In this document: positions 1 through 64,000 of the stretch, in pieces
How positions within the stretch are numbered: the first letter of the stretch is position 1
Layout of the letters: the number at the start of each line of letters is the position of its first letter
Assembly (NCBI GenBank): GCA_963965975.1
Contig: OZ014425.1
Coordinates: forward strand, 5,035,501 to 5,099,500
Direction of reading: 5' to 3'
DNA: 64,000 bases
From: Xestospongia bergquistia
Lineage: Eukaryota > Porifera > Demospongiae > Haplosclerida > Petrosiidae
Notes under the pieces: model-generated
Databases searched by the model: none
Told to the model about the DNA's origin: nothing
What the model saw: the letters and a program-made list of their open reading frames with translations, nothing else
Program-made: the position numbers and the translations under genes

Positions 1-178
1 GGAAGGTGAATTGTTCCTGTGATATGAGAGATATAAAATGTATATAGCTAATATGTTCTAACTCTTTAAGAAGTATTAAAGTGGGAACTTGTTTCTTTCT
101 GAATGTATCAATGATATAAGAGACTTCTGTAGGTTTACTATCAAGATTAATATATTCACCCTGTATGTGTATGTGTGT

Positions 179-235
<57 letters not shown>

Positions 236-1097
236 TACAAGTTGATATTGATAATAAGGTAACTTACACTGAAGTTTCCAGACTGACATTTTATGTTTTC
301 AGTTTTAACATCTGGCCACTGGAAAACAAAATGACATAATATAAACATTATAAACTTTATCCATCCTGCAGTCTCTCATTCCATTCTAATTACATTCATA
401 ATATAACTTAACATTAGATTAAGTACAGCAAACAATGTTGTTAATAACATTTTGGATGAACAGTTTATCACATTTCACTAACATAACAACTTTCAAAATA
501 TTCTCAAAATGTTTAGATAAGCTTAATAGAATAACATTACTAGAACTATAATCAACTTAACTGGAATTTATGCCATCTACTACAGTGTAATGCAGCCACT
601 CTACTCACTACAAACTACAACTTGAATTAGAGTCACAAAGACTGCAATACACTCAATTATAATCTAACTAGGGCTCATCTAATTTAGTTACAATATCAGC
701 TACTACTATTAGAAAGGATGTTAAGATTTAGGACTAGAGATCTATTAGGTATACAAAGAACCTGTTTTTAACCAGTACACTAAAAGTTGTGGAGTTTAAG
801 TGTTACCTCTTGAGTGAGAATGTCTTTTAAAATATTATATAATGAAGTGTCAGACGTGTTGATGGTAACTTCAGATTTCTTGCCAAGTTTTCCTTCATTT
901 TTCTCATATAACTCCACCTTTATACAAGATCTGTATAGAAAGAATACATTACTATCATTATTATCAGAGTCCATACATTAACATTATCTACACTATTACA
1001 TTAAGTCTTGAAAGAGACAAGAAGTTGATTTGTATGAGAAAAATAAGTTTGCAAAATAGAAAACTTACTCTGTTTGCGAAGCACTTGTCTCGGTCAT
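1..1097 (-). CDS. Unrecognised protein, N-terminal part (runs off the left edge)
   Basis: Five exons join in frame with GT..AG introns: 1069-1097 (start ATG at 1095-1097), 807-930, 268-318, 63-160 and 1-16. The phases fit at every junction (2, 0, 0, 2). The protein starts MTETSASQTESCIKVELYEK and reads on past the window edge. The section with KVELYEK, SEVTINTSDTSLYNILKDIL and FRKKQVPTLILL alternates strand-like and helix-like stretches and could be a ubiquitin-like fold, but I recognise no family. It starts 255 bp downstream of the PI3K stop codon, on the same strand. The intron at 161-267 is a GT/GA microsatellite. The exon model is well supported; no function is proposed. Confidence 0.6.
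163..235. repeat. (GT)n/(GA)n compound microsatellite
   Basis: A GT tract of about 54 bp runs directly into a GA tract. It lies in an intron of the left-edge gene. The His-Thr reading frame across it is an artefact. Confidence 0.95.
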
Positions 1098-1352
1098 TAT
1101 TACGTACAGCAGTTATAAAGAACACTGTTAACTGAGTGATGTAGGACTTGTTTATGGCTTTTATAGAATTTACAATTACTATTACAGTTATTAAAATTAA
1201 GATCATGAATAATAATTAGTTAATAAACCAAAAAATAAGTAATAATAACTCGCCGTTAATATATAATAAATTAATATATCACACACGTAATAAAAACTGT
1301 TAGGGTGTTGAAATATAAAAATGTAATTAATTATAAATTGAGGGTCTTGAGT

Positions 1353-9100
<7,748 letters not shown>

Positions 9101-9287
9101 GATCTCAAAATAACAACAAAGGTAGAGGGAAATGAAAATAGAGGGAGTGTGTGGCTACCGCCTTGACCACACCCAATTAATTAATTAATTATTAATTTAT
9201 TCATCAAAATTTAATAATTAAAATAAAAGATAGGAGACATATGAAAAAATTTTAAATAACCTGATAAAAAATTTTTTGTGTATCAAA

Positions 9288-10534
9288 TTATGATATATCC
9301 ATGGGTTGTTGGGATGTGGAGTCAAAAGGGGGCGTGTAAGGTTGATTTAACTCTTCAAATACAAGTCCTAAAGAGGAAAAAATTTTAAAATAATAATCAC
9401 ATCAAACATACTTCTCCATCCTTCAGAGTCAAGATCTTTATCTCCTTCAAGATGATCATCATATGATTCTTTACAAACCGGCTAAAGTAAGAAAGGACTA
9501 TACCAAGCTAATTTAAAGACCACACCCACCTCATCATCGACACGATGTAACCAACTAAAGTAGCTATGTTCGAGGGCTTCAGCTGCTGATGGTCGTCGGT
9601 CTGGATCAAGATGAAGTAATCTCTCTAGGAGATCTACAGCAAGAGGGTTAGCACCAATAAAATATTCTTTAAAGTTCTTTCTTGGAAACACAGGGAGACT
9701 TCTAATGTATGTGCAAGCCTATTAATTAATCTATTATAAAGGGGTGGAGTTTTGTGGATGTGACTCACATCTTCTGAGTCAATTTTCCCCATCATTTCTT
9801 CATCTGGAGTGCCACAAATTTGAAAAATAGTATTGAGGTGATCACGATCTGTTATGAGGTTAAGACAATTTATTGATCATATTGGAGAGAGAAAGAGAAA
9901 TGAGAGGATACAATTAATTCCATAAAACAAAACTCGTCCAGTCAATAATTCTGCTAGTATACAACCAACAGACCAGATATCCACTAAAATAATTAATAAA
10001 AAATAATTAACAAATAATTAACTATTAATTAACTACTACCTTTCTGATCGTAATGCATCCACTGTAGTAATATTTCTGGTGCTCTCCAAAATCGTGTAGT
10101 TACATAACCTGTCATTTCTCCTTTCTTTTTACGACCCAAGCCAAAATCTAAAATCTATAAATTAATTAAAATATTAATATTTATAATCTCTATAATTATA
10201 ATAACATACTTTAATCTCAAGATCTGAACTAACACCAATATTGCTAGGTTTAATGTCCTTAATAAAGAGTAAATCCCTTTTAATAAATGATTTAATTACT
10301 TACCCTATGAATAACACCAGCTGAATGAATGTACTATGACAAGAAAGATATTGTACATGTAATAATGTGACATGAGGACAATATGGTATTTATGTTGGTC
10401 AATATAATATACCTTGAGTCCACGTAATATCTGATAAATTAATAACTGAACTTGATCATCAGTGAGAGGTTGTATCTTTATAGCTTTGTCTAAATCACTT
10501 TGCATATAACTTGTTACTAGATAGCTGTGTGTAT

Positions 10535-10568
<34 letters not shown>

Positions 10569-11188
10569 GACAGAGAGAGAGACAGAGAGAGACAGAGAGT
10601 GAGTGAGAGAGAGAGAGACAGAGACAGAAAGAGAGAGGAGAGAGACAGAGACAGACAGAGACAGAGAGAGAGACACAGAGAGAGACAGAGACAGACAGAG
10701 ACAGAGAGAAGAGAGAGAGAATATTAACTAACAATAGTCTTATCCTTACACATCATAGAATGTCTCATATGTATCATTAGGTGTGAACACATCTAATAGT
10801 TCTACAACCTAAAGAAGAGGACATTATATTATTACACATGATATGATGTATTATTACATTAGTGTTAGGGCATGTCAATAACTTCATTAATCTTATTTCA
10901 CGATATGCACGCTTGGCATGAACAGGACTTTGAAATGGACGTGCCAATTTCTTTAATGCTACTAGTTGTCCAGTCTCAGTATCAACAGCTGAACTATAAG
11001 GTGATATTATAATGAGTTTTAAATTGAGGGTCTTCTTACCAGACAGTGCTAAATCCACCAAAACCAATAGGGGACATATCTTGATACCTATCCTTTACAA
11101 TCCACGTATCTCTGTTCAAATCTATCCTGTAGAATCCTGGTTTGACGGGTCTAGGGCTCCTTGGAGCAGGAGAAGCTGAGGTGGCCAT
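9288..11188 (-). CDS. p38-type MAP kinase, divergent copy
   Basis: A stress-activated Ser/Thr kinase, activated by dual phosphorylation by MKK3/6-type kinases. The start at 11188 gives [20 protein letters not shown]. Visible motifs: glycine loop [10 protein letters not shown], catalytic [16 protein letters not shown] (10210-10350), [15 protein letters not shown] with the p38 dual-phosphorylation motif TGY (about 10120), then [20 protein letters not shown]. It ends [12 protein letters not shown]. About ten short introns; one carries a large GA-rich repeat. Compared with its neighbour it is divergent: the third glycine of the loop is Ser, HRDL is HRDI, and the P+1 region reads RFWRAPE. Start codons of the two p38 genes are 90 bp apart, facing away from each other. 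Confidence 0.93.
10527..10721. repeat. GA/CAGAGA-rich simple repeat
   Basis: A purine-only tract of GAGA and CAGAGA units within an intron of the minus-strand p38 gene. On that strand it reads as a polypyrimidine tract of about 190 bp. Open frames across it are low-complexity artefacts. Confidence 0.95.
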
Positions 11189-11278
11189 TTTGGGTGTGTC
11201 GGAATGAGAAATACTATAATATTAGTTTACAGAACAATACGGATCTCCGTATAACTACTGCAATTGGGGCTGGTTAGA
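11189..11278. promoter_or_regulatory. Shared promoter region of the two p38 genes
   Basis: Only 90 bp separate the two divergent start codons, so 5' UTRs and both promoters must lie here or overlap the genes. It contains a 7-bp inverted repeat, ATACGGA-TC-TCCGTAT, near 11236-11251. No TATA box is evident. Promoter role is inferred from position. Confidence 0.55.
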
Positions 11279-12888
<1,610 letters not shown>

Positions 12889-13043
12889 ACCATTGAACGA
12901 TTGACTACCTTAATTTTAAATAATTGATTATTTTAGTGTTTTAATGGGATGTATTCTAGTATACTATCTATAAATAACTTTATTGTGTTGACATCATTCT
13001 ATTAATAGTATATTTTACTAAAATAGCTAGCCTATACTATAAG

Positions 13044-16000
13044 TTATGTCTCTTTATCACTTGTTGATAAGGTGAAGAAATTTTTAAAGAAGTGGTAAGC
13101 ATCTCCTTTCTCTATTTTTAGTGAACCAGATTTCAATACTCTAGCAATACTGGGTACCATATGGGGCTCAACATGAGGAGGGGGACTACCCTATAATTAG
13201 CAGAGTTAATGAAATAGTATTAGTGAACTAGAGTGTACCTTTGTTGGTGTTAGTGTTTGAATAAGTTGAGTCACAGCAATTTTAATATTCTCCTGTAAAC
13301 ACACAGAAAGAGAAACATATCAATTATATAAATGTTTGTTTAAATTTTTCTTTGTTGACAAAAACAGCTGTATAATTTTATAAACAATTGTATTCACTTT
13401 CAATTTGTTAGACATTTTGGTAACATTTACCTTTAGTTCAATGGGTGTGGCTAGTTTTGACTGTTCAATACTACGTTGTCTCATACGAGAGGGAGAACGT
13501 GAGAGTGGTCGGGCAGCTTGTTGAGTAAGATACTCATTACAAGCAATTGCTAATTTCTCCCAAACAGAACACAGCTCTACCAGTTGAGAATGGTAGACAT
13601 CCTTAATAATATGTATTTCAATACCCATTGTGTGTAAGTTAGTATATAGCAGACTTTTAATAGGTTTTGTATTCAATGCAACTAAACCACTAACAACGTC
13701 AGGTGACTTGTCATATGGAGTATACCATAGGATGGCTACTTCTCCCTCAGTAGCTGTGAGATAAGGCGGGGCATCAGTGGAAGAGGTATCACCATCAGAG
13801 TGTTCAGAGGAGAGGAACACAGGTGGGACATTTGGTAAGTTGCAAAATTTGCTGAAATTAGGACAGTAGGCTTGTAAAAAGGAGCACAAAACTCGAACTT
13901 TTGGTAAAAAATGAGGTGTGAGACAATGTACATGAAGTCGCCACATACTATTAGATGATAAAAAGCATTGTTTTAAAAGTCCTTTGTAATACCCTAACAG
14001 TTGAAACCAAGTTATCCCTTTGGGTGTAGTAGATTGAGATAACGGTAGAAGACTGTCTACAGTGGGGATGTCAAGGGTATAGAGCATAGAGGAGAGACCC
14101 TCAGTGGATCCACATAGATCTAGAACTACAGAGTCAGGTAGTTTGGAGAGGAGCTTATCAGAAAGGGGTGTGGTCATCTCTACATTATGTAACTCGGATG
14201 ATAACTGGTGCAATTTCTCTACCAGCTGCAATGTATAGGCTGCTGTTCTCATTGCACACCATGCCTGGTATCCTTCCTTTTTCCTCTCCTTAAACCATTC
14301 CTTCTCTTCACGAGAAACTCCCAATGTTCCATATACAGATACTCGAGAACTTGAGCGACTAGCCTGTCGTGATATTCTTTTCGTTTCAGATGATCGTGAC
14401 GGAGGAACACTTTTTGTAATATCTTGTGGGAGGATCTGGTGACTTTGAGTGCACAATTCTTCACTCAACATACAATACAAACGATGTACTAGATTATAAT
14501 TCAGAGCTGATGACAAAGCTTCTAATAAAAGTGATCGGGTTGCTTTGTGATTATTGCCTTGTGCACTCTTAATCATAGCTAATTGTACTAATAGCTCTGA
14601 TACAGTGCTTTCATCAGACTGTGCTATGTACTGAGCTAGAGAGACACAGTATTGTAAGGTAGGTACCGCAGACTGAAGATTGGTTTTATCATCACCTAAC
14701 ATTATCTGTGCATGAATCTCTCTCAGTCTAGCATTCACAAGGAGAGCTAACTGAGGTCTGTAGCGATTCCCTTCTAAGAGATTGTATTGTTCTTCAACAG
14801 TCTCCTCTTCAAGCTGTAATGAGAGTAAAGACATATACTCATATTAAAAGATGACTGACCTGATCTTCCAGTAATCTGACAAGTCCTTGATATATCTTTA
14901 TTATTTCAATACTCACTTGTTCAAGACTTAATACTTCAGTCAATAGTAAAGTGGCTTGAGCTTTAAGCAATTTACCAGCTTGAGAGAGATGCGATGAAGT
15001 ATTTAACTGATCCAAGCAAGCCTGACTCAATCTGATTACTTCTACTAACATAGATGGTTGTTGGCTATAATGATAAATAGCTGAGATATACAATAGTTGG
15101 CTATGTAATTCAATATCACCACAAGCTTCACATTCATTAATGCCCTCTGAGCAAATGAGACTGCAATCCAATAGAGGAAGATCTTGAGGCCATTTTACTT
15201 GAACTAGACATTGTACTAGTTTAGTTTTTGCATTAAGCCATGAGTATATATCTAGTTCAGTTCCCTCTTTAATAGTTTGTAGTTCTCTTAAAGCTGCTAG
15301 ACAAAGTTTAACAGCTGTAAGATTGTGATGTAAAGAGAGAGCTATGTCTGCTAACAAATGATATGATCTTATCTGAATTACCAGGAACTGTTGTGCTATT
15401 ATAGAAATAAAAAAGTAACGTTACACAGTCAACTATATGGACTTACATGTTATTGTTTGTTCACATTCTTCTAACAAACTATACAATATCTTTTCAGTAT
15501 ATTCCAATAAAATCAGCTTCACTTCACTAACTGAATTAATGTCATTATTGAATGTCCTATTTATGGTATTCCTTCTCTGTGTAGTACTTCGACTGGAGAG
15601 GCTAGTTACCTCAGAGGATGGATCAGATTTCTCACTGTAGTTTTGAATTAATATAGGTTCCGAAGGTATCTCAGAACATGTGGATGCTAACTGGATCAAG
15701 AGCTGTGACTGTGCTAATATCACCTCAGCATATGATGTCATTGTATAGCTTTCTTTAAGAGATGGAGATATTACTTTATCCACCACAACAGACAGAACAC
15801 GGACATTTTTAGAATGATTTAAAAGAAGAGTGTCATTAAATGTTAAAGTCATATTATGAGAATCTGCTCCATAGTCAGACTCTGAGAAGAGCTGGGGTAA
15901 CCGAGCCCCTATTATTAATTCTCTTAATAACTTGATAGCTTCACTATACAAACTCAGTTGAGTCATTGCTTGTAGTTTATAAACTCGTGCTAATACAGTG

Positions 16001-19000
16001 TGACTAGTACTATGAGCTAAATAATGAGCTGTATACTCATATAGACAGAGAACTGGAAGTACTGAGAGTGAGAAATGACGTTGAATCAACTCTTGAGAGG
16101 TGTGTTGTAAACTGGTCAGGAGAAGAGAAGGATTACACGTGTAATGATCATTAAATAATTCTAGTCCCAATTGTAATGAATGTGCTGTAGACAGTGTATA
16201 AGAAGCATAGTCGATATCTCTTAGTGGATGAGACAGAGATGTTTGAAAAAGACACTAAGAGAAAAATAATGTTATTGTAGTTGATTTATTTCATAACATA
16301 ATATAATGTTACTAGTACTAGCATTATAGGTACCTTAAATAGCTGACTAGCAAGATGATAGTATTCCAGTCTCACGTCCAGCTCATTATAATGACAATAT
16401 CTATACCTTATAGTAGATATAATAACAACAGTTGTATGACATACCTGGCTAATTTACTGGACAATATCCCACTCATCAAACAGCTCTTTACTCCTAACTT
16501 TGACAGAGAACACTTACCCTCTTTGAAGAGGGTCTTCCATTGAACAAGAGGTACATCACAATGTAATAATGTCTTTAACCCTTTCATCCACCAGTGATTA
16601 GCAGACCTGTACAATTATATATCATTATATAATCTTAATAGTAACATAATAAAACTCACTTGAGCTGTCTAATTGAGTACATTAAATTACCCAGTTCATG
16701 CATACCCTCGGCAGCAAGCTCCACCCTTCCTTCGTCAAGTAGCATTCTTATAGCTTCCTTATAACCATCAGTTACATGTTCCATGTCACCAATTGAAACA
16801 CAGGAACCACACCTCTCAATAAGATATTGAGATGCCAATTTACGTGAGTACTGCAACAGGTCTTGACCACACCCATCATTAGCAGAAGGTTTGAGCATGG
16901 CTTGTACAGGTGGTACATTAGTTAGTCCTAAAGAGAACCCAACTTTGCCATAAATATCGTAAGCTTTAGTATCAAGGTGAGCAGCTGGATCAATAGGGTT
17001 ACGGCGAAATTGACGAGAATGAAGTTGTACTCGTTGAGCCAATTTCTGCTGGGTCTCCAATATTACAGGACCCAGTATATCAGTTACACTAGATAATAAT
17101 GTATTATTATATCACTAGGACAAAAGGAGATCTCACTTGATAATGTTGTTCAGTTGATGAGATAACATTAGACTCTTCTCCCAATGATGGTTGACAAAAC
17201 TAACTTGAATAGCTAGTAGAACAAATTGTTTAACAAACGCCTTTTCCATCAACATGGATGCTACACTTCCACAGATCTATAATATATATGAAGTAAGTAG
17301 TGTCAAGTTAATGTACTGGTCTCACTTGTGAGGTAGTAGATGGTTGTAGAAGAATCTGATACATGTCCATTAAATGCAGAGATGTAATATAGAGAGTTTT
17401 AAGAGAGACACCATATAACTCACTCACTATTAAGACATACAGATAATAATGGCATTAATAAATATTTAAAAATATTCTACTCTTATGTACCTGTGAGGCT
17501 ACTCTCTCCGTCCAAATAATGCCTTAACACAGTAAGGGCATTCCATAGACTTCGGCAAGCATTTATAACAAGTATCCAACAGTTACCACGATATGCTAAT
17601 ATCTTTAATAGATAAGTAATGTAATCTATTAATATTATACCAATTTAACTGACCATAGCTCTTTGATAATGTAATAATAATTGATGTAATAACTCTACAG
17701 AACTGACATTGTCTCCTCCACTTTGTAAGGAGACTTGTGATAGCGGAGATACTAAACCACTGTTTGGATTCTCTTCTACTTCCTCTCCCTCCCTCGGCAT
17801 AGATGGATGATGAGGAGGGATAGCTCCATATATAAATTGGCCAGCAACATCAGGTCTCAACCAAGCAGGAGACAAGGGAGAGGCAACAAAGTTGGAGGAT
17901 GTTTTCAATGAATCAATAAGTTTGTCCATAACACATGATGCTAAAATTATGTTCATCTGATACAAGCAAAAAAGAATAGTACAATGAAATGAATACTTAT
18001 ATCTCTTTACCTGAGCTCTCCAAGGTTGTTCTTCAATGCAAGCAGCTCTTAGTCGTCGACGACATCTTGATGTACGCCACATACGAGGGAGGGAACTCTG
18101 TAATGTTGCAATAGCTTTTAAACTGAGATCATCACGAGTAATACGACCTTTAAGAATAGCTAAAGGCTAAACAATGAATGAATGCATTGAGAGATAGTTA
18201 GATAAATTACAAACCTTTTCTGCTTTTCTAACTGACATAGGTCGAGTTATCAGAGCTACAGTACTCATCTTTTGAGAACTACTAGTTCGTCCTCCACCTC
18301 TGCTAGTCCTTTCTCCACCTCCTCCTCCACCTCCTCCTCCTCCACCACCACCTCCTCCTCCAGTAGTAACCTGTTTACCAATACCTCCAACACTTTGATT
18401 GAGACTAGCTCCTAATGACAGAGCCTTGGAAGGAGGAGGTGGATCTTTAGAGACCTCTGACTTATGGACTTGAGGTGACTTAACTGATAACAATATCTCA
18501 TTACGTCTAGAGAATGTCCATGTAATAGCAATAGGAACAACACTATATGTCTTACTTTGATAGCCATGTAAATACATCAATGGACCATTTTAATATTAAA
18601 TCTTGCTTTCCTTGATGCATAGCAATTTCACAGAGATGTACAAAATATTCTAAATATTGTGGTCGCCTCTTAAATTTGATAACTACAAGATGAATTCAAA
18701 GATTATGCAAGTTATACACTAAATTTAATGTGCCTTCTCTATATGCAGCTTGAATTGGTAATGTATTAATAACAGCATGAAGAATGACTGGATCTTCTTG
18801 ACCTGTCAAATCAAGTTCCTCAATATTATTGAGACCTGTACATCATAATAATATGCCCCTTAATTTAGTGCTCATTAAATGGTCTAACATACCTAATTTT
18901 CTCATAAGATAAGCACCTAATGCTTTATATTGTAGGGTCTTTACTTCATCGGGTATAACATCATTAAGTGTAACAGTCTTCTTTCTTTTCTTCCTTTGTT

Positions 19001-22000
19001 GATGACCAGATTTATCATGATTTGGTAGACTAGGAATGACAGAGCCCTGTGTAGAAAAACTTAAAATAGATGTATGTCCAGAAGATGTTGTAGAAACAAG
19101 AGAAGGATTCTGTAAGGCACTACCCCCGGAGGACTGGTCTCCATGACAACCAGTTGTTGGTAGTGTAAGAAGAAGTAAAGAACGATTTGAGTCAGCAAGC
19201 AGAGGTAACAGTGACCTTTGACCCCAACAAGAGAGGACCTACATGTAAACAATATATGTCATTAGTATCACTAACGTATACTGGATATACCTTAACAAAA
19301 CAATGACAAAGTGAAGCTATCATATGATGGATACCAGTAACACTATGTTGAGTAACTAGTAAGTGATCAGGTAAGTCTTGTAACACTGCATGACAATAAA
19401 GGAGAACCTGAGAGAGAGAGAAAGAGAGAGAGATGATGATATTGATATATAGTGTTAGACTGTTAGTACTTACCTCTATAACTGGTTTAGTTAAAGCATC
19501 TTGTTGTATTAATGGAACTAACAAAGTATATATCATGACTACAGACTGCAAACATAATGAGGGATCATTGATTTGACCAGACACCATTAAACCTATTCTC
19601 AATTTACTAACTAACTGAAGTCTCTTCAACTGTGAGGGAAGGTGAGGCTGATCGAGCGTGGGCAATGAGTCTGGATATAACTCTCCCTCTTTTATAGCAG
19701 TTTGTACTTGAATGAAAATACTAGTAATTAATACACGCAGTGATGGTAATACTGCCGTCGATAATACTTCCTGCTTTAATCTATATATATATAAAATACA
19801 AATATATAATATATTATAATATGTCAGTACCTGTATACTGGTAATGTATGTACATTGTCTTCAGTAGTGAGAGGATGAACAAACTGTTTCCATATGACAT
19901 TAGCTACTCGAGTTGACAATGTATAAAGGCCTGCTTTGTAAGCTGATTGACATAAGTAACCCCAGGCTAGGGGGAGAGAGAGAGGATAGGCAGATAAAAT
20001 GGGTCTAGTTGATCTGCCAATGGATTGCCCCAGTAACTCTCCTTGAGGACCAAATGCAGCGACTGCAAATATATACTCAGTATTAGGCACGAGACCTGAT
20101 ACTGTTAGCGTACAGTCTGTATTAGCAGGTACCTAGTAATGGATGGATGGATGAATGAGCAGATTAACAGATATATATATCATACCTCAATTCCTAGTCC
20201 ATCCAAATGGTGGTCATTAAGACGTACTTTAACATGACTTCCACTAGCCACACGCCCATATAAGGCATAATAAGAGATTGGACCAGATAAGAATGGAGCA
20301 GGTGAGAATATTAATTTGGTTGGAGATTGATGAACTAAAATAGGAGGATCAGGAACACAAGATGAAGATGGCATAGAAGAAGTGGACGGTGTTTGATTGA
20401 TAGCAGAGAGATGTGTAAACGCTACCTAAAATATGAGATAATGTAATCAAGTATGTGGGCGTGTTATTAATGGTACTTTTAATTGATTAGTTTGTTTTGA
20501 GTCAGATGAGGAGCTCCTGTTATAAGTAGCAAGATGAATTAATAAGAGGGCATTTTGATAATGATCTGAGCCACACATTTCTAACAACTCTTTCTCTGTT
20601 GGTACTGGAGTATCAGGAGATGAGATAGTAGCAATAACCTTAATAATAAGAATGATAATATGATTAATTGCAGGGGTAAAGAGTATGGTATAGAAATACT
20701 TTTTTCCATGTCTCTATCTCACGTTGTCTTTCTACCACTTTATGAGGAAGAGAAGATGGTTTACTAGTACCTTCATTAGGACCTAAAATTAATAATAACA
20801 TTAATAAAATGTCATCTGTTCATTAATCAATCCATTCCTACTAACATTCAGGAGGTATTGTTGATGTAAGTTTTACTCTAACTCTCCACAATACAGATAC
20901 TAATTCAGAGTGAACTATATTAAACAGATCATCATTAGAATTGATCACTCTATCACGAGCTATAGCAATATCATCTAATCCAGTCTCAATAGCTTTTAAA
21001 CAAGTCAACAAATGATCTCCATCATATGACATAACAGAATAAAATGATAACTCTATAAACAATAGAAACATTAAATGATAATAATAGATATAATTGATAA
21101 CAATGATAATAATAGATATAATTGATAACAATGATAATAATAGATACAATTTATAACAATGATAATAATAGATATAATTGATAACAATGATAATAATAGA
21201 TATAATTGATAACAATGATAATAACAGATACAATTCTAACTTACCTTCACGACTTTTATGCAGTGACCTTGGAAGATCAGCCTGGGCTTCCAATAACAAT
21301 ACATATTTAAATACAACCTCACCATATAATAGAGGATCAACAATATAGACACGCCCACATTGAAATAAATCCACTATCTTCTTTATAAACAAAACATACT
21401 ACATACAACATTATAAGTTACTAATATTTGTTAGTTTTACTAACAGGTTTTGTTTTGCTTGATAGACTTTTACATCCACTACTATCATAAGATGTTACTC
21501 CAGTATACAATGGACTAACAGTTTCCCATAGCAACAGTACAGCATCTAAAAATAGATCACTATTAATAGAAGGTCCTGATGGAGTTATAGCTGAACAGAG
21601 GAGGTCTAGAAAAGACACGTTTTTCTCCCAAACTAGAGGAGAGAAGAGAATAAAATATACAATATTTAATATTACTTTACTTTCTTTGTCATCCGTGATA
21701 GTGTGATTGTTTTGTTTGTTAATGTCACGTAATTCATTAGTTAAATGAATTATTTTTAAACTCATTGCTTCTTTTCCTCCTATTTCTACAGTAGTATGAG
21801 CTAACATAGAGAATACTTCATTACAATCCAAATTATAACAATGATGTATGAACTGGACAATTGAAGACAAAGTGAGAGCATTACTACCTATGAGAGAGAG
21901 AGAGAGATATTTCAAAATAGTTAACATCATTGTACTAACCTTGGACTGCAAGCTTCATTAAGTCAGTGTCCTTTACTTCAACAGATTCCTCTAATTTTCT

Positions 22001-23611
22001 CAATACTAAATCTACACCAGCAGTAAATAACTCCTGGTATACATCAGTTACTGTGTCTTCATCCAGTTCTGTTACAGGATGTGGAGCTCTTTGTTCCAAT
22101 GGTCGACAACCAGAGACAGAGAGAGCCTCTAAGATTGCCAAGAACTGTGCAGACTGACCAGTAAACATTTCATCAAGGAGTTTTTCTGTAGGTGATCGAG
22201 GCCAAGTCATCTAAGAGAAAATAATAGTGTCATATTTTTATTTGATGTATTGTACCTGAAGGAGATCTTTTATTGTTGGGCGAACTTTGGGTCTCAAAAT
22301 TGATTTAGTTTTTTTGTGAGTCTCAAGAACTGATCGTCTGAATACCATCACTCCAAGCTGTATTATAATCATCAAAATCATTATGACAACATTATTACAT
22401 CATCACTTTAATAGTAGCTTCAGTAAAAATAACTGTAGATGATTCAGTAGTAGAAGTCAAGTACTCTATCTGAGCCAATTGATGTACTTTATCTAATGAT
22501 CTCCGAGCAAACAGCTGCAATGTAGCATAATCTATTGTAGAAACATCAAATATTCTTACCTCTGCTTGTAATGGTTGTTGGATAGCATAATAACAGACAC
22601 AGGTACTTGTATAAAGAATAGTTCTAACTGGTAGATATTTGACTGTCATTAAAGGAACACATGATTCCATGGCAACACAACACCATAGCAACGACTTAAT
22701 AACCTAATCAAATAAATGTACATGTGTCATTCATTGATCCATCCATAAGTCTGTCTATGCATCCATTGAGCAATTTATTGTACCTTTTCTGACAAGTTGA
22801 TTGTCATTAGTTGACGTATTATAGTATAACTCAGTGTCACTGCATTGTATACTAACCAGTAGAGACCCTCATATTTTAAACCAGTTTGCATACATAGAGT
22901 TAAATCATGGAGAATAGTAAGACAAAGAGTACGTGTTGATGGCAACTGTATGTGTGTGTGTGAGAGAGAGAGAGAGAGAGGAAAAAGAGAGTGATCTCAT
23001 GCACATACATTATCTTACAGTAAAGGAGTGATCCTCCAATAAAGCAAGGTGGTATGAACACAAAGCATCTCCTATTATTCCACGTATCTACAAGGATATG
23101 ATAATTTATAACATTAATAAAATATTATAAGCCCACAATTAGAGAGAGTGTCTCTTTGTCAACAGCTGTTGTTAATATAGTGGATGTTGTATTATTTGAC
23201 ACTCCAATACTATGTAAATAACGTCTGTATCCATGTATCTGAGCAAACAAATATTCCTGAAAAAAATAGATTTTTAATATAGAGCTTGTTAATTGTGTGT
23301 GGGAGAGACCTTGTTATGTAGTAAGTTATCTGCCAACTCTAGTAATTGATAGTGGAAATAATTTGTATTTAATTTGGACTGGTATTTGTTTAATAATGTA
23401 AACAATCTGTTACTTCTGTGGAAAGAGAAAAGAACTTGTCACAATAATTTATTTTATTTGATTACAATGTTTGATGTAATCCTGGTCCTTTTGAGAGCAG
23501 TTTCATTATAAACTCCAGTTCTCTTTGGAATGTCAAAGTTATTTTTTCGTGGTTAGAACTTCTCGTCTCCTCTGATAAATGCCTCAAGGTATCCTCAACT
23601 GTAGATGCCAT
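13044..23611 (-). CDS. CFAP54: Cilia- and flagella-associated protein 54
   Basis: A giant axonemal protein of the central-apparatus projections. About 30-40 exons span 10.5 kb; the start at 23611 gives MASTVEDTLRHLSEETRSSN and the end reads FTLSTSDKET. Recognition rests on overall layout (very long, helical, TPR-like segments of the type VELAAEGMHELGNLM) plus a fibronectin-III-like stretch at 19,820-20,370 with SGLVPNTEYIFAVAAFGPQG followed by RPILSAYPLSLPLAWGYLC, which matches what I recall of CFAP54. Exon 13415-14834 is the longest (over 450 codons). A poly-Gly run of about 16 residues is encoded near 18314-18362. Expected in flagellated cells such as choanocytes or larval cells. The family call is from memory, without alignment. 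Confidence 0.8.
18314..18362. repeat. Coding (GGN)n poly-glycine tract
   Basis: On the minus strand, GGA and GGT codons encode about 16 consecutive glycines between QVTT and ERTSRGGGRTSS within CFAP54. Mixed codons suggest an old tract rather than a pure recent expansion. Confidence 0.9.
21065..21235. repeat. 28-bp intronic minisatellite
   Basis: About six copies of a unit containing ATTGATAACAATGATAATAA, inside a CFAP54 intron. The unit contains no splice-like signals. Confidence 0.9.
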
Positions 23612-23783
23612 CTTTTAAATAATTCGGATACTTCAGGATACTAATATCGCGCACTATAGCAACGCTTATTAAACTGGTTGTTATGCAAACACTCAACTAT
23701 AATTATAGTTAATTCATGAATTATTGATTTTAATAATACTAGACTAATCAGCTGAAATAGTTCATTAAATCCTTTCTAAAAAT

Positions 23784-26371
23784 TTATTTGAGCAAATCTT
23801 TAACAGCTTCAACGATAGCACGTGCTGAGATTCCATACTTGTCCATGAGAACAGATCCTGGACCAGAACGAGGCACTTCCCGAACAGCCAAACGACGCAC
23901 AATTACTTCTGATTTTATTTCAGTGAGCGCTCCTGCAACAGCTTCACCCAAACCACCTATAAATACATGCATATATTATCACATGACTATCACATGATCA
24001 TCACATGACCTTCAGGGTAGTGATCTTCAACAGTAACAAAACGACCACCAGTCACTTTAGCAGATGCTCTCAACAGCTCTCCATCAATAGGTTTTAGAGT
24101 AAATGGATCAATGACTCTTATGGTAATATTATCAGCTTTCAAAGTGTCATAAGCTTTTAGAGCCTCAAATAGAGTCACTCCCGCCCCCACAACTGTCACC
24201 TGATCTTGGTCTGAGCTACGAACCAACTAATAATATAAGGGTATTTATAATTTAATTATAAAGGAGTATACTCATCTACCTTTCCTTTGCCAATCTCAAA
24301 TACTTCTTCATTGGGATAAATAACAGGGGTAGCTGGACGACTAGTCCTGGTAAACGTGATACCTTTGGTTTGAGCTGCCAATTCAATGGCTCGCTCAGTA
24401 CTAACAGCATCACTAGGATAAAAACAAGTTGCTGTAGGAACAGAACGAAACATAGCGAAATCTTCCAAAGCCATCTGAGAAGGCCCATCTTCACCTAAAA
24501 AGAGGTTGGGCTTTTAAATATATTATATTACAGTATAATTACCAATAGACACTCCAGCATGTGATCCAACAAAATTACAATTAGTCTGGGAGATAGCACC
24601 CATACGAATTTGATCAAAAGCTCTAGTAAAGAAGCAAGCAAATGTACTGCAGAAGACAATATTACGATCTCTACATGCCATTCCAGTTCCTACTCCAACT
24701 AGATTCTGTTCAGCAATAAAACACTCTACATAACGATCATTGAAGGCTTTTTTGTATTTCAAAGAGTGAGTTGAATTCTTGGTATCTCCATCTAATGCTA
24801 TAACACGCTCACAAACCTTACCCAACTTAACTAAAGCAGCACCATATATTTCACGAGTAGCATAAGACTATAATGATGATACATCATAACATAAAGACAC
24901 AAGTCTATTGTATGCATACCTTCCCTCCAATTTCGTAATTGGGAGGTTCTGATAATTTGACTTTTGTCAGATCCACTTTTGGAGCATCATCAACAAATGG
25001 GAGTGGCTTAATACCATGTGGACCATGGTTCTTGATCAGACCATTAACAGCATCTAGAGCAGGTTTAGCTTGATCACCCAATGGTTTACCATGCCAATCA
25101 AGTAGATCCTCAACATTAGGAAATCCCTTTCCTATAGAAAATAAAACAATAAATGAACAGACATACTACACAATATATTACCTTTGTAAGTTTGACAGAT
25201 TATGGCAGTAGGTCTATTTTTAGTAGCTGATGCCTCACCAAAAGCTTCAATGAGCTCTTCAACCTTGTGACCATCTACTACAATAGCATTGAACCCAAAG
25301 GCTGCCAATCGTGCTCTGTATATCTCCATTTTGTGTTCCAATGGAGCTTCTTGACTCTACACATTATTGTTATAATGAGAATATGTGTGTAAGTGGCATA
25401 CCTGACCAAGTCGATTCACATCAAAAATGGCTACCAAATTATCCAATTTATAAAAGCTTGCAAATGCACATGCCTCCCATATACTTCCCTCGGCACTCTC
25501 CCCATCTCCAATCATACAATAGATTCGATAACTTGCTTTGTCAATATATTTGCCACAATAAGCCATGCCACACCCAACACTTAGACCTTGACCCAAAGAA
25601 CCAGTAGCTACATCAATATAATTTTGGCGCTGTAAAGAAAAACAATTAATTCAGTCCTTAAAACAGTTCTTACAGGAGTAGGATGACCTTCAAGTTCAGA
25701 GTCCACTTTACGAAGGTTTAATAATTCTGGTACTGGTATGAGACCGGCCTCAGCCCAAGCTGCATAGAGCACAGGTGCTGCATGTCCCTGTGGTAAATAA
25801 TGTTATGATAGTTAAATTAATATTATAGTACTACTAATTTAGTATGATTAACATGATAGTACTAGTTTACCTTGGACAGGATGAATCTGTCACTTGAAGG
25901 GTGTCTTGGAAAATCAACTGTTGAAAAATATTATATAACAAGTGCCAATTTGAGACCATTGTGGTATGTGATTATTAAATAGTTAATTTATTGTAGCCCT
26001 AGCTAGTCACACTACATGTTATTAACATTAATTGGCTTCCTTACATTAAATTATTAATGATACATAGAGTGTCTTATTACATGTACATGTATTGTTTGCA
26101 ATCAGGGCATTAAAATGACAACATGTATTATTATTAACACTAGACCATATGCTTACTGTTATATTTCATGACATGGAAGAACAGGACGGACATAATTTCT
26201 GCTGCAGAAGCACATGATGTTGGATGTCTGTAATAATTAGTAGATCAATAAATTAATTTAACAATAAAATAGCGTTATTTCTAACCCAGATTTAGCAGCT
26301 GAAGTCTGATTTATACTATGGATACGGAGTTTGTTAGCAATATCCTTCAATTCCTGAATTTTCTCAGCCAT
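23784..26371 (-). CDS. TKT: Transketolase
   Basis: A thiamine-diphosphate enzyme that moves two-carbon units in the non-oxidative pentose phosphate pathway, in the cytosol. The start at 26371 gives [20 protein letters not shown]. Visible features: [35 protein letters not shown], the ThDP-binding [18 protein letters not shown] (25480-25550), EGHPTP, the central domain with [19 protein letters not shown] and [20 protein letters not shown], and a C-terminal domain with [14 protein letters not shown]. It ends [14 protein letters not shown]. Length and domain order match animal transketolases and no key motif is missing. About nine introns. Its stop lies 172 bp from the CFAP54 start on the same strand; SLC41 diverges 261 bp upstream. 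Confidence 0.97.
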
Positions 26372-26632
26372 TGCTGTTGTAGAGAGAGGAAATATTAATA
26401 ATTCATAATGCAACCAAGCAAATATTGATGAAAAAAATTACTTCGAGATTGTTACTAGATGCAGATACAAATACCCTCTTCTTCAGCAGCCCTAGGTGTG
26501 CTACGACTGCTGTTCAGTAGTCAGCCCTTGTGTGCTCAACGTGAAGAAGTGACCAGACCCTTTGCCACTTATCAATTTTATACAAGGGGTCTGGTATTAT
26601 TGGGTTTGTCATAATTGACTCATGAACACTTA

Positions 26633-27121
26633 ATGAAAGCAATAGGCTCCAATCATCCACATATAAGAAAAAGAAATCAGCCGACACACTTGATGACAAG
26701 TAAGGACACTGATACAAATATAAAGGTGGCAGTTAGAAGAAGAAACGAATCAATTTCCTCAGAGTCACCTACAAATGTTTTGGAGGATCCCTCAACTCTA
26801 CCAATAACTGAAAGATCTCCTCCTCCTCTATCACCTCCACCAACAACAACCATTCATAATGGCAAGATAAAACATGTTGTGTTAATTGAAACATCACCAC
26901 AAGATGAAGACAGTGGTATTTCAGAATCAGCTAGTGAAGAATCGATATTAGTTTCAGAAGATCATAAAGAAGATGTCACTATAAAGGATAAAGATGGATT
27001 ATGCCGACGTTTTTTTCAAATCTTCTTTCCTTTCTTAATTGCAGGGGCAGGTATGATGTTAGCTGGAATGTTATTAGATTATGTACAGGTATGCTTACAT
27101 GAATCAAGAGAATGTATAACC

Positions 27122-27155
<34 letters not shown>

Positions 27156-28584
27156 CAGCATCTTAAAGTATTCCTAGAAATACCAGAATTATTTATTTTG
27201 GTACCAGCTTTATTAGGACTGAAAGGTAACCTTGAAATGACACTGGCTTCAAGACTGTCTACAGCTGTAAGTAATCATTAGATGCTACCTCCTTTTCCTG
27301 CTATTTATTTTCAGGCTAATCTTGGTAATATGGATAGTTGGAGTGCAAGATGGTTGCTTATTTGGGGAAACTTAGCTCTTATTCAAGGGCAAGCATTAGT
27401 GATTGCTTTTATTGCAACTGTCACATCAATAGTGCTTGGATTAATAGGAGGACAACATTTTAGTATTAGTCATGTTCTTCTTATTGGAGGATCTAGTATG
27501 TCAGCAGCTTGTATTGCTAGTGCTGTCCTTAGCTCTGTTATGATGATAATTGTAATGTTGTCACGGCCACTTAAAATTGATCCAGACAATGTAGCCACAC
27601 CTATTGCTGCTAGTCTAGGAGATTTAGTTACATTAGCTATATTATCAAGCATTGCTTATGCTCTCTTTAAAGTCAAAGGTCAGTCTTCATAATAAAGAAA
27701 TTACTATTATTTTTTCCCTTCAGATGAAACAATAGTTATATCGAGTATTCTGTGTGGCTGTCTAATTCTCCTAATTCCTCTATGGTTATTTTTATCATAT
27801 CGTAATCCCACAACAAAGTCTGTACTATATAGTGGTTGGATACCAGTATTATCAGCAATGTTAATCAGCAGTCTTGGAGGATTGGTCCTCTCAAAAACTG
27901 TAACTACCTTTCCTGGAATTGCTATATATTCTCCTATTATCAATGGTAACAGACCACACCCACTTATTAACATTACCACACCTCTTTTTAGGTCTGGGTG
28001 GTAATTTAGCAGCAGTACAAGCAAGTCGCATCTCTACTTTCTTACATAAAGGAGGTTCTCCAGGTAGTACACCTCCGAGTCCTCAGTACAAATGGAAAGG
28101 AATTTGTGGAACTTTTTGGAGCAGTACGTTAGAATCCTCCTCATTCCCATTCCTTGTATGCAGTCTGGGATTGAGTCTTATCTTGTTTTCTAGGTCATCA
28201 TGCTAAGACAACAGTGTTGCTTCTGTCAATGGTAGCACCAGGTTCTTCATTGTTTCTAGTTCTTATAAGATATATCAATGCTGGACACACTACATTATCA
28301 CCATTGTTTTTCTTCTCATATATATTAGTAGCATTAACTCAGGTTAGTCTTTCTATTGTGATGTGTTGTACCTCAATTCTCATTGTATTATATAGGTGTC
28401 TATTTTATTAATAGTGACTGATTGGTTGGTTCATTTTATTTTCTGGAGATTAGGCTTTGATCCTGACAACATTGCTATTCCTTTTATTACTGCACTTGGA
28501 GATTTGTTAGGAACTGGTTTGTTAGCAAGTGCTTTTCATATATTATGGTTCCTAGGAGATAGAGACTCGGACGTTGGAGAATAA
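26633..28584 (+). CDS. SLC41 family magnesium transporter (MgtE-like)
   Basis: A divalent-cation (Mg2+) carrier in the plasma membrane. Two MgtE-type repeats are visible. The first has [53 protein letters not shown] and [20 protein letters not shown]. The second has [39 protein letters not shown] and [20 protein letters not shown]. The paired DPDN(V/I)A motifs are the family hallmark. The acidic, Ser-rich N-terminus (about 130 residues, [12 protein letters not shown]) is cytosolic. Start: an open frame extends upstream from a TTG at 26615, but the first in-frame ATG is 26633. About seven introns, one with a CT repeat. I cannot tell which of SLC41A1-3 is closest. Confidence 0.94.
27124..27153. 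repeat. (CT)n microsatellite
   Basis: A CT dinucleotide tract ends directly before the acceptor GGCAG of an SLC41 intron and serves as its polypyrimidine tract. Confidence 0.9.
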
Positions 28585-28604
28585 TCATTCAATAAATCAT
28601 GAAG

Positions 28605-28652
28605 TTATTTAAATTGTTATTTAATGATATTTAAATTGTTATTTAATGAATC
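28605..28652. repeat. Short direct repeat in SLC41 3' flank
   Basis: Two copies of ATTTAAATTGTTATTTAATGA lie side by side about 25 bp after the SLC41 stop codon, within its probable 3' UTR. Confidence 0.7.
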
Positions 28653-28742
28653 TAAAAATAATGTTATATTCATTAATTAGAGTAGGTGGGGTTCTTGCAT
28701 GTCAATAGCCAAATGGTACGTGTGTATGTATTAAGAGTATTG

Positions 28743-29157
28743 TTACTTATGACCAGCTGGTCTTAATGGACTGGGAGAGATTAGAATAACACCATCACCT
28801 CTTACAAATAACATGGGTATATTACGAACTGTGGTCTAATGAGGAAGAAGGTACATATATACCTCTTTTACTTATTAACTTACACGATATATTTCTTCAA
28901 ATGTTTCTTCATCCAATTCTAATGTAGTAACGATTTCTTCTACTTCACTCATTATCATATTTAAATGTTGATCAAACCCCTATAATAATAAAAATAATTT
29001 ATTTAACTTTTGTAACATATCTACTAACGTGAAGTCTTCCCGTCAGTTCTCTGTCATTCCTCAATTTAACGTACACTCTCTCGTCTAAACTGAGTCGAAC
29101 CAAATCTAATGGTTCCTCTACGTCTCCAACTGGCTGACCTTCTGGTACTTCAGCCAT
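28743..29157 (-). CDS. LSM3: U6 snRNA-associated Sm-like protein LSm3
   Basis: A subunit of the LSm2-8 ring (U6 snRNP, nucleus) and the LSm1-7 ring (mRNA decay, cytoplasm). The start at 29157 gives [20 protein letters not shown], followed by [20 protein letters not shown]. Sm1 and Sm2 motifs are present: [15 protein letters not shown], and [20 protein letters not shown] near the end. The stop is at 28743. Three exons, about 100 residues, the usual LSm3 size. The sequence follows the human protein closely through RLSLDER.YVK.RNDREL.GRLH. It is divergent with eL20; the start codons are 180 bp apart. Confidence 0.97.
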
Positions 29158-29337
29158 TATTAGCAATCTACCACGTGGGTCTATAAATTTACTATCATAA
29201 ACGGAAACATTCTATAATTTGTACAGAAATAATATGGGGGAAAAAACTTAATAACTCCGGATACTGTTACTAATGTGATCAACTGGGCATGCGCAAAAGA
29301 TTCTTTGAGCACGTTGGTGTATAGAGGTTGAGGGATA
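29158..29337. promoter_or_regulatory. Bidirectional LSM3/eL20 promoter with NRF1-like site
   Basis: A gap of 180 bp between two divergent housekeeping starts. GCATGCGCA at 29288-29296 resembles the NRF1 element (established consensus GCGCATGCGC). CCGGATACT lies at 29259-29267. No TATA box is evident. Function is inferred. Confidence 0.5.
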
Positions 29338-30155
29338 ATGAAGGCAAAAGGACAAGTGAGATTAAATTATATACTTTAAATTTAATACTACTATTTATAA
29401 GGTTAAAAGCTATTTAATAATTTTCTTCCATTTTCTACATTAATCACGTGTATATTCTCTAGTTGAAGGAGTATAAGATAATAGGGCAACGTTTACCCTC
29501 AGATAAGAACAAGAGTCCACAATTATATCGTATGCGTATTTTTGCACCAGATGTAATAGCCGCCAAATCACGTTTTTGGTATTTTTTGAAAAAGCTCAGG
29601 AAAATAAAAAAAGCCAATGGAGAGATAGTATACTGTTCACAGGTAAACATTATGATCTTTTAATGACCATAAATGGTAAGTACTTTAGGTAAATGAAAAA
29701 CGACCTACTTTAATTAAAAATGTGGGCATATGGTTACGTTATGATTCTCGTAGTGGAACACATAATATGTATCGTGAATATCGTGACATCACTATTGCTG
29801 GAGCTGTTACACAATGCTGTAAGTAGTATGATACATACTAATTAATCATAATAACAGGGAACTCCCTTAAATTTGTTATATTTGATGACACATCTCTTGT
29901 TTAGATCGTGACATGGCTGCTCGACACAGAGCAAGAGCATCTAGTATTCAGATTATCAAAGTTGAATGTATCCCTGCTAGCAAGTGCCGTCGACCTCATG
30001 TCAAACAGTTCCATGTGAGTTATATTATTTTGAATATAATAATATATTGTTTGTGTTTGTAGAATTCAAAGATTCGATTTCCTTTACCTCATCGAGTACG
30101 AAGTGGTCATTTCAAAAAGATATTTGCTTATCGCAGACCTACTGCTTTCCAGTAA
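29338..30155 (+). CDS. RPL18A: 60S ribosomal protein eL20 (L18a)
   Basis: A structural protein of the large ribosomal subunit. Exon 1 is only MKAKGQ (29338-29355); the next starts [20 protein letters not shown]. Conserved blocks: [77 protein letters not shown] and [14 protein letters not shown]. It ends [10 protein letters not shown]. The length of about 176 residues equals the family norm. Five introns of 46-105 bp; I looked for snoRNA boxes in them and saw none convincing. The short first coding exon is typical of animal ribosomal protein genes. Confidence 0.97.
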
Positions 30156-30240
30156 TGAAAGGAACATTGTGTTAATGTATACAATGAGTATCATATGTAC
30201 TACTTTAAAAAATTTTATTAAAAAATTGAACACAAGTAAT

Positions 30241-32874
30241 TTACAATTTGTTATGGAAGTAAGTTTCAAGAGCAGTGAGATTTGAAATACCTAACAAGTT
30301 AAGGAGATTTCTAGTAAATTGATTACCAACAGCAGATCCACTGGGATATAGGACTGCTGGGTAACCTAGTGGAGCTGGCAACTTCACCCAGATGTTATTT
30401 CCTAATATGGAAAGATAGTAGGTGTGGTTATCAAGTACATTCTAACCTGTATAACTGATATTAGTCCATGTATGTATCCATGTTATACCAGCTGGTAAAA
30501 ATACCTTCACTGACTCGGCACCTTTTTTATATACTGGTGCTACTAAGAGTTCTGTTCCTAACATGAATTGATATCGAAGATCTTCAAAATGAATTTTAGA
30601 GTTTCCTGGAAAGACCAACATCATGTGACGTACTACTGGCCAACCATATTTTACAGTCTCTGCTATTAAAGTATTACGATAGAATTTCCATGCACGATAA
30701 ACTTTAGCCATATAAAAGAAATGTTTCATTGTCTCCTCGTTAGTATAAAATTGCCAATTATCATAGGGGAGCGTCCCCTCATGAGTTCGATATATTAAAG
30801 TAAACGCAGCAAATTCACACCATCTTAAAAACAGCTCACGTTCACGTATATAACTACAAAATAGAGCACAATGTTTATTCTATACAACTCAACTTACTTT
30901 AAGAAGTGTGCAGTATATTTAATAGAAGTATAACCACCAATATCAGAATGAGTGAGAGAGAAACCTGACAAACCACTGCTTAACATACCAATAATGGCTG
31001 ATCCTAACCCATCATCACTGTCCCAAGTCACTAGCTGATCTCCTAACCAGAAGAGGGGTGTTACCCTCGGACTATGAATACTTCCACTACGCATAAAATA
31101 AATAACATCTAAAGCCTTTTATAAGTAAATTAGGAGACAATATTATAATAACTTACTTGTTCTCTAGTTATTAAACTTCGAGTAACAGCTTCATTGATAG
31201 CTTGTGCATTAAGTTCACTCCATATAGCTGAATACATAGTGTGGTATTGAGTTGGGTCTTGACCACCATATAAGACAGCATCTAGTGGTACAGACTCACC
31301 AAAGTCACACATCCATCCACTAACATTAGTAGCCAACATGTTCTATGAAAATGTAATAAGTTATCAATCAGCCTCATACTCAAACTAACTGATACTCAAA
31401 CTGGTTTGAGTATGAGACTATATTACCTCAATAATTATATTTTTTATCCAGTCATAAGCTTGAGGGTTTGTCAGATCCACTATACTGCTTTGGCTGTACC
31501 CACTCCAGACTTCTCCATTTGCTGTCTTAATAAAATAACCATTTGTTAGTCCTTCCTCAAAATAATTATGTTGATATGGAGTGCCACGTTTTGTCACATT
31601 ACTGAATAACGGGTTAATATAAGTGGTGACCCGAATTCCTTGAGAATGGAGGGTCTGGATAAGCCCCTCCCATCCTGGATAATGGTTACGATCCACCTAT
31701 ATAAGTACCTATGTAGATAAGAATCACCTGGTACATGGAAGTACCTCCCAATTCCACCAGACTCCCATACGAGGGAGATCTTGTGGTCCTGTAATGTTCT
31801 TTTGCCCTGACCAATCTTGTAGCCACACCCCTACTAAATCATCCAAGTTGCCTATAGTCTCATTTACTTGGTTTAAGATATCTATGATTCTCTTAGTTCC
31901 TCCTTGGAGACCTAAAATGGCACCACTATGAGACCAGTCTGGTAAAGGTGTCATCCTCCCAGCAAAATATGTGTAAGATTCCAACAAATCCAAGGGAGAT
32001 TTACCTGTTCAATAAACCAGTATAACTAGAAAATTGTTAAAAATTAAACCTGGAATGATCCTTCCATAGAGTGTAGAACTATTGGTTTCTATGGTAACAG
32101 TGGTACCTAACAGTGGAAAATGGAAGATAGTGTAGTCCAATGACTCCAAAAGAAGAGATCGATTATAACTTGAGAGGTAGAAAGGCACTCTACTATATGT
32201 AGTATAATGATTCCCTCCTGTAATAATGAGAGGTTATTAAGCACAATGCAAATATCTTAATTAGCTTTTTTGTTACCTCCTCCTGGAGATAAGCTATCCA
32301 ATATTACAGTCAGAGGTTCTAGTCCACGACCAATTCCTTGCTCAGAGATGAACAATGGAACAGAGTGTCCCCTCATATTAAAGTGAGTGTATTGAACACC
32401 TAGTCCATAGAATTGTTCATCATCTGTACAACCATATGTCAGTTTTAACTGGTTATAATATTGAGTATGAAGAGTGAGGTTGAAATATAAATGATTATGA
32501 GTACCAGATAGAATTGATTGAAACGTTAATGTTATAAGATCATTGTTACATGACGATCGTCCTGATATTAAAATTTGAGGTGTTGTGTTCGTGTTTAAGA
32601 CACTCATGTCATCAAAATGTAAGTCTGTACATTTATCAAGAACACGATTCTCTATAATATAATTTCCTCCGTTTTGACGGATATTCTGTGTTGCTGTCAG
32701 AGCAGTAAGGATATTGTCATCTTTATTAAGAGATGTATGCCAAATTGTATCTGCCCCATTTTTAACTTGAATAGAGGGTAGATCAGGCGGGGAGTTGAAA
32801 ATTATAGTAAAGGGTCCTGTCTTGGCTTTGTTGCTGGCCTCACAAGACAGAAAAAAAAGAAAGAGAAATATCAT
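30241..32874 (-). CDS. Secreted GH31 glycosidase, sulfoquinovosidase (YihQ)-like
   Basis: A retaining alpha-glycosidase. A hydrophobic N-terminus (MIFLFLFFLSCEASNKAK) looks like a signal peptide, so it is secreted or lysosomal. GH31 blocks: EQFYGLGVQYTHFNMRGHSV, ISEQGIGRGLEP, VGVWLQDWSG, WWNWEV, VSGWMCDFGESVPLDAV (31270-31330, with the nucleophile Asp in CDFGE), FWLGDQLVTWDSDDGLGSA (31010-31050, with the acid/base Asp in GDQ) and LTHSDIGGYTS. The combination EQGIGRG, WLQDW, W(M/A)xDFGE and F(W)xGDQ is what I know from E. coli YihQ rather than lysosomal GAA or MYORG. Substrate, whether sulfoquinovosides or plain alpha-glucosides, cannot be settled by eye. About eight introns; ends ETYFHNKL. 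It diverges from polybromo, 101 bp away. Confidence 0.87.
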
Positions 32875-32975
32875 AACGTGAGCCCCTCCTCCGAAAGTTT
32901 AGCAAATATACTTGTATATCTTCGGATATTATTAGTATATTCGGTAATTCTCCGCCAACTAGATATTTTTTAAAA
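32875..32975. promoter_or_regulatory. Shared GH31/polybromo upstream region
   Basis: 101 bp separate the divergent start codons. It contains TCGGATATT at 32922-32930 and TCGGTAATT at 32941-32949. It must hold both promoters unless distal exons exist. Role inferred from position. Confidence 0.5.
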
Positions 32976-35900
32976 ATGAAGAGAAGGAGTCAGGTCAATA
33001 TTGAATTAGATGACCCACAGGATGGATCTCTTCAAAGTAAAAGGAGAAAGGAGCTACCTAGAGATCCTTGGGACATTCCTTCAGATATTTGCCGTAAGGT
33101 AAAACCACAAAATAAGTCATGTGACTTTGACTACACCTACTTAGATGGAAATATGTCACCAACTCTATGATACCATTCGTAATTTTAAAGACTCGGAGAA
33201 CCATCTCTTGTGTGAATTTATTGTAAGGCTACCAAACCGTCGGTCTGTACCAGAATATTACAAAATTATATCTCATCCAATTGACCTCATTAAAATACAA
33301 GTGGGTGGAGCTAAATCCATTTCTTAAATTTATTTTTATATTTAGCAAAAATTAAGAACTGATGAGTACACAAGTGTCCCACTGTTTATTGCTGATATAC
33401 GCCTTCTTATTGAGAATTCAAAAAAGTTTTACCGAGTAAGTACACCAGTTTGTGACTGGTTTAGTTAACAGCTTTCATATAGCCTTCATCTACTGAACAC
33501 AAGAGAACTGTTGCTCTTGAGAAGGAGGTGTTAAAAGCTATACATGAATTATCTAATAGTGAAGGTAAGTATAGTAAATGAGTCTTCATTAAAAGTTTTA
33601 TTATTGTTAATTAGGTAGTGATTTGGGGTCTCCCCTCTCCCCAAAAACTGTTTCGTTAAAACTATCAAACCTGCAGTTTCCAAGCAAGACTCCACCCACA
33701 TCTAAAATTAGTTCAGCTAAAACCACACCCACTGCCAGCGGTAGTGGCTCATCATTTCGTGGTAGTAGTGGTGCTATCAAGGGAACCAGATCTAAGGCCT
33801 GGCTTGATGAGTACTCTAGCTCAGATGATCCCATTAAAATATTCTTTGCAGCTGTCTTCAGTTACCATGACAACACAGGAGAGTACATAGCTCAACCATT
33901 CATTGATTTGCCATCAAAAAAGGTAATTAATGACTAATTAAATAGGGGTTATACTCTTTCATAGGATTATCCTGAATATTATCGTATCATTTCTGAACCA
34001 ATTGGGTTGGCAATTATCAGAGATCAAGTTGAGACCGGTTACTATAGCAACCTCAAAGCTCTACAAGATGATTTACTTTTAATGATAAAAAATGCTCAAT
34101 ATTTTAATGAGCCACATTCAGAGATTTATAAGGTAAGTCATGTGATTGTCATGTGATCACCACGTTATTCCATTAACAGATGGCTGGAATATTACGCAAG
34201 TTCATTATAAATCGATGTCTTGAGTTAGAGAGAAAATATAAGACAGTTGAAAAAACAAGGTAATTTTTATTTCTTTTTAAATATAATTTATTGTCTAATT
34301 AGACAATTAAAGTCACCATCTCCAGCTGGTGAGGGTGGACACAGCAAAGGTCAAGGGTCACGTAAAGGTTCAACTACTGATGGTGGAGATGATAGCGACA
34401 GGTAACGACTGTGACATCACATGATCTGTCACATGACTTGTCATTATTAGTGATGAACTGAGTGGTACAGAGAGCGAGGGTGGAGAGAGTGGGGAGGAAG
34501 GAAAAAGGAAGTTATTGTTACGTATTAAGAGGGAATGTATCCATGGCAACAAGGATCCCATTGCCAAAATCCTCAAGGTTTATATTCTTAAGTAAATTTA
34601 TTAGTTATTATTAACTGATAGTCAAAAGCCCCGCCTTCTTTACGTAAGATGTTAATGGCACTCTATCGGACATTAATTAAAGCAACTGATGATGGTGGGC
34701 GTGTCATATCTGAGTTATTTATGAAAAGACCCTCCTCCAAGTTATATCCGGAGTACTATATTGTGATAAGTAATCCAATTGATTTCAGAGAGATAGCCAA
34801 TAAAATTAAGTCAAATCAAGTTAGTGGTGTCTACTCTTATAATTATATTAATTAATAATTAATACAGTCATTTAATTAATTATTATTACATTATATCTAT
34901 TTTTTTCTATGCAGTATACCTCATATTCAGAGATGATGGATGATGTTGAATTGTTAGTGAACAATGCCATTACTTTTAATGAAGAATACTCACAGATACA
35001 TACAGTTAGCTCCACCCACTTGTAATTAATAACTACTATTGTTCAGGATGCTCTTGCTTTAAGAGCTATTGCACAAACTGCTCTGGAACAACTTCAAGAA
35101 AAATGGCCGCAATATTTTTCAACATTATTGTCAGAGAGAAAAGTTCAACCAATTCATAATGGAGTCAATCATATTATAACATTATTTGCTGTGATAAAGA
35201 ATTGCATGGTCAGCAAATCATTAATCCATTTATGCTATTACCATTTATTTGTCTATCTATTTAACCATTCATTTGTCCATTTAACCATCCATTTGTCCAT
35301 TGTCCATTGAACCATCCATTTATCCATTAATCTGTCTATCCATAATACATAGGACAGTACTGGTCGTAAGATATGGTTATCATTGAAGGAACCACCTCCT
35401 CCAGTAAGTTATTAGTTAATCAACATATTAATGTTGTTACCATGGTAGCAAGAAGGAGAGGGATACACTGGACGGAAAATGGTTGGACTTGGGGCTATAG
35501 CTGAGAAAGTTGATTCTCATAGTGTAAGTGGGTGTGGTCAATATGATATATTGTATTTTTATTTTATTAGTTTTCTTCAATTGATGAGTTATTTAACGAT
35601 CTTTGCTCTCTCTTTGAGTATTGCTGTGAAAGCTATCAACCTCAATCTCAATTCTATAAGGTACTTAGCAGTATATAATTAGTATCTTATCTCTCTTTCT
35701 CTCTCTGTAGGATGCTGTTTCTTTACATCGTATTGTAGTCACCAAGTATAATGAACTCACTAACGATAGGAGAACCACCTTTCGTTACCCTAATGCTCCA
35801 GAAGCAGTTAAGAAACTCTTTAGAGATATTATGAAGAGGTTGATGGAATACAAGGTTGTTCATACATGTGTCATATCAATTTATTGTTTATATTGTCATG

Positions 35901-38900
35901 GTAATAGGATTTGGGTGTGGCTAATGGAAGATGTTTGAGTGATGTATTGCAACATGTTGTAGTCACACAAGAGTCAACTGACGAGTATGTAATGCTAGTC
36001 AAACCTGTTTTTATATCTTGTTTTCTTATAGCAAGTCCAAGCGTGTTTTTTCTATTCACAAACTTTACCAGTGGGTCACTAATGGTCGGTATTCCCGTCT
36101 GGATCAGCTTCAAACAGATATATTACTAGTTTTGAAACAAGCTCGTTTAAAAGAGGTGGAGCAAGAGGAGGAGCTTGCTAAAGCTTCATTAGCATTAGAG
36201 AAACAATACATCATCATTAGAGATGAAATATGTGGGAGTGGTCAGCTGCTATGGAGCCCAGCTCTAGAAGAGTGGACCCTAACGTAATTGCAATTAATTA
36301 ATTCTTAATTATAAGTCAATTCTATAGCCATTTTGAAGAGGAAACCAAAGAGATTAAAGAAGAGCATGAAGCAGAAGAAGAAAAAGAAATGGAGACGATA
36401 GAAACCATGCCTTTAATAGTAAGTTGATGACATTATAATAATGTCACAGGTAATGATGTATTATGATGTCATAGGTAATTCCTCCTCCTGAAGAGCGTAA
36501 TTTTGTAAATACTATTCAACATAATGATGTCATATATTACATAGGAGAATTTATTTATCTTCCTCCTAGGTAAGTTAAGTTAATTAATAATAGGAATTTA
36601 CCTGTTTATTAGAGAGCCACACCTCCCTCCTCAGATAGTACTAATTGAATCATTATGGACTGATAAAAAAGGAAACCCTGTGAGTTAATAAACCACACCC
36701 ACTAACAGATGTGGTCCTTCTCTAGTGGTTTGATGGGTGCTGGTTCTTCCGTCCACATGAAACATTTCATGTTGCATCTCGTAAATTTTATGAACGTGAA
36801 GTTTTCAAGAGTGATTTCTATAGCAGTGCACAGTTGAGTATTGTGTTAGGAAAATGTTGTGTATTGTTTATTAAAGATTACATTAAGTCGTTTCCACAGG
36901 TTAGTAATATAATACATAATTGATATGGTTTAATTATATTTAATTAATAGGGGTTCTCAGAAGAGGATGTGTATGTGTGTGAGTCTAGATATATTCATAA
37001 ACACAAGAGCATCAAGAAGATTAAAGTAAATTTCCTGTTTATAAAACCTGTTTTATAATAATATTTAGTTTTGGAATATACAACAAAATAATCTGACCAA
37101 GTTACTGCCAAGATTAACCCCTTGTTCACTGAATAAAATCCCGTCGGTATTTATTACTGGTAGAGAAATGTAAGTGACTACATGTAATATTGTAATGTTT
37201 AGTGGTCCATTAGATCTGAAAGAGGCTCTGCTGAGCCAATGGAACAAGAGTCTTTATCTGAACAAATTAAATCTGAAAATGAAGAGGGTATGGCAAGAGA
37301 AAAGAAATCAGAGTCTGTAGAGACTGATAGTGGAAGTCCTGATTCTAGTGGTATAATGGAGATGTCATTTTTCAGAGATTTAAAAGTACGACATGATAGA
37401 TATTTTACATTATCTAACTATATTTTTAATTTAAAGGAGGTGATAGCTACTGTTCCTAACCCTGAAGATAAATGCACTTACTTTGAACAGTTCTGTATTG
37501 ATGATAAGATCTTTAGATTAGGTATATTCTTTACTGAGACTGGTTCCTATTCTAACAATCCTCATTCTTATACTTACAGGAGATTTTGTTTGTGTTAGAT
37601 CAGATCAAGTACAACCATTTATTGCACGTATTGATAGAATGTGGACGGATTCAGAGTATGTTCATTCATTCAGTAACTCATTAATTCATATATTAATTCC
37701 TCCAGTGATGATCCTTGGTTCCGAGGTCCTTGGTTTGTTCGTGTCAAAGAAGTCCAACATGTTCCTACTAAAATGTTCTATGAGAGAGAAGTCTTTATGA
37801 GTAACATACAAGATACTAATCCTATGAGAAGTATTATAAGAAAATGTGCAGTCCTTTTCCCTACAGACTATGTCAAATGTAAGTATGTCACTATTGTCAC
37901 TATTGTTACTAATATCACTATTGTCACTATTGTTACTAATGTCACTAATATCACTAATGTCACTATTGTCACTATTGTTACTAATATCACTATTGTCACT
38001 ATTGTCACTATTGTTACTAATATCACTATTGTCACTATTGTCACTATTGTCACTATTGTTACTAATATCACTATTGTCACTATTGTTACTAATATCACTA
38101 TTGTCACTAATGTCACTATTGTCACTATTGTCACTAATGTCACTATTGTCACTATTGTTACTAATATCACTATTGTCACTAATGTCACTATTGTCACTAT
38201 TGTTACTAATGTCACTATTGTCACTAATGTCACTAATGTCACTATTGTCACTATTGTTACTAATATCACTATTGTCACTAATATCACTATTGTCACTAAT
38301 ATCACTATTGTTACTAATGTCACTAATGTCACTATTGTCACTATTGTTACTATTGTCACTATTGTTACTAATATCACTATTGTCACTATTGTCACTATTG
38401 TTACTAATGTCACTATTATCACTAATATCACTAACCTGATATCACTGTTTAGGGCGGCCTACTGAGATCCCTGAATTGGATGTATTTGTTTGTGATTCAA
38501 AATATAATGAAGTTGAGAAAGAGATTAAGAAATTAAAGAATCTTAAGGTAGAATGATCATAACAAAGATGATAATATCTCTTATCTAGCAATATCAACTG
38601 GATAATCAAGTCTTAAAAGACGAGATATATTACTTACCAGATGAACTTTTTCTTTGGAAGGTAATCTTTATCATCAAAACATTATGATAATAATTATCTT
38701 ATTTCTAATAGTGCCACTCCCCTGATTTATTCCCTCGTACAACTTCTATTCCAGTAGCCACACCTGCAAGCTCTTCAGCCTCACCTTCTCCTATCCCAGC
38801 ACCTCAACAAGTAACGTCTCCTCTTATATCTGTTCCAACTGCCAGTGGTCAAGTAACACTAACTTTACAACAATTACAATCTCTTCTAACTTCACCACTA

Positions 38901-39904
38901 GTAAATCAATCTAACTTAGCTAAACTCACACAACAAGTCACACCCACTTCATCTCAGACCCCTGAGACAATATTAGCATATCCATGTGTGTGGGAAGGAT
39001 GTCAGGAGATTTTTGAAGACAGCGTAGATTTGGGTTCTCATATCTTGCGTTCCAGTCATCTTCATGGAGAAGGTGATGGTAGTTATTATTGTCATTGGTC
39101 TCAGTGTCACAGAAAGAAAGATGTTGGAGGAAAACCCTTTGATTCTCTTCAGAAAATTACTCGTCACGTCAAAGAAGTACATCTTTTGAGAGTTTTTCCT
39201 CAACAAGTACCCATTGCTAAACTCGGCTCTCGTTTTCATCGTAGAGGAATATTCATTAAAGATCAACTTCCTTTAACAGCCACACCCTCACAGGTCTCCA
39301 CCCCCATTAATCAACCTCAAGCCATACCATTGCAATTAGTTGCACCTTTAGCTCCACCAGCTGCACCAGTACCCATGGCAACACCTCCTCCTGTTTCCTT
39401 GGCAACACCGACCGTCACCCCTGTTGCTATTACTCCACAGCAATTACAACAAGCTCTCAAAGCTGCCCCCATTTCTTTATTACCGTCCACTTCATCTCCA
39501 GAAGTCATTCCTCTTACAACATCCACGTTGACACAGGTACAAGAGGAAACAATTACCACTGTGGCTGCACCCCCTAGTATATTCATTGCTCCTCCCACTA
39601 ATCTACAAAAAGTAGTCCATTCCCAAATCTACTTGAAGTAAGTTATGTTATGATAATGATTAATTAATAATTATTAATTAATAGTTATATTGAACGTATG
39701 AGGAACAATGAATCTACTCTGAGTCCTGTTGTTCCATCTGTAATACCACACCCACCTCAAATTACAGCTGCTAGGGCAGCTCAATGGATTGATCCAGCTA
39801 TTATTCCAGAGGGTATGACACCAGCAGAGGCATTACAAAAACTATACCATCACATGTTACATGATGCTGTTAAAATCAGTAACTGGTTAGACAATGTTCA
39901 ATAA
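32976..39904 (+). CDS. PBRM1: Polybromo (PBAF chromatin-remodelling subunit)
   Basis: The acetyl-lysine-reading subunit of the PBAF SWI/SNF complex, in the nucleus. The start gives MKRRSQVNIELDDPQDGSLQ. Domains: three standard bromodomains (about 33140-33440 with VPEYYKIISHPIDLIKI; 33820-34230 with YPEYYRIISEPIG; 34620-35060 with YPEYYIVISNPIDF), then two degenerate bromodomain-like units (35130-35760 and 35800-36290) without a YPxYY motif. Two BAH domains follow: 36480-37030 (IYYIGEFIYLPPREP, WFDGCWFFRPHETFH) and 37370-38520 (RLGDFVCVRSDQVQPFIARI, WFRGPWFVRVKEVQHVP). The last third is Pro/Thr/Gln-rich with two C2H2-like zinc fingers (38980-39190). No HMG box was seen. About 25 introns; one is a minisatellite. 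Vertebrate PBRM1 has six bromodomains, two BAH domains and an HMG box. Confidence 0.92.
37885..38440. repeat. 9-bp-unit intronic minisatellite in polybromo
   Basis: Over 60 copies of the 9-mer TCACTATTG and its variants (TTACTAATA, TCACTAATG), in a higher-order mix. It fills the intron 37879-38452 that interrupts BAH2. The unit length is a multiple of three and the unit has no stop, so long Thr-Ile-Val or Leu-Ser frames stay open on both strands. They are not genes. Confidence 0.97.
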
Positions 39905-40125
39905 AATCATAATAGTATCATTGATATCAATATCATTTATGTCAGTATCATTATATCAATATCATTGGCATCAATATCATTTATATCAGTATCGTTGATG
40001 TCAATATTATTTATACCAATATCATTGATATCAGTATTATAATGATATTGATGTTATTAATAGTATCATTATCATTGATGTAGTATCATTTATATCAGTA
40101 TCAGTATCATTGACATCACACAATC
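39905..40125. repeat. ATCATTGATATCA-rich repeat in polybromo 3' flank
   Basis: A degenerate tandem array of roughly 18-24 bp units containing TATCATT and GATATCA (self-complementary), between the convergent stops of polybromo and VMA22. Confidence 0.85.
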
Positions 40126-40875
40126 ATTGATTGATATCAAGTTCATTAATATTAGTAGTCACTGATAGATCTAATGGTGTTAATGTTTGAGGTTCTTTGG
40201 AGTCTGGTAGAGTTTTATACTTTTTTCTAAGTAGTTCAATTTGTACTTGAGTATTAGCTATTGATATAGCAAGTTCAATACCTATATAATACATTATAAT
40301 GACATAATAACTGATAAGGTTATATATTATACTTTGTTTGAAACATTGTTGAGATGTTCTTAAAGGAGGAGGTGGTAGTCCAGAGAACCAGAAAATTGGA
40401 TCATTTTTAGCTAATTTTTCTTTTGTTTTGTTTTCTTCTTTTGAGTGAGGCTCTTGTGGCTTACGTTGTCTAAGTTTTGATGTCTCTTTCTCACTTTCCT
40501 CTCTTGGGATAGGTGTGAAAGAGAAGAGATCAAGAGACAAGGGGTCACTGATTTCTGACGCTAATTCGTCATAGGTCACTTCCTTACTATAAAAACATAT
40601 ATCTACATATTCACATAAATATAATACCTTGTAATACCCAGTAAAGGTATCATAACATTAGGATACTGGATCTGCCCTATACTACTTGATGTAGTGTAGC
40701 GTGCTTTGGACAAGTTGATATAACCCTATTATAAATAGATATGTAGCATTGTATCAGGATTACTGTTTACCTCACTAATTACTCTATCGTATTGTCTTCT
40801 GAGATCAGCTAATCGTTGAAGAGAAGAAAATATATTGCATAGAGTAATATCTTTCTTCTCCTGGATGGTTGCCAT
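40124..40875 (-). CDS. CCDC115: V-ATPase assembly factor VMA22 (CCDC115)
   Basis: With VMA12/TMEM199 and VMA21 it assembles the V-ATPase Vo sector in the ER. The start at 40875 gives MATIQEKKDITLCNIFSSLQ; four exons in frame. Diagnostic parts against human CCDC115: N-terminal coiled coil, then GYINLSKARYTTSS (human WLSLAKARYAMG), IQYP, a basic LRQRK linker, DPIFWFSGLPPPPLRTSQQC (human DPLNWFGILVPHSLRQAQ), and a C-terminal helix SIELAISIANTQVQIELLRK. About 200 residues, near the human 180. It extends slightly past the usual end (TTNINELDINQ). It starts 32 bp from the divergent TBC gene. The identification is from remembered motifs, and the matches are dispersed but collinear. Confidence 0.87.
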
Positions 40876-40907
40876 TTTAAAGTAGGTGTGGTTCTACTAA
40901 ATTAACT
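40876..40907. promoter_or_regulatory. 32-bp gap between divergent VMA22 and TBC1D30-like starts
   Basis: Only 32 bp lie between the two start codons. The gap includes AGGTGTGGTT, one copy of the dispersed GGTGTGG motif. Transcription of one gene probably begins inside the coding or intronic sequence of the other. Confidence 0.5.
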
Positions 40908-42950
40908 ATGGAATTTTCCAATCGAGGAACTTTGAAAATACTGAGTAAGTGTGTAATAGTATTTGATGATATTGTCTGAATATTTTTTTGATATAGATTT
41001 ATCACAACTTTATTCCTTGTCTCAAGAGCTCAAATCAGAGGTGAGTGCTGCCTCTCAGAGATTGGTACATGCACTTGTGAATAAAGACAGACGATTAAGG
41101 CGTCGTGCCGCATGGTCACAAAGGTTGACAGATGTCTTGATAAGATATGCTCAAGACAATGGTAGGAACTACAATGATATTGTTAGATCATATTATGTCA
41201 TAGATCTTGATGATGATCTCGAGTTCAGTGTTACTTTTACAGATATATTTAATGACATCAAATTCCATAAGGTAATATGATCATCCTATTATATTTACTA
41301 TATACATTATATAATATAGTGGTTAAACAGTTGGAAAATAGTATCACGTACAAAAAAGGGCATACCAAGACAATTTAGAAGAAGGGTAAGCTATTCCTTT
41401 TAAAACTACTTTTACTTGTTTCCTTATAAGGTATGGGAAGGTGTGGCTACTTATTACACTCGGACTGTGATGTGGGAACGAATGATACCAATATTATTTC
41501 ATAGTAAAATTAATGATAGAGATATGGAATGGAAGGAAGGTATTAGTAAGGTATTAGGTATATTAATTAATGGGTGTGGCAATGAGTGTAACCAAATCTC
41601 AGACCGCCTTTGAATGGGACTCCAAAACTGTTGCTCGTAAGTCAGTGGAAGAAGTTTTATTGGCATATTCTCGGCACAACACATCATCTAAGTTTGCACC
41701 TGAGCTGTGCATATTAACAGCTCTGGTACTGAAGTTAATGGAAGGAGAAGAAGAACTCTCTTTGAAAGTATGTCATATGACATTTAAATGACAATAAGTC
41801 TCAATTATGAATTGGTCATGTGACATAGGTGATGGTCTATTTATTAGATCACCAACTACCTCCGGCTTATTTCATAGATCAACTATGTACCATAACAGTT
41901 GATATGGCTGTCTTAAGAGATCTCCTCTCTCTCATGATTCCTGTCTTAGCTACCCACATGGAGGAACTCAGGTATGTTACCATAGCAACTATAATATATT
42001 CAATGATGTTCCTTTTAGATCTAAAAACTCATCCAGTATATGCAAATCTTATTCAGTTAATAGTCTTCCCAATATCCATGATGTGACCTCATATGAGCCA
42101 CCATTAGCTGATGCATTTTCTTTACAATGGCTTCTCTCTATGTTTACAACTGTTCTTCCATGGAAGGTATTCTAGCATGTATATATAATATTGTGAATGC
42201 TGTTGCTATGGATACTAACTAGCTAGACTGATCTATATATTTTATAGGCTCTAAGACGTTTGTTTGATGCTATTGTTATTGATGGGACAGATATGTTCCT
42301 TTTTGCTGCTCTTGCTATTTGGGCCATCTTTGAACAGTATGTATTTGAATGTATCATAGTGTTACTATTTATAGTTAATTCTGTTACTATTTATAGAGAT
42401 TTATTAGAAACAAGACAAGTACCAGATTTTTATAGTAAAATGGCAGAATTAGGAGAAAAATTAAAGAACACTCAACTTTTATCATCCACTAATTTTATCC
42501 AAGTAAATGCTATTATATCTTAAGTAGAAGAACTAACAGTATTTTTAATATTAGGCAGTATATATATTATGTGAATGTGCTGAAGATAATGATGATATAC
42601 CATCCATAGCTGAACTGAGACACAAACACTCTCCAATAACTCCACCCACTAAACACATCCCTTGTCCTCAGCCATCACAAGGAGGTGCAGTCTTAGTGTC
42701 ATCTATATCCAAAACTTTTAAGAACTCTAAACCACAAACAAAACATAATGGTGTCCAAATCGAGTCATCTCATAAGACAGTCCTCTCAGCTAAGGCTGAA
42801 TGTCCTCAAACTATAGAGAAAGGTTTTTTATTTGTTAATGCATATGCTGCTGATGTCCCTCCAAGTATTTTATCACGTTATCCTATGAACATGTCAGACA
42901 GTTACATGAAATTATTAAAGAAAGGTCAAATGTTTAGTATTGACATGTAA
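40908..42950 (+). CDS. TBC1D30-like TBC-domain protein, probably catalytically dead
   Basis: TBC proteins are GTPase-activating proteins for Rabs. The start gives MEFSNRGTLKILNLSQLYSL. The family match is strong: IPRQFRRRVWEGVA; VMVYLLDHQLPPAYFIDQLC, TVDMAVLRDLLSLMIPVL, YEPPLADAFSLQWLLSMFTT, LAIWAIFE and, after the domain, PSIAELRHKHSPIT, all of which have direct TBC1D30 counterparts. The two catalytic fingers are gone: TBC1D30 KDLHRT reads KEGISKT here (Arg to Lys), and GYCQGFN reads KFAPELC (Gln to Pro). About 490 residues and ten introns; the long C-terminal tail of vertebrate TBC1D30 is mostly absent. Divergent from VMA22, convergent with the esterase. Confidence 0.85.
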
Positions 42951-43044
42951 TATGACGATGACCTTTGCTATCTGTATTATTATAATCTTAGCTTTTTAAT
43001 TTTATCATACCACACTGAAATATATTTTTCATCTATCACAAACT

Positions 43045-44211
43045 TCAGATTTTAGTTTGTTTAAATGCAAATTGCAGCCCAAGAAATACTCTCTCTCTCC
43101 AAACAGCTTCAGAATGTGTTACACCAAATGGCACTCTCTCTTTACACTGATCATAATAATACATAAAATCCTCTCCAGGTATCCAGTCACACTCTTGAAG
43201 AAGTATAGCCATATCTCGTACTAGTTCTTTGTTATCACCTTCTCCATCTCCAGAGTCAATGTAAAGTCTTGTCTTTTTATAATGACAGTCTTGTATTAAT
43301 GTGAAGGCACTTCTATTGTGACTATCAACAAACCAAAATGCTGGAGACAGACATATACCACAGGAAAAAATGTTAGGTAGAGAGAGAGGTAGGAGGAAGG
43401 ATATAAAACCACCTAAAGATGAACCTAGAGTGAAGGTATGTTCTGGTCCAGTCAAAGTCCGATATTTTTTATCAATTTCAGGTTTTATAACCTCTACAAT
43501 ATAACATACATATGACTCATTACTAACACATAACAGATCAGTACTAGTATACTCCCTTTGACGATTACCAATACAAACATAATCTGAATTTGGAATAGCA
43601 ACCAAAATAAATTCAGGAATCTGTCCCTCTGACCACCAGTGGTCCAGTTTAGCATCCAAATACCAGCCTCCCCATGGTAAATCTTGCTGACTTGAAAACA
43701 GATTTTGGCCATCATGAGCATAAACCACAGGATAGTTTTTATCGGGACTAGTTTTATATGATGGAGGTAAATATATATAAATATAACGTTGTAAAATTCC
43801 ATAAGAGGAGACACTAGATGGTATTGATGGCAATAGTACTTGGAACTCACTACCATCCCCATTTGGGCGGTGATATGTTCTTTTAGGTGGGTATTGGTTA
43901 CGTAAACCATATACATTAGGATCCATATGGACAAACATAATAGAGTTGTCTAGTTCACCTCCAATATGAGGATTAGCTTCATCACGTATATACTGACCAT
44001 CTACTAGAAATTTGTAATGGTAATAGCCTTCACTGAGTAATATTGTTAGTTGGTATAAAGTGGGCTCGTCCTGTGAGGATGTCATCTTGTATTCATCAGA
44101 TTTTGTCCATCCATTAAAATCACCAAGAAGATACACTTCACATATTGAAATAGAACGATAGATAAACGTCACATTAAACCAGAAATCGTCCTTAAAACAC
44201 CACGTACTCAT
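43045..44211 (-). CDS. Intronless CBM48/E-set plus alpha/beta-hydrolase esterase
   Basis: A single uninterrupted frame of 388 codons. Residues 10-100 form an AMPK/CBM48-type carbohydrate-binding fold (VYLLGDFNGW, YYHYKFLVDGQYIRDEANP). Residues 110-385 are a putative esterase of the enterochelin esterase/esterase D type: YPVVYAHDGQNLFSS, nucleophile elbow FTLGSSLGGFIS (GxSxG, Ser about 275), possible acid Asp in YIDSGDGEGDN, possible His in GVTHSEAVWRERV. No signal peptide. The fusion of CBM48 to this esterase is well known in bacteria and some eukaryotes; the substrate is unknown. It is the only long gene here with no intron, so a retrocopy or horizontal transfer is possible. Stop codons of this and the TBC gene face each other, 94 bp apart. 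Confidence 0.88.
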   Translation of the reverse strand: MSTWCFKDDFWFNVTFIYRSISICEVYLLGDFNGWTKSDEYKMTSSQDEPTLYQLTILLSEGYYHYKFLVDGQYIRDEANPHIGGELDNSIMFVHMDPNVYGLRNQYPPKRTYHRPNGDGSEFQVLLPSIPSSVSSYGILQRYIYIYLPPSYKTSPDKNYPVVYAHDGQNLFSSQQDLPWGGWYLDAKLDHWWSEGQIPEFILVAIPNSDYVCIGNRQREYTSTDLLCVSNESYVCYIVEVIKPEIDKKYRTLTGPEHTFTLGSSLGGFISFLLPLSLPNIFSCGICLSPAFWFVDSHNRSAFTLIQDCHYKKTRLYIDSGDGEGDNKELVRDMAILLQECDWIPGEDFMYYYDQCKERVPFGVTHSEAVWRERVFLGLQFAFKQTKI

Positions 44212-45390
44212 TACAGAAAGCCTAGTTCAGTCACATATGGCTAAATACGTGTCAGAAATTCATGAAATGGGTGTTGCGATTACAGATATGATTATGAATA
44301 ATAAGTATATTAATATTTGATCACAACAATGGCTTCAGCATATTGCATCAAAATTGGCATCATTAAAATCAATTGAACTACTAACAACTGATGGCATTAA
44401 TGAGATAGTCGAATGTTCTCTCTGTTTTGACTAATCACAACACATTCAGTGAATACTTCTAAACACAAATGTTGTCAAACTAACTTTCTTCAAGTCCCTC
44501 AATGTCTCTCGTCTCTGTTTCCTGCAAAATATTTTACTTCAACAAGGCAAACGACTCAGTACTCTTCTTGATCTTGAACCTAAAGAACATGCATCATGAG
44601 ACTATTTTTGGTACAGTAAAAACAGCTTTTGGTAAAATTTTGATATCAAGAAAAAATATCACTCCTGGCAAAGTCTTTAACTCTTGACTTTCAATCAACA
44701 GCAAATCCTCTAGACCTCTAAGAAAAACACACTCTACATAATGATGAAGATTACTAATTACTCAAATAATCTCCATCTTCCGAAATACTGTCTCCATTGT
44801 ATGTTTAACATTATGTCATAATAAATAGATAATTAAAATTTGTTTATAATTGAATAGAAAATTTATAAAAAAAAATCCTTGTGTGTTGCCCAAACGATTC
44901 CTACTCGCTCACCCACTCAGGCTTCCACTTAGGCTCCAGGATTCCCTGCTATTGCTAGCTGGGACCGCCGCCTGGCTTGGTAACCCTCGTCTTCGCGAGG
45001 TAATCCTGGCTGGAGCATCGCCCTAACTTAAAACCAGCCGTACGGGATTCCAGCTCTTAGGGAATTTTGCACTCAGGAACCGGGAACCACAAATACACCA
45101 GCCTCATCTCGTTTAAAGGGAGACTACCAGCCCTATCCTAGTCGGCCTTTCGGATACTCCGTAGAGTATGCTGGTAACCATCTCAGAGGTCTGATGCATT
45201 GCAGAACGCTGGCGCCCACAACACACTGGCACTCAGGACTGTTCAAGTTTCTTTTTATATGTACGTACGATTTTGTCTTCATGCTTTTGTGGGTCGCCAC
45301 TGTGACGACTATGAATCTCATTAACGATGACGCTGAACGATGATAAATTTTATACAGTTTCCGTATAACTTTGTACATTTACGCTTAGTA
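44212..45390. other. Gene-free gap with a GC-rich, CpG-rich patch
   Basis: The first 660 bp are plain AT-rich DNA in which I see nothing. From about 44880 to 45245 composition jumps to about 55 % GC, with over a dozen CpGs, against roughly one third GC around it. It has several possible hairpins (CCTCG-TCTTCG-CGAGG near 44985; GGCTGG..CCAGCC 45010-45043; TACTC-CGTA-GAGTA near 45155). There is no convincing coding frame; a minus-strand frame of 81 codons crosses half of it. The remainder to 45390 is MIC19 upstream sequence and includes TTCCGTATAAC at about 45359. Confidence 0.7.
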
Positions 45391-46228
45391 ATGGGAGGTA
45401 GTCAATCAGGTCCTCGTGTAATCACTGTTGAAACTGGAGAAGGAGAAACTGAAATCAAGGTGAGTTAGTTACCCCATTGTTATAACTCATATGACTGAGA
45501 CTCTTCACTACAGGTTTCTCAAGACTTTGTAAATTACATTTCCGATCAACAGTCCTTGGATCAATCAAGTTCCACTGGTAAGATAACTCTTTACAATCAC
45601 TTGTGTACTGTTTGTAGAGCAAGACACACCCACTATTGACAAAGGATACTCAGAAGAACCACCGACAGCCCAAGATGTGGTAAGACCTGTTAGTGTCACA
45701 TGATAGTCACATGACCTGTTAGTGTCACATGATAGTCACATGGCCTATGTATGTAGTTGTTAGGTTCTCCAGTGAGTAGTGGAAAATGGCGGACATTGTA
45801 TGAGGAGGAAAAAAAGAAGGTAACAATAATGTAACAACAGTGGGAGATGTCATTAACTGTGGGTGTGGTTACTTTAGAATGAAGAATATAAAAGAGTGAC
45901 AAAAGAGGAGTTTGATAAAGCTGCTAACTCAGTTAAAAATCAATTCATGTTAGTTAATTTCAAAGGATTATCCTCCTTATTTTTCTCTTATTAGTCAATC
46001 AAATGTAGGACAATTAGTACCAGTATCTGAAGAGAGCAAGGAAAAAGTATTAAATTGTTACCTTAGCAACCCAAAGAGAACACTCAATTGTTCAGCTGAA
46101 GTACGACAATATACTCAATGTGTTGAAAAAGCCCGTCAAGTATGATATACTCTATAATTACAGTCAAATTAATGTCATAATTACAGGATTTATTAGTACA
46201 GACTCTACCATCACAGTTAAATCAATAA
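45391..46228 (+). CDS. CHCHD3: MICOS subunit MIC19 (CHCHD3/CHCHD6)
   Basis: A peripheral inner-membrane protein that joins MIC60 in the MICOS complex and shapes mitochondrial cristae. The start MGGSQSGPRVITVETGEGET has the N-myristoylation glycine typical of MIC19 (human MGGTTSTRRVTFE). The middle is shorter than in human. The C-terminal CHCH region aligns: EEYKRVTKEEFDKAANSVKN, then EKVLNCYLSNPKRTLNCSAE and VRQYTQCVEKARQ. The second CX9C (CSAEVRQYTQC) is complete. In the first, the leading Cys is Ser (VPVSEESKEKVLNC). Six exons, all in frame, stop at 46226. It is convergent with the next gene; 39 bp separate the stops. Confidence 0.92.
45689..45745. repeat. Tandem copy of CCTGTTAGTGTCACATGATAGTCACATG
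   Basis: Two nearly identical 29-bp units inside a MIC19 intron, each carrying two copies of the dispersed TCACATG motif. Confidence 0.85.
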
Positions 46229-46267
46229 CACAATATTAATTATTATATTATTATATGAGGTATGTCA

Positions 46268-47127
46268 TTATATGAAACTCCTATTTTTTAGTGAGTGTGC
46301 TAGTCTGTCTAAATATGCATCATGTGCTCTGTAAGCTGGACTATAACGCTACAGGGATAAATAACATAATATTTACATGTAATAGTGGGTGTGGTCTTAC
46401 CCCTTTTGGTAGTATAAGGGATGGTAAGAATAAAGGTTCTGGGGTCTTCTGGGTCATGAGAACATCAATATTATCAGATCTTGGTTTAGTTAAGGGAACA
46501 TATTCTGTTGCTACTATAATATATATGAAATGTAATTATATTGGAATTATGAACTGACATTGTTTTGAGAGAATAAGTCTTTTAAATTTAAGGTTAAGTG
46601 GATCTGGTGTTTTTACAGTTCTCATATTCTTTAACTTAGTATCAAGCTAATAATAGAGTGTATAATTATACTTCATTATAACTAATGTACACACTTACTT
46701 GTCTGTGATCATATGGGATTGGATTTTGGTAAGGATGAGATGAAAATAATAGAAAGTGGCGTGCTTTGTCGACTTTTCCACTTGTGGTACTTACTGGTCT
46801 GAAGTGAGCATGAAATCTATTCATTGAAGAGGAAGTTACTGTCTTTGAAGTACTGTCACCAATGTTACTAGTAGTTAATGAAGATGCTAGATATGACATA
46901 GGTCCTGTTCTAAACACCATTCTAGATGGTACCAAGCTGCACTGATGATAGCGAGGTTGGACATCAATTCCTCTTAGAGCTCTTTCAGAGGCTGTTAATT
47001 TTTGCCTTGCTTTTGTTGTTGTAGATGGGAGGACTATTCTTACAGAACTGTGTATCAAGTCTTGCTTTGCATCAAATTGTAGTTTATTAGAAAATAGCAC
47101 TCTAGATTGATTTTGTTGGGAAACCAT
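46268..47127 (-). CDS. Unrecognised protein with two similar Lys/Pro/Leu-rich exons
   Basis: Four exons in frame: from the ATG at 47127 (MVSQQNQSRVLFSNKLQFDA) to a donor GTAAGT near 46698; then LDTKLKNMRTVKTPDPLNLK..; a 45-bp intron; then ATEYVPLTKPRSDNI with QKTPEPLFLPSLILPKG; last RYSPAYRAHDAYLDRLAHSL, ending NRSFI. About 245 residues, basic, no membrane segment, no signal peptide. Exons 2 and 3 look alike (KTPDPLNLKFKRLILSK versus KTPEPLFLPSLILPKG), an internal duplication. Exons 2-4 are too short to be found as open frames on their own; phase agreement supports them. I do not recognise a family. Confidence 0.65.
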
Positions 47128-47178
47128 TTTATCAAAATAAGTGTGAAAATATTCTGTTTAACACCAATAGAAAAACAT

Positions 47179-47469
47179 TTATCTATTGTTCATAGTTGAC
47201 TCCTCCCATGGGCGTGGTCCTCGTTTATTCTCCCATTGCTCAATGTCCAATTCTTGTTTCAATTTTTGATATTCTTCTTCAACAATGACTTTCTTCACTT
47301 TCTTTTGAAAGCTGAGAGTCTCTTCGGCTGTTAACATTCTATTCTTCTCGTCTCTCTTTTTGACACGTATGGATGTAAATTCTGCTAACCCATATGAACC
47401 TACCACCATGAAAACTATCATAGGTAAACCAAACTTGAAGAAAGCACTTCTTTTTAATTTATGCCACAT
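47179..47469 (-). CDS. COX16: Cytochrome c oxidase assembly protein COX16
   Basis: A mitochondrial inner-membrane assembly factor for complex IV (COX2 and COX1 module joining). Single exon of 96 codons. Start MWHKLKRSAFFKFGLPMIVF; a membrane helix FGLPMIVFMVVGSYGLAEF (residues 13-31) is followed by FTSIRVK, a charged coiled stretch, and the diagnostic WENKRGPRPWEES (human WKNIRGPRPWED). Size and layout match animal COX16 (about 106 residues). It lies 145 bp from the divergent start of CFAP92 and downstream of the unrecognised gene on the same strand (51 bp gap). Confidence 0.95.
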   Translation of the reverse strand: MWHKLKRSAFFKFGLPMIVFMVVGSYGLAEFTSIRVKKRDEKNRMLTAEETLSFQKKVKKVIVEEEYQKLKQELDIEQWENKRGPRPWEESTMNNR

Positions 47470-47614
47470 TGGACAACACGTGGGTGGAATGAAATAGGTG
47501 GAGCTGGTAATGCAGGCGTGTTTTATTGCTATGGATACCTAACACTTGCAGCTCCACCCATTCTGTGCAAGATTTTGCTGCAAAAGATATGTTGCAAGTT
47601 AGAGGAGGGCTGTA

Positions 47615-50600
47615 ATGAGTGTCTCAAAACATGTTCATCCTGTGTCCCTAAGCCTTTCTATTATACAAGCTGTTGAACCTAGTAAGTTATAAAAACCTCT
47701 CTATGGTAAGTATGATCTCTCTTTCTCTAGCAACTAGACCACTTCCATTTTATGAAACCACTCGCAACAATCGACGTAAAAGGATATATGAGTCATTGAA
47801 ACCACTTCATCATTTTCACTTAGAGTATCAACTTGTTCCTGGCCAGGAGACAGTACCTATATATCGTACTGATATAGTCACTTATGGAATTGTAGCAAAA
47901 ATCTTCACTGAACAAGATGAGAGAGTTGTAAACACTTGGAATGAAAATGGACTCACATATTATGGATGGAGACACAGGTACAAACCTCATAATCTCATTC
48001 CAATATTAACAAGGAACGAAAATGAAATATTTTTGTTTTTCTATACAGTCATAACTTAACACTGACATTGGAATCACTACTTGATCTTTATGATCACACT
48101 CTAAAAGTCAGACTTTGGAACAGTCATGAGAAATTATCAGCTAGAGCAAAATATGATCGTCCCAAAGCATTCCGACTACCAGCACCCAAGAAACATGACC
48201 ATGATCAGTCTGAAGACAGTGAGGGGCTGACTAGTGGTGGTTCTAGACCTCATAGATTACCTGGTGTATATCATACTCTTTGTCCAATGTCAAAAGAAGC
48301 TAGACGTAAGAGTAGACGACCTAGTGAACTAATCGAATCCATTGATAGTGGAGAAGACATTGTAGAACACTTAAGTTCACCTCCTAAATCTTTGAAAATA
48401 CCTACTATTACTGAAGAGCCTGAAACTCCTGGAGATAAAGTTGTATATGAGTTAAATTCCAGTGCACCTGAGGCACTTTTCTCTAATGTACACATGAAAG
48501 AAACAATTCCAGTATTACCTCTACCTCAGGTACTTCCATCTACATCCTCAATGACTTGTTCAACATCTGTTAGTCCTGGTTTGAAAGGTTTGTACATCCT
48601 ATCTACTTATCCATTCGTATCTATGCTTCCATTTCTGTAATAGGAATTTCACGACGTCGTTTACAACAACTTCAACTTGAAGCAGCTGAAAAAGCTAGAA
48701 TTGATAAAGAGGGTGTGGTCGTTTTATCCATCAAACTAGCTGACCTCTTTGCTAGTCACACCTCTGTGACAGCTAGTCTAAAAGAGGGTGTGGCTAATTT
48801 GAAAGACTTTGAAATTTCCCTGTGTCTTGAAACTCCATTGATGTCTGAGGAACAAAGACGAGCTCTTAATCCAATGACAGTCACTGTTAAACAATGCCAT
48901 AATCTACCACCATTGTCTTTAACAGAATATAATCCAGCTTATGTGAGCTATCAGTTTTATGACAAGCCCAAGGTGTGTACCCACGGTCTTCCTTACTCTC
49001 CTCACATTTCCTGGAACACGAGTACTGTACTATTACTAGGGACAATTGAGTCAGATTTACTACTTGAGTATTTACGAGGACCACCTTTAATATTTGAAGT
49101 CCACGATAGAGATGAGAAGAATGATATAAGAAATTTAAAAGAGGGTGTGGTATTTGGAAATTTGTCAACTGATCAAATAATTGGCACTTGTGCTTATAGA
49201 AAAGGTATGTTCTATTGTAGTACATGTACATATATGGTATTACATGTACATGTATTGTAGTACATGTACATATACATAATATGGTCATGTAAATTTATTC
49301 TATTGTTATAGGACCTGTTCCAGAAACACAGAGTTTGTCATCTTTTGGTGAAGCAAAGTTAGATCTTAGTTCTCTTCTCTGTGGACTAACCACAATGACA
49401 TTTATGTTACCAATATTGAATCCCTGCTCTCATTCCATGAGGGTACAAAGAGAGGTCACCACATCCAATGGTAAGAAGAGAGTATATCAATCACATTTGA
49501 TATTACTCTCTCAGAGAATGTTCCTGACTACCTCCATTATGGTAGCCATCTCTCAGTACAAATTGAGGTGACTTATCCTCTCAATTTCCCTCCTCTACCA
49601 GTAATTGTTAGAGATAATCTTCTTTCTCTCAGACCACATGTAACTTTAATGCTTTCATTCTTTAATACTCTCAACTTCTTTACATAGACTCCCTTTGGTC
49701 GACTTATTTACCTTGTCTCAGCCAATACACCCACTTTAGCTCGTAAAGTACTAACTCTTGTCAATGAGATCAATACAAGAGAATTAGATTTAGAAGACTT
49801 ACCTGTAGAGACAAGAGATGCAACTCTCTCTACTTACAAACTAACTCAGTAAGTTTTATTATAAAGTACTTTTCTATATTGTCTTTAGTGAGCAGATGAC
49901 TAGTCCTCATTGTGATGTCATTACTGGATGTCATATTGAAGATAGAGTTAAACATATCTTTGTTCTTGAGGGACTACATTGGAAAGGGTTGAAGACAATA
50001 TGGGAACAGATTCCTCACCATCACAGTGAAGGTATATGCCCACCCACATACTGTTATTGTATTTATTATCACTAGACAAAAATGTTCTTAAAACTTTCTA
50101 TAATTCGGACTATACTTTTTCAAGTCGTCTCTATGGCAGCTTAGATGTTGACCTTACACATATCATATTGCCACACCCACTTGATGTCCTAGTTCAAGAA
50201 CCAAGACTTTATATTCGAGAAACAGTCCCTCAACTTTGTTTTATTGCTCTGATGAATCTTCATGAAGTAAGGAGGACATACTAAGATGAGAACTGATCTC
50301 TCTCTCTCTCTCTTTAGCTTGAGTTAGTACAAGAGTTAAATGATGTAACACGTAATGCTATGTATCCTACAGTTGAAATGATTACTTCTCTTAGTCTCTA
50401 TTGTTCACAAATGATCATTTCACCTACTGTCAATGAACAAGGTATTATATAATAATGTTACAGTTAGTAATATTGTATGTACAGATGATAAAATATTGCT
50501 ATCTAATGAGATAGAAGTGAATACTAAAAGACGACGACGAACTAGGAGTTGGGAACCTCTAAATAATAGTAACAGTGATTATGAGAAGTTATTAGAACAA

Positions 50601-52134
50601 AGGAGAGAGGCACCTGTTGTTGATTGGATCATGCATAATATAGTTAGTTAAATGTATCATGTGATTGTCATGTGATTTGGTCGCCAGATGAAGGCTCACA
50701 GATTGTCTGAAGGAGTCAATAAAATCAAAAGACCACACCACAAAAGATCAATGAGTGTAGATACTAACAAAGTAGGACATATTTTAAATTAATGTTGTCA
50801 TTAATCTCCTTCTTATGTAGCCAGTGTTTTTGTACAGCTCTCAGACATACAATTCAACTGTGTTAAGTAAAGCTGAATTGAGGCAACATTTACTGAGGAC
50901 TGATCCTCAGAGTAGGTATACTTATTGTCAATTCTATCACAGTATGACAGTTGAACCTGATGACTGGGAAGATGGTATTAAAAAGTACTGGCAGAGAAGC
51001 AATAGAAGAAAATGGAAGACAAAAGATGGGTAAGGACTGCATATTATCAAAATGCTGTATATAGTTCTTGTAGTTTTATTTATCCTGGTCCCAAGACTAG
51101 TTCAGAAAGCAACAAGCACATCAACAAACCAGACCAAGCAAGGATAGAAGAACTACAACAGGTATGGTTCGTTAGTAGAGCCTTTACAACATGTGAAGGT
51201 CCATTAGCTCAGTCGGCAGAGCGTCGTGCTGATAACGCGAAGGTCGTGAGTTCGAGACTCACATGGACCATCTTTTTTTTAATATTTTAATTTTAATTTA
51301 ATTAATGTGTTTTTCTTTTATTTAGTCATTTGTTGACAATCAACTACATACCAATACTCTGAAACCAACAGTAAACTGGTAAGTCCCATTGTTGTAATGG
51401 AAAACAGTTTACTTTTGATGTTATCAGTTATCATGGGATTATTTTGAATGTTATGATGTAATCTAGTGGGTATAATTATAACGTATATTGGATATATACT
51501 TTTAAATGATGAAATCCTACTAAAATAATGCTACTATGTAATCTACTCCATTAATACACATAGGATGCAGTACAGCTGGAATGAAAGAGCTACTGACTTT
51601 GAGCGGTACAAATCCCCGCCAATAGATTTTGGAGTTCATCCTCCAGTCACTATTCACTTAGCTGGAGACAGCCGTCAAAAAGAATTAAAAAGTTATGACC
51701 ATGAATATCAAAAGAAATGGAGATCTAAACTGGTTGTACATGATACTCAGTTCTATGTTTTGAGACAAGGACAAAAAGAATTAAGAATTAAAGGTCCTTT
51801 GGCAGCTACTCAACAAGATAAATTAAAGGGGCTATTAAAGGATCCTCCTATGAGACCCTCATTAGCACCCAATGACTTGACACCAGTTAATACCATACCA
51901 TCTCTTAGTGTTATACGAGATGATGAACGTGAAGTGGGTGTGGTTGGGTATTTGCCAGGTCCTGAATTCCAAAGGAGTCTGAAACGAGACTGTAATGTTA
52001 TTCCAATTAAAGCACCATTATCCCCACCTCAACTTGGCCTTCATCGAGCTAACTTTCAGTTGTACTATAATAGCCACACCCACTCATTAAATGACCACCC
52101 ACCTGAGACTAGAGTCCACTCTGTTCAGACATAA
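47615..52134 (+). CDS. CFAP92: Ciliary protein CFAP92 (KIAA1257, DUF4550)
   Basis: A ciliary/flagellar protein of unknown biochemical role. Exon 1 (MSVSKHVHPVSLSLSIIQAV) splices at 47685 to TTRPLPFYETTRNN. DUF4550 is at 47750-48180: HFHLEYQLVPGQETVPIYR, VTYGIVAKIFTEQDERVV, GWRHSHNLTLTLESLLDLYD, LKVRLWNSHEKLSARAKYDR, PKAFRLP. Then a Ser/Pro-rich linker and a long C-terminal part with a C2-like stretch (LRGPPLIFEVHDRDEKND) and IEDRVKHIFVLEGLHWKGL. The final exon runs 51563-52134. About 16 introns. Intron 51162-51325 holds a tRNA gene in sense orientation. The call rests on DUF4550 similarity recalled from human KIAA1257. Confidence 0.8.
51198..51270 (+). tRNA. tRNA-Ile, anticodon GAU
   Basis: A complete 73-nt cloverleaf: acceptor GGTCCAT pairs perfectly with ATGGACC (discriminator A); D-arm GCTC-AGTCGGCA-GAGC; anticodon stem TCGTG/CGCGA with loop CTGATAA giving GAU at positions 34-36; variable loop AGGTC; T-arm GTGAG-TTCGAGA-CTCAC, perfect. 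A T8 run, a Pol III terminator, begins 2 nt after the discriminator base. CCA is not encoded. It sits inside a CFAP92 intron on the same strand. Isoleucine tRNAs in animal nuclei normally carry AAU (inosine) or UAU, so GAU is unusual. Confidence 0.95.
51271..51281 (+). terminator. Pol III T-run terminator of the tRNA
   Basis: TC followed by eight T residues directly after the tRNA 3' end, as expected for RNA polymerase III termination. Confidence 0.8.
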
Positions 52135-52429
52135 AAATGTAAATTGACTGGTCTTATTAATGGTTTGGCGGTAGTATTATGTAGATAATGTAGTTAGTGG
52201 ATCATATATTATGTTGTATACAATCTAGTGGTTTCTAGCCCTTGCAATTTCAATTATTAAATTAAATAATACACATACAAATACAAACTTGTAGGAGTAC
52301 CCAGAAACACAATATATAATTATTTATAAGAATACAAAGATAAATTATGCTTTGTTACAAAATAATACATAATGGTGTAAACAAGACTTGAGCCAAAACT
52401 CGTAAGAAAAGAATTTCAATATTATGACA
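52135..52429. other. Convergent 3' flanks of CFAP92 and the SH3 adaptor
   Basis: AT-rich, with no open frame of note and no recognisable element. Presumably both 3' UTRs. Confidence 0.5.
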
Positions 52430-54457
52430 TTATACTTCATCATATCGTGTGATACCATTCTGTTTTTGTCTTGTATTTGTCATATAGACAAAAGAAGTAT
52501 GAGATTTTGGTACATAACCATAAGTACCTTGTTTGACATGATAAGCCCAGAGCCATTCTTTTTGGGTCATGTTATTACTAGGATATAAATAGAGGACATC
52601 CCCTTTTGTTAAAGCCAGATAATTAGTGCTATTTACATCTGGTGAAAAGTTTTTCACAACTGTCAATACAGCCATTTGAGGTTTTATACTTACAGAAGCA
52701 TCACTAAAGTTTGAGATAACACCAGGACTTATTGGCCACTCATGAAGCTCTCTTGTTTGTAGAGTTTGAATTGGTTGGGTGTGGTCAACAGGAGTTACCG
52801 AACTCATTGGTCTAATAAATGGCCTATGACGAACTGGGTGGAGTCCAAGTGGATTCGGAAATTGTGGAAGACTTTGTCGAGAGGCATGAAATGCTAAAGG
52901 TGCCATTCCGTGCTCATGATTAAGTCCATTAATTGTTGGTAGTGTACATATTGAGGGACTCTCATTACAATTAAGTCCTAGCCCTGTTAGTTGAGGAATG
53001 GACATTGAATTTTCATACCATAAGTCGTCAATAGTTTGTGATTGACTCATCCATGCATCCATTACATAAGGAGATGGAAGTTCTGTTTGGACAGCTGTTT
53101 CAACTGTTCTACTTCTCTGACCAGATAAACGACTTTGTCTGGCCTCTCGAATACATACCACTTCACTTTCTTGTCTACTTGTACGACGAGATGATGTTGA
53201 AGAGGAAGAAGAAATGGTAGAAGCAGGAGCCATTATTATTAACTCCGTTTGTGTGCCTTCTGATATCATAGACTCAGTTGGATTATATCGAGCAAGGATG
53301 TCTCTTGGGACCACTCCCTCAGCTCCTGATGCTGTAATGACCCAAGCCCACTCACTCTGACCAATCTCAGTGACAATAAGATATTCATTCTCTTGCAAAG
53401 AGACTTCTCCAGGAACAGTTTTATCATATTTAGTCAGACATCTATAAATACCTAAAGGTTTGTTAGTCGATGGTAGAAATACATCGTCTACTAGTTGTGA
53501 GTCTTGGCTGTAAGTTCGGACACCAGTGGTTGTGGTTGTGAGCAACTCTTTAGGATAACCATCAGATTGTGTGTGCACTAATGGGAGATCTGAAGGTCTC
53601 GATGGACGCTCTATCTCTATTGTTGGGACCATTTCTCCATTCTCTTCTGTTTTCATTACTGCTTCTTGGTATGAGCGAGTTCGAAAGTGAACAGAGAGAG
53701 GTTGAGCAGCTGGAGTGGAAGGAGGTATAGAATCAGTATCAAATTTATGACTTTTATCTGATGTTAATGATTCATTATATTGAGTCAATGAGAGGGGGTG
53801 AAGAGGATGAAGACGTGGGACAATACAGTTAGTTCGAGGAGATGAACTCAATTCAATGATACCGGAGATCTCTGATACTTTTCTGTTGAAATCACATGGA
53901 GTGACAGGGTCACTAGAGGGAGTCTCAAGAAATCGTGGATTCTGAGGAGATGACTGTAAACTTGAGTGGTGAGTCAAGTTAGGGCTGGTTGGTAGACTAC
54001 TGTAGGGAAAAGCTGATGAAGGGTTGAGTTTTGGTTGTAATACATTATGAATACTGGTTGCCCCCATCTTTTTCGCTTTATCTCTATGAGTGTGTGTCTC
54101 TTTATTATGCCAGTGAGAACTGTCTTTGATTTGATCCATTGGACAGCAAAAATTAGTAGGTATATATCCACATTTCCCATCAACATTTTTCACATACAAC
54201 CAAGTCCCATCATTACTTAAAGGCTGAACAATCTGACCTCGTGTTACTGTCAACTCATCTTCGATACTGGCATTGAAATCTTGCATTACTAACACAAAGA
54301 TTACATCAGTATCCAGTGGCTGTTCACTTTGATTTTTGCCTGCTTCTCCATTTTGGCCAGTTATGGTATTAGGTTGTCCATTTTGTTGACTTTGGGTGTT
54401 TGAGGCAGTAACAGAGGGCGGTGCCTTTTGCTGACGTTTCTTCCATAAAAGAGGCAT
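52430..54457 (-). CDS. Three-SH3-domain adaptor, Dlish/Vamana-like
   Basis: One large coding exon of about 675 codons. The upstream in-frame MVMCCCFRF is intronic: a TGTTGTTTTAG acceptor precedes GTTC-ATG, so the start is 54457 (MPLLWKKRQQKAPP). SH3-1 at about 54100-54320 (LVMQDFNASIEDELTVTRGQ, GYIPTNFCCP); SH3-2 at about 53280-53460 (YDKTVPGEVSLQENEYLIV, EGVVPRDILARY); SH3-3 at about 52470-52670 (VKNFSPDVNSTNYLALTKGD, YGYVPKSHTSF). Between them are long Ser/Thr/Pro-rich stretches. No kinase, SH2 or other domain is present. The layout and first SH3 (DELTV.RG..V, GYIP..FC.P) recall Drosophila Dlish, a Fat/Dachsous-Dachs adaptor, but this is a memory-based guess. A 5' UTR exon probably lies near 55368-55430. 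Confidence 0.85.
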   Translation of the reverse strand: MPLLWKKRQQKAPPSVTASNTQSQQNGQPNTITGQNGEAGKNQSEQPLDTDVIFVLVMQDFNASIEDELTVTRGQIVQPLSNDGTWLYVKNVDGKCGYIPTNFCCPMDQIKDSSHWHNKETHTHRDKAKKMGATSIHNVLQPKLNPSSAFPYSSLPTSPNLTHHSSLQSSPQNPRFLETPSSDPVTPCDFNRKVSEISGIIELSSSPRTNCIVPRLHPLHPLSLTQYNESLTSDKSHKFDTDSIPPSTPAAQPLSVHFRTRSYQEAVMKTEENGEMVPTIEIERPSRPSDLPLVHTQSDGYPKELLTTTTTGVRTYSQDSQLVDDVFLPSTNKPLGIYRCLTKYDKTVPGEVSLQENEYLIVTEIGQSEWAWVITASGAEGVVPRDILARYNPTESMISEGTQTELIIMAPASTISSSSSTSSRRTSRQESEVVCIREARQSRLSGQRSRTVETAVQTELPSPYVMDAWMSQSQTIDDLWYENSMSIPQLTGLGLNCNESPSICTLPTINGLNHEHGMAPLAFHASRQSLPQFPNPLGLHPVRHRPFIRPMSSVTPVDHTQPIQTLQTRELHEWPISPGVISNFSDASVSIKPQMAVLTVVKNFSPDVNSTNYLALTKGDVLYLYPSNNMTQKEWLWAYHVKQGTYGYVPKSHTSFVYMTNTRQKQNGITRYDEV

Positions 54458-55694
54458 GAACCTAAAACAACAACACATGACCATATAAGGATATTATTGC
54501 AATGTTTTTTTTGATATGATAAATTTAATTTCAGTATGTATGGTAATGCTTTCGAGTAGATAACACAATTGTTTATCATTAGTGGATGGTTAAATAAAAT
54601 CCCTTTTTTTATCAAACTTTGTCATAAAAGATTAACCACATAAGTAGTTTAGTGATTAAATACTCCAAAATGGTTTAATAACAAATGGTTTGTTAAAATA
54701 ATATTTATAGATTAGAAAACCTCAATGTTTTGTCTGTCTCTATCCAATAGACAAACCCTCCTAATGTGAGTATACCACATATGTACATTTTGTGAACATT
54801 AAAAGTCTTGTCTGCTACAGAAATTAGTTGAAACAGACTACTATAAAGAGTTACTACCAATACTACAGTAACCGCTATCCAATTACAATTCACACACACA
54901 AAATGTAATCTACCTGTGAGTTCATGTCCCATTAAAACTATCAATACCAATACGTTGAAAAAACTACTATAAAAATAATTAACATTATTACAAATTTTGT
55001 GCTATCATTAACAAACATAGTCATCGTAACACAAGCTTATGACAAGAATGTAAAGAAGGTAATAGATTTACAAGGAACCTTTGAAATATACAATAGACAA
55101 ATAATTTATCACTTTGTCTTGTATTATACCTAACTTAATTTAATATATAAATATTAGGATATTATGAGAATTAACGGAGCTAATATGAGATAAAAACAGA
55201 GATACATTGTATTATAGACTACATGTGATCGTTGCAAAATCACTTTTGGACGTACTGATTCCAGTTAAAAACCACAATAATAACAACACAAGGAAGAAGA
55301 CATTTATATGTAACTGTATAAACGAGACTAATAGGATAGTGCAGAACGTGCAGTCATACCTTTTGAAATGGACCTCTCGCGTAGTTCTAGATCACTAACA
55401 GCTCCACAGTGGTTACTCTAGAAGAGAAACGCAAGAAATTACAATAAAAGTACAATATCAATCCCGGCAATGCGACGAGGTGTTTGCGCATGCGTAGTCT
55501 GAAAGACTTTCGATACAACGGTTGCTAGTAATCACCAGGAATTTAAGGAATGTTTTTAAGTGAAATCCTCTAGTGAGTTAACTGTCCTTCCCAGCAATTG
55601 TAAAGAGAAATAACGAAAAGTTTAAACGTATATATCTATCGAGTCATTGTTGATCGTAACAATCTCAAGTTATTTGTAATTGGTCGTAGTGAAG
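54458..55694. promoter_or_regulatory. 5' UTR intron of the SH3 adaptor and shared promoter with MAGI
   Basis: No coding gene is seen. On the minus strand a plausible noncoding exon ends TTTCAAAAG|GTATGAC at about 55367, which would leave an intron of about 900 bp before the start exon. At 55485-55496 TTGCGCATGCGT matches the NRF1 palindrome, central to the space between the two divergent transcripts. The rest is AT-rich, with nothing recognisable. Confidence 0.5.
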
Positions 55695-61174
<5,480 letters not shown>

Positions 61175-61605
61175 CCACACCCATAACACTAGGTACATTA
61201 CATGGTAAATTATATATTATAGATTTATTTCTTTTTCTTAATAGGATGGTTATCTTTTTCCTTTAATCTTACTTTCAATCTCCACCTATTGCATTCAAAA
61301 AGCTATCTTCATTGATTGTGTGTTTGTGTGTGTACTGTGGTTATTATTGACTTCATCCATCAAATCATTATTATATTAATATTATCTATTAACTACAATA
61401 TAATTACTATAATACACAAAGAACATTTGTTATTATGTCACATTTTATTTTAACCCTTTTCTTTCTATTTTTGGGCTTTGTTGGTTTGAGTCTTAATATT
61501 TGAAGATGACATCATATTTACATAATAATAAACTATCCATAATGTAGTAGTAAAATAATTTAAAGGTCATATTGTCCATACTAATTTATAATTATTACTA
61601 GGTTA
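61175..61605. other. Convergent 3' flanks of MAGI and PXK
   Basis: No gene seen. AATAAA occurs on the plus strand near 61525 (ATAATAATAAAC), and its complement TTTATT near 61443 could serve the minus-strand gene. Otherwise AT-rich without recognised features. Confidence 0.5.
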
Positions 61606-64000
61606 TTATAGTTTAGGTGCACTACGATCATCAGTTACAGCTTTCTTTAGTTTCCCTTTAGCAAATGTCTCAATTGAACTAAGTAATGCCCCACGTTCTC
61701 CTGAGTGTGCAGGTGGAGGTTGGGGGCGTGGCTCAGGAGGTTGAGACAAAGGTGGAGGGGGAACAGCTGAAATCATAACATTAAAAAAATTAGTTTAAAA
61801 ATGTAGCCACACCTACCAGAAGTTCCAGGGGATGTTGGAGATTTGGGTGAAGAAGGGGTTTTTCCATTAGTATTAGAGGATGGTACTGTTAGTTGTCTCT
61901 TCAGTTTAGAGGTAGGATAAGCTTCGGGCTCTTGGATAGCCTCTTGAGTCATCTGCTTACGAATTTTCTTTCTCCTTTTTTTCTTTTCTTCTTCTGACAT
62001 GAGTGACTCTTGAGCTTTATACATACGTCTAAACTGAGATGCTTTACGTTGATCTTCTTGTAGTCTTAAATCAATTCTCTCTCTCATTATACGAAGGGTA
62101 TCCTTTAATCTACTTGGCACCTATATCGATAATAAGCAGGACACAAAAGGTATTAAAATTATAGAACTTACTTTTAACAAAGGTTTCTCCAAACCTGAAA
62201 CACCAACAGCTCCTTGAAAGAATCTGATAATAGAGACATAAAAATTCAAGACAAATGGAGGTGTGGTCTTACGGATTTGCTAGTAAATCAGCTAGACTGG
62301 GTAATGTTTTAATTCCAGTTGGTGACAAGAGACACTCGAGAATAGGATCTACTTCAGCTGGTGTACCAGAAGGTTGACTCTCCATTGTAGCTGTCTTTAG
62401 AGTTTGTCCACATACCATTTCATAAATCAGATGTCCAAAACTATAAACAGCCTCAGCTTCAGGACCCTATAATTATTAATAATTATTAATATCATGATAT
62501 TAGAGGAACTGACCTGAACTTTCCGGAGGTCCAGAAGGAATGTTCGATAAAAATTTGGTAAACCCATCAATGAATTTTCCAAATCCACCAACCTTTTAAA
62601 ACCAAACAATACACTTGTGTTGCTATAGCAACAGCCACTTACTTGCATACATCATCTACTAATATTATATTACCAGAATGTATATGACCTGTGGTATAAA
62701 CATGTGTCCATTTTTACAAAGTATGCATCCATTTTTACCTAAGATAAATCCCTTTTCCAAAAGAAACTGAAGAGTTTCCAAAATTTGCCGTCCATAACGT
62801 TTGACTTCAGATATACTGAGAACTGGACGAGGGAGTTTCACTGAATATTTTGCCAAATAGTGTTGGCCAGGTCGACTCTAAGTACATGTATATGTAACAT
62901 ACCATATATGGTATTATTACCTGATATATCTTATCTCGTAATGATCCATTAGAATAGAAATCCCTTGTAATGAGGACCCCTGTTCCATTATAGGTAGCTG
63001 ATGTGGGTGAGAGAATGTTGGGATGCTGAGGATAGTTAAAATGAGTAGGTGTGGTTTATGATAGTACTTGCTTTTGTATCAATTAATACTTTTAATAACA
63101 CTTCAAGATCACGTTCTGAGACACAGAAATCAGGACCTGGCTCAATCTAATGGACAAATGAATAGTTATATGGATGTATAAATGAATGAATGGATGTATA
63201 AATGTATAAATGGATGAATACCCATGATAACAGTTTTCTTGGTCCTCTTGTATCTACTTTACTAGCAATAAGATAATAGTGTTTATTAATTCTCCATCCT
63301 ATTATATTTTAATAGTAATGATTATTATTATTAATAATAATATTTTTACCTATATTTTGTAATGGTTCCACAATATTCCACTCAGGATTAGACCGGAAGA
63401 ACATTGATACATTACGTAATGCTGTCTCTAATAAAACAATAAGACCAAACAATAGAACAATAGATACTAACCATGATAATTTTGAGAATAATTGGTAGGA
63501 TTTAAAAACTTTTTTAGTGAGAGATGGGATGAGAGGAGAGGGTCTTTAAGAATTATATTCAAATACTCTTGAAGACCCTGTTGTCTCTCAGTAAGGAACT
63601 GTCTATCATAGTTACCAAACATCTTCTTTGGTGGAAGATTAGCACAAACACCAGAAATCTGAAAAGGGTGTGTCCATTTTGACTATCTGTGTATCCATTT
63701 AATACACTTCTGACCTGTAATTCCTGATTTAATGCATCAAATTCATTATAACGTCGAGAGACCTAAAATAAACAGCAAGAGTATCACAACACCAGTATAT
63801 TGTACTACTTACATCCCAGCAGTTCTCTGGATTGGGACCTCTCTGTACACGTATCGTATATTCCTAAAGACATAAAAGGAAACGCTCAATCTCCTCTGTA
63901 CACTTACCACGTGTGATTGGAGCATTTTATATGTTAATATAGTTGCTGTCAAAGGTATTGTATCATCAATACATTCTTTTCGATCTACTTTCTCTAGAAC
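61606..64000 (-). CDS. PXK: PXK: PX-domain pseudokinase with WH2 tail (N-terminus outside window)
   Basis: An endosomal phosphoinositide-binding protein linked to receptor trafficking. Domains on the minus strand: PX (about 63430-64000; YTIRVQRGPNPENCWDVSRR, YNEFDALNQEL); kinase-like domain (62290-63290; RPVLSISEVKRYGRQILETL; HIHSGNI where kinases have HRD; LVDLENSLMGLPNFYRTFL where DFG is expected; EAVYSFGHLIYEMVCG); a basic coiled segment (RLKDTLRIMRERIDLRLQED, EEEKKKRRKKIRKQ); and a Pro-rich tail with a WH2-like motif, RGALLSSIETFAKGKLKKA, ending DDRSAPKL. All parts follow human PXK in order. Loss of HRD and DFG is a known property of this family. The first exons are beyond 64000. Confidence 0.94.

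Follow-up and report, generated by a model that had tools for sequence, protein, structure and literature searches.

Eight eukaryotic codon boxes, that of isoleucine included, are read by inosine made from A34 of the tRNA. In the figures taken from PMC9858662, AAT is found as a tRNA-Ile anticodon in 97.85% of eukaryote genomes and GAT in 31.48%, so that the original prediction of a GAU anticodon unusual for an animal nucleus holds with regard to the near-universal AAT, but was too strict with regard to GAT. According to a passage of PMC8007984, Eukarya lack GAU, and Leu-GAG of Saccharomyces is given there as an exception of like kind. There G34 is present and A34 is absent, as also appears to be the case in the sponge Ile box described here, tRNA-Leu(GAG) standing in for AAG in Saccharomyces and Candida glabrata; however, deletion of the yeast gene does not impair growth of S. 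cerevisiae (PMC8007984), whereas no other reader of AUU and AUC was found in the sponge. Genomes with one of A34 and G34 tend to lack the other, a sparing that is broken by the large tRNA sets of cow, cat, and zebrafish (passages of PMC5372738). Miscoding and toxicity of G34 tRNAs in eukaryotic translation have also been reported, as has their relief by changes at position 32 or 38 (an excerpt of PMC8266599, citing Pernod 2020). Schistosoma mansoni is listed with tRNA-Ile-GAT (in part of PMC2770079), and tRNA-Thr(AGT) appears to be missing from Salpingoeca rosetta, which is unicellular and related to animals (in part of PMC6188563). The sections cited of an anticodon-shift survey in primates, flies, nematodes, and yeasts contain no shift between Ile isoacceptors (PMC3923123), and those of a glass-sponge genome paper mention the prediction of all 20 standard tRNAs and nothing more specific (PMC10280926). 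A sponge nuclear tRNA-Ile(GAU) without AAU was not reported among the matches listed from the open-licence PMC literature.

In this study, we describe a demosponge tRNA-Ile gene with the anticodon GAT in a 64-kb window, that is, the whole stretch of 64,000 nucleotides that was analysed. Its resemblance to eukaryotic tRNA-Ile(AAU/IAU) extends to the body, the D stem GCUC, U30·G40, G15-C48, A73, the lack of an encoded CCA, and the Pol III signals; it differs in that eukaryotic inosine is made from A34 while the sponge gene encodes G34, so that no inosine can be formed, and its T stem GTGAG is the Ile(UAU) form in the table of PMC9023262, where Ile(AAU) has GCGGG. The primate and human tRNA-Ile(GAU) is likewise a nuclear isoleucine tRNA with GAU. 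However, according to the passages cited, the human tRNA has an unusual C54·A58 (PMC9023262) where the sponge gene has a normal T54-A58, and it is nearly silent beside an abundant AAU (PMC10791582), whereas no AAU was found in the sponge. Bacterial tRNA-Ile(GAU) shares the anticodon and the expected decoding of AUU and AUC, but differs in promoter and 3' end, and AUA is read in bacteria by a modified tRNA-Ile(CAU) (a passage of PMC8007984) and in the sponge presumably by tRNA-Ile(UAU). The mitochondrial trnI(GAU) of the sponge itself (C21:7607-7682) has the same anticodon, but shares no flanks with the nuclear gene. On balance we think it probable that this is a nuclear, Pol III-type tRNA-Ile that has undergone a wobble A-to-G change and that, in two dispersed copies, has replaced the inosine-modified AAU for AUU and AUC.

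The tRNA-Ile(GAU) gene and its genomic setting

The presence of a tRNA-Ile with a GAU anticodon inside a protein-coding intron, as originally predicted, was borne out by ARAGORN, by Rfam, and by the spliced reading frame (Table 1). ARAGORN made no other tRNA call in the window, and the Rfam family RF00005 matched exactly the same stretch over its full length (67.5 bits, E 1.5e-12, gathering score 29, model positions 1-71 of 71) as the only Rfam match at or above the gathering thresholds in the 64 kb. The score, the identical boundaries, and the single match together indicate that the match is real and not due to chance. Numbered position by position, the gene has the acceptor stem GGTCCAT/ATGGACC, the D stem GCTC/GAGC, the anticodon arm TCGTG-CTGATAA-CGCGA with the loop C32 U33 G34 A35 U36 A37 A38, the variable region AGGTC, and the T arm GTGAG-TTCGAGA-CTCAC. 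The cloverleaf had been called perfect, and all stems do pair; nevertheless, there is a single U·G pair, at 30·40, and in the unconstrained minimum-energy fold of the single sequence the acceptor and T arms are preserved, whereas the D and anticodon arms are lost (fold z -2.62; 2 of 200 shuffles fold equally well or better). An incomplete cloverleaf in such a fold is common among unmodified tRNAs, and despite the non-cloverleaf fold the gene is matched over its full length by the covariance model, in which tRNA structure is scored directly. We take it as almost certain that the gene is real and nuclear.

Table 1. Positions in the window of the tRNA-Ile(GAU) gene, its putative transcription signals, and the surrounding host gene
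Feature	Position	Strand	Basis
Host gene exon (5' end approximate)	50821..51029	+	Reading frame
Host gene exon, just 5' of the tRNA-bearing intron	51074..51161	+	Splice sites, reading frame
Host intron GT..AG, 164 bp, holding tRNA-Ile(GAU); same strand as host gene	51162..51325	+	Splice sites, reading frame
GTGAA leader, just 5' of tRNA-Ile(GAU)	51193..51197	+	Flank comparison
tRNA-Ile(GAU) gene, 73 nt, without intron, without encoded CCA, A73	51198..51270	+	ARAGORN, Rfam RF00005, tRNA numbering
Pol III A box TAGCTCAGTCGG	51205..51216	+	Sequence against consensus
Anticodon GAT (G34 A35 T36), with C32 and A38	51231..51233	+	ARAGORN, tRNA numbering
Pol III B box GTTCGAGAC	51250..51258	+	Sequence against consensus
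T8 run, Pol III-type terminator	51273..51280	+	Sequence
Host gene exon, just 3' of the tRNA-bearing intron	51326..51378	+	Splice sites, reading frame
Final host gene exon, with stop	51564..52134	+	Open frames, splicing, Pfam

The internal boxes fit the A-box consensus, TRGCNNAGYNGG, and the B-box core consensus, GTTCRANNC. Directly 3' of the tRNA stands TCTTTTTTTT, which contains the T8 run that had been predicted as a terminator, and with both boxes present the locus has, judged from its sequence, the appearance of a working Pol III gene. A run of at least four T within 45 nt downstream was found at 42 of the 43 nuclear tRNA loci in our partial listing. The one locus without it is a low-scoring tRNA-Thr(AGT)-like gene (L046, C9:6361757-6361828, 48.5 bits), which has probably decayed.

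The assembly comprises 146.46 Mb in 21 contigs, of which C1-C15 measure 5.4 to 28.2 Mb each and together about 146.2 Mb. Contig C21 is the mitochondrial genome (18,997 bp), with 25 tRNA genes called by ARAGORN on two overlapping pieces and open frames assigned by eye to cox1, cob, nad genes, and atp9; mitochondrial atp9 and many mitochondrial tRNAs are typical of demosponges. On C6, positions 3150000-3206000 (L048-L052) hold a large insertion of near full-length mtDNA, arranged as two inverted arms with 90-98% identity to the mitochondrial contig, in which the tRNAs follow the mitochondrial order and then the reverse order.

A genome search with the 73-nt tRNA gave four matches, namely two full copies with 100% identity, that of the window on C15 and another on C6 (L002, C6:1085488-1085560), and two partial matches at 79%, both of them tRNA-Met(CAT) genes. 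Apart from the tRNA itself, the C15 and C6 copies are alike only over about 5 nt on its 5' side and 10 nt on its 3' side, including the T run; their flanks are otherwise unrelated. Both have the GTGAA leader, with one extra T in the C6 copy. GTGAA also stands upstream of tRNA-Phe (L017), tRNA-Arg(ACG) (L042), and tRNA-Ala(TGC) (L011), a plain sighting without statistical control, and it is possible that this leader of several isotypes is a start-site motif. The partial listing of 43 loci covers 27 anticodon types; among the 26 other than GAU, 13 have two or three copies, and the remaining 13 were seen once. The GAU genes therefore resemble the rest of the tRNA set in copy number and in their T runs.

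The search for tRNA-Ile(AAU)

The original prediction overlooked the second, identical copy. It also overlooked that tRNA-Ile(AAU) is apparently absent from the genome, and it is this that makes the GAU gene of interest. Four search designs, three based on patterns and one on homology, found no tRNA-Ile(AAU) in the 146-Mb genome. The anticodon-arm pattern, with any base allowed at position 34 and at most one mismatch, matched twice in the whole genome, and both matches were GAT. The pattern joining TAATAA to the T-loop core gave 50 matches (76 in the reversed control), none of which ARAGORN accepted as a tRNA, whether introns were allowed or not. The pattern from the D arm to the anticodon, which tolerates introns and any T loop, gave two matches with A34; these were repeat copies, and neither was a tRNA by ARAGORN. 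The homology search with human tRNA-Ile(AAU) gave no matches; it is a weak design, since it missed the GAU copies as well.

The other three designs all recovered both GAU copies. With G34, the D-arm pattern matched exactly the two GAT genes, and the T-loop pattern gave 44 matches. Five of these are the two nuclear GAT genes, the mitochondrial gene, and two copies within mtDNA insertions; the remaining 39 were assessed solely by eye. The T-loop design also detected A34 tRNAs of other boxes: ARAGORN confirmed two tRNA-Val(AAC) among 12 matches and two tRNA-Pro(AGG) among 11, the remaining 10 and 9 matches being judged by eye. For Ala, by contrast, none of 24 matches looked tRNA-like by eye. This failure is consistent with the A54 described for tRNA-Ala(AGC) (in part of PMC9023262), so that the Ala pattern is not a valid control and unusual tRNAs can escape the design. 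The pattern counts are lower bounds, some stretches read as N, the assembly may be incomplete, and the whole-genome Rfam tRNA listing is partial (63 of 5781 candidates scored), so the absence of AAU is to be read as a result of patterns.

In five other boxes A34 tRNAs are retained (Thr AGT, Ser AGA, Arg ACG, Val AAC, and Pro AGG), and all five types are among those with two or three copies. A tRNA-Ile(TAT) with a 14-nt intron lies on C12 (L086:1481-1568, C12:6524857-6524944; 47.2 bits); ARAGORN calls it tRNA-Leu(TAA) if introns are disallowed. All three Ile codons are in use (ATT 69, ATC 20, and ATA 50), as counted over seven of the window's long open frames, six of which were taken from stop to stop, so that their ends may be non-coding. 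Within the limits of the pattern searches, the Ile box of this genome has G34 and lacks A34, and the genome obeys A34/G34 sparing for Ile with the purines reversed. As far as such searches can tell, tRNA-Ile(GAU) is likely to be the sole reader of AUU and AUC.

Origin of the gene and competing explanations

The body of the tRNA had been thought reminiscent of bacterial or organellar tRNA-Ile, and this impression was not upheld. In comparisons with reference sequences, the sponge tRNA is identical to tRNA-Ile(AAU) of Drosophila at 62 of 74 columns and of human at 56 of 74, and to tRNA-Ile(GAU) of E. coli at 49 of 78. The elements singled out, TAGCTCAG...AGAGCG and AAGGTCG..GTTCGA, are ordinary for eukaryotic tRNA-Ile(AAU). 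Moreover, U30·G40 and G15-C48, both present here, are features of eukaryotic tRNA-Ile(RAU) in the part of PMC9023262 cited. Together with the full-length covariance match, the A and B boxes, the T run, and the lack of CCA, the gene has what is expected of a eukaryotic cytosolic tRNA-Ile, except that G34 in place of A34 is encoded in both copies. At the level of sequence, the body is like that of an animal tRNA-Ile(AAU) and is neither mitochondrial nor bacterial.

It could be argued that the gene is a nuclear mtDNA insertion shrunk to trnI(GAU), as the original prediction allowed, given that the anticodon is the same and that large mtDNA insertions exist on C6. However, the tRNA is only about 64% identical to the mitochondrial trnI (49 of 77 columns after manual trimming of the ends), whereas the C6 insertions are 90-98% identical to mtDNA, and for the 700 bp from 50901 to 51600, tRNA included, matches to mtDNA reach E 0.13 at best. 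Neither the near-identity to trnI nor the mitochondrial flanks expected of a dead insertion were found, and in view of the eukaryotic A and B boxes, U30·G40, the T run, and the two identical copies, we rejected a mitochondrial insertion, which now seems scarcely credible. Capture from a bacterial symbiont, an archaeon, or a virus would agree with GAU as the prokaryotic form and with the anticodon-arm pattern, which is shared by viral contigs carrying tRNA-Ile(GAT) (no matches in one scan and three contigs in another). But all three of these viral genes encode CCA, which the sponge gene does not, and the exact anticodon-arm pattern, with A or G at 34, had no matches in two scans of a prokaryote genome collection. 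Among the matches listed, the highest-ranked full-length ones were only 75.7% identical in phage records (E 9e-5) and 74.3% in plasmid records (E 1e-2). Identities of at least 95% occur in 14 of 110 records from phages and in 4 of 93 from plasmids, none among the best ten listed, the ranking rule implying that these matches cover less of the tRNA. None of 4926 matching E. coli records reaches 80% coverage, and the best five listed (70% coverage) are all tRNA-Thr. With no close full-length prokaryote match in these searches and no encoded CCA, which bacterial genes often have, symbiont or phage capture was also rejected, and we give it next to no credence.

As is usual for dispersed tRNA copies, the two genes have nothing in common beyond leader, body, and T run, and the human tRNA-Ile(GAU) amounts to just 0.002% of uniquely mapped iPSC reads (in part of PMC10791582); both facts would suit a dead retroposed copy, or the head of a tRNA-derived SINE, in which G34 is a random mutation. 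Nevertheless, the copies are identical and intact, with a T run directly after them and no SINE body; decay, a SINE tail, and high copy number were not seen, just two full copies being found in 146 Mb, and without these copies no reader of AUU and AUC was found. A dead retrocopy was rejected on these grounds and is most improbable. The gene might, on the other hand, be a working but minor isoacceptor beside an AAU gene that escaped detection through an atypical sequence, an unusual intron, or an assembly gap. The coexistence of GAT and AAT in many eukaryotes (figures from PMC9858662, above) speaks for this, as do the pattern-based nature of the AAU searches and the partial tRNA listing. We consider it unlikely, as none of the three patterns (anticodon arm, T loop, and D arm) finds the tRNA with A34 and each of them finds it with G34, and the T-loop design does detect the A34 tRNAs of Val and Pro.

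It seems, then, that a nuclear tRNA-Ile(GAU) replacing AAU is the better account of these observations. Pol III would transcribe the tRNA from its internal A and B boxes, and G34 of the product, charged with isoleucine, would form a Watson-Crick pair with the C of AUC and wobble to the U of AUU with no A-to-inosine editing by ADAT2/3, while AUA would fall to tRNA-Ile(UAU), a separate tRNA whose gene bears an intron. Most economically, the gene would have originated from a nuclear tRNA-Ile(AAU) by one change of A34 to G34, an option already named in the original prediction and favoured by the evidence. The change would have spread to both copies, with complete loss of AAU to follow; alternatively, all copies may have changed by gene conversion. 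We infer the direction from A to G because AAT is near-universal among eukaryotes. One of the eight inosine boxes would in this way have reverted to the bacterial solution. We incline to the view that the sponge lineage dropped inosine decoding for Ile and that a hard-wired G34, accompanied by C32 and A38, is the sole reader of AUU and AUC. If this is true, an animal with GAU as its sole detected AUU/AUC reader would mean that the ban on G34 is not absolute and would offer a natural system for what makes G34 tolerable. Ile decoding is then predicted to be independent of ADAT2/3, and that of Thr, Ser, Arg, Val, and Pro to depend on it. Should the state be fixed in the clade, it would amount to a natural experiment on the avoidance of G34 by eukaryotes.

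The host gene

The four host exons, when spliced, encode 306 residues in a frame that is open up to the stop, whereas the unspliced stretch 51074-51378 has stops in all three frames, which supports the intron around tRNA-Ile(GAU). The spliced 306-aa piece had no match in Pfam. Further upstream on the same strand, 2.6-3.5 kb from the tRNA, DUF4550 (PF15084) was found in open frames at 47652-48637, and these may form the 5' region of the host gene. Elsewhere in the window, a long low-complexity repeat at 37840-38465 is open in more than one reading frame of either strand (translations of the VTIVTNIT and SDNSDIS types) and adjoins exons of a plus-strand gene.
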